This document shows, in pieces, positions 1 through 53,092 of a DNA stretch of 53,092 nucleotides; positions within the stretch are counted from its first letter, which is position 1; each line of letters opens with the position of its first letter. A program made the position numbers and the translations under genes. Where the stretch lies: positions 1 through 53,092 of the forward strand of contig JACRML010000005.1 of assembly GCA_016214995.1 (NCBI GenBank), written 5' to 3'. The notes beneath the pieces were generated by a model. The model worked only from the letters and a program-made list of their open reading frames with translations. It ran no database searches and was not told the origin of the DNA. This DNA is from Deltaproteobacteria bacterium. GTDB taxonomy: Bacteria > Desulfobacterota > GWC2-55-46 > UBA9637.

Positions 1-177
1 CTCTTTGTTCTGGGCCATAAAGGGGGTGTGGCTGTATATGGCGTCTTTACCGAAACAGGCGGTGATATTGCTACAAAGAACGGCCCGCTTGCCACAAAGA
101 CCTGTGTCAACTGCCATACAGCTTATAAAGCCTTTTGCATTAGTGGCCAGTGCGGAAGGGTTGTGAAGAAGAGGTGA
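1..177 (+). CDS. c-type cytochrome, C-terminal fragment (partial)
   Basis: Open from the first base of the window in frame 1 and ending at TGA 175-177, so only the last 58 residues are visible. They contain one c-type haem attachment motif (CVNCH), followed by a short tail with two more cysteines. Attachment of haem c implies export across the inner membrane, but the signal peptide and any other haem sites lie outside the window. The stop is 5 bases before the start of the diguanylate cyclase, and the end of this gene carries that gene's ribosome binding site (GAGGTGA), so the two are probably co-transcribed. The family cannot be named from this fragment. Confidence 0.7.
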   Translation, partial: LFVLGHKGGVAVYGVFTETGGDIATKNGPLATKTCVNCHTAYKAFCISGQCGRVVKKR

Positions 178-182
178 GATAT

Positions 183-2477
183 ATGTTTGAATCCATCAGA
201 AATAGGCTTGCCCTGTTATTTGTTCTTCTCGTTACAATCCCACTTGTTGTTATCGGGGTTATGAGTGATCTTTTGATAGAGAAGTATACAACCATCAATG
301 GTGCGGCATCCCTCACTGGTAGTGTGCAGGATAAGGATGCGAAGATAAGCTCATTTCTGAGAGGTGTTGTGGCGGAGATAGATGTCCTGGCAGGCGATAC
401 AATGAAGGGCCTTGTTACAGCCATAGAGACCGGGAGCGGGAAGGGTGTAACCATATGGCGTATGAATCTTGAAAATGAGTTTGTTAATTTTATGAGGGCA
501 AAGAGGGTATATGACAGGATAAGTTATAGAGGAAATGATGGGAGGGAGATTGTAAGAGTAGACTTTAATGGTAAAGAGGCTGTTGTTGTTCCTGAAGATA
601 ATTTTCAGAATGACGCTGATGCAACATACTTTAAGGAGACTATGAAGCTTAATAAAGGGGAGGTATATGTATCACCCTTAGAACCTAATAGAGAGCATGG
701 CAAGGTAAGAGCGTCCTTTAAGCCTGTCATTCATTATGCCCAGCCTGTCTTCAATGGCTCAGGGGACAGGGCCGGCGTTATCATGATAGATGTGTCTGGA
801 GAGGGGTTCTTGAAGGAGATTAAGGGGAGTAATGAGCGGATTATTCTTGTCAATAAAGATGGTTATTTTTTGAGCCATCCCAATGAGGATATTGAGTGGG
901 GATTTTATATAGAGGATAGGAAGGAAGAACGGCTGCAAAAATATTATCCTAAATATTCCTCAACAATCCTCAATGGCAGGTCAGGTTATGTGGATACAGG
1001 GTCAGGTTGGCCAAGTACATGGTCGTACTGGTTTTATAGTCCAAATGATGAGTTAGTAGCATACCAACCAATCTTTCCGAACCCAACAGATAAAAAAGAT
1101 TACTGGGTTATTATCAAGTCAGAGAACAAAAAGGAACTTATGGGGACCCTAATTAAAATGAGGGTCGTAATGGTAGGATTAACCGTAGCTATCTATGCCA
1201 TAGCTATCCCTATAATATTCTTTTTTGGTTTAAAGATTACAAACCCTATCTCAAAGCTGCAGAAGGCGATGGATATGTTTGATAGGGAAGAGGACAGGGA
1301 GAAAGCGACAGAGATTGTGAAGGATAATCTGGCCCTTAAAAATGAACTTGGGTTATTATCAAGTTCATTTGTAACAATGTCTGAAAGGCTTCACAATACC
1401 CAGGAGAGGCTGGACATAGAGCTTCAGCGTCTTAGGCATCTTGTGCAGTTTGGAAGCCTTGTAGGCGATGAGGTCTCGGAGAAGGAGTGCTATGCTATAC
1501 TAATCAAGTTCTTAACCGGTCATTTCCATTTAGACAGGATTCTTGCAGTAAGTTTCAACAACAGCGAGAATCTAACCGAGATTATCGCCTCTTATGAGAA
1601 TAAGGAAGGCATTCTGCCGTTCTGCGCCCCCTCCCCTTATGACCTTAAGGTTATACAGGACGCCCGTTTATGCAGGGCAGTGAGGTCGGGCAAGAGTTTT
1701 GTGGTTAATGATGTAGAAGGAGATTATAGGTGTCCGTATCAGGAGGTAGTTCAGGACAAGGGGAGCTATGCCTGCCTCCCTGTAACCACAGGCGGAGCTA
1801 TTCTGGGGTGGGTACACCTTGTTAACATGGAAAAGGGCTATTTCTCTCCTGAGAGGCAATTTACCATAGAATCATATATAAACACGATTGCCCCTGCTGT
1901 AAACAGCATGAGGCTTCTTAATGCCCATAGAAAGCTCTCCATCAGAGACCCACTGACAGGTCTCTATAACCGCAGGTTTCTGGAAGAAACCATGGAGAGG
2001 CAGATGGCCCTTGCCGAGAGATATAAGCAATCCATGAGCCTCATCATGCTGGATATAGACCACTTTAAGAAGTTCAATGATACACATGGTCATTCCTTTG
2101 GAGACAGGGTTCTTAAACTTGTTGCTGATATTATTGTTAAAACCGTCCGCAACTCTGACACTGTGGCGCGTTACGGCGGAGAGGAATTTGTTGTCTTACT
2201 TCCGAATACTGATATTGAAGGGGCGTTTCAGGTAGCAGAAAAATTAAGAATAGCTGTAGAACACTGCACAATAGCAACAGATGGTACTGCTGCTGAAGGG
2301 GTAACTATAAGTCTGGGGGTATCCTGTTATCCAACCGTAGCAGTTACAATAAAGGAATTGATAGACTCTGCTGACGATGCGTTGTATCGCTCAAAGTCTA
2401 TGGGCAGGAACAGGACAACCAAATATGAAAAAAGCGCGAAGATTTTGAGTGATGCTGAAAAGAAGAAAGGAGTATAG
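183..2477 (+). CDS. membrane sensor diguanylate cyclase (Cache-HAMP-GAF-GGDEF)
   Basis: Predicted to make cyclic di-GMP from two GTP in response to a periplasmic signal. The 764-residue protein has TM1 at about 5-30, a large periplasmic region to about 325 that resembles a double Cache domain, TM2 at about 335-355, a HAMP stretch, a GAF-like domain at about 430-590 and a GGDEF domain from about 595. The active-site motif is an intact GGEEF near residue 665. An RxxD product-inhibition site (RNSD) lies exactly five residues before it, so feedback control is likely retained. I chose ATG 183 because GAGGTGA sits 5 bases upstream; a GTG at 150 would also be open but would overlap the upstream gene. 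The input ligand is not visible. Confidence 0.93.
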   Translation: MFESIRNRLALLFVLLVTIPLVVIGVMSDLLIEKYTTINGAASLTGSVQDKDAKISSFLRGVVAEIDVLAGDTMKGLVTAIETGSGKGVTIWRMNLENEFVNFMRAKRVYDRISYRGNDGREIVRVDFNGKEAVVVPEDNFQNDADATYFKETMKLNKGEVYVSPLEPNREHGKVRASFKPVIHYAQPVFNGSGDRAGVIMIDVSGEGFLKEIKGSNERIILVNKDGYFLSHPNEDIEWGFYIEDRKEERLQKYYPKYSSTILNGRSGYVDTGSGWPSTWSYWFYSPNDELVAYQPIFPNPTDKKDYWVIIKSENKKELMGTLIKMRVVMVGLTVAIYAIAIPIIFFFGLKITNPISKLQKAMDMFDREEDREKATEIVKDNLALKNELGLLSSSFVTMSERLHNTQERLDIELQRLRHLVQFGSLVGDEVSEKECYAILIKFLTGHFHLDRILAVSFNNSENLTEIIASYENKEGILPFCAPSPYDLKVIQDARLCRAVRSGKSFVVNDVEGDYRCPYQEVVQDKGSYACLPVTTGGAILGWVHLVNMEKGYFSPERQFTIESYINTIAPAVNSMRLLNAHRKLSIRDPLTGLYNRRFLEETMERQMALAERYKQSMSLIMLDIDHFKKFNDTHGHSFGDRVLKLVADIIVKTVRNSDTVARYGGEEFVVLLPNTDIEGAFQVAEKLRIAVEHCTIATDGTAAEGVTISLGVSCYPTVAVTIKELIDSADDALYRSKSMGRNRTTKYEKSAKILSDAEKKKGV

Positions 2478-2508
2478 GCGGGGAAGCTCATTCGCATAAA
2501 GGTGGGGC

Positions 2509-2991
2509 ATGGGTTCGGAGATAAAGGACAGGGTCATGGGTCAGAAGTCAGAAGTCAGAAGTAGGACGCAAGAAGCAAGAAATAAGATACAAGAAAAAAT
2601 CTTACCTCTTTCCTCTCGCCTCTTGCCTCTTGCCTTTCGCGTTATGCCCCTCTGGATTGAGGCAATTGGCATGGGCGCTGTTATGGGCGCTATTGTTGAC
2701 AGCAACAAAAGATTTAAGGAGAGGTTAAAGGAAATTGATGGAAAGCTCTTTCTGTTTGAAGCCTCGGACTTGGGCAAAAAATTTTTCCTTTATATCAAAG
2801 ACGGCGATATAAAAATTATCCCCCATCTTGCAAAGGAGCCTGATGTTGTTATGAGAGGTGAGACCAAAATATTGTTTGGTCTGCTTTTAGGCAAGGAAGA
2901 CCCTGATACTGTATTCTTTTCAAGAAAGCTGGAGATAAGCGGGGATACGGCAGCGGCCATACATTTCAAGAATATATTAAACAGCCTGTGA
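2509..2991 (+). CDS. SCP2 sterol-carrier-like protein, UbiT/YhbT-like
   Basis: The C-terminal ~110 residues match the SCP2 lipid-binding fold in the UbiT/YhbT style, with a near-consensus DPDTVFFSRKLEISGDT segment followed by a helix ending KNILNSL. In E. coli UbiT is a lipid-binding accessory factor of oxygen-independent ubiquinone synthesis; the same role here is inferred. The start is uncertain. ATG 2509 has a GGTGGGG-type ribosome site, but the first ~45 codons run through a simple-sequence palindrome (2531-2640) and are probably not conserved. ATG 2644 would give a compact protein of 115 residues. The CT-rich half of the palindrome encodes a Leu/Pro-rich stretch that fits the hydrophobic N-terminal helix usual in this family. 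Confidence 0.75.
   Translation: MGSEIKDRVMGQKSEVRSRTQEARNKIQEKILPLSSRLLPLAFRVMPLWIEAIGMGAVMGAIVDSNKRFKERLKEIDGKLFLFEASDLGKKFFLYIKDGDIKIIPHLAKEPDVVMRGETKILFGLLLGKEDPDTVFFSRKLEISGDTAAAIHFKNILNSL
2531..2640. repeat. quasi-repetitive palindrome (stutter type), inside a gene start
   Basis: Imperfect head-to-tail copies of short purine-rich words (GTCAGAA, GCAAGAA) are followed by pyrimidine-rich words that are their approximate reverse complements (CTCTTGC, CTCTCGC). The whole could fold as a long, loose hairpin. Sequences of the same style, with different words, occur at about a dozen other places in the window. Confidence 0.7.
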
Positions 2992-3072
2992 CTTGTAGTT
3001 GCCGATTCATCGGCGTTTTTATGCGTAAGCCCTCTTTTCAACTACGCCCATAAATGGGCATACTACAAAACT

Positions 3073-3158
3073 TGGTGCCGAAGGGGGGATTCGAACCCCC
3101 ACAGGCTTTCACCCACTAGAACCTGAATCTAGCGCGTCTGCCATTCCGCCACTTCGGC
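3073..3158 (-). tRNA. tRNA-Leu (CAG)
   Basis: Read on the minus strand from 3158, the 7-bp acceptor stem GCCGAAG/CTTCGGC closes perfectly. The discriminator is A and the CCA end is encoded. The anticodon loop TTCAGGT sits on a CTAGA/TCTAG stem, giving anticodon CAG. A long class II variable arm and a GTTCGAATC T-loop confirm a leucine tRNA. It is the only RNA gene in this part; its 5' flank is the three-way-junction repeat. Confidence 0.97.
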
Positions 3159-3166
3159 AAGTTTGG

Positions 3167-3260
3167 ATTGACCCTTGACAAAATAGCAGGTTTAGTTTTA
3201 ACTAAACCTGTTTCCTAATTTTATCTTAAAGATAAAATTATTTATTTTGTCAAGGGTTGA
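3167..3260. repeat. three-way-junction palindromic element, copy 1
   Basis: The outer arms ACCCTTGACAAAATA (3171-3185) and its exact reverse complement (3243-3257) form a 15-bp stem. Inside are two perfect hairpins side by side: 3187-3210 (11-bp arms, 2-base loop) and 3216-3240 (11-bp arms, 3-base loop). A second copy with the same outer ends but different inner hairpins lies at 51046-51137 inside siroheme synthase. It sits directly 5' of tRNA-Leu on that gene's strand. No open reading frame or transposase is present. Confidence 0.85.
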
Positions 3261-3328
3261 ATAATAACATCGTTTAATTTATACTCAACAGCGAAACAAG
3301 TCAAGAAAATCATAAGGGGGGGGTAAGC

Positions 3329-3997
3329 ATGAAATTTTTTATTGATACTGCAAATATTCAAGAGATTAAAAAGGCGAATGAATGGGGGCTTGTGGACGGT
3401 GTAACCACAAACCCGTCTCTTGTGTCCAAAGAAGGAAGGAATTTTAAAGACCTTATAAAAGAGATTTGCTCCATAGTGGATGGCCCGATAAGTGCAGAGG
3501 CCGTGAGCCTTGATGCAGAGGGCATGATTAAGGAGGCCAGGGAGCTTTCAAAGATTCACAAAAATATTGTAGTGAAAATACCAATGACCCTTGAAGGCCT
3601 CAAGGCTGTCAAGGTTGTCGCAAAAGAAGGCATAAAGACCAATGTAACGCTTGTATTCTCGCCCACGCAGGCGCTCATGGCTGCAAAGGCAGGGGCAACC
3701 TATGCAAGCCCGTTTGTTGGCAGATTAGATGATATTTCGCAGAACGGCATGGAACTGATTGACCAGATTATGACCATTTATGAAAATTACGATTTCGCAA
3801 CAGAGGTTATTGTCGCCAGCATACGGCATCCGCTGCATGTGGTTGATGCCGCGCTCACAGGCGCGCATGTGGCCACAATACCGTTCAAGGTCATAGAGCA
3901 GTTATCCAAACATCCGCTTACGGATATTGGCATTGACAGGTTTATGAAGGATTGGGAAAAGGTGCCGAAAAAGCAGGGACATGGGATCAGGGATTAG
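3329..3997 (+). CDS. tal: transaldolase / fructose-6-phosphate aldolase family protein
   Basis: A 222-residue single-domain TIM barrel of the short transaldolase (TalC/FSA-like) family. It starts MKFFIDTAN and carries the Schiff-base lysine in KIPMT. Members transfer a dihydroxyacetone unit between sugar phosphates in the non-oxidative pentose phosphate pathway, or cleave fructose 6-phosphate; sequence alone does not separate the two. TNVTLVFS and the SPFVGRLDD segment are typical. The ribosome site is a run of G ending 5 bases before ATG 3329. The last few residues read into a quasi-repetitive sequence (from 3972), so the C-terminal tail is probably not conserved. Cytoplasmic; no obvious operon partner. 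Confidence 0.93.
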
Positions 3998-4041
3998 GGG
4001 TCAGAATGATTATAAAAGCAGGGGCCTGTGATCAGGGGTCA
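3972..4041. repeat. stutter-type quasi-repeat after the aldolase gene
   Basis: Variants of GGATCAGGG / GGGGTCAG / GATCAGGGGTC are repeated head to tail, starting inside the last codons of the aldolase gene. A pyrimidine-rich stretch (CCTCTATCCTTCTATCCCC) follows about 50 bases later and could pair loosely with it. Confidence 0.55.
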
Positions 4042-4131
4042 AGCGGGCGTGGTATCAGTACGAACGCATATGCATAAATATTTTTACCTTTAACCCTCTA
4101 TCCTTCTATCCCCGGAACCCTTTTAAAATTT

Positions 4132-5673
4132 ATGCAAAAACCCGCATACCGTTGGTTTCGCCTCGGTGATATAAACGCATTCTTCGGCCTCATGGGCGAC
4201 AACATGAGCGATCTGGTCATTATGGCCGGAATACTCATTGGCGTATTTCAATTTCCTGCTGATATAGTTCTTTACAAAATGATTCCCGGCACTGCCATTG
4301 GAGTTCTGATAGGTGATTTGGTTTACACCCGGATGGCAATAAGGCTTGCAAAAAAGACAGGCCGCGATGATGTTACAGCCATGCCACTTGGACTTGATAC
4401 CCCCTCCACCTTTGGCCTTACATTCGGCGTTATAGGCCCTGCGTTTCTCGCCACAAAGGATGCCTTGCTCTCATGGAAGATAGCAATGGCCGTGGTTGTT
4501 GCAATGGGCGTTATAAAGCTCATAGGCGCATGGATAGGGCCGTCCATAAGAAAGAATGTGCCAAGGGCAGGGCTTCTTGGTTCAATAGCAGCAGTGGCGC
4601 TTATTCTGATTGCCTTTCTCCCTTCGCTGGAGGTATTTGCCAATCCTATTGTGGGTTTTATCTCATTCGGCATTATCCTCATGACCCTTATTGCCAAGGT
4701 GCGGTTCCCGTTTAAAATCCCCGGTGCATTGGCAGCCGTGGGTTTTGGCACAGCGATTTTTTATTTACTCTATCTTGCAGGGGTGATACCTGCTGGAAAG
4801 CTCCACCTCTCAGATTCCGCAAACTTTACCATCTCATTTCCTTTACCAACGTTAGGATTTCTTGAGGGTCTTCCCCATGCGCTCCCCTACCTGCCTGTGG
4901 CCATACCCTTTGCCCTTGCCATTATAGTCGGCTCGGTGGATGTAACAGAGAGCGCTGCAGTTGCAGGCGATGAATACAATACCAAACATATTATATTAAC
5001 TGATGGCATAGCTACAATTATTGCCGGAATGTGCGGAGGTGTTGCCCAGTCAACGCCGTATATTGGACACCCTGCGTACAAAGACATGGGCGGAAGGGCA
5101 GGCTATACCTTTGCAACAGCCCTGTTCATCGGCATCGGCGGCCTTGTCGGCTATCTCTCATTTTTTGTAAATCTCCTTCCAAAGGCCGCAGTTGCGCCCA
5201 TACTCATCTTTATAGGCATGGAGATAACTGCCCAGGCATTTGAGGCAACACCGAAAAAACATGCAAAGGCGATTGCGTTTGCGTTTGTGCCTGTGATTGC
5301 TGATTTGCTTTTGATAGAGATTGGCTCGCTTCTTGGGAATGTAGGGAAAAGCGCCGTTGATCTCACCGGCGGATTCGCAGAAACATACCACAGTATCATT
5401 GTTCTGGCCAACGGCTTTATTGTTTCCTCCATGATATGGGGCGCTGCCATTGCCTATATTATAGACCACAAACTCCACACCGCCGCATTCTATTTCTTTG
5501 CCGCAGCAATTTTGTCTCTGTTTGGCATTATCCATTCACCCATGGAAAACGGCGGCTTATTCCTTCCCTGGCAGATAAGCTCATCAGTACCAGTAACCCT
5601 TTTTGGAGGCTATCTTGCAGCAGGTCTGATGCTCAATTATGTGGGGTTTCATAATAAGAGGTTCGGAGGATAA
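4132..5673 (+). CDS. NCS2-like (xanthine/uracil-type) membrane permease
   Basis: A 513-residue, very hydrophobic protein with about 12-14 membrane segments, organised like the nucleobase-cation symporter 2 / SulP fold. Hydrophobic helices include the conserved-looking segments MPLGLDTPSTFG and VAQSTPYIGHPAYKDMGGRAG, where the family places its substrate site. The substrate cannot be read from the sequence; purines, pyrimidines or another anion are all possible. ATG 4132 has no good Shine-Dalgarno sequence, but the N-terminus (RWFRLGDINAFFGLMGDN) is well suited to this family. It stands alone, with 200-base gaps on either side. Confidence 0.82.
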   Translation: MQKPAYRWFRLGDINAFFGLMGDNMSDLVIMAGILIGVFQFPADIVLYKMIPGTAIGVLIGDLVYTRMAIRLAKKTGRDDVTAMPLGLDTPSTFGLTFGVIGPAFLATKDALLSWKIAMAVVVAMGVIKLIGAWIGPSIRKNVPRAGLLGSIAAVALILIAFLPSLEVFANPIVGFISFGIILMTLIAKVRFPFKIPGALAAVGFGTAIFYLLYLAGVIPAGKLHLSDSANFTISFPLPTLGFLEGLPHALPYLPVAIPFALAIIVGSVDVTESAAVAGDEYNTKHIILTDGIATIIAGMCGGVAQSTPYIGHPAYKDMGGRAGYTFATALFIGIGGLVGYLSFFVNLLPKAAVAPILIFIGMEITAQAFEATPKKHAKAIAFAFVPVIADLLLIEIGSLLGNVGKSAVDLTGGFAETYHSIIVLANGFIVSSMIWGAAIAYIIDHKLHTAAFYFFAAAILSLFGIIHSPMENGGLFLPWQISSSVPVTLFGGYLAAGLMLNYVGFHNKRFGG

Positions 5674-5894
5674 ACAAATGAAATACCCTGATATAATTTT
5701 TTGCCGGGTTGGTTTTGGCCAACCATGCATTTTAAAATCAATCTGTCTCATTTCTCTCACCTTCCAGCATAAAGCTATTGCAAAACCATGTACCCTATAG
5801 TATAAAAATGGACAGAAACAAAAAGTAGAAATGATAATCAATTGGAAAAGTTTTTCTAATTGCGCATTTTTGATTCCTTGTTTCCTGTCTTTCT

Positions 5895-8393
5895 ATGAAG
5901 CCTTCCAAAAAAACATCTGACATAGTTGTTGGCCTAATCATCACAGCATTATTCTGCATATTCTTCTACACAAAGGCAGGATTCCTGGAAACAGTTGAGT
6001 TGAAAAGCTATGACCTTCGGATGAGGCTTTTCCCTCCGGCCAAGGCCAGTGAGGAGATAGTCATAGTTGCAATAGACGACGAATCCATTGCTAAACTTGG
6101 CAGGTGGCCATGGCCGCGGATAAGGATAGCAGACGTTATTAAAAAGATTTCACAGGCCGGGGCAAAGGTTATAGGCTTGAATATCATTTTTTCAGAACCG
6201 GAGGAGTCCAGCGGTTTAATCGCCATAGATGCTTTGGAAAAGAAATTCTCTGAATTGGACATTGTAAAGGCAAAAGGCGGCAAAGAATTCCTGGGCGAGA
6301 TAGAGAAAATTAAAAAAGATTTGAACAGAGACGAAAAACTGGCGGTAGCTGTTGAGGCCAGCCATAATGTTGTGTTTCCCATTGCCTTTGATTTTAGTTC
6401 AGGTATGCAGACAACGGTAAACGCAGATGAGCTGTCAGATTCAGATGTGGCTGCGAAGGCCGCAATTCCTGGCAGCCAGCTTTCTGCGCCTTTAGCCTTC
6501 AGAATGATACGGCCACTACCTGGTTTAAGCAGGGCAGCCGTAGATATGGGGCATATAAATAGATTTCCCGATGCAGATGGTGTATCCAGACATGATCTGC
6601 TTTTAGTGAATTACAACAATAGACTCTATCCATCCTTTCCACTTGCTGTAGCGGCTAATTTTCTTGGTGCGGCAAAAACAGATATATTGATTAGCCAGGA
6701 AGGCGAACTGTTTTTAAAAGGGCAGATGCTGCCTGCAACAATTGATATGCAGATGCTTATCAATTATTATGGCCAGTCAAAGACATTTCCAAACTACTCC
6801 TTTTACGATGTCCTGAATGACAAGATAGACCCAAGGGCATTTAAGAATAAAATAATCCTTATTGGTTCAACTGGCTTGGGCATAGCAGATATAGAAGCAA
6901 CGCCGGTGGCTCCGGTGTTTCCTGGCATAGAACGTCAGGCAACTGTAATCTCAAATATCTTAAACCGCGACTTTATAAACAAACCTATCTGGGCAGACGC
7001 ATTTGGCTTTGGCATGACCCTTTTGTTCGGGCTCCTGACTGCGTTCCTGCTACCACGTCTTGGGGCAAAGATGGGGGCTTATATAGGCGCCGGGCTTGTC
7101 ATTGCCTATACAACAGCTATCATATTTGTATATGCATCTTACGGACTCTGGCTCAATTTGATATATCCAACGCTCGTTTTAGTTTTTAATTATATTGCCA
7201 TTACCTCAAGGAGATACCTTACTGTCGAAAGACAAAAACAGGTAGTAACAGAAGAAAGCGACGAAGCAAATAAGCTCCTCGGCCTTACCTTTCAGGGAAA
7301 GGGTATGCTTGACCTTGCATTTGAGAAGTTTAAGGCCATTTCTGAAGTAGATGATGAAATAAAAGGTGTGCTGTATAACCTCGGTCTTGACTTTGAGAGG
7401 AAGAGGATGGCCTCAAAGGCATCTTCCGTATACGAACATATTACAAAATTTGAAAAGAACTATAAGGATATTGCAGAACGCGTCAGAAAACTGACCAATG
7501 TGGCAACAACCGGCACATGGAAAGGACCAAAGGCAGCGGCAGAAGGTACTGCTATTATAGACGGCATGGAAAAGCCCACCATAGGGAGATATGAAATTGT
7601 GGAGGAACTCGGCAGAGGGGCGATGGGCGTTGTATACAAAGGTGTTGACCCAACCATGAAAAGAGAGGTCGCAATAAAAACAGTGCATTTTGACGAGGTT
7701 GACGCAGATACTATTCAGTCTGTGAAAGACCGTTTCTTTAGAGAGGCAGAGAGCGCAGGTAAGTTGAAACATCCTAATATTGTGACAATCTATGATGTGG
7801 GAGAAGAAACCGACCTGGCGTATATTGCAATGGAGCTTCTAAATGGCAAGACCCTTGAAGTTTGGTGCAAAAAGACAAATCTCTTTCCGCCAAAGACATC
7901 TGTAAAGATTATCGGCCAGTTGTGTGAAACACTTGATTATGCCCACAAAAATGGTATAGTCCACAGAGATATAAAACCGGCAAATATCATGATACTTGCC
8001 AAAGGCGAGATAAAGGTGACTGACTTTGGCATAGCAAAGATTCAGTCATCATCTCACACAAAGACAGGTGTGATAATGGGCACGCCAAGCTATATGTCTC
8101 CTGAACAGCTTGCCGGCCAAAAAGTGGACGGCAGAAGCGATCTTTTTTCCCTTGGCATCATATTTTACGAACTCATTACTGGTGAAAAACCATTCAAAGG
8201 CGATACAATAACAACAATAATGTATCAGATTGCAAATGCAGCGCCGCCGCCACTGAAGGAATATAAGAAAGATCTGCCGCCGATATTACAGCAACTTGTT
8301 GATAAGGCGCTTGACAAAAAACCAGAGGGGCGCTTCCAAACAGGTAAAGAATTTGCTGACGCAATCAGGGTTTGTCTGGCAAAGATGGGATGA
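5895..8393 (+). CDS. CHASE2-domain serine/threonine protein kinase
   Basis: An 832-residue membrane kinase. TM1 at about 10-27 is followed by an extracytoplasmic CHASE2 sensor domain (about 35-360, with the typical VAIDDESIAKLGRWPWPR start), then a group of membrane helices at about 365-440. A short helical TPR-like linker leads into a Hanks-type kinase domain from about 562. The kinase has a complete glycine loop (GRGAMGVVYKG), the VAIK lysine, HRDIKPAN, DFGIAK and GTPSYMSPEQ, so it should be active. It phosphorylates Ser/Thr in response to an external signal. A PP2C phosphatase and two FHA phosphothreonine-binding proteins follow on the same strand, making this the head of a phospho-signalling module. 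Confidence 0.95.
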   Translation: MKPSKKTSDIVVGLIITALFCIFFYTKAGFLETVELKSYDLRMRLFPPAKASEEIVIVAIDDESIAKLGRWPWPRIRIADVIKKISQAGAKVIGLNIIFSEPEESSGLIAIDALEKKFSELDIVKAKGGKEFLGEIEKIKKDLNRDEKLAVAVEASHNVVFPIAFDFSSGMQTTVNADELSDSDVAAKAAIPGSQLSAPLAFRMIRPLPGLSRAAVDMGHINRFPDADGVSRHDLLLVNYNNRLYPSFPLAVAANFLGAAKTDILISQEGELFLKGQMLPATIDMQMLINYYGQSKTFPNYSFYDVLNDKIDPRAFKNKIILIGSTGLGIADIEATPVAPVFPGIERQATVISNILNRDFINKPIWADAFGFGMTLLFGLLTAFLLPRLGAKMGAYIGAGLVIAYTTAIIFVYASYGLWLNLIYPTLVLVFNYIAITSRRYLTVERQKQVVTEESDEANKLLGLTFQGKGMLDLAFEKFKAISEVDDEIKGVLYNLGLDFERKRMASKASSVYEHITKFEKNYKDIAERVRKLTNVATTGTWKGPKAAAEGTAIIDGMEKPTIGRYEIVEELGRGAMGVVYKGVDPTMKREVAIKTVHFDEVDADTIQSVKDRFFREAESAGKLKHPNIVTIYDVGEETDLAYIAMELLNGKTLEVWCKKTNLFPPKTSVKIIGQLCETLDYAHKNGIVHRDIKPANIMILAKGEIKVTDFGIAKIQSSSHTKTGVIMGTPSYMSPEQLAGQKVDGRSDLFSLGIIFYELITGEKPFKGDTITTIMYQIANAAPPPLKEYKKDLPPILQQLVDKALDKKPEGRFQTGKEFADAIRVCLAKMG

Positions 8394-8395
8394 AA

Positions 8396-8450
8396 CAAGC
8401 AATAGGCGAGAGGCGAGAGGAAAACCTATAGCCCATAGCCAGAGGTTATC
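8396..8450. repeat. short stutter-type palindrome between kinase and phosphatase
   Basis: ATAGGCGAGAGGCGAGAGG is followed by ACCTATAGCCCATAGCC. The two halves are approximate reverse complements made of repeated 7-9-base words. It fills the gap between two co-directional genes and ends just before ATG 8452. Confidence 0.5.
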
Positions 8451-8451
8451 T

Positions 8452-9099
8452 ATGAACATACAATTTTCATCAAAAACAGATGTGGGCAAGAAGCGGAGGC
8501 TTAATGAGGACAGCTTTTGTGCAGCAGGGGATATTGGGCTTTTCCTTGTGGCAGACGGCATGGGCGGCCATGCAGCAGGCGAAATCGCAAGCCAGACAGC
8601 GGTTGAAGTGGTAAAGCTGAGTCTTTCTGACTGGCTAAGGAAAGGACCGCCAAATTCGGAGGTTTTTGCAAGGGCGATACATCTTGCCAATAAGGCCGTA
8701 TTTGAGATGGCGGAAAAAGGGCAGGGTATGAAAGGCATGGGCACAACCATTACCGGCATACTAATTTATAACGGCGGCTTTGCAACAGCAAATGTAGGCG
8801 ACAGCAGGATTTACAGGATAAGAAATAACAGCATCGAACAGCTTTCCACAGACCATTCCATGGTAGGTATGCAACTTTCTATGGGGCTTATAACAAAGGA
8901 AGAAGCAAAAACATCAAAATATAAAAATGTTATTACAAGAGCCATTGGAACAACACAAACCATTGAGATAGACACACGGGATGAGGAGGCAATAAAAAAC
9001 GATTTGATACTCATTTGCTCTGACGGCCTTTCATCGCTGGTAGAAGATAATGATATGCTTGATATTGCCAAGAGATGCACCTTGTCACTTACCCAATGA
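8452..9099 (+). CDS. PP2C-type protein phosphatase with altered C-terminus
   Basis: Metal-dependent Ser/Thr phosphatase, the expected partner of the upstream kinase. The 215 residues contain the early PP2C motifs RRLNEDSF, VADGMGGHAAGE and GMGTT, then NVGDSRIYRI, the STDHS segment and CSDGLSSLV, so most metal-binding aspartates are present. The family normally ends with a G-x-DN-x-TV strand. Here the frame stops after DIAKRCTLSLTQ, while a +1 frame immediately reads NEDENKQNVIVAIR to a stop at 9137-9139, which looks like the lost terminal strand. The distance is also about ten residues short. Either a real frameshift/deletion or a sequence error has removed the last metal ligand. ATG 8452 follows an AGAGGT ribosome site. 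Confidence 0.85.
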   Translation: MNIQFSSKTDVGKKRRLNEDSFCAAGDIGLFLVADGMGGHAAGEIASQTAVEVVKLSLSDWLRKGPPNSEVFARAIHLANKAVFEMAEKGQGMKGMGTTITGILIYNGGFATANVGDSRIYRIRNNSIEQLSTDHSMVGMQLSMGLITKEEAKTSKYKNVITRAIGTTQTIEIDTRDEEAIKNDLILICSDGLSSLVEDNDMLDIAKRCTLSLTQ

Positions 9100-9165
9100 A
9101 GATGAAAACAAACAAAATGTAATCGTAGCAATTAGATAAGGCAAAATTTCCGATGTGAGGATTAT

Positions 9166-9783
9166 ATGGTGCCAAAAACATTCTTAAATTCAGAAAAAAC
9201 AAAGAAAAAAGATTTTGATCATATGTTAAGATTGGGAATAATAGCTGAAATGGAGGCCATCAACCTTTATGAACAAATGGCGGCATTGTCTGAAAATGCA
9301 GAGTTAAAAAATATATTGCTGGATATAGTAAAAGAAGAAAAGGCGCATATGGGGAAACTCCATGCCTTATTATTAAAAAAAGACGAAGAGCAGGAAAAGG
9401 CGTCGGAGGAAGGTAAGAGAAAAGTTGATGAAGTATCTTTCGCCAGTAAGACAACGGTAAAACCATTAGAAGAACAAAAGGTAATAAAACCCACCCATAC
9501 GGCTGCTGAAACAGAGAAACCTCGGCCTATTCCGCCGATATGGAAGACTGCAATAAAATCTACAGAAGAACCCAAGCCGATAAGACAGATTGAGTCGACC
9601 CGGAAAACAGAAAAACCGCATACGGCTTCTTCTTCAGATACGAGGGATACAATGAAGCCGGAAAGTAATGTGGCGGCAGGCGAAATTAATATCTGTTCTA
9701 ATTGCGGCTATAAAGCAAACGGCCCAGCACCCAACAGGTGTCCCGGATGCGGCGCACAAGCGGAGAGGTTTAAAAGGTCGTAG
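9166..9783 (+). CDS. ferritin-like helical protein with C-terminal rubredoxin-like zinc ribbon
   Basis: Residues about 18-75 form a two-helix ferritin-like unit (IIAEMEAINLYEQMA and IVKEEKAHMGKL) with Glu and His ligands spaced as in encapsulated ferritins and rubrerythrins. A long polar linker (about 75-175, rich in Lys, Glu, Pro, Thr) is probably disordered. The C-terminus has two cysteine pairs (CSNCGY, CPGCGA) in rubredoxin-like spacing, so iron or zinc binding is likely. The usual rubrerythrin has four helices, so dimerisation in the style of encapsulin cargo ferritins is suggested but not shown; no encapsulin gene is in the window. It lies between the phosphatase and the first FHA gene. 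ATG 9166 has a GTGAGG site. Confidence 0.7.
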   Translation: MVPKTFLNSEKTKKKDFDHMLRLGIIAEMEAINLYEQMAALSENAELKNILLDIVKEEKAHMGKLHALLLKKDEEQEKASEEGKRKVDEVSFASKTTVKPLEEQKVIKPTHTAAETEKPRPIPPIWKTAIKSTEEPKPIRQIESTRKTEKPHTASSSDTRDTMKPESNVAAGEINICSNCGYKANGPAPNRCPGCGAQAERFKRS

Positions 9784-9810
9784 TGAAACGGATTATAGAA
9801 TGTTATTGCT

Positions 9811-10104
9811 ATGTCAAAACTTATCCTCAAATTCCATGGTGTCATCATAAAGGAATATAACCTTGATAAGCCTTACCTAACTATTGGAAGAAATGACGAT
9901 AATGACATATGCATTGACCATATGGCTGTTTCAAGCCATCATGCACGTATAGATAAAGCAGAAGATACTGCTGAGGATTGTTATACTGTGACTGAGCTCA
10001 ACAGCACTAATGGCACCTTTGTAAATGGAAAGAAGATGACAACAACCGTACTGAAGCCAAATGATTGGATAGCCATAGGAAAGCACATACTCTATTTTAA
10101 GTGA
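9811..10104 (+). CDS. single FHA-domain protein
   Basis: The 97 residues are essentially one forkhead-associated domain. Conserved features are the ITGR-like TIGRNDDNDI, the SSHHARI histidine segment and LNSTNGTFVNGKKM. FHA domains bind phosphothreonine peptides, so this protein probably docks on substrates of the nearby kinase, or on the kinase itself. It is cytosolic with no signal or membrane segment. It sits 27 bases after the ferritin-like gene and 91 bases before the larger FHA protein, all on the same strand. The ribosome site is weak. Confidence 0.9.
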   Translation: MSKLILKFHGVIIKEYNLDKPYLTIGRNDDNDICIDHMAVSSHHARIDKAEDTAEDCYTVTELNSTNGTFVNGKKMTTTVLKPNDWIAIGKHILYFK

Positions 10105-10195
10105 GTCCCGCTAGAAAGTTTTGGTTGGAAAGAGCAGGGCAAATCTTCCCTGAGCTTGCTCATAGAATCTTTCTAATGGGGTAAAGGAGAAAATT

Positions 10196-11503
10196 ATGAT
10201 GCTTGTATTCCCATCCACCACAAGATTGTTTGAGGAAAAAAACTGCGGTATTAAGAAATTTGATACTGTCTTTCAGAATATAATCTCAACAGCAAATGAC
10301 GGATACTTTACCATTTCAGAAAAAGAAGATGAGGTATACCTCTTTGTTGTCGGTGGAAGGCCATATAGTTCCGGCAGAATAGAAAAAGAGGGCCTGTCAT
10401 TCCTTGATATACATGAGTTCTTTGATACATATTCAAGGATTGGCACAGCAAACCTGGCATTTTATAAAGTAGAAAAAAAAGCCTTGTTAAGCCTGCTTGT
10501 GTATTTTAAGAAACGGCCGGCGCAGAAATTCAGTGCTGATATGGTTGATATGGAAAAGGTGCTTAATGACCTTGCTCAGAAAGGTACAGACAGTATAGTC
10601 GCCGCAAAATGCGGTGATAAGATTGGCTTTTGCATCTGTCTGAAAGGTAAACCGTCATTTAACTATTTGCCAGATGGCGCGTATGCAAATGAGCAGCCCA
10701 AAGACGGTTTGCTGCTATATGTCTTCGGGCAAAATGAATGCGTGCCCTCCATAGAAATTTTTGACAACATCCAGATGACACCGGCACCTGATATAATCTC
10801 TTCCAAAGATGAGCTGCCAAAAAGCCTGGCAGTGCATTACATAAAAAAGCCTCCTGCTCAAGCCTCAATAAGCGGCGCTGAGGTAGTTCTTATGCTTGCC
10901 AATACGGTTATTAACAAATATTCTATTACAAAGGCAGAAACTACTATCGGCAGGAGCGCCGGCAGCGATATTGCAATAGAAAATCCAGGTGTTTCAAGGC
11001 ACCATGCCGTAATAATGGAAAAAAACGGCAAATTCATGATTGAGGACAAGGGAAGTGCAAATGGAACATTTATGAATGGTGAAAAGATAACAAGCAAAGA
11101 GCTCAAGGACAGCGATAAGGTGCAGATATTAAACTACGTGCTTACATTTAAACTCCCTCAGGTTAAAATCGAAGAAAAAACTGTGTATGTTGACCCATCT
11201 GCAGTAAATCAAAAAAAACCTGGAACAGCTAAACTTGTGATTGAAGGCGGCAAGGAATTTACTTTACAATCTACAGTGATGACTGTTGGCAGTGGTGAAG
11301 ATATGGGACTACGGCTTGAAGGACGTGGAATAGAAGATCATCAGGCAAGCATCCTCAGGGGTAAAGGAGGCGAGTTTACACTGATGCATAAAGGTGGCAG
11401 AACACCTACAAAGGTCAACGGTGAAAAAGTTCAGGAACATCATCTTAAGAACGGCGATGTTATAGAGATGGGCCAGTATAAAATAAACTACAAAGTCTCA
11501 TAA
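10196..11503 (+). CDS. two-FHA-domain protein with unknown N-terminal domain
   Basis: 435 residues. The first ~200 form a mixed alpha/beta region I do not recognise; it resembles small effector/roadblock-like domains often put before FHA modules, but that is a guess. A canonical FHA domain follows at about 225-315 (TTIGRSAGSDI, VSRHHAVI, KGSANGTFMNGE). A second, degenerate FHA-like fold at about 340-435 lacks the GR and RHH signature and ends on a typical terminal strand (IEMGQYKINYKV). Only the first is expected to bind phosphothreonine. An AAAGGAG site precedes ATG 10196. It closes the kinase/phosphatase/FHA group. Confidence 0.85.
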   Translation: MMLVFPSTTRLFEEKNCGIKKFDTVFQNIISTANDGYFTISEKEDEVYLFVVGGRPYSSGRIEKEGLSFLDIHEFFDTYSRIGTANLAFYKVEKKALLSLLVYFKKRPAQKFSADMVDMEKVLNDLAQKGTDSIVAAKCGDKIGFCICLKGKPSFNYLPDGAYANEQPKDGLLLYVFGQNECVPSIEIFDNIQMTPAPDIISSKDELPKSLAVHYIKKPPAQASISGAEVVLMLANTVINKYSITKAETTIGRSAGSDIAIENPGVSRHHAVIMEKNGKFMIEDKGSANGTFMNGEKITSKELKDSDKVQILNYVLTFKLPQVKIEEKTVYVDPSAVNQKKPGTAKLVIEGGKEFTLQSTVMTVGSGEDMGLRLEGRGIEDHQASILRGKGGEFTLMHKGGRTPTKVNGEKVQEHHLKNGDVIEMGQYKINYKVS

Positions 11504-11514
11504 TGTGAGACTGC

Positions 11515-12291
11515 ATGAAAAATCTGAAAACATACCTTAATAAACTCTATCTTACCTTTGACCTGAAATTTCTTTCACCTGATCCGCTTGAAGTTGTTCA
11601 TCAATTTAAAAAGATGGATAATCAGCCATATAAATTTGTTATTAATTTCAACCCTAAAAAAGATGCAAGGGTATTTGACGGTTTTATCCATAGGTTTAAT
11701 AGTGGAAGAGATATTGCCTGTCTTGTTTATTTTGCAAAGCAGATGATCGAAAGGAATGGATCTATCGGAGAGTTTTTCCTTAAAGGTTATAACCCGGGAG
11801 ATGCAAATATAAAAAATGCGCTTGTAAATTTCTCTGAAAGGGCTTTATCACTTGATTCATCCGCTATTTATTCTGATATTGTATGCGCGGGCAAAAAAGA
11901 GCTTCCAGGAAATGCCGGGGTAAGATTTTTCTTCCCGTCTCCAAAAGATGGAAGCCCTTGTAAAAGACTGAATCTTTATCTGAGGTGGATGGTGCGAAAC
12001 GGAGATAGCTTGGATTTCGGTCTTTGGAAGGACATACAGCCATGCAAACTTGTAATTCCTCTTGATACACATATTGCACGGATATCCCAGAATATCGGCC
12101 TTACCAAAAGAAAAAGTCCTGATTGGAAAATGGCAGAGGAGATTACAGAAAATCTGAAAATTCTTGACCCCGAAGACCCTGTAAAATACGATTTTGCCAT
12201 CTGCAGGCTCGGAATATTGGAACATTGTTCCAAACGAAAAGATTTCAAAAAATGCGAAGCATGTCTCATCAAGAAGATATGCGTACTATGA
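11515..12291 (+). CDS. TIGR02757 / DUF2400 family protein
   Basis: 258 residues matching the TIGR02757 (DUF2400) family: the KRLNLYLRWMVR block, then PLDTHIARISQNIGL, a DPEDPVKYDFAICRLGI block and a four-cysteine C-terminus (C-x4-C-x2-C-x5-C in KKCEACLIKKIC). The fold is related to the helix-hairpin-helix DNA glycosylases, with a possible Fe-S cluster; its function is not established. It starts 12 bases after the FHA gene, suggesting translational coupling. There is no signal peptide. Confidence 0.88.
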   Translation: MKNLKTYLNKLYLTFDLKFLSPDPLEVVHQFKKMDNQPYKFVINFNPKKDARVFDGFIHRFNSGRDIACLVYFAKQMIERNGSIGEFFLKGYNPGDANIKNALVNFSERALSLDSSAIYSDIVCAGKKELPGNAGVRFFFPSPKDGSPCKRLNLYLRWMVRNGDSLDFGLWKDIQPCKLVIPLDTHIARISQNIGLTKRKSPDWKMAEEITENLKILDPEDPVKYDFAICRLGILEHCSKRKDFKKCEACLIKKICVL

Positions 12292-12411
12292 TAATCATAC
12301 CTCAAGACTGTACTCCTTCAAAAACACCTCCCTCCATTTTTCTATAAACTCTCCAAAAATCCTTTCCTAATTCAAAGGGGAGCCATTCCTTATCCGACTC
12401 TAATTTTTTGA

Positions 12412-12441
12412 TTGCATAATATGCTTTTTTTAAAGTATACT
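12412..12441 (+). promoter_or_regulatory. candidate promoter of typA
   Basis: A good -10 box (TATACT, 12436-12441) lies 35 bases before ATG 12476 in a sharply AT-rich stretch. The -35 candidate (TTGCAT, 12412-12417, 18-base spacing) is poor, so only the -10 is convincing. Confidence 0.35.
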
Positions 12442-12475
12442 ATTATGTTTCATATTAAAAATTTTGGGAGCAAAA

Positions 12476-14284
12476 ATGAAAAACACACAAATCAGGAACA
12501 TTGCAATCATTGCCCATGTTGACCACGGTAAGACAACATTGGTTGACTTTATGCTCAAGCAAGCAGGCGTATTCAGGGAAAACGAGCGGGTGGAGGAACG
12601 GGTTATGGACTCCATAGACCTTGAGCGGGAGCGCGGCATAACCATCATGGCAAAGAACACGGCAGTACTCTACAATGGCATCAAGATAAATATAGTTGAT
12701 ACGCCGGGCCATGCGGATTTTGGCGGTGAGGTTGAAAGAACTTTAAAGATGGTGGACGGCGTGTTGCTTCTGGTGGATGCATCTGAAGGTCCTCTACCGC
12801 AGACCCGCTTTGTTTTAAAGAAGGCATTGGAACTCAAACTTCCGCCCATTATTGTCATCAATAAGATTGACAGACCTGACGCCAGAATCAAAGAGGTCTT
12901 AAACGAGGTATATGATTTATTCATTGATTTAGATGCAACTGAGGAGCAGATTGATTTTCCTGTTATATACACCATTGCAAGAGAAGGGCTTGCAAAGATT
13001 ACACCCGATGGAGACGGCAAAGACCTCCAGCCTCTTTTTGAGCTGATACTCAAGACCATTCCTATGCCTGAAGGCGATGAAACAGGCAATTTGCAAATCC
13101 TTGTCACAAACATAGACTATAACGACTATGTTGGCAGACTTGCCGTAGGCCGCATATTTGGTGGCACAATCAAGGCCGGCCAGATGGTTGGTGTGGTGAA
13201 TCAGAAAGGTGAGGTAGTGAAAACAAAGATTACTGTGCTTTACGGTTTTCAGGGATTGAAGCGGGTTGAGCAGCCGCAGGCGGTTATGGGCGACATTGTT
13301 GCCATTGCAGGGATAGAAGGGGCAAACATCGGCGATACTATCACTGATGTTGAAAACCCGAAACCGCTACCAAGGATTGCGGTTGATGAGCCTACCATCT
13401 CCATGGTTGTTTCCATTAACTCATCCCCATTTGCCGGTAAAGACGGAAAATTTGTAACATCACGGCACCTGAAAGAAAGGCTTGAAAAAGAGCTGCTCTA
13501 TAATGTGGCAATCAAGATGGAACAAATGGAATCAAAGGATGCGTTCAAAGTCATGGGGCGAGGCGAATTGCAATTGGCAATCCTTATAGAGATGATGCGC
13601 AGGGAAGGTTATGAGCTTACCGTGGGAATGCCTGAGACTATTACCAAGAAGGTGGACGGCATCCTGCACGAGCCTATGGAACAGCTTATAATAGATTGCC
13701 CTGAAGAATTTATAGGCGTGGTAACGCAGAAGATCGGCATGAGAAGGGGAAAGATGCAGAAGATGCAGAATAACGGCCATGGGAGAGTGAGGTTGGAATT
13801 TCGTCTGCCGTCCAGAGGGCTTATAGGTTTCAGAACAGAGTTTCTTACAGATACAAAAGGCACGGGGTTGCTAAACCATATTTTTGACGGATATGAGCCG
13901 TGGCAAGGAATAATTTCAAAACGTACAACAGGCGCACTGGTTTCAGACAGGGCAGGTGTTACAACCATCTATGCCCTATTTCATATCCAGCCAAGAGGAG
14001 AGTTGTTTGTAAGCGAAAGCACGGCTGTATATGAGGGTATGGTGATTGGCGAAAATTCAAGAGAGAACGACCTTGATGTCAATGTGGTGAAGGAAAAGAA
14101 ACTGACCAATATGAGGGCATCAGGTTCTGATGAAGCTCTCCGTCTTGCGCCGCCCAGATTAATGAGCCTTGAACAAGCTATAGAATTTATCAACGAGGAC
14201 GAACTGGTAGAGGTTACGCCGAAAAATATCAGGATTCGGAAAAAGATTCTGGAGGCGAACAGGAGACCGAAGAAAGAGAAGTAG
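12476..14284 (+). CDS. typA: TypA/BipA translational GTPase
   Basis: 602-residue ribosome-binding GTPase of the EF-G/LepA superfamily, involved in ribosome assembly and stress adaptation. The G-domain motifs are complete: [10 protein letters not shown], the switch region [25 protein letters not shown], and NKIDRPDAR. Domains II, III, V and the TypA-specific C-terminal domain follow, with [17 protein letters not shown] and [17 protein letters not shown] typical of the family, at the usual length. ATG 12476 is preceded by GGGAGCAAAA; a TTG at 12464 is also open but would bury this ribosome site. It is followed by a terminator-like hairpin. Confidence 0.97.
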
Positions 14285-14286
14285 AC

Positions 14287-14325
14287 AAACGCAATGTTTG
14301 GCCAAATCTTGCGTTTACATTTTTC
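14287..14325 (+). terminator. terminator hairpin after typA
   Basis: AAACGCAA (14287-14294) pairs with TTGCGTTT (14309-14316) around an inner TTTGGCCAAA, followed by ACATTTTTC. It lies a few bases after the typA stop. Confidence 0.6.
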
Positions 14326-14402
14326 TGGCATAATAATTTCTTCTTGAGATAAAGAAAAAAAGGTGTTAATTTTTTAAAAATACGGATAGAACAGGTGTAA
14401 AC

Positions 14403-15425
14403 ATGAAAAAGTCAAAGTATAATGTTGCAGTTGTAGGTGCTACCGGCGTTGTTGGCCAGGAGATAATAAGGATACTGGAAGAGCGAAAATTTCCTGTAGA
14501 TAAAATAACACTTCTGGCATCAGAGAGGTCTGCCGGACAATTTCTTGAATATAAGGGCACGGCGGAAAAGGTTTGTCTGCTTTCAGAAGAAACATTTGAA
14601 GGTATTGACATAGGTCTGTTTTCTCCGGGTGCATCGGTAAGCGCTGTTTATGCGCCAAAGGCCGGCAAGGCCGGGTGCATAGTTATAGACAATACAAGCC
14701 AGTTCAGGATGGATCCCGATGTGCCGCTTGTTGTGCCGGAGGTAAATCCAAAGGCCGTTGCTGAATATAAAAAGCGAAATATCATTGCCAATCCTAATTG
14801 CTCAACCATTCAGATGGTTGTGGCATTAAAGCCGATACATGATGCTGTGAGGATAAAGAGAGTTGTTGTCTCAACATATCAGGCAGTATCAGGCGCAGGC
14901 AAGGAGGCAATGGATGAACTCTCGGATCAGGTGCTTGCCATATACAACCAGAAGGATATAGAAAAAAATGTATTCCCCCATCAGATAGCATTCAACTGCA
15001 TCCCACAGATAGATGTGTTCCTTGACAATAGTTACACCAAGGAAGAGATGAAGATGGTGAATGAAACAACAAAGATTATGGGAGATTATTCTATAAAGGT
15101 TACTGCTACGACTGTAAGAGTGCCTGTGTTTAACAGCCATTCGGAGGTTGTGAACATAGAGACTGAAAAGAAGATAACTGCGAAGGAAGTAAAAAAACTC
15201 CTTTCAAAGGCCGCCGGTGTCAAGGTGGTTGATGATGCGAACAATAAACTCTATCCCATGCCCATAAATGCCTCTGAAAAGGATGAGGTATTTGTCGGCA
15301 GGATTAGAGAAGACGAGTCCATACCGAACGGCATCAATATGTGGATTGTATCCGACAACCTGCGCAAAGGTGCAGCTTTGAATGCTGTGCAGATAGCGGA
15401 GATATTGATAAGGGAATACCTCTAG
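14403..15425 (+). CDS. asd: aspartate-semialdehyde dehydrogenase
   Basis: Reduces aspartyl phosphate to aspartate semialdehyde with NADPH, the branch point to lysine, diaminopimelate, methionine and threonine. The 340 residues show the N-terminal NADP loop VVGATGVVGQE, the catalytic cysteine in NPNCSTIQM, and the QAVSGAGKEAMDEL block. The active-site histidine lies in PVFNSHSEVV, replacing the commoner GHS with NSHS. Length is normal. dapA and dapB, which use its product, are about 30 kb away on the same strand. ATG 14403 lies close after a weak ribosome site (ACAGGTGTAAAC). Confidence 0.96.
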   Translation: MKKSKYNVAVVGATGVVGQEIIRILEERKFPVDKITLLASERSAGQFLEYKGTAEKVCLLSEETFEGIDIGLFSPGASVSAVYAPKAGKAGCIVIDNTSQFRMDPDVPLVVPEVNPKAVAEYKKRNIIANPNCSTIQMVVALKPIHDAVRIKRVVVSTYQAVSGAGKEAMDELSDQVLAIYNQKDIEKNVFPHQIAFNCIPQIDVFLDNSYTKEEMKMVNETTKIMGDYSIKVTATTVRVPVFNSHSEVVNIETEKKITAKEVKKLLSKAAGVKVVDDANNKLYPMPINASEKDEVFVGRIREDESIPNGINMWIVSDNLRKGAALNAVQIAEILIREYL

Positions 15426-15490
15426 CGTTTAGCGTATAGAAGAGACGCATAGCGGATAGGAAAAACTACACGCTCTACGCTAAACGCTAA
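15424..15490. repeat. stutter-type palindrome between asd and truA
   Basis: Variants of TAGCGTTTAGCGTATAG and GCATAGCGGATAGG are followed by CTACACGCTCTACGC and TAAACGCTA, giving an imperfect hairpin that fills the entire gap between the two genes. It begins at the asd stop and ends 4 bases before the truA start, leaving truA without a recognisable ribosome site. Confidence 0.7.
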
Positions 15491-15494
15491 TGTT

Positions 15495-16232
15495 ATGCGT
15501 AACATCAAACTCCTCATTGAATATCAAGGCACCAATTACGCAGGCTGGCAGATTCAACAAAACCTCCCTACAATTCAGGGTACAATTCAGGAAAAGGTAA
15601 AGATTATCACCGGTGAGGATATTAAGCTCACTGCGTCAAGCAGGACAGATGCGGGTGTTCATGCGCTTGGCCAAGTGGCAAATTTCTGCACAGAAAGCCA
15701 TATTCCGCCTCATTCCATGCAGATGGGAATCAATGCGCTTCTGCCGGATGATATTGTCATAAAAGATGCTGCGGAGGTTTCTCCTGATTTTGATTCAAGA
15801 AGGAGTGCGAAGGCAAAAACATACAGATACCTAATCCTCAACAGGTCATACCCATCTGCTATTTACAGAAATTTTTCATGGCATGTGTTTCAGAAATTGA
15901 ATATAGATGCAATGCGGACAGCAGCTACCTATCTTATCGGCAAAAAAGATTTTACATCCTTCAGGGCCTCTGAGTGTGATGCCATGCATTTTGTCAGAGA
16001 GATTTTATCGTTTTCAATAGAAAAGAAGGATGATGGTTTTTTGGAACTTGAGGTCAAAGGGACGGCATTTTTAAGGCACATGGTGAGGATAATGGTTGGA
16101 ACTTTGACAGCTATTGGCAAAGGAAAGATTAAGGTGAAAGAATTTCAAACGATAATTGATGCCAAAGACAGGAGATTGGCTGGCATGACTGCGCCGCCGC
16201 AGGGGTTGTTTTTAAAGGAGGTGGAATATTGA
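15495..16232 (+). CDS. truA: tRNA pseudouridine(38-40) synthase TruA
   Basis: 245 residues, the usual length. It isomerises uridines 38-40 in the anticodon arm of many tRNAs. The catalytic aspartate lies in ASSRTDAGVHALGQ, and the family's EYQGTNYAGWQ start and KAKTYRYLI and FLRHMVRIMVGTL blocks are all present. Start ATG 15495 follows directly on a palindromic repeat that fills the gap after asd; no clear Shine-Dalgarno is seen, so translation may depend on coupling or on the repeat structure. It converges on the minus-strand ATPase gene. Confidence 0.96.
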   Translation: MRNIKLLIEYQGTNYAGWQIQQNLPTIQGTIQEKVKIITGEDIKLTASSRTDAGVHALGQVANFCTESHIPPHSMQMGINALLPDDIVIKDAAEVSPDFDSRRSAKAKTYRYLILNRSYPSAIYRNFSWHVFQKLNIDAMRTAATYLIGKKDFTSFRASECDAMHFVREILSFSIEKKDDGFLELEVKGTAFLRHMVRIMVGTLTAIGKGKIKVKEFQTIIDAKDRRLAGMTAPPQGLFLKEVEY

Positions 16233-16235
16233 CGA

Positions 16236-16286
16236 TCTGTTGCCCAAATCTGCGTTTTCGCTACGAAAGCGGATTTGGGCAACAGA
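16236..16286. terminator. long hairpin between convergent truA and ATPase genes
   Basis: The left arm TCTGTTGCCCAAATC (16236-16250) pairs with GATTTGGGCAACAGA (16272-16286), and further pairing (TTTTCG/CGAAAG) lies nearer the loop. It begins a few bases after the truA stop. No U-tract follows, so it may be a repeat, an RNA-end stabiliser or a weak terminator. Confidence 0.5.
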
Positions 16287-16319
16287 CCGTTGATAGTTCA
16301 CACGGGAAAGCATCCCTTT

Positions 16320-16349
16320 CTCCAAAAACCAATATCTATTTTGGGGTTT
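16320..16349 (+). repeat. CCCCAAA/TTTTGGGG hairpin motif, copy A
   Basis: CTCCAAAAACCAATATCTAT then TTTGGGGTTT. This is one of five copies in the window of a short hairpin with stem CCCCAAA/TTTTGGGG and loop ATCAATGTCTA. This copy has two loop changes and a damaged left arm. Confidence 0.65.
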
Positions 16350-16416
16350 GCCGAACTGCTTCCGTTGCCGCACCATGCTGGCTAACAGTGTAAATGTCGC
16401 ACACCACTTCTCTTTT

Positions 16417-19400
16417 CTATTTTTTCTCATTGTTACCGTTTCTTACCTTTGCCGTCCATTTTCTAATCTCTTCCATAGATAATACGGTAACCGGAAATAA
16501 TAATAGGAATGTCCATTCTTTTAAACCAAGGGGTGAGAGACCGAAGGTTTTTTGCATGAAAGGCATGTAGGTAAGAAATAATATGAGTGCAATCTCAACC
16601 GCTACGCCAAACAGCACAAGCCTGTTGTTAAAGAACCCCACGCTGAATATTGACTCTTTTTCTGTCCTGCATGCAAAGACATTTCCTATCTGGGATGTAA
16701 CAATGCCTGCAAGGCTGATGGTTGTTGCTGTTGTATAGATGATGCCGCTGGAAGGCATTGATTCACCCCACTGCCAGCCGCTTAACCAATAAACAAAGAA
16801 AAATCCTCCCATACACAGGGCTGCCTCTATAGGGCCAAGGAACAAATATGCCCTTGAAAGCAAAGAAAAATCCAGAAGCCTTTTTGTCCTTGGTCTTGGA
16901 GGCTGATTCATTATCCCTTTTTCAGGCGGTTCCACACCGAGGCCAAGGGCAGGAACGACATCGGTGCCTAAATCCACAGCAAGTATCTGCATTACGGTCA
17001 GAGGCAAAGGTATCTTGAATAAGACAAATGCAATAAAAGGGACAATCTCAGGGATATTGCTTGCAAATATATAGGTAACAAACTTTTTAATATTTGCGTA
17101 TACTGCCCTGCCTTCCTTGATCGCTTCCACAATGGTTGCAAAATTGTCATCTGCCAGCACAATCTCAGCAGCCTCTTTTGCAACATCACTTCCACGCAGT
17201 CCCATCGCGATTCCTATATCAGCCTTTTTTAATGCCGGCGCATCGTTCACTCCATCGCCGGTAACAGCCACGATTTCACCCAGTTCCTGAAGCGTTGATA
17301 CGACCCTGAGTTTGTCTTTTGGCGCAACCCTTGCAAATATAATTTCATTTGCCGTCTTGCTCCCATGCTCCACCTTCTTCTCGTTCCCACGCTCTGCGTG
17401 GGAACGGTTGGTTGGCTTGAGAAGCTCTCGTAATTCTCTGCGGGAAAGCCTTGAAAGCTCAAGGCCGGTTACCACCTTGGGATTGCTGCCTCCTACTCCC
17501 ACCTCTTTTGCAATTGCCTGAGCAGTGAGACCATAGTCGCCTGTCATCACAATTATCCTGATGCCAGCAGTGTGGCATTCCTCAATTGCCCTTTTAACCT
17601 CAGGCCTCGGCGGGTCAAACATGGCAATCAGGCCGATGAAGGTCAAATCCTTTTCCACATCGTCCTCTGTGTATTTTGTTTTATCTCCTGATTCCTGACT
17701 CCTGATTCCTGACTGTATCTCCCGATACGCCACCGCCAGCACCCGCAAGCCCTGAGACGCCATAAAATCATTTTGTTTTAAGATTATCTCTTTGTCTTTA
17801 TCTGTTAGGCTAACCGCCATTCCATCTCTATACATCATTGTGCATAAATCCAGCATCTCCTTCGGTGCACCCTTGACATAAGCAATCATTATTTTTCCTG
17901 ACCCCTGACCTTCGATCCCTGTCCCCTGTTTATGTATTGTCGTCATCCTCTTTCTTATTCTTTCAAAGGCAAGGTGGCCAACCCTTGGATTTTCCTTTTT
18001 CAGTTCTTCCAATTTAAGCCCTGCCTTTTTAGCAGCAACAAGCAATGCGCCCTCTGTCGGATCGCCTGAAATTGACCAACCCCAGCTTGCACCCTTTTGT
18101 AAAGGGGCAATAAGATTGGCGTTATTGCAGAGGCTTGCAGCCTTCAAAAGCTCGTCTATTCCCTCCTTGTTTAAATCATCTGCAGAAAAAGTTTTGCCGT
18201 TCCAGATAAAATTTCCTGTGGGTTCGTATCCTTTACCGGTAATTTCAATATCCTTCTCATTTACCCACAATCTTGTCACACGCATCTCGTTTGTGGTAAG
18301 CGTGCCTGTTTTGTCAGTGCATATGCAATTGATAGAGCCGAGCGTTTCTACAGCAGAAAGTTTTTTAACAATCGCATTTTTCCGGGCCATCCTCTGAACG
18401 CCCATTGCGAGGGAAAGGCTGAGCGTAGGCAGCAGGCCCTCTGGCACGTTTGCAACTATAATGCCTATGGCAAATATGAAACTTTCCGATAATGTAAGAC
18501 CTGCTATCTTAAAACCGAGGAGGAAGAATACAAGCCCCAGAGTTACCGCAATCCATGTGACCACCTTTGTTACCCTTGCCATCTCCTTCTGCAAAGGACT
18601 CATCTCCGTTTTTATGGACTGGGTAAGGTAGGCAACCTTGCCAATCTCAGTATCCATACCAGTGGCTGTAACAACCAACTTTCCGGCACCAGAAAGTACG
18701 TTTGTGCCCGCAAATATGAGGTTCGGCATCTCTGCCCAGATGAAGTTTTTCCCGTTCTCCAGAGATTCTGCCACCTTATATACCGGCCTTGACTCTCCTG
18801 TTAACGGGCTGTTGTCAACCCGCATGTCATCTGTATGAATAAGCCTTCCGTCAGCAGGTATATTATCGCCTTCCTGTAAAAGCACGATGTCTCCCGGTAC
18901 AAGCTCACCGCCCTGTATCTCTTTTTCTTTTCCTTCTCTTATGGTTTTAACCTTTTGAGGGAGAAGCTTCTGGAGCGCCTCTACAGCCTGCTCTGCCTTA
19001 TATTCCTGCCAGAAACTGAACGATGCGTTTATAATAATAACAAGAAATATGGCCCAGCCAAGCTCAGGCATGCCTGCTACAAAAGACAATATGCCGCCCA
19101 GCCACAAAAGTATTGCAAACAGGTTTGTCATGTTTTGTAAAAAGTCGTATAAAATATGCTTCCTTGCGACCTTTTTAAGAATATTCGGGCCAACCGTGGC
19201 AAGCCTGTGAATGGCCTCTTTTTCTGTAAGCCCTGTTTCACGAGTATTAAGTTCTGCAAATATTTCTTCCCTTGTTAAAGGGATATAAGCATCCCTGCCC
19301 AAGCCTTCTTCTCTCTTCACGATGCCCGTAACAGCCTCTTTTGTCTTTGCTGTGAGGATTGCATTGCGGAAGGTTTTATTTAAAAGGAAACCTTCCAGGA

Positions 19401-19746
19401 GGGAAAGAAGTTGGAAGTGTGTACCACTCTCCGTGATGGGAGAAACAAGAAGGAACAGTATGTGTATTTTTTCTCTTCTTTTTATCGGATGAGGTATGCC
19501 GCGCTGAGAAAGAGAGAGGACAACCTTTATATCCTCTACTGTATCTGAAAAGGTGTGAAATATGGCAGAGCCGGTGCCAAGCAAAACACCATCTATGCTT
19601 TCATGATCTTTAAGTGCCTTAATAGATGCTTCATCCTCACATGCTTTGCCGAGAAGGCAAACCATATTTTTTAACGCCTCAGTATGGTCTTTTGCCATGA
19701 AGTCAAGGATAATGAGCTCTTTGGATAGTAAAGAGGATAGGGTCAT
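16417..19746 (-). CDS. P-type cation ATPase with N-terminal PTS EIIA(Ntr)-like domain
   Basis: 1109 residues. Residues about 5-148 resemble a PTS EIIA type-2/PtsN domain, including the histidine position (GTGSAIFHTF, His64). The rest is a P2-type ATPase: actuator motif TGES, PEGLLPTLSLSLAMGVQRMA in the membrane core as in Na/K-type pumps, the phosphorylation site CTDKTGTLT near residue 475, KGAPKEML, TGDYGLTA and GDGVNDAPAL. It should pump a cation (Na+, K+ or Ca2+ cannot be decided) across the inner membrane. Three repeat-derived segments interrupt the cytoplasmic domains without breaking the frame: about residue 605-617, about 674-688 and about 778-800. The fusion suggests control of the pump by phosphotransfer or nitrogen status. 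Confidence 0.93.
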   Translation of the reverse strand: MTLSSLLSKELIILDFMAKDHTEALKNMVCLLGKACEDEASIKALKDHESIDGVLLGTGSAIFHTFSDTVEDIKVVLSLSQRGIPHPIKRREKIHILFLLVSPITESGTHFQLLSLLEGFLLNKTFRNAILTAKTKEAVTGIVKREEGLGRDAYIPLTREEIFAELNTRETGLTEKEAIHRLATVGPNILKKVARKHILYDFLQNMTNLFAILLWLGGILSFVAGMPELGWAIFLVIIINASFSFWQEYKAEQAVEALQKLLPQKVKTIREGKEKEIQGGELVPGDIVLLQEGDNIPADGRLIHTDDMRVDNSPLTGESRPVYKVAESLENGKNFIWAEMPNLIFAGTNVLSGAGKLVVTATGMDTEIGKVAYLTQSIKTEMSPLQKEMARVTKVVTWIAVTLGLVFFLLGFKIAGLTLSESFIFAIGIIVANVPEGLLPTLSLSLAMGVQRMARKNAIVKKLSAVETLGSINCICTDKTGTLTTNEMRVTRLWVNEKDIEITGKGYEPTGNFIWNGKTFSADDLNKEGIDELLKAASLCNNANLIAPLQKGASWGWSISGDPTEGALLVAAKKAGLKLEELKKENPRVGHLAFERIRKRMTTIHKQGTGIEGQGSGKIMIAYVKGAPKEMLDLCTMMYRDGMAVSLTDKDKEIILKQNDFMASQGLRVLAVAYREIQSGIRSQESGDKTKYTEDDVEKDLTFIGLIAMFDPPRPEVKRAIEECHTAGIRIIVMTGDYGLTAQAIAKEVGVGGSNPKVVTGLELSRLSRRELRELLKPTNRSHAERGNEKKVEHGSKTANEIIFARVAPKDKLRVVSTLQELGEIVAVTGDGVNDAPALKKADIGIAMGLRGSDVAKEAAEIVLADDNFATIVEAIKEGRAVYANIKKFVTYIFASNIPEIVPFIAFVLFKIPLPLTVMQILAVDLGTDVVPALGLGVEPPEKGIMNQPPRPRTKRLLDFSLLSRAYLFLGPIEAALCMGGFFFVYWLSGWQWGESMPSSGIIYTTATTISLAGIVTSQIGNVFACRTEKESIFSVGFFNNRLVLFGVAVEIALILFLTYMPFMQKTFGLSPLGLKEWTFLLLFPVTVLSMEEIRKWTAKVRNGNNEKK
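17382..17406. repeat. palindrome inserted in frame in the ATPase gene
   Basis: CGTTCCCACGC-TCT-GCGTGGGAACG has perfect 11-bp arms. It encodes part of a hydrophilic segment (about residues 778-800 of the ATPase) between the ELRELL helix and NEIIFARVAP, which are normally almost adjacent in P2 ATPases. This palindrome type is common as an intergenic repeat in other proteobacteria (general knowledge). Confidence 0.75.
17684..17722. repeat. stutter-type repeat inside the ATPase gene (1)
   Basis: TCCTGATTCCTGACTCCTGA repeated with variation; on the coding strand it reads GTCAGGAATCAGGAGTCAGG. It encodes SGIRSQESGD, an insertion relative to usual P2 ATPases, and keeps the reading frame. Confidence 0.65.
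17897..17929. repeat. stutter-type repeat inside the ATPase gene (2)
   Basis: CCTGACCCCTGACCTTCGAT with CCCTGTCCCCTGT. It encodes the glycine-rich KQGTGIEGQGSGK between FERIRKRMTTIH and IMIAYVKGAP, again without breaking the frame. Confidence 0.65.
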
Positions 19747-19840
19747 AATGGGATTTAAGTCTGCTCAATAGATTTTGTGGAAGCATTTATTACACGAACA
19801 TTTGCAAGCGGCCGTGAGACCCTCACGTTATGCTCAGGGT

Positions 19841-20007
19841 AAATGCGGTATAAGGGACTGTTAAAAAATTCAGATTACCGTCATTGCGAACAAAGTGAAG
19901 CAATCTCATTCCTATATAAATCAATAAGTTATAGATTGCTTCGTCACAAAAACCTCTCCTCGCAATGACATGAAGTGGCTTTTTCAATAGCCCCTATAAC
20001 CGCATTT
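19841..20007. repeat. nested palindromic repeat with GTCATTGCGA core
   Basis: The outer arms AAATGCGGTATAAGGG (from 19841) and CCCTATAACCGCATTT (to 20007) enclose a second palindrome at 19880-19969. That inner element starts GTCATTGCGAAC, contains AAGCAATCT/AGATTGCTT and ends CGCAATGAC. The inner type is widespread in environmental bacterial genomes (general knowledge). The right arm overlaps the stop codon of the esterase gene. The remaining intergenic bases 19747-19840 hold nothing I recognise. Confidence 0.8.
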
Positions 20008-21010
20008 AATTTTCGGAAAACCACTTTTTATTCTTTTCATGCCAGCCGGGCAAGACAACATGCCCTGCCTTTGGCACCTCGTAGATTTGCTTTTTAGTCT
20101 GCTGTGGAAGCCGTTCAAAAGTAGATTTGATACCTTCTGGAGGACAGATGGAATCGTCGAGCCCAACCCCGACAATGATAGGTTTGGTTAGATAAGGTGC
20201 ATAGTTATAGACATCCACATATTTAAGTGTATCCCAAACCTTTTCCTTATCTTGGGGGTGTTTTTTCAGATATTGTTTAACCTCCATATAAGGCCCGCCG
20301 TCTGCTGTTTTTAAACTCTCTGGTATGTTATTCAAAAAAGGCACGCCTGCCGCGACAGCCTTTACCCTATCGTCTATTGCAGAAACTATCATGGCGCTTC
20401 CTCCACCCATACTACTGCCGCTTACATAGATTCTATTTTTGTCCACCTCCGGCAGTGTTTCAAAAAAATCCATTCCCCTGATTGCGTCGAGTATGACACC
20501 GACAAGGCTGTAATTTTTGCTGTCTGCAATATTATCAACCATAAGGCCTGGAAAACCCGGGTTATAATCCTGCCGGCTCTTGCCGTGTCCGCGCGCATCT
20601 ATTGCAAAGGCAACAAAACCCATCCTCGCATATTGCCTTGCCCATGACGGTCTTCCGTAATCTGAGTAGCCATGCAGAAGCAAGACCGCCGGTAGTTTAC
20701 TGTTTGCATTGATGTTAGCCGGCTCTGCAAGATAGCCATGCAACCTCGCATTGCCATAGCCTTTAAACCAGACATCCTTACCGATAACTTTGCCATTCTT
20801 CATAATGCTGCCAAGTTCAAACTCCGGTCTAACAGTCTTTAGTTCAGCAAGTCTTCCAGTCCAGAAGTTTTTAATATCATGGGGCAGAGCAGAAATATCA
20901 GCAAAAATACGGGGAGAGAAAAGGTTCAAGCTTAAAACTTGAACCAGAAAAAAAACGATAAATATAAGAATGTTCTTTTTTGTAAAAATATATGATTTGG
21001 TCGATTTCAT
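20006..21010 (-). CDS. exported alpha/beta hydrolase, acetyl xylan esterase-like
   Basis: 334 residues with an N-terminal hydrophobic segment at about 12-35 (signal peptide or anchor). The hydrolase fold follows: oxyanion/strand motif VLLLHGYSDYGRP, IDARGHGKS, nucleophile elbow GSSMGGGSA, the acid in GLDDSICPP, and the catalytic histidine in KAGHVV. This arrangement is that of the AXE1/cephalosporin-C deacetylase-like esterases, which remove acetyl groups from carbohydrates, though related dienelactone-hydrolase-like enzymes cannot be excluded. Probably periplasmic. No sugar-utilisation genes are nearby. Confidence 0.85.
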   Translation of the reverse strand: MKSTKSYIFTKKNILIFIVFFLVQVLSLNLFSPRIFADISALPHDIKNFWTGRLAELKTVRPEFELGSIMKNGKVIGKDVWFKGYGNARLHGYLAEPANINANSKLPAVLLLHGYSDYGRPSWARQYARMGFVAFAIDARGHGKSRQDYNPGFPGLMVDNIADSKNYSLVGVILDAIRGMDFFETLPEVDKNRIYVSGSSMGGGSAMIVSAIDDRVKAVAAGVPFLNNIPESLKTADGGPYMEVKQYLKKHPQDKEKVWDTLKYVDVYNYAPYLTKPIIVGVGLDDSICPPEGIKSTFERLPQQTKKQIYEVPKAGHVVLPGWHEKNKKWFSEN

Positions 21011-21107
21011 ATTACAGGTGTTTCTTTTGGTGAGATGAAATACTCATTATATCCGCTCCTTGAGTTTAGTATAAATTGTCTGGCATGGCAATGGAAAATT
21101 TGGACAA

Positions 21108-21764
21108 TTATCTGTTTTTTACTACACCGATCCTCTCACAATACCTATAAAGCCTGCATTGGCTGCACAGGGGTGAAACAGGTTTGCAGATATTCTGCCC
21201 AAAGGTTACAAGAAGGTCGTTTAGAATAATCCAATATTTCTTTGGGAGTTTTTTTCTCAAGGCAAACTCTGTCTCATCAGGTGTTTTTGTTTTTACATAA
21301 CCCCAGCGGTTGGTTATTCTGTGTACATGGGTATCAACACATATGCCCGGTTTTCCATAGCCCAATGTTACAACAAGGTTTGCTGTCTTCCTTCCAACAC
21401 CATTAAACTCTAAAAGTTCATCAATACTATCAGGCACCCTTGAATGGTATGTTTCTACCAATTTCTTGCAGATATTTTTAATAACCTTAGCTTTGTTTCT
21501 GTAAAAACCCACAGGGTAGATTGTCTTTTCAATTATTTTAATAGGCATATCCATCATAACCTCAGGTGTTTTTGCGAGACTGAATAGTCTTTCCGATGCC
21601 TGCATAGTTGTGTTATCCTTTGTTCGCAGACTTAGGATACATGAGATCAATACCATAAATGGGCTGCGGGATGTTTGGGAGATTTGGGTAACCGCGGAGA
21701 TGATAAACAGTTTATTCTCCGCCTTAAGTACTTTTATGACCGAGGCTATATCTTTCTCTCGCAT
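21108..21764 (-). CDS. nth: endonuclease III
   Basis: Base-excision repair glycosylase/AP lyase acting on oxidised pyrimidines. The 218 residues contain the helix-hairpin-helix [17 protein letters not shown] with its catalytic lysine, the catalytic aspartate in CVDTHVHRI, and the [4Fe-4S] ligands with spacing C-x6-C-x2-C-x5-C near the C-terminus. I place the start at ATG 21764, where AGAGGTGA lies about 8 bases upstream; a GTG four codons earlier overlaps that site. It lies downstream of the groEL terminator and so is probably transcribed separately. Confidence 0.95.
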
Positions 21765-21816
21765 TTTAGAAATCACCTCTTATTGATGATAGTACTATCT
21801 GTTATTCCATAAATAA

Positions 21817-21849
21817 AAAAGGGTGTCCAGATTATTTGGACACCCTTTT
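21817..21849 (-). terminator. rho-independent terminator of groES-groEL
   Basis: AAAAGGGTGTCCA pairs with TGGACACCCTTTT around a short loop. On the minus strand it is followed by TTTTTTATTT, 22 bases after the groEL stop. A textbook intrinsic terminator. Confidence 0.92.
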
Positions 21850-21871
21850 ACATGAGGATTTAGATTTTACC

Positions 21872-23618
<1,747 letters not shown>

Positions 23619-23620
<2 letters not shown>

Positions 23621-23909
23621 ACTTTACTATGATTCCGAGTATATCATCTTCTCTTAATATCAGGTGTTCCTCACCCTCAATCTTTACCTCGGTACCGCCG
23701 TACTTGCTGTATAACACCCTGTCTCCAGCTTTAACATCCATAGCAATCCTCTTACCGTCATCGGCTATCTTGCCTGGGCCAACAGCGACAACTTCGCCTT
23801 CCATGGGCTTTTCCTTTGCGCTATCAGGGATTATAATGCCTCCTTTTGTCTTTTCCTCTTCTTCCAGTCTCTTCACTAAAATCCTGTCGTGAAGTGGTTT
23901 AATCTTCAT
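23619..23909 (-). CDS. groS: 10-kDa co-chaperonin GroES
   Basis: 96 residues starting [14 protein letters not shown], with the mobile loop [15 protein letters not shown] and the usual [16 protein letters not shown] block. It caps the GroEL ring. ATG 23909 has an AAAGGAGG site; an upstream in-frame ATG at 23987 lies inside the promoter/operator region and is rejected. First gene of the groES-groEL operon. Confidence 0.98.
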
Positions 23910-23943
23910 TTTAAATCCTCCTTTAAAATTAATATTTGCCGTT

Positions 23944-24007
23944 AATATATGCACCGCTAATCTATTTGTCAAGGGAAAAATTAGCACTCGTCAATACAGA
24001 GTGCTAA
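23944..24007 (-). promoter_or_regulatory. groES promoter with CIRCE operator
   Basis: The CIRCE inverted repeat TTAGCACTC-N9-GAGTGCTAA is perfect at 23981-24007. On the minus strand a sigma-70-type promoter follows: -35 TTGACA (23967-23972), 17-base spacer, -10 TATATT (23944-23949). CIRCE is the binding site of the heat-shock repressor HrcA. Its position just upstream of the -35 box fits repression of groES-groEL. Confidence 0.95.
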
Positions 24008-24121
24008 TTTGAAATTATTATGCAACTTGCCCAGCCCAACCTTTGGTTGGGTGCCCCATGGGCAAATTCCAAGCTGATGAATTTGAGAACTGCAAATACG
24101 CCGATAAATCGGCAGACTACT

Positions 24122-24277
24122 AATACAAACGCATTAAATAAAGCTGCATCATACAAACGCAAGAAATGGTTTTAGACAAGGCGGACGATGAGGAAAACCG
24201 CAGGCATACTTTTGTAGTATGTTGAGGATTTTCCGAGGAGTCCAATGCAGTATAAAAACATTTATTGCGTTTGTATT
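24122..24277. repeat. long palindromic repeat upstream of the chaperonin operon
   Basis: The outer arms AATACAAACGCATTAAA (24122-24138) and TTTATTGCGTTTGTATT (24261-24277) are near-perfect inverted repeats. The interior has GACAAGGCGGACGATGAGG and a GCATAC/GTATG pair. It follows a short CCCAACC/GGTTGGG hairpin at about 24033-24049. The right arm ends just past the pncA stop. Nothing else was recognised in 24008-24121. Confidence 0.75.
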
Positions 24278-24281
24278 AATA

Positions 24282-24869
24282 TTACAGCCTTAAATCTGCC
24301 AAGACAGCCTTGTTTGCACCTGCCCTTTCCATCTCTTTTATGGCCTCTGCTGAATCCCCTGGTTTTATATCTACCCCTTTTATTGCATCAATGAGAACAG
24401 TTACCTCAAACCCTTGTTTTAAAGCATCTAACACAGTTGCCCTTACACAATAATCAGTTGCCAGTCCACCTATATAAAGATGCTTAATGCCCTTTTTTCT
24501 TAAGATGTATGCAAAAGGCCTTTTTTCAGGGTCGTGGGCTTGAAATCCGGAATAGCTATCCTCATTCGGATATTCACCCTTAGTAAGGATTATGGTATGC
24601 GAAGGAAGTTTAAGGCCTGGATGAAATTCAGCGCCATTTGTTTCCTGAACACAATGTGGCGGCCACATTCCGCCACATGTGTTAAAATGTTTGGTCTTTT
24701 TAGGGTGCCAATCTCTGGATGCATAGATGGGCAAGCTCGCCTTTCGAAATTTGTTGATATATTTGTTCAGGACAAGGACAACCTTATCTCCTTCAGGCAC
24801 TGGCAGTGCGCCACCTGGGCAGAAATCGTTTTGAACATCTACAATAACAAGGGCGCGTTCCCCCCCCAT
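24282..24869 (-). CDS. pncA: nicotinamidase
   Basis: Hydrolyses nicotinamide to nicotinic acid in NAD salvage. The 195 residues have the cysteine-hydrolase triad of the isochorismatase-like fold: Asp in IVDVQNDF, Lys in LTKGEYPNEDSYS, and Cys in ATDYCVRATVLDA. The metal-binding segments DWHP and WPPHC are also typical of PncA. ATG 24869 has a strong AAGGAGGTG site that overlaps the end of the upstream TVP38 gene, so the two are translationally coupled. Confidence 0.95.
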   Translation of the reverse strand: MGGERALVIVDVQNDFCPGGALPVPEGDKVVLVLNKYINKFRKASLPIYASRDWHPKKTKHFNTCGGMWPPHCVQETNGAEFHPGLKLPSHTIILTKGEYPNEDSYSGFQAHDPEKRPFAYILRKKGIKHLYIGGLATDYCVRATVLDALKQGFEVTVLIDAIKGVDIKPGDSAEAIKEMERAGANKAVLADLRL

Positions 24870-24871
24870 AT

Positions 24872-25531
24872 TTAAACACCTCCTTTGATTTTTTTATATA
24901 CTATGGGAATTACTGAGATTATAACAACAAGAATCAGCCCAATTAAAAACTCCGTTGAAACCTTGCCTCTAATTAAATCCAGCAGCGAGCTTGAAAACAC
25001 CACGAAGGCAATAATAGCAGGCAGCATAAATATAAAAGATGCCAACACATAGTGGCTGAATCGTATTCTTGTAAGGCCAAAGGCGTAATTTAATAGGTTA
25101 AAGGGAAATATAGGAATTATTCTTGTGAATGCAACTATTTTCCAGCCCTGTTTTTCCACCTCCCTGTCCAACATGCCCCACTTCCCTTGCTTTAATAGTT
25201 TTGCAACCAGTTCTCTGGCCATATACCTTGATATGAGAAATGTAACAGATGCACCAATGGTTGCGCCAATGGCTGTATAGATGGTTCCGTAAACAGGCCC
25301 AAAAAGTATGCCGCCCGCAATAGTAAGGGGAGTGCCGGGAAAGAGGATAATAGGGGCAGTGCTGTAGATGAGAATATACACAATCGGCCCCCAGGGACCA
25401 AGATTCGAAATCCAGTTCCTTAAATCCTCGGTGTCGGTATATCTTGCGAAATCCGTGTATTTTAAGATAATGATAATAGATACGAGGAATACAAAAAAGA
25501 TTATCCCTTTTACGACGGCGCGATTTTTCAT
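24872..25531 (-). CDS. TVP38/TMEM64 family membrane protein (VTT domain)
   Basis: 219 residues with about five or six membrane segments. It contains the VTT/SNARE-associated block with the family signature FPGTPLTIAGGILFGPVYGT and the later RIIPIFPFNLLNYAFGLTRI. Related DedA/TVP38 proteins act in membrane homeostasis or lipid and cation transport; a specific role cannot be assigned. A GGAGGT site precedes ATG 25531. The stop overlaps the ribosome site of pncA. Confidence 0.9.
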   Translation of the reverse strand: MKNRAVVKGIIFFVFLVSIIIILKYTDFARYTDTEDLRNWISNLGPWGPIVYILIYSTAPIILFPGTPLTIAGGILFGPVYGTIYTAIGATIGASVTFLISRYMARELVAKLLKQGKWGMLDREVEKQGWKIVAFTRIIPIFPFNLLNYAFGLTRIRFSHYVLASFIFMLPAIIAFVVFSSSLLDLIRGKVSTEFLIGLILVVIISVIPIVYKKIKGGV

Positions 25532-25681
25532 CTTAATACCTCCACTACCAACAAATATAACACAAATCCTTAATTGTTTTGATTAATTTTGGTTTATAAA
25601 AAGATGTGTAAAGTCAGCATGTCTGAGGTAGCAAGCGGAGTTCCCAAAAATAGCGATTAATGAATTGCTTCTGTATTAGTC

Positions 25682-25750
25682 GTCATTGCCCGACTTGATC
25701 GGGCAATCCAGAGAAAGGAACTGGATTCTCCTGTCAAGCCGGAGAATGAC
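25682..25750. repeat. GTCATTGCCCGA palindromic repeat
   Basis: GTCATTGCCCGACTTGATCG (with GGGCAATCCAG) mirrors CTGGATTCTCCTGTCAAGCC (with GGAGAATGAC). The outer GTCATT..AATGAC ends and the CCAG..CTGG inner pair are conserved. This is a common intergenic type in proteobacterial and metagenomic assemblies (general knowledge). The flanking 25532-25681 shows no gene; an AAAATAGCGATTAA fragment at about 25648 matches the edge of the composite element at 43564. Confidence 0.75.
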
Positions 25751-25780
25751 AGCATTGAGTTTGACTTTGACGCCCTGCGC

Positions 25781-26000
25781 TCTTGGCGCAGGGTATTCAC
25801 AGAGAAAATTTCAGGTCTTGCACGAACTAACGTGTGCGTGCGTAAGCCCCATCCGCAGGGTGCGTGTAAACCACCTAATGGTTGTCTGCAAAGGCGAAAC
25901 CGAAAAGATTGCGGCCCGATGGGACAGCAATCCAAATAGCGATAAGCCTTAAGGACCGGCGGATTGGGAAGAAGCTGTTCGGTGTGAGACCTGATTTTTT
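25781..26000. other. GC-rich structured non-coding region upstream of tRNA-Sec
   Basis: This ~220-base stretch is visibly richer in G+C than its flanks and has no convincing reading frame. Hairpins seen include GCCCTGCGC-TCTT-GGCGCAGGG, GCACG/CGTG(T)GC around 25820, and AACCACCTAATGGTT around 25870, with A-rich purine linkers (AAAGGCGAAACCGAAAAG). It ends in TTTTTTTG at about 25996, as a transcript on the plus strand would. I compared it by eye with RNase P, tmRNA, SRP RNA, cobalamin and cyclic-di-GMP riboswitch cores and found no match. It may be an unnamed small RNA or another composite repeat. Confidence 0.35.
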
Positions 26001-26004
26001 TGTT

Positions 26005-26137
26005 CAAATAAAATTCTAAATTCTAATGTCTAAATCCTAAACAAATTCAAAATCTAAATGACCAAAATTCAAAACAGTTTTGAACATTTTAAATTTAGCA
26101 TTTTGATATTGTTTAGAATTTAGGATTTAGAACTTTT
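26005..26137. repeat. AT-rich stutter-type palindrome before tRNA-Sec
   Basis: Variants of AAATTCTAAATTCTAATG and CCTAAACAAATTCAAAATC are followed by their approximate complements (CATTTTAAATTTAGCATTTT, GAATTTAGGATTTAGAAC). It ends 6 bases before the tRNA. Confidence 0.6.
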
Positions 26138-26143
26138 CTATCT

Positions 26144-26268
26144 GGAAGGGGATAGGGCCCGGTGGCCCTGCCGGTCTTCAAAACTGTGCTATCCCCCACC
26201 CTACCCTCCTCCTGAGGGGGAGGGTAGGGTGGGGGATGGGTGGGTTCGACTCCCTCCTCCTTCCGCCA
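26144..26268 (+). tRNA. selC: tRNA-Sec (TCA) with extended variable arm
   Basis: The 8-bp acceptor stem GGAAGGGG/CTCCTTCC (one wobble), a 6-bp D stem AGGGCC/GGCCCT closing a 4-base loop, anticodon TCA in CTTCAAA, discriminator G and encoded CCA are all diagnostic of bacterial selenocysteine tRNA. The variable arm is exceptional: 26191-26209 and 26219-26237 are exact 19-base inverted repeats that can extend to about 22 bp. The whole tRNA is 125 nt against the usual ~95-100. The anticodon stem has a terminal C.T mismatch and the T stem one T.T mismatch. Implies a selenocysteine system (selA, selB, selD) elsewhere in the genome. Confidence 0.93.
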
Positions 26269-26357
26269 AAATATAGGAGTTAGGGTGTAGCGTATTATGA
26301 AATAATGCATCGAATAAACGGCAAGGTGCATTCAAGCGAGTAGACCGCACAAAACTA

Positions 26358-26386
26358 TTGACTCAGTATTTGAGATGAACGATAAT
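26358..26386 (+). promoter_or_regulatory. candidate promoter of the receiver gene
   Basis: -35 TTGACT (26358-26363), 17-base spacer, -10 GATAAT (26381-26386), 35 bases before ATG 26422. Good match to the sigma-70 consensus in both boxes. Confidence 0.6.
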
Positions 26387-26421
26387 GTTTTCAATATGTT
26401 CGATAATTTTTGGTGGCGCAT

Positions 26422-26808
26422 ATGTCTGCATTAACCTCACATAGGCTTTTACTCGTAGATGACGATAACATGGTAAGAGAAGCATACTCTGAATTGCTTA
26501 TTGAGTATGGCTACAACGTAGATACCGCCTATGACGGGATAGACGCATTGGGCAAAATGGAGGCTACCCCCTATGACCTCGTCATAGTAGACATAAACAT
26601 GCCGATGCTTGATGGGATAGATTTATACAAAGAGGTCTCCTCTTTGTATCCTGACATGAAGGACAAGTTTCTTTTTGTTACCGGCGATCTATACGGCGAG
26701 GTGGATGCCTTTACCGTCTTTATACAAAACAACAAGAAAATTTTGAAAAAACCATTCACAAAAGATGAGTTTATAGGCACCATTAGGCGCATGCTTGATA
26801 AACAATAA
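26422..26808 (+). CDS. stand-alone response-regulator receiver (CheY-like)
   Basis: 128 residues comprising only a receiver domain: acidic pair in LLVDDDNM, phosphoacceptor Asp in VIVDINMPMLDG, Thr in FVTGD and Lys in LKKPF. With no output domain it probably acts by protein contact, as CheY/Spo0F types do. Start ATG 26422 follows GGTGG; a TTG four codons earlier is possible. No histidine kinase lies next to it, so its partner is unknown. The 3' gap to 26993 holds no gene. Confidence 0.93.
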   Translation: MSALTSHRLLLVDDDNMVREAYSELLIEYGYNVDTAYDGIDALGKMEATPYDLVIVDINMPMLDGIDLYKEVSSLYPDMKDKFLFVTGDLYGEVDAFTVFIQNNKKILKKPFTKDEFIGTIRRMLDKQ

Positions 26809-26993
26809 ATAAATATGTATCCCTGAATGCTAATCGCAGGATTAAAGACCACCCACCCTCAACAGGTTACTTACTCCCATCATCAGGCTTAACTTGGTTC
26901 AGGGCTGACGCATAATCAACTACCCTGCACAGGTTATTAGAGATAATCTTTATTAAGCCGATAAAACACCAGATTCCTGTCTGGTTGAGATTT

Positions 26994-27929
26994 TTATTCC
27001 TTCTCCAGCATTATTGCAAACTCTGTTAAGCGGCCTTTCCTTACAGCTATTTTCTGCGCGGCATTTTTAAATCCAGCCAGTTTAAAGTTTACAGTATAAA
27101 TGCCTGGTGCAAGGTCAATGGTGATAGGAGTAAGGCCATAATAAACATCTTCTATATAAATTTGAGCTTGGGGAGGTATGCTAGAAAGGGCAAGCCTGCC
27201 TTCGTTACCCAAAATAATCTCTTCTTTAACAGGTTCTACCGAATGCGGTTTTGTTTTTTCTATGGCTGAAGCTACCTTGGTCAGACTTTCTTTTACAACC
27301 TTGGCAAGAGAAGATGAAACATATTTGCTTATAGTTTCTCGTGTATTTCCCATAGTGCCTGCAAATCTTTCATTTTTTTCAGTAATACTGCCTGACCACA
27401 AGATGCTGCCTGTTTTGACATCTGTTGCCTTTGTCTCTAGTTCTATCTCAATTATGTCTTTTCCTCTAATATCCAATTTAAATGCCTTTACAGAGCCTTG
27501 CATAAGAAGGTCTGCATTTTGAGTCTGTGCATCGCTTTCTGCAACATTAACTTTAAAGCCGGCGAGGATTAGCTGCTCCTTGAATGCATCCGTTACAATA
27601 TCCGCCGGTTCTTTTTCAAGGATTAGTTCAGCGGAGTCTATCCCAAAGACCGAAGAGGCTATATCGCCAATTTTTTTACGATTGTCTGTCTTTCTTTCAT
27701 CTTTATAAGGAACAATAGAAACAGTGAGAGGTTCTTTGAGGGAAATAGCCGGCGCACCGTATTTCGCATCATAGCTTATGGTCAGAGGCGCAGTACACCC
27801 GGCAATAAAAAGGCAGGCGAGAGGCAAGAGGAGAGAGGGGAGAGGCAAAGAAATTCCAAATTCTAAACTTAAAATTTTAAATTTAAAATTTATAATTTGA
27901 ATATTAGAATTTCTAATCCTATTGCCCAT
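26994..27929 (-). CDS. PEGA-domain lipoprotein
   Basis: A 311-residue lipoprotein with lipobox LFIAGC (cysteine at about residue 45). The mature part begins with a YajG-like region (about 50-200, VSIVPYKDER, then a span of beta/alpha elements). It ends with a PEGA domain (about 240-311: GRLALSSIPPQAQIYIEDV, GLTPITIDLAPGIYTV), a surface-associated fold found in cell-envelope proteins. Located in the periplasm on the inner or outer membrane. Oddly, its signal-peptide core (LPLPSLLLPLACL) is encoded by a CT-rich quasi-repeat at 27811-27920, and the preceding ~25 residues come from the AT-rich part of that repeat. The ribosome site of ATG 27929 is weak, so the true start may be internal. Confidence 0.8.
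   Translation of the reverse strand: MGNRIRNSNIQIINFKFKILSLEFGISLPLPSLLLPLACLFIAGCTAPLTISYDAKYGAPAISLKEPLTVSIVPYKDERKTDNRKKIGDIASSVFGIDSAELILEKEPADIVTDAFKEQLILAGFKVNVAESDAQTQNADLLMQGSVKAFKLDIRGKDIIEIELETKATDVKTGSILWSGSITEKNERFAGTMGNTRETISKYVSSSLAKVVKESLTKVASAIEKTKPHSVEPVKEEIILGNEGRLALSSIPPQAQIYIEDVYYGLTPITIDLAPGIYTVNFKLAGFKNAAQKIAVRKGRLTEFAIMLEKE
27811..27920. repeat. stutter-type repeat encoding a signal peptide
   Basis: GGCAGGCGAGAGGCAAGAGG and GAGAGAGGGGAGAGG words are followed by an AT-rich half (TTCTAAACTTAAAATTTTAA, ATTTATAATTTGAATATTAG). It lies wholly within the first ~40 codons of the minus-strand lipoprotein gene. Confidence 0.65.
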
Positions 27930-28035
27930 ATCCCGTACCTTGATTTTTAACTATTTTGTATTTTAATCTCGTGTCCAAAATAAAATGGGGAGGGTTTTTA
28001 AAGCCCTCCCCCTGATTGTTGCCAAGAAATCTTGT

Positions 28036-29340
28036 TTAGAATGCTGCAAAGAGCATAAGCGTAGTGAGGGTGTTATCTTCATCTGAATTTACTGCCTTAT
28101 CACGTGCGCTACCGCTATAGCTGGTGTAGTTTAACTGCAGTTGCACATTCTGCGCCAAAAGATATGTAGCGCCACCCGTAATAGCATCTTCCTTATTGTT
28201 AGCCGCCGCCCCATTATCGCCTGAGCGATAACCAGCCGCCAGGGTTGCCTTGCCCGGAAGCACACCGAGTTCAGCTAATATAGACCATGCTGTTTTGTCG
28301 TTTTTATTTGCATTAAATAAACTGGTTTTGGTAGTGCCGTCAGCCAGGCCATTTTTAGCATCTTTTGAGGCAGCAGCAGTGCCATAGCTCAAATAAACAC
28401 CCAATGGCATGCCTACATTGCCCTGCGCCTGAGCATCCACTGCCCATGCCTGAGTAGCATAAATTGCTGAAGGGGTGTTATCTGTATCTCCTACCTTTGT
28501 TTCACCGCCCCAATACTGGCCGCCAATGCCAAGGTCCCAGCCGCCGACATTTGGTGTTGCTGCAACACGGACATATTGAGAGAGGTCAAAACCAGTAGCC
28601 ACAGTTCCATGAGCAGGCCCCCACAAGGTTAAATTGATAAAGCCAGTCTCATTGTAGGCCACAAAGGCAAACCCCTCGGCCGCTCCAGATGTTCCGATAT
28701 ACTGCTGTGCAGAGGTTTCTGACCTGTGCTCAAGGGCGCGCTGATGCCTCACAGCGCCTGTATTAAGGAGTTCAAAACCATATGATGCGCCAAGGCCGTC
28801 AGTGGTAAAGGGAATAATACTCAGCTTTGGGCCGCCTATATCAAATACAATGGGCATTTTATACGATGTAAACATGGTAGCTGCAGCATCCGCGCTAACA
28901 TTAAGACCTGCTTCCAATAAGAATCCCACATGTTCGCCTGCGCGGCCGCCTATAAGCAATGCCGCCTCATCAGGGAATTGCAGTTCGCCCTTGTTTTTGC
29001 CAACCTTGCTTTCATTAACTGTGGGTGTTGATGTATCGTCTTTGCCATTGGTCATCTGGTATCTGACCTTTGTTACAAGCGATGCATTAAGCGTGGCAGG
29101 AATAGAGAGGTCGTCGCCTTCAATCAAACTCTGCCCTCCGACCTGCGTATAGCCGCCTGCCTTAAATGCCCTTCCAAATGCATTGAGCGCGGGATAATGC
29201 TGGAAATGGCAGGTTGAACACGCCACGCCTGTCTGACGGGCAAATGCAGGAACCGCATTGGCCTCCGGGGCAATCCACAGCCAAGCGCTAAAGGTTAAAA
29301 ATGCTGCAAAAGTCACTAACATATTTGTTTTCTTCATCAT
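28036..29340 (-). CDS. Cyc2-like fused cytochrome-porin (outer-membrane monohaem cytochrome)
   Basis: 434 residues: signal peptide to about 29 (ANA|VP), then one haem c site C41-S-T-C-H45 in a context (PAFARQTGVACSTCH, ALNAFGRAFKAGGY) that matches the N-terminus of the Cyc2 iron-oxidising cytochrome-porins. The remainder consists of alternating, Gly/Asn/Tyr-rich strands as in a beta barrel and ends in phenylalanine, as outer-membrane proteins do. Cyc2 takes electrons from Fe(II) at the cell surface; here that role is an inference, since related single-haem barrel proteins have other donors. AAGGAGGTG precedes the start. A promoter lies at 29478-29505. Confidence 0.7.
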   Translation of the reverse strand: MMKKTNMLVTFAAFLTFSAWLWIAPEANAVPAFARQTGVACSTCHFQHYPALNAFGRAFKAGGYTQVGGQSLIEGDDLSIPATLNASLVTKVRYQMTNGKDDTSTPTVNESKVGKNKGELQFPDEAALLIGGRAGEHVGFLLEAGLNVSADAAATMFTSYKMPIVFDIGGPKLSIIPFTTDGLGASYGFELLNTGAVRHQRALEHRSETSAQQYIGTSGAAEGFAFVAYNETGFINLTLWGPAHGTVATGFDLSQYVRVAATPNVGGWDLGIGGQYWGGETKVGDTDNTPSAIYATQAWAVDAQAQGNVGMPLGVYLSYGTAAASKDAKNGLADGTTKTSLFNANKNDKTAWSILAELGVLPGKATLAAGYRSGDNGAAANNKEDAITGGATYLLAQNVQLQLNYTSYSGSARDKAVNSDEDNTLTTLMLFAAF

Positions 29341-29477
29341 GCACCTCCTTAATTTTTGTTGATTTGATTAAAACCTTTATTATACTTTGATTGTTACTTC
29401 ATTCCTGTTTCCAATCTCTGAGATAAAGGATTTTACCACACCTCCTTTCATTCTAAGATTAGAAATGAATAAATGTT

Positions 29478-29505
29478 GTTATAGCACTTTTTATCTGATT
29501 GTCAA
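29478..29505 (-). promoter_or_regulatory. promoter of the Cyc2-like gene
   Basis: On the minus strand: -35 TTGACA (29500-29505), 16-base spacer, -10 TATAAC (29478-29483). This predicts a leader of about 130 bases before ATG 29340. The leader contains a palindrome TTCTAA-GA-TTAGAA (29451-29464), a possible operator just after the start site, and an unused AGGAGG near 29441. Confidence 0.6.
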
Positions 29506-29518
29506 GGTTTTTATAGGC

Positions 29519-29540
29519 CCCGTAAAATAGCGAATAGATA
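29519..29540 (+). repeat. partial copy of the composite-element edge
   Basis: CCGTAAAATAGCGA followed by ATAG matches the first bases of the multi-hairpin composite element (43564). The rest is not recognisable. It lies between the Cyc2-like promoter and the terminator at 29582. Confidence 0.35.
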
Positions 29541-29581
29541 CCCTCGTCTTAACAAGCGGGAGTTCTCGCTGAATTAAAAAT

Positions 29582-29613
29582 AAAGCCCCAAACACTCAAG
29601 TGTGTGGGGCTTT
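29582..29613 (-). terminator. terminator of the YHS-like gene
   Basis: AAAGCCCC and GGGGCTTT flank ACACT/GTGT and a short loop. On the minus strand the stem is followed by ATTTTTAATTC, 55 bases after the stop of the gene at 29668. Confidence 0.85.
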
Positions 29614-29667
29614 GTAAATTGGCAATATAAGATAACAATTTATTTTGTAACTATTTATATCAAGCAG

Positions 29668-30198
29668 TTATTTGGGCGATGTATAACCGAATGTTGTGCC
29701 TTTCTCGGCAAGAGCCATAAAAGCCTCCTCAGATTCAAAATACAGTACCCTGCCAGAGGCATCTGCAAAAATAGCCGCATCTGCTTTATCTATAATTTTA
29801 TCTGTGAGAGGGTCCTTTGCAAAACGTATAGAGGGATTTTGCTGCAGGGTCCATGCATATGATTCACCAGAAATAAAATATGCTTTCCCATTCATATTAA
29901 CCTCATTTTGCTTTTTCCCTGTATGGCGGTTAGTTACCATGTTTACTTCATCTGCCTTAACTTTTTTCAGCCATGCCAGGATAGAATTGCTTGCGTCAAC
30001 CTTGGCTGGTATGGCATTTTTTGTTTTAAGAGCTTCCATGCGCAAGCTTGCCAGATAGTTTTGTCTAACCGTTTCTAACACCACGACACGGTTATCTATT
30101 GCGATAGCGCTTGCACCGCCGGCATAGCTGTATCCAGGAAGAGAAATAATTGCAGCCAATGCCAATAAAACTGTAATCATAAACATTTTCTTAATCAC
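29668..30198 (-). CDS. periplasmic YHS-like domain protein
   Basis: 176 residues with a clear signal peptide (to about 26, YSYA|GG). The C-terminal third reads KDPLTDKIIDKADAAIFADASGRVLYFESEEAFMAL, the layout of a YHS domain, a small fold often found in metal-handling proteins. An upstream segment (TGKKQNEVNMNGKAYFISGESYAW) looks like a second, more divergent copy. No metal-ligand cysteines are present, so the function is open. The start is GTG 30198, supported by AGGAGGGG 7 bases upstream. It is followed by its own terminator at 29582-29613. The upstream stretch 30199-30465 contains no gene and no clear promoter. Confidence 0.65.
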   Translation of the reverse strand: MIKKMFMITVLLALAAIISLPGYSYAGGASAIAIDNRVVVLETVRQNYLASLRMEALKTKNAIPAKVDASNSILAWLKKVKADEVNMVTNRHTGKKQNEVNMNGKAYFISGESYAWTLQQNPSIRFAKDPLTDKIIDKADAAIFADASGRVLYFESEEAFMALAEKGTTFGYTSPK

Positions 30199-30465
30199 GA
30201 CACCCCTCCTTTTAATTAATCCTTCTAAAATTTACCATACTGAATTGCTTAGTGCTAATCTTTAACTTGCAAGTAACTTAAACATGTTCACTTTTACACA
30301 TTTTTATAAATAAGTCAACAGCAGGCTTCCAGTTCACTTCTACTGCACATTTTTTGCGGCGGCCATTATTGAGAATTAGCAATATGTTTATTATAAACCA
30401 AATAATTACTATATAACTACTATAACTACTAATGGATACCCTTTGAGCTTTTATACAATTTGATT

Positions 30466-30558
<93 letters not shown>

Positions 30559-30650
30559 GTAAATACAACGTTCATTTATATTAACCATTTTTCACTGTGC
30601 TTTATACAATTAACGCAATACATTATAAAAGTCAATTATTAACTATCATT

Positions 30651-30680
30651 TCCCCAAAGATCAATGTCTATTTTGGGGTT
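30651..30680 (+). repeat. CCCCAAA/TTTTGGGG hairpin motif, copy B
   Basis: TCCCCAAAGATCAATGTCTA followed by TTTTGGGGTT. Close to the consensus of the five-copy family. It lies in the 322-base gap between tRNA-Ser and the NHL gene. Confidence 0.8.
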
Positions 30681-30776
30681 GTCATTACTAACTGTTGCTT
30701 TGGTTGACTTTAAAAGAAAAAGGGTTTACAATCCCGTTAAAGTTGAGCCTAGAAGATGATATGACTACATAGAATA

Positions 30777-30860
30777 GATTACAAAATGGATTACACGGAT
30801 TCGGGTAAAGGGAATGTTTTAATCAGTGTAATCGCTTTTCAAAAATCTGTGTAATCAATA
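30777..30860. repeat. GATTACACGG/CTGTGTAATC palindrome
   Basis: GATTACAAAATGGATTACAC (GGATT) is answered by AATCAGTGTAATC and AATCTGTGTAATC. Each arm holds two variants of the same word. It ends about 20 bases before the NHL gene. Confidence 0.75.
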
Positions 30861-30880
30861 TTCTTTCATAGGAATTATGT

Positions 30881-33800
30881 ATGAAAAACAAAGCTATTAA
30901 CATCTTTTTACCTGTTCTTCTGTTCATCTCCCTCTGCCTGCATGAAAATGCATATTCAGTAAATGTCTCTTTCAGCCTCCAGATAGGTTCTGAAAAAGGA
31001 AGCGGAAATGGCCAGCTTTATGAGCCGACAGGGATTGCCATATCACCGGACAACAGGCTTTATGTTGCAGATTCTGGAAACAACAGGGTGCAGATATTTA
31101 GTCAGGGAGGGCAGTTTCTAGGCACATTCGGCGCCAAAGGCAAAGGAGACGGGCAGTTCCGCATACCGTTTGACATAGCCGTAGGAATGGACGGTCGGTT
31201 GTTTATAACAGACTATAAAAACAGCAGGGTGCAGGTATTTGATAAAGACGGCGGCTTCTTATACAGTTTTGGCAGAGACGGAAGCCAGGACGGCGAACTA
31301 AGTTATCCCATGGGTATTGCACTGGATAATCAGGAAAGGGTTTATGTGGCAGATTCGGGAAATAGCCGCATATCTGTATTTACAACAGATGGTCTTTTTC
31401 TAAACAATATCGGCAGTAAGGGCAGCCGTCCTGGCCAGCTTTCTGCACCAACCGACGTAGCAGTATCTGTTGATGGAAAGATATGGGTAACTGATACAGA
31501 CAACAACAGGATACAGATCTTTGATGCACAAGGAAATCACCTGGCCTCTATTGGCGCATACGGCTCGGGGAAAGATAACTTTTCAAGACCAACAGGTATT
31601 GCAGTCGACCGGTACGGACGGATAGTGGTAGTAGACAGCGGAAATAGCAGGGCTCACATCCTGAACAGCAAAGGTGTTTTTATTGGTTTATTCGGGAGCA
31701 AAGGCAGTGGGAGGGCACAGTTTAAAGAACCACAAATGGCAATACTATCCGGTGATCTTTGCTATATCGTAGACAGAGATAATCATAGGGTGCAGGCCTT
31801 CGGTCTCCTCAAAGAAGAAGGCACTCAGAAATTCCAACCATTTACCCAGGCCCCTCTTGAACCCAGGGTCTCTTTCTATAGAACTGTTGCTGTAGCAGCG
31901 ACTGATGTTGCAGTGGGTAGTAAAGGAAACCTTTTTGTCCTGGACAAAGAAGCAGCCAAGATTACCATCATGGACACAGATGGCAATATTACCGGAAGTT
32001 TTGGCAGTAAGGATAAAAAACAAGGCATGATGAGAGAGCCTTCCAGCCTAATCCTGGATGAGAAGGACAATATCTATGTCTCTGATACAGGCAATAACCG
32101 TATTCAGGTCTTTGATAGCAGCGGCACGTATCTATTTGAGTTTGGCGGTTCCGGGAGCGGCGATGGCAAATTGTATGCCCCTGAAGGGATAGCCTATGCA
32201 AAAGCAAGGATATGGGTTAGCGATACAGGAAATAACAGGGTTCAGTATTTTAGCAAGGATGGCGTATACCTCGGTCAGTTTGGGAAGGGCGGCAGCGAAG
32301 ACGGAATGTTTAATCAACCCACGGATATAGCCATAAACAGCAGAGGCGAGATATATGTAACAGATTTTGGGAATAATAGGGTGCAGCTTTTTTCTATAGA
32401 CGGAAGGTTTTTAAGGGTCATTGGTAAAAAAGGAGAAGGGCGCAGTGAGTTTATGGGACCGCGGAGCGTATTTGTGGATGAGGAAGACAGGGTTTTTGTG
32501 ATGGAGTCATACAAAAAAAATAGAATCCAGGTTTTTGATTCTATGGGCAGATATTTAAGAAAATTTGGAGCAGCCGGCAAAGGCAGAGCAGAAATGGAGA
32601 AGGCATCTGCCATATCGCTAATCTCTCAACCCAATAACATATTCATTGCAATAGCTGATACGGGAAATAAACGGCTGCACATATTATCCCTTAAGGATGT
32701 TCCTGGCAAAGCGCCTGAAGCTGTCAATATGACGGCTGTGGAGGGCAACGGCGTGCAGCTTACTTGGACAAAGGCTCAGGAATCATTTATCAAAGGATAT
32801 AAAATCCATGCAGCATATGACCCTGCTCAGGGTTTCAGAGTTGTCAGCGAAACACCTGTTCCTTGGTTTAATATAGAATACAGAAAAGATAGCCAGGATT
32901 CCGTATACGGCATTACAACGGTTGCCAAAGGCGGGCTGGAAGGGCCTATGACGGTTATATATCCGCTGGGTTTTCTCCTCTTTACCCAAAAGAATTATGA
33001 AGGTGCAATAGGGGAAGCGGAAAAGGTCATCAAGATAGACCCAAAGAATATAGATGCCTATCTGTTTATGGGAAAAAGTCTGAACGCCATAGGCAAGAGC
33101 GGTGAAGCCATGAATGCCGTGAAAACTGCAATTGAATTAAGTAAGGATAGCATTAATGCCCGCATTGAGCTCGGGAAAATATATATGGATAATAATCTGC
33201 CGGATAAGGCAATAGCAGAGTTCCAGGCTATTACTGCCATAGCCCCTAAAGAAGCAGTAGTCTATAATTTAATTGGCAAGGCATTTCTAAAAAAGAAGAT
33301 GTTTGGCGAAGCGATAGACGCCCTTTCTACCGCATCTCGCCTTGACCAGCGGGACATATTTAAGCAGGACCTAAATGCGGCATACGAGGCAAAGAAAAGA
33401 ACAGAGCAGGGAAAGGCGGCAGGTCCTCTTATAGACATTCAGAATGTTGCAATCAACAAGGTTTTTTCATCCCTTTATAAATTCTACAACACTACTCCAA
33501 TAGGTGAGATAAAGATAACGAATAATGGGCAGGAGGCCTTTCCAAAGGTAAAGGTGAGCCTCAAGGTTCTTAATTATATGGACTTCTCAACAGATAGAGA
33601 GGTGAAAGATATAAAGCATGGGGCCACAGAAGCAATTCCTCTTTATGCCTCTTTTAATAATAAGATTTTGGAGATTGTGGAAGATACGCCTGCCCAAGCA
33701 GCCATTGAGGTAAACTACTATATAGAGCAGAAAGAAGAGAAGACAACATTAACTATCCCGTTTACCATATACAACAGGAATGCAATAACATGGAATACCC

Positions 33801-34879
33801 CTTCTATGACCGCCGCATTTGTTACGCCAAAAGACGAGCCTGTAAAGGATTTCGCACGGGGGATTGTGCAAATGTATCCTGATAGCGGAGTCCTTATCAA
33901 CAAGCAGATAACTTTAGCCATGCTTGTATTTGACGCCATTGGCGCATACGGCATAGTATATTCCCCTGACCCGAATAATCCATATGAAAAGGTATCCAAA
34001 GATGTTGGCGCGGTGGATTCCTTGCAATATCCAAGGGAGACTTTAAAAATAAAGACAGGAGACTGCGATGATTTGTCAATACTTATCTCCAGCCTTCTGG
34101 AAAATCTTGGAATAGAGACGGCATTTATCGGAACCCCCGGACATCTTCATCTTATGTTCAAACTGGATATTGACCCTAAAAAAGGTGACACCATTTCCCT
34201 TAATCCGGAGCAGTATATAAACATTGATAATCAGATATGGATACCTCTGGAGGCAACAGCGGTGGGCTCTTCATTTACTGAGGCGTGGTATAAGGGGGGC
34301 GAAATATATTACCGATGGGCAAAGGAAAAAAAGGTGGAGATAACAAAGGTACACGATGCATGGAGTATGTATCAGCCTGCTACCCTGCCGCCTGCCACAT
34401 GGAGCCCAACACTCCCTACAAAGAATAAGATAGATAGTATCATGGCAAGAGAGGTTACTATGCAGAAGGCTAAAAAGATACTGGGGCTTATAAAGCCGTA
34501 TCAGGAGGCATTGGAGAAAAATCCGGATGATTTAAACATCAGAATGCAGCTTGGCTTGATATACGCTGAAAACGAATTCTATGCCGAGGCCATGAAGGAA
34601 TTTAACAATATAATTGCAGCCAATCCAGGCGATGCCTATGCCTATACAAACCTCGGCAACATACATCTTTTGATAGGAAAGATTGATGATGCCCTGGAAA
34701 GCTATAAAAAGGCAGAGGCCATAATGTCTGAAGACGCAGAGATAAAGATAAATCTTGCAATAACATATTATAAAAAGGGGATGCTCAAAGAGGCGCAGAT
34801 CAAATTCAAAGAGGCAATTGATATAAACCCGGCGATAAAATATGAGAAAGGGTTTTTGGATTCTCTGCTGTTTCAATAA
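30881..34879 (+). CDS. exported NHL-repeat / TPR / transglutaminase-like protein
   Basis: 1332 residues. A signal peptide (to about 27) is followed by about a dozen NHL beta-propeller repeats (to about 610; repeated YVADSGNNRVQIF-type blades), probably two propellers. Next come a fibronectin-III-like segment (LTWTKAQESFIKGYKI), TPR units (about 700-850), a beta-rich linker, and a transglutaminase-like domain with Cys in TGDCDDLSILISSLLENLGI (about 1060) and His in GTPGHLHLMF. TPR units again close the protein. It is probably periplasmic or surface-bound and acts as a scaffold, perhaps with protease or cross-linking activity; substrate unknown. A smaller TPR protein and a TPR lipoprotein lie downstream. 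Confidence 0.88.
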   Translation: MKNKAINIFLPVLLFISLCLHENAYSVNVSFSLQIGSEKGSGNGQLYEPTGIAISPDNRLYVADSGNNRVQIFSQGGQFLGTFGAKGKGDGQFRIPFDIAVGMDGRLFITDYKNSRVQVFDKDGGFLYSFGRDGSQDGELSYPMGIALDNQERVYVADSGNSRISVFTTDGLFLNNIGSKGSRPGQLSAPTDVAVSVDGKIWVTDTDNNRIQIFDAQGNHLASIGAYGSGKDNFSRPTGIAVDRYGRIVVVDSGNSRAHILNSKGVFIGLFGSKGSGRAQFKEPQMAILSGDLCYIVDRDNHRVQAFGLLKEEGTQKFQPFTQAPLEPRVSFYRTVAVAATDVAVGSKGNLFVLDKEAAKITIMDTDGNITGSFGSKDKKQGMMREPSSLILDEKDNIYVSDTGNNRIQVFDSSGTYLFEFGGSGSGDGKLYAPEGIAYAKARIWVSDTGNNRVQYFSKDGVYLGQFGKGGSEDGMFNQPTDIAINSRGEIYVTDFGNNRVQLFSIDGRFLRVIGKKGEGRSEFMGPRSVFVDEEDRVFVMESYKKNRIQVFDSMGRYLRKFGAAGKGRAEMEKASAISLISQPNNIFIAIADTGNKRLHILSLKDVPGKAPEAVNMTAVEGNGVQLTWTKAQESFIKGYKIHAAYDPAQGFRVVSETPVPWFNIEYRKDSQDSVYGITTVAKGGLEGPMTVIYPLGFLLFTQKNYEGAIGEAEKVIKIDPKNIDAYLFMGKSLNAIGKSGEAMNAVKTAIELSKDSINARIELGKIYMDNNLPDKAIAEFQAITAIAPKEAVVYNLIGKAFLKKKMFGEAIDALSTASRLDQRDIFKQDLNAAYEAKKRTEQGKAAGPLIDIQNVAINKVFSSLYKFYNTTPIGEIKITNNGQEAFPKVKVSLKVLNYMDFSTDREVKDIKHGATEAIPLYASFNNKILEIVEDTPAQAAIEVNYYIEQKEEKTTLTIPFTIYNRNAITWNTPSMTAAFVTPKDEPVKDFARGIVQMYPDSGVLINKQITLAMLVFDAIGAYGIVYSPDPNNPYEKVSKDVGAVDSLQYPRETLKIKTGDCDDLSILISSLLENLGIETAFIGTPGHLHLMFKLDIDPKKGDTISLNPEQYINIDNQIWIPLEATAVGSSFTEAWYKGGEIYYRWAKEKKVEITKVHDAWSMYQPATLPPATWSPTLPTKNKIDSIMAREVTMQKAKKILGLIKPYQEALEKNPDDLNIRMQLGLIYAENEFYAEAMKEFNNIIAANPGDAYAYTNLGNIHLLIGKIDDALESYKKAEAIMSEDAEIKINLAITYYKKGMLKEAQIKFKEAIDINPAIKYEKGFLDSLLFQ

Positions 34880-34883
34880 GATA

Positions 34884-34950
34884 GTTGCATGATGCAAGTT
34901 GCAAGATTCAAGTTAAGACTTGCAACCTGCAACTTGAAACTTGCAACTGT
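34884..34950. repeat. stutter-type palindrome between NHL and TPR genes
   Basis: Variants of GCAAGTTGCAAGATTCAAG are followed by CTTGCAACCTGCAACTTG and AAACTTGCAAC. It ends just before the AGGAGG of the next gene. Confidence 0.7.
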
Positions 34951-34972
34951 GTTTTTTAATAGGAGGTCAATC

Positions 34973-35530
34973 ATGAAGCTCATCATTGTGTTAGTCACAG
35001 CAGTGTTGTTATCTTTAGCAGGTTTTCCCGGGCTAAACGCTCAGGAAACAAGTAAAGAAAAGAAGAAAGAGGCTGTTAAAGCCGGCGCCGAAGGGAAAAC
35101 TGGCATCCAAAACTGGATGGCCTCATTCTGGGCAAGGATATCAAAGGTAGGCAAAAAGGGGCCGTCAAATATCCCAACCTCTGTAGCAGGACTTCGCGGC
35201 GCTGAACAGGAAAAGGGCAAGGATCTGACACCTTACTGGAAGGGCAAGGAAAAAAGCAAAGACAGCGCTGCTATGGCAAAGGTTGAAGCTCTTATAAACA
35301 AAAAAGACTTTAATGGAGCCATAGATATGCTCAGGTCATTTGGACAGCAATATCCGGACAGCCCTTTAAAGCCCATTGCGGTTTTATCCCTTGCCTATGC
35401 ATATACTGAGGCAGGAAAGGCAGGAGAAGCAAAGATAACATTTGAAAACTTTCTCAATGAATATCCTGAACATGAACTGGCATCAGATGCCAGAGCAGGT
35501 CTTGAGCTTCTCGCTGGTAAAAATAAATAA
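34973..35530 (+). CDS. exported TPR-containing small protein
   Basis: 185 residues with signal peptide (to about 24, LNA|QE). The middle has a VAGLRGAEQEK...YWKGK segment that recurs in envelope TPR proteins of this kind of organism. Two TPR-like helical pairs follow (about 95-180: ALINKKDFNGAIDMLRSF, VLSLAYAYTEAGKAGEAKITF). A protein-protein interaction role in the periplasm is likely. ATG 34973 has an AGGAGG site; the open frame extends upstream through a palindrome and is rejected there. Same strand as the NHL protein, 93 bases after it. Confidence 0.75.
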   Translation: MKLIIVLVTAVLLSLAGFPGLNAQETSKEKKKEAVKAGAEGKTGIQNWMASFWARISKVGKKGPSNIPTSVAGLRGAEQEKGKDLTPYWKGKEKSKDSAAMAKVEALINKKDFNGAIDMLRSFGQQYPDSPLKPIAVLSLAYAYTEAGKAGEAKITFENFLNEYPEHELASDARAGLELLAGKNK

Positions 35531-35686
35531 TCGTTATCTATAAGGTATATTTTGGCAGTGTAGTCCGTCACAAATGTGTGCGCTTCTGGTCTCAATATGG
35601 ACAGCAGGATTAGCAGGTTTATGGTTGGATTTGAGCGAGCGTGTGGTGAGCCATAGCAGGCTGTTGAAAAAAGTCATCAACAGCCT

Positions 35687-35757
35687 CGATTACACAGATT
35701 AGAAAAAATGATTATACAGATTAAGACCCCATGAAATATCTGTGTAATCAGCGATTG
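35687..35757. repeat. GATTACACAG/CTGTGTAATC palindrome
   Basis: CGATTACACAGATTAG and GATTATACAGATTAAG are answered by ATATCTGTGTAATC. It follows a short GGCTGTTGA/TCAACAGCC hairpin at about 35659-35686. Third member of the family in the window; no gene is seen in 35531-36185. Confidence 0.75.
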
Positions 35758-35836
35758 TTGAGTTTTTAAATAATCTGCTAAATCAAAGTCTATATTCAAG
35801 CATGGATGATAGCCGGATGAATACCAGCTGCCCTAT

Positions 35837-36087
35837 ATCCAAAAATAGACATTGTTTTTTGGGGAAACCTGCAAGTTGATTGCCAGACAACACACCCCTA
35901 AATCCCCTATCGAGAGGGGACTAAAGGGGTGTGTTATTTACGACGAATCGCATGTTCACCGATGCGGTGAGGAACAAAAATTGGCCGATAACGAAGTATG
36001 GCAGTCAAATCGGCTGGCTCCACTTGCTGCGAAGCAATTGCAAGTGGAAGATGTAAAATAGCGAGGTTTTTAATCGCTATTTTACGG
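35837..36087 (-). repeat. composite multi-hairpin element, copy Y
   Basis: Inverted relative of the element at 43564-43817. In order on the minus strand: hairpin GTAAAATAGCG../..CGCTATTTTAC (36053-36085), hairpin CACTTGCAATTGC../GCAAGTG, the conserved GAGCCAGCCGATTTG and GTTATCGGCCAATTTTTG, CTCACCGCATCGGTG, a variable palindrome (about 35888-35932, ACACCCCTTTAGTCCCCT type), and the CCCCAAA..TTTTTGG hairpin (35837-35867, copy C of that motif). Confidence 0.8.
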
Positions 36088-36185
36088 CTTATCTCCTTTC
36101 CCATACACGGTATGTTTGGCCGATAGCATATTACAAAAAGTAATTATATTTTTAGGTTCAATAAGCAAAGAAAGGTAAAATCAAC

Positions 36186-37631
36186 ATGCCTCTCACTTTA
36201 AGAATCCCAATAAGGATAAAATTTGCCTTCACCCTTTCCCTCCTTATGTCTCTTGTAATTATATCCATAGGCATTGTGATGACAGCGCACCAGAGGTCTT
36301 CACTGGAAACACAGATGCGCACTATGGCAGGCACAATAACAGATGAATTTGCCGGCGACAGCAAGATGCCTCTTTTACAGAATGACCATCTTACCACGAA
36401 TCTCCTTGTGCAAAATATCCTTAAATATCCTGGTATAGTTAATGCTTATATACTTAATGAAAGGCTCTTCATTGAAGCACATAAGGAATTGGCGGAGATT
36501 GGCATTAAATACTATGGCCACGAAGACAGCATCTTAAATGCCCAGGGCCCATCACCGTGGCTTATACAAGAAAATGAATCTATATTTACCTTTGCCACCC
36601 CCATCTTTTTCAAGGAAACAAAGGTAGGCTATGTGGTCGTATCATTTTCAAAAGACTTTATATGGGAAAAGGTCAAAGAGACACAGAAAAGAATAGTCTT
36701 TATAACCATTTCTGTTATTGTAGTTGTAATTATACTTTCAATCCCTCTGGCATCAAGACTGCTGAAGCCCATATTCATGCTTGTAAAGGGTACAAACGAA
36801 ATAATCCTTGGCAATCTCTGGTACCGCATTCCCCATGGTAAAAGGGATGAAATAGGTGATCTTACTGATTCATTTAACCGTATGGCATCCGAATTGGAGA
36901 AAAAAGAAATATTGAAAGGTGCTTTTAACAGATATGTCAGCCCGCATGTGGCAAATGAGATACTGAAAAATCCTGAAAAGATTCAGCTTGCCGGTGAAAG
37001 AAGAGAGATAACTGTCCTGTTTGCAGATATAAGGGGATTTACTGCCTTAACCAGACAATTGCAGCCTGAAGAAATAGTTGAACTTTTGAATAGATACTTT
37101 ACCATCCTGACCGAAATCATATTTGGTTTTCATGGAACGGTCGACAAGTTTATTGGAGACGAGGTAATGGGTGTGTTTGGCTCCCCAATTCCCAACGAAG
37201 ACCATTTACAGGATGGCCTAAAATCTGCCATTGTAATAAACAGGGTTATGGCAGAAATAAACCGTTTGAGAGAAAAGAAAGGTCTTGTGCAACTTCCCAT
37301 GGGGATTGGACTTGATTCAGGACATGTAATTGTAGGAAGCATGGGATCTAAGGTCAGAATGGAGTACACAGCAATAGGTGATACCGTAAATGTGGCATCA
37401 AGGCTTACCGGTATTGCAAAAAACGGTGAGATACTTGTCAGCGAAAAAGTTTGTGCGAGGGTGGAGAAAGAGGTCTCTTGTATAAGAATGCCGGATGTTA
37501 ATGTAAAGGGTATTGAAACACCTTTTACTATCTATAATGTTACAGGTATAAAGGATGTATGGAAGCCTGTTATTGACGCTGCCGTCAATACTATAAGGGA
37601 TAAGATGAGGAGAGAAGATATTGCGTTTTAA
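36186..37631 (+). CDS. membrane sensor class III adenylate/guanylate cyclase
   Basis: 481 residues: TM1 at about 13-36, a periplasmic sensor domain to about 165, TM2 at about 175-200, HAMP (KPIFMLVKGTNEIILGNLW, about 200-255) and a class III nucleotidyl cyclase domain from about 275. The metal-binding aspartates are in LFADIRGFT and FIGDEVMGVFG. Substrate-contact residues VDKF and IGDTVNVASRL favour ATP over GTP by the usual rules, but this is not certain. It should make cAMP in response to an external cue. The gene overlaps the next one by 11 bases, so they are coupled. No cAMP receptor is in the window. Confidence 0.94.
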   Translation: MPLTLRIPIRIKFAFTLSLLMSLVIISIGIVMTAHQRSSLETQMRTMAGTITDEFAGDSKMPLLQNDHLTTNLLVQNILKYPGIVNAYILNERLFIEAHKELAEIGIKYYGHEDSILNAQGPSPWLIQENESIFTFATPIFFKETKVGYVVVSFSKDFIWEKVKETQKRIVFITISVIVVVIILSIPLASRLLKPIFMLVKGTNEIILGNLWYRIPHGKRDEIGDLTDSFNRMASELEKKEILKGAFNRYVSPHVANEILKNPEKIQLAGERREITVLFADIRGFTALTRQLQPEEIVELLNRYFTILTEIIFGFHGTVDKFIGDEVMGVFGSPIPNEDHLQDGLKSAIVINRVMAEINRLREKKGLVQLPMGIGLDSGHVIVGSMGSKVRMEYTAIGDTVNVASRLTGIAKNGEILVSEKVCARVEKEVSCIRMPDVNVKGIETPFTIYNVTGIKDVWKPVIDAAVNTIRDKMRREDIAF

Positions 37632-38406
37632 ACCTTTTTTAATAACAACGATTATCATTGCGGGTGGCTGCACACAGTTTACACCTCGTTATTTCACGGC
37701 ATCCCCTTATCAAAAATCACTCATACTGTATAATGAGGGAAAGACGATAGAGGCAAAAGAAAAGATATTTGAGATCAAAAAAGGAGAATCAGACTATAAG
37801 ATGGCTCAGGAATTGCTTTTAAAGATAGACAGGCTAGCCTTGAAACTTGCAGAAAGACACAAGGATCTTGGTGAAGAATATGAAAGGGTAAGCCTTTATT
37901 CTGTAGCAGCGCAGGAATACAGAATTGCCCTTAATTTTGACCCTGCTAATCAGTTAATCCAGAAAAGGCTTAAAGCCGTGGAAGAAGGAAGGTCTTCTCT
38001 CCAACAGGAAAAGGAACAACAGCAACCCAAGGAGCCTATCAAGGTTAAAAAGACTTTAAGTCCTGATATCCTTGCAGAAGAACATTATATAAAAGGTGTG
38101 GCCATGCTTGAATCGAAACAGTATGCCAAAGCCATAGATGTATTTGAAATTGTACTAAAACTGGTTCCTTCTTACAAAGATACAGAAAACCTTCTGGCCA
38201 TAGCCGAAAAAGAACGGGGCGAACTTGTTGACATACACTTAAAAAAGGGCATATACTATTTTCAGAAAGAAGATTTAGAATTGGCAATAAGGGAGTGGGA
38301 CTTAGTGCTGGAATTAGACCCTTTCAATAAGACCGCAATAGACTATAAAGTCAAAGCAGAAACCGTAATGGAAAAAATGAAGGATATTAGGGAGAGGAGT
38401 AAATAG
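37621..38406 (+). CDS. TPR lipoprotein
   Basis: 261 residues starting at TTG 37621, supported by AGGAGAG six bases upstream, and overlapping the cyclase gene by 11 bases. The lipobox IIAGGC gives a lipidated cysteine near residue 17. The mature protein is largely helical with TPR-like units (SVAAQEYRIALNFDPANQ, YAKAIDVFEIVLKLVPSYK, LELAIREWDLVLELDPFNK) separated by a Gln/Glu-rich linker. Probably an envelope scaffold working with the cyclase or the large NHL/TPR protein. No enzymatic motif. Confidence 0.85.
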   Translation: MRFKPFLITTIIIAGGCTQFTPRYFTASPYQKSLILYNEGKTIEAKEKIFEIKKGESDYKMAQELLLKIDRLALKLAERHKDLGEEYERVSLYSVAAQEYRIALNFDPANQLIQKRLKAVEEGRSSLQQEKEQQQPKEPIKVKKTLSPDILAEEHYIKGVAMLESKQYAKAIDVFEIVLKLVPSYKDTENLLAIAEKERGELVDIHLKKGIYYFQKEDLELAIREWDLVLELDPFNKTAIDYKVKAETVMEKMKDIRERSK

Positions 38407-38478
38407 CTATCTCCTTCTCTTGTTGTTTTCAGGCTTAGACCTAAAAGGCAATAAGCAGTGTTAAAAACTTAGCGTAAA

Positions 38479-38790
38479 CTAAGCAGTTTCCTTTGAGTGT
38501 TTCGTCTTTTCCTTTTGATAGGCCTCTTTACCTGCTTGGTAAGCTGCCACAGCCTCATTTTTCCTATCTTCAATAATCTCTTTAACCTTCCCCATACCTT
38601 CTTCCACGGTATCTATTGTTGATTCATAATGCTGCTTTAGTTCATCTTCCTTTTGGGTCATATGCTCCCTTAGCCGCTTTCTTGTCTCTTCTCCGGATGA
38701 AGGGGCATAGAGCAAGGCAAGCCCGGCCCCGATAAGCCCTCCAATGAGAAACGCAAACATTGTATTCAAGGTGTTGTTATTCTCTGACAT
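38479..38790 (-). CDS. YtxH-like small membrane protein
   Basis: 103 residues. One N-terminal membrane helix (AFLIGGLIGAGLALLYAPSSG) is followed by EETRKRLREH and a long charged helix, the pattern of YtxH/gas-vesicle-like stress proteins. Its function is not known. ATG 38790 has AGGAGG 9 bases before it; the start lies inside the end of the DUF948 gene (14-base overlap), so the two are coupled and may work together. It converges with the plus-strand TPR lipoprotein gene. Confidence 0.85.
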   Translation of the reverse strand: MSENNNTLNTMFAFLIGGLIGAGLALLYAPSSGEETRKRLREHMTQKEDELKQHYESTIDTVEEGMGKVKEIIEDRKNEAVAAYQAGKEAYQKEKTKHSKETA

Positions 38791-39154
38791 CTTTATCACC
38801 CTCCTTCTTTCGGAAATGTTTTAAGCCAAATTCGATGCCGGCTATAATACTTGTGAGCACTATTATAGCTCCCTTTAATTGGCTTACTACCATATCGACC
38901 ATATGTACAACCTTAAGCGCCACCTCTGCAATCTTCTTTAACATCCCGCCAACATCGTCGGCAGGGCCGTCAAGCTTCTTTACCAACGAATTTATGCCTT
39001 CCATTGTCTCTTTCCCTTTTTGCAAGAATTCTTCAATTGCCTTAGCAGTATTTCTAAGTTGAATAACTGTTGGAATAAGATATATCATCAACAGAAAAAA
39101 TGCTATGGCAACTAACAAAAATGCCAGATCAGAAATAGCAATGCCAGATATCAT
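38777..39154 (-). CDS. DUF948-family membrane protein
   Basis: 125 residues with an N-terminal membrane helix (about 8-32), a coiled-coil-like middle (FLQKGKETMEGINSLVKKLDG) and a second hydrophobic stretch at about 90-108. This is the layout of DUF948 proteins, usually encoded next to YtxH proteins as here. A role in envelope stress is a general guess only. Confidence 0.85.
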   Translation of the reverse strand: MISGIAISDLAFLLVAIAFFLLMIYLIPTVIQLRNTAKAIEEFLQKGKETMEGINSLVKKLDGPADDVGGMLKKIAEVALKVVHMVDMVVSQLKGAIIVLTSIIAGIEFGLKHFRKKEGDKDVRE

Positions 39155-39477
39155 ACCCTCTCCTTTGAGGAAAAGTATAGCTTACAAAGTGGATTGTGTC
39201 AAAGTATATATTGAGAGGATATTAAGTTGTGCGGTGGGGGCAAAAAGAGGTTTTATATAGAGCTGTATTATTTTACGACTTTGTTATTAGTAGGTGTGCA
39301 AAATGAGCCTTTTCCCCATAAGAGATTAAGAGCTTTACTATTTTATAAGCCTAAGATTTACCTGCTATATTTTGCATCAGCACATTTTTTCACAAAAATC
39401 AATGCTTCTTTTCTGGTTTTTCAAAACTTTTGATATATCGTTCTTTAATGGTTTGATCTGTACAAATTCATTTATTA
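39155..39477. other. intergenic stretch without recognised feature
   Basis: 323 bases between the DUF948 gene and the mini-rubredoxin gene, both on the minus strand. A 68-codon plus-strand frame (39227-39433) lacks a ribosome site and protein-like composition. CACAAAAATCAATGCTTCTT at about 39391 faintly resembles the five-copy hairpin motif but has no closing arm. Confidence 0.5.
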
Positions 39478-39585
39478 TCACTCTGCTTTTTTAAAAACGC
39501 CGTTTGCTCCGCACTTTGGGCATTTTCCCGGCTTGCATCTGGATTCCTTTGTATAGCCGCACTTCTCACATTTCCATACTGCCAT
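39478..39585 (-). CDS. RCKP-type rubredoxin-like mini-protein
   Basis: 35 residues with two cysteine pairs (CEKCGY and CPKCGA) and the SRCKPGKCP segment that defines the RCKP-type rubredoxin-like domain. Probably binds one iron or zinc and may pass electrons to the neighbouring peroxiredoxin. Start ATG 39585 has a GGGGAGG site; the longer frame upstream is rejected. It is the last gene of the PerR-led minus-strand group. Confidence 0.85.
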   Translation of the reverse strand: MAVWKCEKCGYTKESRCKPGKCPKCGANGVFKKAE

Positions 39586-39678
39586 TTTTACCTCCCCATA
39601 ATACCGTTTCGCGTGTCCGTAATTCGTGACCGTATTGGTTTTTACGGTCACAATAAACGGGCACAATTTACGGTTTTT

Positions 39679-40020
39679 TTATTTAGGTCTTGCCTCTATA
39701 CCAGCAGGCTGTTTTGTGGCCTGTGAAACCACCAGTTCTTTATTTGCAACTATTTTGTGCCAAACACCCTTTGGGGCGAGTACTGCAACACCGGGCTTCA
39801 AAGCTACACTTTCTTCCTTGCCGTTATCCAGCCAGAAAACGCCTTCTCCCTCATGGACAAAGAATATCTGGTCTCCCTCCGGATGTCTGTGATAGTCAAG
39901 CACCTGGCCTGGTTTGAAATAATAAGTATCAGCAGCAATCTGCTCACTCTTGATATGAGTCACCTTGTTTACAGCTTCATTTTTAAATTCCTTTTTTTCC
40001 ATTACATTTGCGCAGTTCAT
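39679..40020 (-). CDS. small cupin-domain protein
   Basis: 113 residues forming a single cupin barrel. The first cupin motif is DYHRHPEGDQIFFVHEGEG (His, His, Glu-like ligands) and the second is APKGVWHKIVA. Metal binding is probable. The enzymatic or sensor role is not known. Located 23 bases after the peroxiredoxin gene; AAGGAGG precedes ATG 40020. Confidence 0.88.
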   Translation of the reverse strand: MNCANVMEKKEFKNEAVNKVTHIKSEQIAADTYYFKPGQVLDYHRHPEGDQIFFVHEGEGVFWLDNGKEESVALKPGVAVLAPKGVWHKIVANKELVVSQATKQPAGIEARPK

Positions 40021-40043
40021 TTTAAATTCCTCCTTATTTTCAA

Positions 40044-40643
40044 TTAAGCAGCCATCGCCTCAGAAACTTTTCCAACCATCTTCGCAGATGGCTTAAGAGT
40101 CTTTTTGCCTTCTGTCCAATTCGCAGGGCATACCTCATCAGTATGCTTGGAAACATATACACTGGCTTGAACTTTTCTTAAAAGCTCAGACGCATTCCTG
40201 CCGACATTGTAGAAATTCACCTCCGAGCAGACAAGCTTGCCTTCAGGGTTTATTAAGAAAGTCCCTCTCAGCGCAAGACCTGTTGCTTCATCATATACAC
40301 CAAACTGCCTGGATACCTTTGCTGTAGGGTCTGCTCCCATAAGGTACTTTACATTTTTCAGAAGTTTTTCTGATTGCTGCCATGCCAGATGAGAGAATTT
40401 GGTGTCAGTGCTTACGGAGATTACTTCACAGCCCGCTGCCTTCAAATCTTTATGGTTTTCAGCAAGATCATTAAGCTCTGTGGGGCATATAAAGGTAAAA
40501 TCCGCCGGGTAGAAAAACAAAACGGTCCACTGTTTTTTTGCCTTCACCTCCTCCAGGCTTATCTTGCCAAAGTCTCCCTTTACAGGGTCATAAACCTCCA
40601 TCTCGAAATTCTCTACCATCTTTCCTACTGATGCTATACACAT
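40044..40643 (-). CDS. 2-Cys peroxiredoxin (AhpC/Prx1 type)
   Basis: 199 residues. The peroxidatic cysteine is in FYPADFTFICPTEL and the resolving cysteine in HTDEVCPANW, so it is a typical 2-Cys peroxiredoxin that reduces hydrogen and organic peroxides. Cytoplasmic. No AhpF or thioredoxin reductase is near, and the small rubredoxin-like protein downstream could be the electron donor (inference). AAGGAGG precedes ATG 40643. Probably under PerR control together with the genes around it. Confidence 0.95.
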   Translation of the reverse strand: MCIASVGKMVENFEMEVYDPVKGDFGKISLEEVKAKKQWTVLFFYPADFTFICPTELNDLAENHKDLKAAGCEVISVSTDTKFSHLAWQQSEKLLKNVKYLMGADPTAKVSRQFGVYDEATGLALRGTFLINPEGKLVCSEVNFYNVGRNASELLRKVQASVYVSKHTDEVCPANWTEGKKTLKPSAKMVGKVSEAMAA

Positions 40644-40691
40644 AGTCAGTTCCTCCTTTTTATTTAAGCAGGATAATCCTGCTTGTATGAA

Positions 40692-41000
40692 TTAATAATT
40701 TTTCTTGGTCCCTGCTTTCCCGGAAGCCGCTTCTGCATGGGTTATTGCCTCCTCCGCATGCTTAATTGCAGCTTTTGCATGCTCTATTGCCTCTTTTGCG
40801 TGTGGATTTCCACCCGCTTTAACAGACTCCTCCAGATGCTTTATAGCCTCTTTTACATGCGCTATCCCTTCTTTTGCATGAGCTACCCCTTCGCCGGCAT
40901 GTTCTTCTGCAGCGCTCTGCGCATAGAGCATACCTGCATTAAATGTTGACGCCATGAAGAACAGGAATAGAAATGTTACTGCGAGCATTGTTTTTTTCAT
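40692..41000 (-). CDS. smbP: small metal-binding protein SmbP
   Basis: 102 residues with signal peptide (to about 27, LYA|QS). The mature part is a helical bundle made of heptad-like repeats rich in His, Glu and Ala (EGVAHAKEGIAHVKEAIKHL, KEAIEHAKAAIKHAEEAITH). This is the signature of SmbP, first described in Nitrosomonas europaea as a periplasmic copper-binding protein. ATG 41000 has AAAGGAGGG; an upstream in-frame ATG is rejected. Its place in the PerR group suggests metal buffering during oxidative stress. Confidence 0.9.
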   Translation of the reverse strand: MKKTMLAVTFLFLFFMASTFNAGMLYAQSAAEEHAGEGVAHAKEGIAHVKEAIKHLEESVKAGGNPHAKEAIEHAKAAIKHAEEAITHAEAASGKAGTKKNY

Positions 41001-41060
41001 GTTTTTTCCCTCCTTTGTTTGTTTTTTTAGTAATTTCATAATTCAACTGCTACTAAGGGC

Positions 41061-41090
41061 TTAGCAGACTGCTTTTCAGCAGCCTGCTAA
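41061..41090. terminator. hairpin between the unknown exported gene and smbP
   Basis: TTAGCAG-A-CTGCT and AGCAG-C-CTGCTAA form a stem with one mismatch around a TTTTC loop, without a following U-tract on the minus strand. It may reduce read-through or protect the upstream mRNA. Confidence 0.3.
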
Positions 41091-41116
41091 AGGTTTGCAC
41101 TTTCAAACCTGCGTTG

Positions 41117-41746
41117 CTACTTTAATCCCTTCGGATCCTGATATATCATCAGGTGGGAGTAAGGCGTGCCGTCATACATGACCCAGGTTTTGAACTCTTT
41201 ATTCGGCATGGATGGCAGGCTGCTTGCCTTGGAATCAAAAGGCCCCAAGATCATCCAGTGGGGCACATCCTTCACCCTCTTTGCACCGGGTTCCTTCTTT
41301 GTCGTTGGAGTAACCTTCCCATCCTTCTCCCAGTAGAATCCCCCCTTTCCCATATAGGCAATGCCAGGGACTGTGTTGGTAGGCTTCTTGCCGGCCATGG
41401 CATCGTTTAGCCACTGCCATCCCGCTGGATCAAGGCAGATCGGGTCCGGCTCTTCCTGGGCCTCCATATCCGGGATACAGGTGAAACCATTTGTGCCCTT
41501 CCTTGCCTCTATCATTTTTCCGTCTGCTCCCATCACCATAATTGTTGCGTCCTTTGAGATATGGGGCGGCGCTGCACTTTGGGCAAGTTTGATTTGCTCT
41601 TCCTGAGACAGAGATTTTACTCCCTTCGCTTTTTCACCTGCCATTATTGTGACAGCAAAACCTAACAATAAACTGACTGTTAAGATAAAAGATATGTTCT
41701 TTAATACATTCTGGACAATCTGTCCAACTTTTACATTCTTTTCCAT
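41117..41746 (-). CDS. exported protein of unknown function in the PerR group
   Basis: 209 residues. An N-terminal hydrophobic segment (about 20-37) is a signal peptide or anchor, followed by a soluble domain I do not recognise. It contains two cysteines (FTCIPD and PICLDP) about 19 residues apart, a MVMGADGKMIEARKG strand, PGIAYMGKGGFYWEKDG and a C-terminal HLMIYQDPKG. The start, ATG 41746, has an AGGAGG site and lies 2 bases after the perR stop, so co-expression with perR is nearly certain. A periplasmic role in oxidant or metal stress is inferred from context only. Confidence 0.75.
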   Translation of the reverse strand: MEKNVKVGQIVQNVLKNISFILTVSLLLGFAVTIMAGEKAKGVKSLSQEEQIKLAQSAAPPHISKDATIMVMGADGKMIEARKGTNGFTCIPDMEAQEEPDPICLDPAGWQWLNDAMAGKKPTNTVPGIAYMGKGGFYWEKDGKVTPTTKKEPGAKRVKDVPHWMILGPFDSKASSLPSMPNKEFKTWVMYDGTPYSHLMIYQDPKGLK

Positions 41747-41748
41747 AG

Positions 41749-42177
41749 CTAGTTCCTCCTTTTGTGTTTTTTTTGACATCCCCTGCAGATGCCATAAAAA
41801 TTTATATGACTTCCAACAGGTTTGAACTCTTCTTCTATATGATAAGGAAGCCGCAAGGCTTCGGAGTAGTCTTCAAATACGTCGCCTATCTTATTGCAGC
41901 TTATACAAATTATATGATGGTGCGGTTTGGGATTTGGATCATAATGTTTCTTTTGATGGTCAATGGTAATCTCTGCAACCTCTCCTTTCTTCTGAAGCAT
42001 CTGCAGCGTATTATATACGGTTGCAAAGGATACCGTGGGATAATCCTTTTTTATTTGCCGGTATATATCATCTGCTGTGGGATGGCTCGTATTGCCGTCT
42101 AAAAACTTCAGAATGGCAAGCCTCTGTGGGGTAAGCTTAAATCCTCTTTCTTTGTATTTTTCAATCAGTTCTTTCAT
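41749..42177 (-). CDS. perR: Fur-family peroxide regulator (PerR-like)
   Basis: 142 residues. An N-terminal winged helix (KLTPQRLAILKFLDGN, VSFATVYNTLQML) is followed by the metal-sensing region HHHIICISCNKIGD and a second cysteine pair CRGCQ, so the structural zinc site is complete. It represses peroxide-defence genes when loaded with Fe or Mn. The PerR assignment, rather than Fur, rests on the operator TTAGAATAATTCTAA just upstream and on the peroxiredoxin gene in the same unit. First gene of the group perR - unknown - smbP - peroxiredoxin - cupin - mini-rubredoxin. Confidence 0.9.
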   Translation of the reverse strand: MKELIEKYKERGFKLTPQRLAILKFLDGNTSHPTADDIYRQIKKDYPTVSFATVYNTLQMLQKKGEVAEITIDHQKKHYDPNPKPHHHIICISCNKIGDVFEDYSEALRLPYHIEEEFKPVGSHINFYGICRGCQKKHKRRN

Positions 42178-42186
42178 ATATTTAAA

Positions 42187-42239
42187 TTAGAATAATTCTA
42201 ATCTAGTAAGAATTATAATCAAAAAAATATATTTGTCAA
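42187..42239 (-). promoter_or_regulatory. perR promoter with Per-box operator
   Basis: A perfect 7-1-7 palindrome TTAGAATAATTCTAA (42187-42201) matches the PerR-box layout. On the minus strand a near-consensus promoter precedes it: -35 TTGACA (42234-42239), 16-base spacer, -10 TATAAT (42212-42217). The operator lies just after the expected start site, so bound PerR would block the operon and its own gene. Confidence 0.9.
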
Positions 42240-42251
42240 GCATTTTTTTAG

Positions 42252-42283
42252 TTCCCCAAAGCAAACATTGATTTTGGGGGGAA
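42252..42283 (-). repeat. CCCCAAA/TTTTGGGG hairpin motif, copy D
   Basis: TTCCCCAAAGCAAACATTGA with TTTTGGGGGGAA on the plus strand; the reverse strand matches the family consensus in stem and most of the loop. It lies between the perR promoter and the end of the antiporter gene. Confidence 0.65.
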
Positions 42284-42392
42284 TTTATACAATAAACAGC
42301 GATTCTTTGGTTTGTTAAAGACAGTGGGGGAGTAATGCTAAAACTAACTATGCATTGAGAGCTTATAGGATGGCGCGGTTTATATTGATATT

Positions 42393-43547
42393 TTATGCTT
42401 TGTCATTGTTAGTATCCATCAAATCCTCTGTGTGAACAGGCATAAACCATTTCTGTGCTACTAATGTTGGCATTACTGAGCTTGCTATAAGAACACCGGT
42501 CAAAACGGAATACTGGACCTGATTTATGAGCCCTGAATGCAGGCCAAATACGCTGGCTATCAACCCAAAGGTTAAGCCTGTGCTCATTAACAGGGTGGTA
42601 TACACGCCTCCATTTGGAATATATTTTTTGGCGAGAAAATAAACACCAAGGAACTTTGCCAACTGTTTAACGGCAAATAAGGCGGCAAAAAGTCCTATCG
42701 CAGATATAATCAGCGGCAAAGAAACCTTAAGCCCAGTAACAATAAAAAATACGGGGGTTATGATTGCAAAGGCGACGGTGCGAAGCCTGTTTTTTACTAC
42801 TTTTGTATCAGATGTTTCGGCAAAGTGTTTTGACATCAAAAGCCCCAATACAAATGCCGGTAGTATTGCATGTCCTTCCCCTAAATTTGCAAAATACATA
42901 AATACAAACAAGAGGAGGAATATGTATTTTATTTCGGGTTCAATAACCTTATTCTTTAATTTGGGATTATCAAAGACATAATGGGAAAACTTGGTTGCGA
43001 GGAGTATTACCATTATTGAAACTGCAACAAAAATCACAGTGTATAGGGTCGGTTTGGCAAATAATATGCTCAATACAAGGGCAGTTCCTGTATTGGTTAC
43101 AAAGGTAGATGCCATAAGCATCTTGCCAACTTTCGTTTTTGACAGGTTGGTTTCCATGAGGACTGAATAAACAACGGCAATTGATGTTTCTGATAATGCG
43201 GTTCCTGCAATTAAAGATGCTTGAAAATTCCAGCCTGCAATATAGTAGGCATAGAGCGATGCGCTGACAAATGGCGTCAAAAAAGAAAACAGGCCAACAA
43301 GAAAACTCTGTTTAAATTTTTCTTTCATCAGACCGGTGTCAATTTCAGCGCCTGCTAAAAAGGTTAAGACAATGCCCCCAAAACCTGCTAAATATATCAT
43401 CCAGTCTTCCGGCTTAATCCCGTAGTTTCCAGCTATTACACCCAATATGATTTCTATTATTGCCACTGATATTCCAAATCTTAATGAAATTAAGCTTGAT
43501 ATAAAAATCAACAAGCCGACAACTAATGGGGTTATATCTGCGTGCAT
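42393..43547 (-). CDS. Kef/CPA2-type monovalent cation:proton antiporter
   Basis: 384 residues with about 12 membrane helices. The CPA2 signature is clear: LEVILGVIAGNYG-like start (IIEIILGVIAGNYGI), AGFGGIVLTFLAGAEIDT and the unwound-helix region ALSETSIAVVYSVL, with GHAILPAFVLGLLMS later. It lacks the cytoplasmic RCK domain of KefB/C. It exchanges Na+ or K+ for protons at the inner membrane. AAAGGA precedes ATG 43547. It is separated from perR by about 215 bases holding copy D of the hairpin motif. Confidence 0.92.
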   Translation of the reverse strand: MHADITPLVVGLLIFISSLISLRFGISVAIIEIILGVIAGNYGIKPEDWMIYLAGFGGIVLTFLAGAEIDTGLMKEKFKQSFLVGLFSFLTPFVSASLYAYYIAGWNFQASLIAGTALSETSIAVVYSVLMETNLSKTKVGKMLMASTFVTNTGTALVLSILFAKPTLYTVIFVAVSIMVILLATKFSHYVFDNPKLKNKVIEPEIKYIFLLLFVFMYFANLGEGHAILPAFVLGLLMSKHFAETSDTKVVKNRLRTVAFAIITPVFFIVTGLKVSLPLIISAIGLFAALFAVKQLAKFLGVYFLAKKYIPNGGVYTTLLMSTGLTFGLIASVFGLHSGLINQVQYSVLTGVLIASSVMPTLVAQKWFMPVHTEDLMDTNNDKA

Positions 43548-43563
43548 GTCCTTTCTCCTTCTA

Positions 43564-43817
43564 CCGTAAAATAGCGATTAAAAACTTCGCTATTTTACAT
43601 CTTCCACTTGCAATCGCTTCGCAGCAAGTGAAGCCAGCCGATTTGCCCGACCCAAGCTTAGCTTGGGTGCCCCGACTTTGTTATCGGCCAATTTTTTGCT
43701 CCTCACCGTATAGGTGTCATACGGCTCGTAGCAAAAATGTCCTCTGCCTCGTCTGGCTGCCCCCGATAGAATCAATCGGGGGCAGTTTCCCCAAAAATCA
43801 ATGTCTATTTTTGGGTT
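43564..43817 (+). repeat. composite multi-hairpin element, copy X
   Basis: From left to right: hairpin GTAAAATAGCG/CGCTATTTTAC (43566-43598), hairpin CACTTGCAATCGC/GCAAGTG (43605-43630), conserved AGCCAGCCGATTTG, a CCCAAGC/GCTTGGG hairpin, conserved GTTATCGGCCAATTTTTTG, ACCGTAT/ATACGG, a CTGCCCCCGAT/ATCGGGGGCAG hairpin, and the CCCCAAAAATCAATGTCTAT hairpin (copy E, 43786-43817). The same order and fixed blocks occur inverted at 35837-36087, but the palindromes between fixed blocks differ. No gene is seen in 43548-43999. Confidence 0.8.
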
Positions 43818-43999
43818 CTACTGAAGTTATATCCGAATCATATTCTGCAAGATGGCCTAAGGGTAGCAAACCATTGCTTTAAAAAGCAAGCCTCAAAATT
43901 TATTTGCTCTGCAATTGACTGTTGTTATGCTTTATTATAAAGTATTTGAAATAATCCTTAAAGTAAGATACCTTATATACCTTCTCAAGCGGAGGAATT

Positions 44000-44881
44000 A
44001 TGATGTTTAAAGGTTCCATGACAGCGATTGTCACGCCCTTTAAAAACGGCAGGCTGGATGAAAAGGCATTTAAGGGATTGATTGAGTTCCAGATTAAAAA
44101 CGGCACGGACGGCATTGTGCCCTGCGGTACAACAGGGGAATCGGCAACGCTTTCATATGAAGAGCATGAAAGGGTTGTCGAGCTTGCCGTTGAGCATGTC
44201 AACGGAAGAATTCCTGTCATTGCCGGCACAGGTTCAAACTCCACTGCTGAAACCATTATGCTGACCAAACATGCAGAAAGGGCAGGGGCGGACGCAGCGC
44301 TTTTGATTACGCCTTATTATAATAAACCGACTCAGGAAGGGCTTTACCAGCATTATAAGGCAGCGGCGAAAGAAGTTAAGATACCGATTATTCTCTACAA
44401 TGTTCCCGGCAGAACCGGTGTTAATATGCTTCCGGAGACTGTTGCCAGATTGTCTGAAGTCAAAAATATTATTGGTATAAAAGAGGCGACAGGAAATCTC
44501 CAGCAGGTGAGCGATACTATTGAGCTGTGCAGAAAGGGTTTTATAATCCTTTCAGGAGATGATTTTATAACTTTGCCAATTTTGGGTATCGGCGGCCATG
44601 GTGTAATATCTGTTACCTCAAATATAACACCAAAGGATATAAAACAGATGTGCGATGCGTTTTTTGACGGCAACCTTGAAAAGGCAAGAAAACTACATTA
44701 TAAACTTCAGCCTTTGCACAGGGCCATGTTCATGGAGACAAACCCTATACCTGTCAAGACTGCCCTTGCCATGATGGGAAAGATAGAGGAGGAGCTCAGA
44801 CTGCCGCTCGTAAGGATGGGAGAGGTGAACAAGAAAAAACTGTGGAAGACACTGAATGATTACGGGGTAATAGGGTGCTAG
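44000..44881 (+). CDS. dapA: 4-hydroxy-tetrahydrodipicolinate synthase
   Basis: Condenses pyruvate with aspartate semialdehyde, the first committed step to diaminopimelate and lysine. The 293-residue TIM barrel has the GTTGES substrate loop, the proton-relay tyrosine and arginine in YNVPGRTGVNM, and the Schiff-base lysine in IGIKEATGN. Length is normal. Start ATG 44000 follows GGAGGAATT. dapB is 650 bases downstream on the same strand with a YqhA-like gene between. Confidence 0.97.
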   Translation: MMFKGSMTAIVTPFKNGRLDEKAFKGLIEFQIKNGTDGIVPCGTTGESATLSYEEHERVVELAVEHVNGRIPVIAGTGSNSTAETIMLTKHAERAGADAALLITPYYNKPTQEGLYQHYKAAAKEVKIPIILYNVPGRTGVNMLPETVARLSEVKNIIGIKEATGNLQQVSDTIELCRKGFIILSGDDFITLPILGIGGHGVISVTSNITPKDIKQMCDAFFDGNLEKARKLHYKLQPLHRAMFMETNPIPVKTALAMMGKIEEELRLPLVRMGEVNKKKLWKTLNDYGVIGC

Positions 44882-44942
44882 TTGTAAGTTGCAAAATCTT
44901 GGTGGATGGGGTTTTGCCTCAAACATTTTTTAATGGAGCAAA

Positions 44943-45410
44943 GTGCCTGTGAAAACTATTCTTGAAAATGCAAAATATGCCGTCATCCTTGCGGTATTAT
45001 CATCACTTGCGGCATCAGTTTCAATATTCATCTGGGCATCGGTAAAGATGCTGATTACTATCTATCATATGTTTACCGGTATATTTTCTACTGAGGCGAC
45101 AGGAACAACTGCCCATGCCGTGGCCATCTTGGATTCTTTCATACTTGCAGTCATACTTTACATATTTGCCATAGCCCTTTATGAATTATTCATCGGTGAA
45201 TTAAAGCTCCCTGAGTGGCTTGTTATAAAAGATCTGGATGACCTAAAGAAGAAACTCTCAAGCGTCATTGCCCTGATGCTTGCCGTAACATTTCTTGAAC
45301 ATCTGGCGGAATGGAGCGATCCACAGGGTACTTTAATGTTTGCTGTGGCAATAGGTGTCGTTATATTTGCGCTTGTCTTCTATATGAAAACTAAAGAGAA
45401 AAAGGAGTAG
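44943..45410 (+). CDS. YqhA (UPF0114) family membrane protein
   Basis: 155 residues with four membrane helices and the family layout: an ENAKYAVILAVLSSL start, an ILDSFILAVILYIFAIALYELFIGEL second pair and a KKLSSVIALMLAVTFLEH third segment. Function unknown. The GTG 44943 start is supported by GGAG four bases upstream. It sits between dapA and dapB but has no known link to lysine synthesis. Confidence 0.85.
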   Translation: MPVKTILENAKYAVILAVLSSLAASVSIFIWASVKMLITIYHMFTGIFSTEATGTTAHAVAILDSFILAVILYIFAIALYELFIGELKLPEWLVIKDLDDLKKKLSSVIALMLAVTFLEHLAEWSDPQGTLMFAVAIGVVIFALVFYMKTKEKKE

Positions 45411-45420
45411 AATATTATAA

Positions 45421-45516
45421 TTGCAAAATGCAGATTGAAGATTGCAAATTGCAAAATGTGTATTTGAGAGATTCAATTCAATTTAAAATTTGCACTTTGC
45501 ATTCTTCAATTTTCAA
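45421..45516. repeat. stutter-type palindrome before dapB
   Basis: Variants of ATTGCAAAATGCAGATTG and GATTGCAAATTGCAAAATG are followed by AAAATTTGCACTTTGCATTC and TTCAATTTTCAATGG. It ends at the ribosome site of dapB. Confidence 0.7.
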
Positions 45517-45530
45517 TGGAGCGGAGCGAT

Positions 45531-46211
45531 ATGGTCAAAATAGTTGTCACAGGCGCAGCAGGCAGGATGGGCAGGAGCATTATAAATGTTGTCAGAGAAA
45601 CCAATGAGACTGAGCTTGTTGGCGCAGTTGAGAGGCCCGGCTATGCTGATATCGGTAAAGATGCCGGAGAGGTTGCGGGTTCAGGAAAATTAGGTGTTAA
45701 ATTAACGGATAACTTTGAAAAAGCAATTAAAAAGGCTGACTGCGTTATTGATTTTACATTTCCAGAGGCAACCATGCACCACCTTGATATTGCGCTTAAG
45801 AGTGATGTTGCTATGGTCATCGGCACGACAGGCTTTTCCCACCACCAAAGAGAGAGATTGAAGGAGGTGGGAGGCCAGATGCAGATAGTGGCAGCTCCTA
45901 ACATGAGCGTGGGAGTGAACTTGCTGCTCAAGATTGTTTCTGATATGGCAAGAGTTCTGGGAAGAGATTATGATGTGGAAATAATTGAGGCCCATCACAG
46001 ACTGAAGAAAGATGCGATTCAAACCATAAGGGCAGGCGACATCGTAGGGGACCATACGATAATTTTCGGCGGTCTTGGCGAGAGGATGGAGGTAACACAC
46101 CGCGCCCAGTCCAGAGAGACATTTGCAAGGGGTGCGGTGAGGGCTGCCCAGTGGGTTGTAAAACAGCCAAAGGGGTTATATGATATGCAAGATGTACTTG
46201 GGCTTAAGTAG
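45531..46211 (+). CDS. dapB: 4-hydroxy-tetrahydrodipicolinate reductase, internally shortened
   Basis: Reduces dihydrodipicolinate with NAD(P)H. The 226 residues have the N-terminal dinucleotide loop VVTGAAGRMGRSI, VIDFTFPEA, GTTGFS, AAPNMSVGVN, the catalytic EAHHRLKKDA and the C-terminal AGDIVG...EVTHRAQSRETFARGA. However, the segment that always follows KKDA, starting with the substrate-binding PSGTA and running about 40 residues, is absent: the frame passes from KKDA (to residue 162) directly to IQTIRAGD. The protein is correspondingly shorter than the usual ~265. It may be inactive, or the gap may be an assembly or population variant. ATG 45531 has GGAGCGGAG upstream; ATG 45516 is possible. 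Confidence 0.88.
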   Translation: MVKIVVTGAAGRMGRSIINVVRETNETELVGAVERPGYADIGKDAGEVAGSGKLGVKLTDNFEKAIKKADCVIDFTFPEATMHHLDIALKSDVAMVIGTTGFSHHQRERLKEVGGQMQIVAAPNMSVGVNLLLKIVSDMARVLGRDYDVEIIEAHHRLKKDAIQTIRAGDIVGDHTIIFGGLGERMEVTHRAQSRETFARGAVRAAQWVVKQPKGLYDMQDVLGLK

Positions 46212-46337
46212 TTCACGCTGAAAAATGCCCATCTGCTTCGTTGCCTTCGTCACTGCGCTGCTCACATACCTAAAAGAGTATGCTCCGCTGCTCGCTCCTC
46301 GGCGCCTCGCATCTGGGACATTTTTGAGCGTGAACTA
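46209..46337. repeat. GTTCACGCT palindromic element after dapB
   Basis: The outer arms TAGTTCACGCTGAAAAATG (46209-46227) and CATTTTTGAGCGTGAACTA (46319-46337) are near-perfect inverted repeats. The interior has ATCTGCTTCGTTGCC, a CATAC/GTATG pair, GCTGCTCGCTCC and a GCATCTGGG mirror. Elements of this plan are common in deltaproteobacterial genomes (general knowledge). It starts at the dapB stop. Confidence 0.8.
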
Positions 46338-46370
46338 TATAAAGGCTATTTTTCAGTATCAAGTAAGTAA

Positions 46371-46410
46371 AGTCAGTTAACAGTCAACAGTCAGCAGTAA
46401 ACAGTAAAAA
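46371..46410. repeat. short tandem-like quasi-repeat
   Basis: AGTCAGTTAACAGTCAACAG and TCAGCAGTAAACAGTAAAA are variants of one 7-8-base word. It lies just before the DsbC-like gene. Confidence 0.5.
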
Positions 46411-46434
46411 TAATAAGCAAAAAGGAGAGGCTCA

Positions 46435-47211
46435 ATGAAAAAGATTTTTTTAATCCTAAATTTTATGCTTTTAGCTCCTGTTATTGCTACGATGGCTATG
46501 GATACTGCTTTTGCATTTCAAGGCCAGGGCTGTGGGCAAGAGTGCTCAACCTGCCACACTCTGTCAAAAGATGAAGCGAAAAAACTCATCAAAGCGGATG
46601 CGTTCAAGGCAGATGTTGCTGATGTAAGGATGTCGCCTGTAAAGGGATTATGGGAAATAGAAGTGGCAAAAGAAGGGCAGAAATTTTTAATTTATCTGGA
46701 CTTTGGCAAGAAATATTTGGTGGAGGGGAAATTCACTCTACTGGCGCAGCTTGGCAAACCTCCTGAGCTTAAGAAAGTCAATTTTTCTCAGATTCCGCTG
46801 GCTGACGCTGTGATAATGGGCGACCCAAAGGCAAAGACGAAGATAATAGTCTTTGACGACGTGGACTGTCCTTATTGCAAGAAGCTCCACGAGGAGATAA
46901 AAAAGATTCTGGAAACAAGAAAGGATGTAGCATTTTATATAAAACTTTTCCCGCTGGATATACATCCTGAGGCGTATGAAAAGAGCAAGTCAATCATCTG
47001 CAATAAAAAATCTGTAAAGCTATTGGATGATGCCTTTGCAGGAAAAAAACTTCCAAAATCTGACTGTGAGACCAAAGAAGTAGATGAAAATATAAAACTC
47101 GGAAAGTCTCTTGGTATCGGAGGAACACCAACCATTATCTTCCCTGACGGCAGGCTGCTTCCCGGGTATATGGAAGGCCCGGCCCTGTTAAAGATGCTGG
47201 AAACACCTTAA
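46435..47211 (+). CDS. DsbC/DsbG-like periplasmic thiol protein with CXXCH motif
   Basis: 258 residues with signal peptide (to about 27). The mature N-terminus starts with GCGQECSTCHTLSKDEA, which contains a haem c-type motif (C37-x-x-C40-H41). A DsbC-like dimerisation region (about 45-110) leads to a thioredoxin-fold domain with active site CPYC (145-148) and cis-proline segment GIGGTPTII. It should isomerise or reduce disulfides in the periplasm, and may carry haem or act on apocytochromes. AAAGGAGAGG precedes ATG 46435. It is immediately followed, in convergent orientation, by chlorite dismutase. Confidence 0.88.
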   Translation: MKKIFLILNFMLLAPVIATMAMDTAFAFQGQGCGQECSTCHTLSKDEAKKLIKADAFKADVADVRMSPVKGLWEIEVAKEGQKFLIYLDFGKKYLVEGKFTLLAQLGKPPELKKVNFSQIPLADAVIMGDPKAKTKIIVFDDVDCPYCKKLHEEIKKILETRKDVAFYIKLFPLDIHPEAYEKSKSIICNKKSVKLLDDAFAGKKLPKSDCETKEVDENIKLGKSLGIGGTPTIIFPDGRLLPGYMEGPALLKMLETP

Positions 47212-47261
47212 CCCATGATAAAAACCTTCAGGGGCAGGCTCTGGGTTAATCTAAAATCAAA

Positions 47262-48095
47262 CTACTTGGACAATATTGCCAGGATTTCGTCTAGGCTTCT
47301 TATGGTACCCAGAACCGTAGGGGAGCCATACTGTTTGTTGTGATTGTCCTCCTCAACAGTTCTCAAACCAATAACCAGATTATTGAAGTTATCCAGGCGG
47401 TTAGTCTCAAAGTAGGTAATAAAATCCAGGTCGTCAAGGCCTGTGGAGTGGTAAAGTTTCCTTTGCACCGTATTTAGGAATGCCAATGTAGGTGCAGTGT
47501 GTTCCTTAATCATCCTTGTTCTGCCATCAACTGGGGTATTCCACCACTTAGAGTCTTTCCTTGTAGGGATGACTATAACGTATTGCCTGGGACTCTCAGG
47601 TTTACCAGCCTTTAATATTGGAAGCTGGTCAGCCATCTCAGGCTTAGTGGCATAGTTCAGCGCCTTGGTAATCCCTACAAAGGTATCTGTGTTGGTGAGA
47701 TACTTCCCCATAGTAGTGGCCATCAGGTCAGTGATGAAATTCTGGTTATTGATTAGTTCATAGGAATGGATTCTCAGGAAGAAATCTGTCTTTTCTGATA
47801 ATCCCCTGGTAAGGTAAGTATCAACCGCCACTCTATTCTGGTGGGCTGTGAAAACATCCTTAACTTCTTGGGCTGCCTTTTGCTTGGTCATACTGTCCAG
47901 TTGATTCCAGGCATGATCTAACTTAAACATGGCAAAGGTTCCAAAAACACCCGTGTCTGCCAAGATCTTTGCCTTGTCTATCATCATAGGTGCCATCATC
48001 TCGCCTGATTTCATCTCGGCAGAATTAACACCGTTGATTAGAAAAATCACAAATAAAAGTTGTATGCCTATCAATGCTATTGTCTTCTTAAACAT
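47262..48095 (-). CDS. cld: periplasmic chlorite dismutase
   Basis: 277 residues with signal peptide (to about 25, NSA|EM). The mature protein matches the long, pentameric lineage of chlorite dismutases: GVFGTFAMFKLDHAW, the YLTRGLSEKTDFFLRIH block and RKLYHSTGLDDLDFITYFET. The proximal haem ligand His199 (KEHT) and the distal catalytic arginine Arg212 (VQRK) are both present at the family's 13-residue spacing. It would split chlorite into chloride and O2. In Nitrospira and perchlorate reducers this enzyme removes chlorite; no (per)chlorate reductase is in this window. AAGGAGGGA precedes ATG 48095. Next upstream on the same strand is periplasmic MsrAB. Confidence 0.93.
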   Translation of the reverse strand: MFKKTIALIGIQLLFVIFLINGVNSAEMKSGEMMAPMMIDKAKILADTGVFGTFAMFKLDHAWNQLDSMTKQKAAQEVKDVFTAHQNRVAVDTYLTRGLSEKTDFFLRIHSYELINNQNFITDLMATTMGKYLTNTDTFVGITKALNYATKPEMADQLPILKAGKPESPRQYVIVIPTRKDSKWWNTPVDGRTRMIKEHTAPTLAFLNTVQRKLYHSTGLDDLDFITYFETNRLDNFNNLVIGLRTVEEDNHNKQYGSPTVLGTIRSLDEILAILSK

Positions 48096-48152
48096 CTTTA
48101 ATCCCTCCTTTTTATTTTTAGTATTTTTAAGATCACCATTAGGATTGGAGAA

Positions 48153-49268
48153 CTATTTAAACAGCCCCTTATACCTCCCATACCCTTCCTTTTCTAAGTC
48201 CTCTTTTGGAATAAATCTTAAGGCTGCGGAGTTCATGCAGTAGCGTAAGCCTGTTGGTTTTGGGCCGTCATTAAAAACATGCCCAAGGTGTGAATCAGCG
48301 TTTTTGCTCCTGACTTCTGTTCTTTTCATAAATAAACCCCTGTCCTCTTTTTCAACAATATTTTTCGGCTCAAGGGGTTTTGTGAAACTTGGCCAGCCTG
48401 TGCCTGAATCAAATTTATCAATGGAACTAAAGAGCGCCTCGCCTGAAACTATGTCAACATATATGCCTTGTTTTTTGTTGTCCCAGTATTCGTTTTTGAA
48501 TGGCGGCTCAGTGCCGTTTTGCTGAGTTACTTTATATTGAAGCGGTGTTAATTTTTTCTTCAGTTCCTCATCAGATGGCTTTTTAAAACCTTCATTGGGC
48601 GCAGTCCCCTGATTTAAACCTTCAGGCGCATGCCTTTCTTCAATCCCCCATATCTTTTTTATATACTCGTCCCGTCCAGAGCCTCTCCTGTAATATTTGT
48701 ATCTTATCGGGTTCTTTTTATAATAATCCTGATGATAGTCCTCTGCTTTATAAAATGCCTCAAACTTTAATATCTTTGTGGCAATTGGTTTATCGTATTT
48801 CCCGGATTTGGCAAGTCTTTGCTTTGACATTTCTGCTGTCCGTTTTTGCTCATCATTGTGATAGAAAATGGCGGATGCATACTGCTGACCCCTGTCAACA
48901 AATGAGCCGCCAGCGTCTGTTGGGTCTATCTGATGCCAGAACACATCCAGAAGTTTTTCATAGTTTACCTTGTCAGGGTCATATGCAATCTGTATTGCCT
49001 CATAATGTCCTGTTGCGCCGGATGAGACCTCTTCATAGGTGGGGTTTTGCTTACTGCCGCCTGTATATCCTGATGTAACCTCAACAACGTCGTCCAGTTT
49101 TTCAAACGGAGGCTCCATGCACCAGAAACACCCGCCTGCAAATGTTGCGGTCTCAAGTTTTTTGTTTTCAGACTTCATAGGCAAACTTCCTTTTGGCATC
49201 TCTGCATTTGAGCAGCCTGCTGAAATTAAAAACAGGAAGAGAATTGTTAAAAGTAATTTGTGCATCAT
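48153..49268 (-). CDS. msrAB: peptide methionine sulfoxide reductase MsrA-MsrB fusion lipoprotein
   Basis: 371 residues. A lipobox (LISAGC) shows it is a membrane-anchored periplasmic protein. The MsrA domain (about 40-200) has the active site [10 protein letters not shown]. The MsrB domain (about 240-365) has [18 protein letters not shown] and the catalytic cysteine in [12 protein letters not shown], without the zinc cysteines, as in PilB-type fusions. Together they repair both stereoisomers of methionine sulfoxide. Encoded 57 bases upstream of chlorite dismutase. The start is uncertain: AGGAGGTGAT lies about 17 bases before ATG 49268, longer than usual, and a GTG at 49286 overlaps it. Confidence 0.95.
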
Positions 49269-49369
49269 GTTAATAATAAATATCACCTCCTATTTTAAAA
49301 TCTGGAAGTAATTGTAGTCTAAATAAGAAAGTAATGTGTCAGGATAATGTAAAAATTTGTAAAAAGATG

Positions 49370-50428
49370 TCAATCTATAAACTTATAACCATATCCATGT
49401 ATTGTAAGGATGTGAAAGGGATTATGTGGGTTATCTTCTACCTTTTTTCTAAGTTTAAGTATGTGGTTGTCTACCGTTCTGGTTGTAGGAAAGAGATTAT
49501 ATCCCCAGACCTTCTCGAGCATCTTATCTCTTGATACGGTTAACCCTTTATTTTCTATGAGAAGTTTTATTATCTCAAATTCTAAAGAGGTGAGTTCTAA
49601 TTCCTTGCCATTTTTGGTTGCCCTGAAATGGGAAAAGTCTATCTCCACATTTCCAAATCTATAGACCTCTAACTTAATAGATTTACCTCTGCGGAGGACA
49701 GCCCTTATCCTTGCCAGTAGTTCCTTTATCCCAAAGGGTTTAGTGATATAATCATCAGCGCCCATCTCAAGTCCGAGCACCTTATCTATCTCTTGACTCT
49801 TGGCAGTAAGCATAATGATTGGTATCTCCAGCCTTTGCTCTCTGAGTCTGCGACATACCTCCAAACCGTCCATATCAGGCAGCATAATATCCAGTATAAT
49901 GAGGTCAGGTTTCTTAGTTCCTGCTGTTTTCAATCCATCTGTGCCTGTGCCGCCGGTTATTACCTCGTAACCTTCGTAACATAGATTATCCTTAAGCCCC
50001 ATCAAAAGGTCTTTATCATCCTCTATTATCAGTATCTTCTTTTTATCCGGCTCATTGCCATCCCTTGCCGCATGGAGAAGTTGATAATCGCGCTTGAATA
50101 AGTATATATCTCTGACAGGAAGATTTTTGCGTTTTAAAGTATGCAGTCCTTGCTCCAATGCCGCTTTAGGATTAAAAGAGTAATCCCTCATCGTGAGGTC
50201 CATTGCCATCTCATTTTCTATATTTAAGATATGGGTCTCTATATCATTTACAAGCATGGCGGTTGAATTTCTTATACCCTCCTTCACCATCTCATTCATA
50301 AGGACTGCCCTTGATTTGACTGTCTGGAAACCCAGATAGACAAGTATAACAGTTGGAAGGATAATACACAGGATATATATGAAAAGTAATTTTAATCTGT
50401 TTGAAGGCTTTTTATAAACACCTGTCAT
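49370..50428 (-). CDS. membrane-anchored OmpR-type response regulator (chimera)
   Basis: 352 residues in three parts. Residues 1-125 look like the start of a sensor histidine kinase: one membrane helix (about 13-37, FIYILCIILPTVILVYLGF), then a coiled, amphipathic region (NDIETHILNIENEM). From about 130 a complete receiver begins (KILIIEDDKD; phosphoacceptor Asp180 in LILDIMLPD; Lys230 in YITKPFG). Residues about 255-350 are an OmpR/PhoB winged helix (RTVDNHILKLRKKVED). The HAMP, HisKA and ATPase parts of a kinase are missing. The result would tether a DNA-binding regulator to the membrane. No separate kinase gene is adjacent. It is either a true membrane-bound regulator or a deletion product of a kinase-regulator pair. 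Confidence 0.85.
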   Translation of the reverse strand: MTGVYKKPSNRLKLLFIYILCIILPTVILVYLGFQTVKSRAVLMNEMVKEGIRNSTAMLVNDIETHILNIENEMAMDLTMRDYSFNPKAALEQGLHTLKRKNLPVRDIYLFKRDYQLLHAARDGNEPDKKKILIIEDDKDLLMGLKDNLCYEGYEVITGGTGTDGLKTAGTKKPDLIILDIMLPDMDGLEVCRRLREQRLEIPIIMLTAKSQEIDKVLGLEMGADDYITKPFGIKELLARIRAVLRRGKSIKLEVYRFGNVEIDFSHFRATKNGKELELTSLEFEIIKLLIENKGLTVSRDKMLEKVWGYNLFPTTRTVDNHILKLRKKVEDNPHNPFHILTIHGYGYKFID

Positions 50429-50551
50429 ATATTTATAACCCTTTGCAATAATAACCCAAAATATGAAATCCTTTCCACTGTAAAAATTCTAACTTTTGAC
50501 AAAGTTTAATTAGCCTTGCAAACAGATGCCGGTTCGGGTATAGATATTCCC

Positions 50552-51283
50552 GTGAGATATTATCCCATCTTTCTTGATATAAAGAGAAAACCCTGTGTTG
50601 TGATAGGCGGGGGAAATGTTGCAGAGAGGAAGGTTTTATCACTTCTTGATGCCGGAGCTAAGGTTTTAGTCATCAGCCCAAAACTTACCTCTGCATTAAA
50701 AAGGCTTGCGGGTAAAAAAACAATTGGATACCGCAATAAATCTTATGAGCAAGGAGATTTAAAAGGTTTTTTTCTGGCTTATAGCGCCACCAATGACCCG
50801 GCGGCAAATGAATCGGTATTTCATGAGGCGAAAAAGCGGGGCATACTCTTAAATGTTGTGGATGTGCCGGAGCTATGCAATTTCATAGTGCCTTCGGTTG
50901 TAGACAGGGGGGACCTTTTAATAGCAATATCTACCTCTGGCAGAAGCCCTGCCATGGCCAAGAAGATAAGACAGCAATTGGAAAAGGAATTCGGCTGGGA
51001 ATATGCTGCATTCCTTGAGATTATGGGCAAGGTAAGAGATAAGATATTGACCCTTGACAAATCATCAGATGCTTTGTCAGGGACAAAGCAGAGCAGGTGT
51101 TTTGATGAAACAAAACACACAATTTGTCAAGGGTTGACCAAGAGCAATAAATTTGATAAAAATAAGAAGATATTTGAAAGCATTGTAAACTCACCCATGC
51201 TGGAATGGATAAGGCATGGGAAAAAGAAAGAGATAGATAAGTTTATTAAAGAGGCATTGGAGAAAGCAGGTTCCGGGCTATAG
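50552..51283 (+). CDS. siroheme synthase N-domain (precorrin-2 dehydrogenase) with repeat insertion
   Basis: 243 residues from GTG 50552 (VRYYPIFLD, the usual family start); a TTG at 50516 would add 12 residues. It oxidises precorrin-2 to sirohydrochlorin with NAD+, and in the CysG/Met8 style may also insert iron. It has the dinucleotide loop VVIGGGNVAERKVLSLL, the YSATNDPAANESV segment, VPELCNFIVPS and the SGRSPAMAKKIRQQLE helix. Between KVRDKI and the C-terminal NKKIFESIVNSP helix, where homologues have only a few residues, the gene carries about 30 extra codons that coincide exactly with a palindromic element (51046-51137). The frame is kept. ccsB and hemA follow in a tetrapyrrole cluster. 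Confidence 0.9.
   Translation: MRYYPIFLDIKRKPCVVIGGGNVAERKVLSLLDAGAKVLVISPKLTSALKRLAGKKTIGYRNKSYEQGDLKGFFLAYSATNDPAANESVFHEAKKRGILLNVVDVPELCNFIVPSVVDRGDLLIAISTSGRSPAMAKKIRQQLEKEFGWEYAAFLEIMGKVRDKILTLDKSSDALSGTKQSRCFDETKHTICQGLTKSNKFDKNKKIFESIVNSPMLEWIRHGKKKEIDKFIKEALEKAGSGL
51046..51137. repeat. three-way-junction palindromic element, copy 2, inside a gene
   Basis: The ends ATTGACCCTTGACAAA and TTTGTCAAGGGTTGA are identical to those of copy 1 (3167-3260). The outer stem is 13 bp (51050-51062 with 51122-51134). Inside are two hairpins: TGCTTTGTC/GACAAAGCA (51070-51090) and GTGTTTTG/CAAAACAC (51097-51118), different in sequence from those of copy 1 but in the same arrangement. It encodes LTLDKSSDALSG...CQGL in siroheme synthase. 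Confidence 0.88.
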
Positions 51284-51288
51284 ATTAT

Positions 51289-51418
51289 GGGTAAATGCAA
51301 AAATAAAAAATCAAAACACAAAATGACAAATTAAAACTTAAAAATTTTTATATTTTGATTTGTATTTTTGATTTTTTATTTCTATTTTTCCTATCACCTA
51401 TGACCTATAACCTGTTTT
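51289..51418. repeat. AT-rich stutter-type palindrome before ccsB
   Basis: Variants of AAAAATAAAAAATCAAAAC and AAATGACAAATTAAAAC mirror ATATTTTGATTTGTATTTTT and GATTTTTTATTTCTATTTTT. A final CCTATGACCTATAACCTG repeats one word twice. It fills the gap to ATG 51422. Confidence 0.65.
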
Positions 51419-51421
51419 AAA

Positions 51422-52240
51422 ATGAACATCACATTCTTCTACATAACAGTAACACTTTATCTATCCGCCACCTTCATATCAATTGCCTATCTCATATTAC
51501 GCAATGATAAGATTATAGGGGTTGCGAATAAGACCATCCTTATCGGTTTTGCCTTTCACACCCTTACCGTTATTAGCAGATGGGTTGAGGCGGGCAGGGC
51601 CCCTTTTGCAAATCTTCACGAGGTTTTCTCCCTTTTTTCATGGATGCTTGTAGTGATATATCTTTTAATCCACCTTAGATACAGGCTAACTGCTCTGGGC
51701 GCATTTGTTGCGCCATTCGCCTTTTTGCTCCTTATTACTGCTTCCCTTCTTCCCAAGGAGATAATCCCGCTTGCACCATCCCTTGTGAGCTACTGGCTTC
51801 CAATACATGTTGGCCTTGCCTTTCTTGGAAATGCCTTCTTTGCCATGACCTTTTTATTTGGTATAATGTATCTGATTCAGGAGCGCTATCTGAAGAGTAA
51901 AAAAGTTGGCGGGTTATATTTTTTACTCCCTTCTCTGGATATTCTGGATGAGATTAGCTATAAATGCCTTACCTTTGGATTTCCGCTTCTGACGCTGGCT
52001 ATGTTTACCGGGGCTATATGGGCCGAGTATACATGGGGCAGTTATTGGAGCTGGGAGCCAAGGCAGATATGGTCGCTTATTACATGGTTTTTATATGCTG
52101 TACTGATTCATGGAAGACTTACTGTGGGCTGGCGCGGCAGAAAAGCTGCCATTTACTCTATAATCAGCTTTTTAATTCTCATAGGTTCTTTTGTGATAAT
52201 AAAACTTTATGCATGGGGAGCACATGCGGTTTTTAAGTAA
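51422..52240 (+). CDS. CcsB/ResC-like cytochrome c assembly membrane protein
   Basis: 272 residues with about eight membrane helices. The tryptophan-rich haem-handling signature WGSYWSWEPRQIWSLITW and the flanking histidines (HTLTV, LPIHVGLAF, LIHGR) identify the CcsA/CcsB (HemX-like) branch of system II cytochrome c biogenesis, which moves haem across the membrane. It sits between siroheme synthase and hemA, an arrangement seen in many deltaproteobacteria. No ribosome site is visible: the gap before ATG 51422 is filled by an AT-rich quasi-repeat. Confidence 0.92.
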   Translation: MNITFFYITVTLYLSATFISIAYLILRNDKIIGVANKTILIGFAFHTLTVISRWVEAGRAPFANLHEVFSLFSWMLVVIYLLIHLRYRLTALGAFVAPFAFLLLITASLLPKEIIPLAPSLVSYWLPIHVGLAFLGNAFFAMTFLFGIMYLIQERYLKSKKVGGLYFLLPSLDILDEISYKCLTFGFPLLTLAMFTGAIWAEYTWGSYWSWEPRQIWSLITWFLYAVLIHGRLTVGWRGRKAAIYSIISFLILIGSFVIIKLYAWGAHAVFK

Positions 52241-52315
52241 AAAATTGGAGAACTGGAGAATTGGCGAATTAGTTCTTACCAATCTCTAATCCACTAATCT
52301 CTAATTCTCTAAAAC
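52241..52315. repeat. stutter-type palindrome between ccsB and hemA
   Basis: AAATTGGAGAACTGGAGAAT and TGGCGAATTAG are followed by CTAATCCACTAATCTCTAAT and TCTCTAAAAC. It occupies the whole gap to the hemA ATG at 52317. Confidence 0.7.
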
Positions 52316-52316
52316 T

Positions 52317-53092
52317 ATGAATATAATAATCGTTGGCCTCAGTCATAAAACAGCGCCTGTAGAGATACGGGAAAAGCTTTCATTTCCTGCCCAAACCATA
52401 GGTGAGCCATTAAACAGGCTCTGCACATCTTACGGCATAAATGAAGGGATTATCATATCCACCTGCAACAGGGTTGAAATACTGGCTGTTACAAGGGATA
52501 TAGACAAAGGATTGTGGCAGATAAAAAAGTTTTTATCAGACTATCACAATATAGCTCTTGAAGAACTGGATGAGCACCTCTATAGCTATACATCCGAAGA
52601 TGCAGTAAGGCACATCTTTAAGGTTTCTTCAGGCCTTGATTCAATGGTTATTGGAGAGCCTCAGATACTGGGACAGGTAAAGGATGCTTACGGCTATTCA
52701 CTTCAGCATCGCACTGCCGGCGTCATCATGAACAAGCTCTTTCACAAAACCTTTTCAGTTGCAAAGAGAATCCGCACAGAGACAAAGATAGGTTCAAGCG
52801 CAGTTTCTATAAGCTATGCCGCAGTAGAGCTGGCAAAAAAGATATTCGGGACGCTTGAAGGCAAGATTGTCATGCTTATAGGCGCTGGAGAAATGGCGGA
52901 GCTTGCGGCCAAACACCTTCTTTCAAACGGCGTGCAGGAAATACTTGTAGCTAACAGGACATATGAGAGGGCCATAGAGATGGCCAAGGGTTTTAATGGC
53001 ACGCCTATAATGTTCAGAGAGTTTACTCATTATCTTAAGAAGGTAGATATTGTCATTACCTCAACTGCTGCGCCTCGATTTATAATACATCC
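52317..53092 (+). CDS. hemA: glutamyl-tRNA reductase (partial, runs off the window)
   Basis: The first 258 residues are present; the gene continues beyond the window. It reduces glutamyl-tRNA to glutamate-1-semialdehyde, the first step of C5 haem synthesis. Features seen: start MNIIIVGLSHKTAPVEIREKL, the catalytic cysteine in STCNRVE, GEPQILGQVKDAY, and the NADP-binding loop LIGAGEMAELAAKHL. Third gene of the siroheme synthase - ccsB - hemA group. The start ATG 52317 comes straight after a palindromic quasi-repeat. Confidence 0.97.
   Translation, partial: MNIIIVGLSHKTAPVEIREKLSFPAQTIGEPLNRLCTSYGINEGIIISTCNRVEILAVTRDIDKGLWQIKKFLSDYHNIALEELDEHLYSYTSEDAVRHIFKVSSGLDSMVIGEPQILGQVKDAYGYSLQHRTAGVIMNKLFHKTFSVAKRIRTETKIGSSAVSISYAAVELAKKIFGTLEGKIVMLIGAGEMAELAAKHLLSNGVQEILVANRTYERAIEMAKGFNGTPIMFREFTHYLKKVDIVITSTAAPRFIIH

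Follow-up and report, generated by a model that had tools for sequence, protein, structure and literature searches.

Background

Palindromic elements that encode segments of proteins have been described mainly in the Rickettsiales. The Rickettsia palindromic elements (RPEs) are the established case of palindromes that have become in-frame parts of conserved genes; their target duplication is still unsettled (PMC2229807, PMC10969869) and is listed as '?' among tabulated elements (PMC2229807). In a 2024 review they stand out because they insert in frame unusually often, and similar protein evolution elsewhere is regarded as 'conceivable' (PMC10969869). The family analyzed here comes from a Deltaproteobacteria bacterium (GTDB lineage Bacteria; Desulfobacterota; GWC2-55-46; UBA9637), and the stretch of DNA that we call the window consists of 53,092 nucleotides (assembly GCA_016214995.1, contig JACRML010000005.1, positions 1 to 53,092 of the forward strand). 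Like the RPEs and their Wolbachia counterparts, it comprises small palindromes located between genes and in frame within conserved genes, where they would be translated as an added peptide in a preferred reading frame. Compared by description, it differs from the RPEs in its unrelated host lineage, in its unit size (22-87 bp, against about 105-150 bp), in folding as a three-way junction or a simple hairpin, and in showing clear 4-bp duplications with empty sites; given these lineages, sequence kinship with the Rickettsia RPE families is unlikely.

Other described systems share further traits with this family. Bacterial MITEs (Correia/NEMIS, RUP, ERIC, YPAL) are likewise short, gene-less, multi-copy sequences with terminal inverted repeats and target duplications, and are thought to be moved in trans. 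Most of those tabulated have TA at their termini and span about 100-200 bp (PMC2229807), whereas the units described here go down to 22 bp and no parental IS was found among the families searched. REPINs (PMC3116915) also combine conserved ends with a variable paired interior and a clover-like fold, and RAYT genes reside in the same genomes, but the present element has target duplications and lacks both the GTAG/CGTC tag and the inverted REP doublet. The hairpin elements of mitochondria, such as yeast GC clusters and the double-hairpin elements of Allomyces, are again small hairpin-forming mobile units of conserved shape, with short target repeats and with nesting and shuffling of hairpins (PMC4478555). 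In contrast to them, the family studied here is bacterial and shows a 4-bp YNNR duplication, a conserved outer stem and in-frame genic copies. Insertion sequences of the IS5 group duplicate a 4-bp YTAR target. Their duplication thus resembles the one reported here in its length and its pyrimidine-to-purine symmetry, but the target core in our case is TTGA and not TA.

The initial annotation of this locus knew no name for the element. The general kind does have one (MITE and, in genes, protein-coding palindromic element of the Rickettsia type), and in its behaviour the family resembles a MITE and, where it sits in genes, an RPE. We consider it likely that a family of non-autonomous miniature mobile elements explains the copies, duplications and empty sites reported below. 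The family provides an independent case of in-gene palindromes, in uncultured groundwater bacteria, and contributes points that are unsettled for the RPEs, namely target duplications that are well defined, empty sites in the orthologues of several genes, and inserts of different size (83, 29, 23 and 0 bp) at one site in congeners. How minute elements move and how proteins tolerate inserts hence become directly testable questions.

Results

Two copies in the window

Two copies with identical ends had been proposed at 3167-3260 and 51046-51137, and both are present there. The lengths originally assigned to them (94 and 92 bp) must be reduced, however: the element proper, CCCTTGACAAA...TTTGTCAAGGG, spans 85 bp in copy 1 and 83 bp in copy 2, and the TTGA common to the outer edges of both is a 4-bp target duplication that lies outside the element (Table 1). 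The proposed layout of an outer stem enclosing two adjacent hairpins was borne out by folding of both copies on both strands (z of -10.5 and -10.3 for copy 1, and of -5.7 and -7.4 for copy 2), with 0 of 200 shuffles equally stable in either case. In an Rfam search of the window the element matched no known structured RNA family, tRNAs being the only matches. The neighbours of copy 1 are a tRNA-Leu (3073-3158, minus strand) and a transaldolase-type gene (3329-3997), and its site is also occupied in a congener (G003, L041). The host gene of copy 2 is an open frame of 255 codons.

Table 1. Positions of the element copies and associated features in the window.
Feature	Position	Strand	Basis or remark
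Left 4-bp target duplication TTGA, copy 1	3168..3171	.	Exact direct repeat of 3257-3260
Copy 1, subfamily A element, 85 bp, intergenic	3172..3256	.	Sequence, fold, covariance model
Inner hairpin 1, copy 1 (CAGGTTTAGT..ACTAAACCTG)	3187..3210	.	Fold
Inner hairpin 2, copy 1 (TAATTTTATCT..AGATAAAATTA)	3216..3240	.	Fold
Right 4-bp target duplication TTGA, copy 1	3257..3260	.	Sequence
82-bp dispersed repeat, unoccupied version of site (..CAAGTGGAAGATG..)	36006..36087	.	Comparison with G003 L048, L143
Siroheme-synthase / precorrin-2-dehydrogenase-like gene with copy 2 in frame; NAD_binding_7 + Sirohm_synth_M	50516..51283	+	
Left 4-bp target duplication TTGA, copy 2; TTGA once in relatives	51047..51050	.	
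Copy 2, subfamily B element, 83 bp	51051..51133	+	+ is the strand of translation
Inner hairpin 1, copy 2 (TGCTTTGTC..GACAAAGCA)	51070..51090	.	Fold
Inner hairpin 2, copy 2 (GTGTTTTG..CAAAACAC)	51097..51118	.	Fold
Right 4-bp target duplication TTGA, copy 2	51134..51137	.	

Copy number and distribution

The search for further copies with a covariance model that the initial annotation had proposed was carried out, and it yielded many of them in the own genome (G000; 1.98 Mb in 99 contigs) and in relatives of the same family. The model was built with 34 pairs and its matches were counted on both strands, so that the 27 matches in the own genome correspond to about 14 copies and the 88 in congener G003 to about 45, these copy counts being those of model and pattern searches. 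Elsewhere in the family the model matched in G004 (2), G005 (6), G006 (19) and G007 (13), and a search of seven genomes related at order or class level gave no match. The own genome has 7 exact-arm pairs and the congener 35, against 0 for a reversed control pattern; among 196 genomes the exact pair occurred in four, all of them belonging to the GTDB family of the window, and the control pattern again had no match. The G003 loci match JACRNJ01, a groundwater Deltaproteobacteria MAG, and the virus contigs searched contained no match to the element. The bearers of the element are thus few, all of them uncultured bacteria from groundwater that belong to one GTDB family.

A composite repeat with the element was also observed on a contig (L040, 1810-1890) of an Ignavibacteriae MAG that was sampled at the same site; this assignment is probably a binning error. 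Matches with the same arms in Ignavibacteria, Desulfuromonadales, Geobacteraceae and RUG10640 were rejected as other palindromes, without 4-bp duplications and mostly with G-rich arms of the CCCTTGACAAAGGGGG type. At L054, L074, L076, L078, L080 (Ignavibacteria), L045 and L077 there are palindromes whose arms are of the CCCTTGACAAAGGGGG type and which lack a 4-bp duplication; they apparently constitute separate repeat families.

Target duplications and empty sites

Exact 4-bp flanking repeats are found around 95 copies, which represent 35 unrelated flank clusters. All 35 conform to YNNR, a pattern expected by chance in a quarter of sites; the count covers exact repeats, besides which there are copies whose repeats are eroded or shifted, and the 35 sites are perhaps not all independent, given that some copies ride in larger composite repeats. 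TTGA/TCAA accounts for 19 of the clusters, and the 16 remaining sites (CTTG, TAAA, CATA, CTGA, CTAA, TTTA, TCCA, TGAA, TCTG, CAAA or complements) are YNNR without exception. The right 4-mer equals the left one whatever its sequence, and in none of the 35 clusters does the repeat reach 5 bp. A symmetric target consensus of this kind would usually mark a two-fold symmetric DNA transposase complex.

Comparison of insertion sites among relatives, likewise proposed at the outset, revealed single-copy targets exactly at the element edge in four genes. The siroheme-synthase gene has no insert in G001, G002, G005, G006 and G009, with a single TTGA at the position of the element edge, and its empty sites extend over four family-level genomes as well as order-level ones. 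Three further genes have orthologues that are empty exactly at the element edge: ispE, with an A copy in G003, the endonuclease V gene, with a B copy in G006, and a NagZ/GH3 gene, with a B copy in G003. A dispersed 82-bp repeat adds a further unoccupied site: the window reads CAAGTGGAAGATG where G003 (L048, L143) reads CAAGTGGA, a 28-bp arm-only element with a TGGA duplication, and TGGAAGATG. In the window, 36006-36087 and 43564-43645 form an 82-bp inverted repeat pair, 96% alike and with two hairpins.

Some copies have the loop of another hairpin as their site, and that hairpin can itself be a copy of the element. Four of 33 reconstructed empty sites fall in the loop of a stem scoring at least 8, against an expectation of 0.49; two of these targets are terminator-like hairpins and two are B-type hairpins with an A element in the loop, and all four are non-TTGA.

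Subfamilies, shape and size variants

The defining feature of the unit is its pair of short inverted ends, CCCTTGACA...TGTCAAGGG, which are terminal inverted repeats as found in MITEs. The inner hairpins had been taken to be unrelated in sequence, but they form subfamilies: A, with GGTTTAGTC and GATTTTATC hairpins, includes copy 1, and B, with CTTTGTC and GTTTTG hairpins, includes copy 2, each with several relatives and each occurring in either orientation relative to flanking TTGA. A 68-bp form C sits within a larger composite repeat in a congener. Despite their sequence divergence the inner hairpins mostly remain paired, and the covariation score (0.169) exceeds those of shuffled (0.089) and slid (0.05-0.07) controls, with pairing in 87% of cells across the structure as a whole; since many of the aligned copies were picked for exact arms, the invariance of the outer arms is partly a matter of construction, which leaves the inner stems unaffected. 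RNAalifold by itself recovers only the outer stem because the hairpin loops misalign, and its place was taken by a manually specified structure.

A pattern search for short forms retrieved palindromes made up of the arms alone (22, 24 and 28 bp) and simple hairpins of 29-30 bp; at the upper end of the size range are three-way junctions of 68-87 bp. Most of the 22-30-bp forms are flanked by 4-bp duplications, and because these hairpin-less copies carry target duplications the three-way junction cannot be required for movement. The common denominator of the family is its arms, the three-way junction being frequent but optional. The earlier notion of a structure-selected element with free inner sequence therefore holds in part: inner pairing is kept and covaries above controls, but the hairpins belong to subfamilies and copies devoid of them duplicate their targets too. 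Inner sequences are self-complementary in both window copies; the family includes copies lacking one or both hairpins.

The siroheme site carries 83 bp in G000 (subfamily B), 29 bp in G003, 23 bp in G004 (CCCCCGA..TCGGGGG) and no insert in G001 and G002; each of the three inserts lies between TTGA and TTGA and each is in frame. The 29-bp insert of G003 is one of a subfamily of short hairpins, and close relatives of it occur at other places. Another site, with TAAA as its target, holds 78 bp in G003 and 22 bp in G007, and at L048, L143 and L196 tandem copies are parted by exactly one 4-mer. Such variants could arise by reinsertion beside an existing copy followed by loss of one of the two, together with slippage at hairpin bases. 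A common origin of the three arms from a single motif received weak support and was set aside (summed p of 0.003, for consensus stems chosen post hoc, of which only one was significant alone).

Copies inside genes

Including the duplication, the long in-gene inserts measure 87 bp in the siroheme gene, 84 bp in NagZ, 81 bp in endonuclease V, with one mismatch in the right repeat, and 90 bp in IspE (85 + 4 plus one extra A). None of the four contains a stop, and all are read in one common frame that yields TLDK......ICQG or FVNG; these are in-frame palindromes in conserved genes that are absent from orthologues, as in the RPEs. Copy 2 and its duplication add 29 codons, reading TLDKSSDALSGTKQSRCFDETKHTICQG. 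Three short copies, supported by family or homologue comparison only, also lie in frame: they read ALDRKNICQG in an IS5-like transposase gene, TLDRKNICQG near the start of an RNase H-like frame, and PLTDVSPVKG in a periplasmic binding protein gene, where the element is read in its other frame and has no clean duplication. The TLDK/LDR...CQG-type frame is thus used in six of the seven genes. The copy in the IS5-like transposase gene (L048 5728-6867, G003:C21; 29 bp, about residues 9-18) places one mobile element inside the gene of another, near its start codon.

In the four genes with long copies, codons downstream of the insert differ from those of relatives mainly at third positions, a divergence that is partly older than the insertion and for which siroheme counts are small. 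Judging from sequence, these genes appear to be still translated past the insert, and the cell appears to translate in-gene copies as extra protein segments. In a solved endonuclease V structure the sequences on the two sides of the insert match positions between which a short segment is left unaligned, and hence the insert position is as expected of a loop. Insert lengths in multiples of three are explained by the survival of non-disrupting inserts only, and survivorship alone is no sign of benefit. Surviving in-gene inserts would be those that by chance are multiples of three without a stop, which the host would translate as loop insertions. The element is most likely selfish DNA.

Discussion

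The proposal that this is a mobile element is strongly supported by its multiple copies, its restriction to one family, its 4-bp duplications and its empty sites; selection on structure, which the initial annotation also invoked, is only part of the picture. Movement by a transposase acting in trans agrees with the observation that no copy found carries a gene (at 22-87 bp and in many copies, the element has no coding capacity of its own, as in MITEs), but the search, which covered the IS1380, DDE_Tnp_1 and Y1_Tnp families, turned up no helper. IS1380-type transposases, with CC ends and 4-bp duplications, are absent from the bearers searched; DDE_Tnp_1 is represented by only three genes in four bearers, with ends unlike those of the element; and the IS5-like transposase gene in G003, itself hit by a short copy, has no matching ends around it. 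In the mechanism that we favour, a symmetric-target, DDE-like transposase, an enzyme class suggested by the duplications, would act in trans and cut the target with a 4-nt stagger; it would join the element ends to the target, gap repair would yield the 4-bp duplication, and hairpins could later be lost through replication slippage.

For a classical two-ended transposition complex, 22-30 bp is a very short unit, and the substrate may take an unusual form. Recognition and insertion might act on a folded single strand, shaped as a hairpin or clover, and not on a two-ended double-stranded transposon. We deem this unlikely, but if true it would explain the 22-30-bp movers, the self-paired interiors and the hairpin-loop targets, other copies among them, and the chemistry of transposition would then be an undescribed one, albeit one still giving 4-bp YNNR duplications. 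Covarying stems and hairpin-loop targets would also suit spread through RNA, with a folded transcript reverse-transcribed at a staggered nick, as proposed for yeast mitochondrial GC clusters, which have short target repeats as well (PMC4478555); the full-length symmetric ends, both orientations and symmetric YNNR preference fit a DNA enzyme dimer more simply, and we hold this route to be improbable.

It is quite improbable that the family consists of REPIN-like elements moved by RAYT (Y1 tyrosine) transposases, with the three-way junction as the 'clover' of a REP doublet. The bearers do have many RAYT/Y1_Tnp genes (12 in the own genome, 8 in G003 and 10 in G006), and REPINs likewise combine a clover fold with conserved ends and a spacer that varies but is paired (PMC3116915). 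Nonetheless, the aligned element ends carry no GTAG/CGTC tag, the two hairpins of each copy differ in sequence and so form no inverted doublet, and symmetric 4-bp duplications with empty sites are unexpected of Y1 single-strand transposition. Moreover, just one of the 12 RAYT loci scanned (L083) has copies nearby in a scan allowing one arm mismatch, these being part of composite repeats, and G001 has five RAYT matches without any copy of the element. Some IS200/IS605 members, such as ISDra2, use TTGA-type targets. An origin as a single-strand element of that kind, with the left TTGA as target tetranucleotide and the right TTGA as the element's own 3' cleavage site, would accommodate both the commonest flank and the hairpins near the ends. 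It is largely refuted, and we regard it as highly improbable: the right flank changes identically with the left, so that the right 4-mer is duplicated target and is not carried by the element, and hairpin order flips relative to TTGA, orientation to the target thus not being fixed. Least probable of all is a non-mobile regulatory or terminator motif under selection at many loci, even if the copies are stable, covarying and mostly intergenic stem-loops, for the motif occurs within coding sequence, is found in no order-level relative searched and shows target duplications, and the single-copy empty sites in orthologous genes refute it as the sole explanation.

Other structured sequences in the window

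Next to the tRNA-Leu and copy 1 lies a second palindromic repeat (2993-3070, TGTAGTTGCC...GGGCATACTACA, z of -4.0) with ends GTAG/CTAC. GTAG-tagged two-hairpin units resembling it are components of composite repeats in G003, and such units are better candidates for RAYT-moved REPINs. A dispersed 30-nt repeat, TTTCCCCAAAAATCAATGTCTATTTTTGGGG, occurs at 16317, 30649, 35839 (inverted), 39387 and 43786, and adjoins short element copies in G003 (L143, L180). The region 16221-16301 forms a very stable long hairpin (z of -9.3) that overlaps the 3' part of a gene stopping at 16232 and is either a terminator or another palindromic element. Finally, a selenocysteine tRNA is located at 26144-26264 (Rfam tRNA-Sec, 56.8 bits); selenoproteins may hence be encoded in this genome, and its TGA stops should be read with care.
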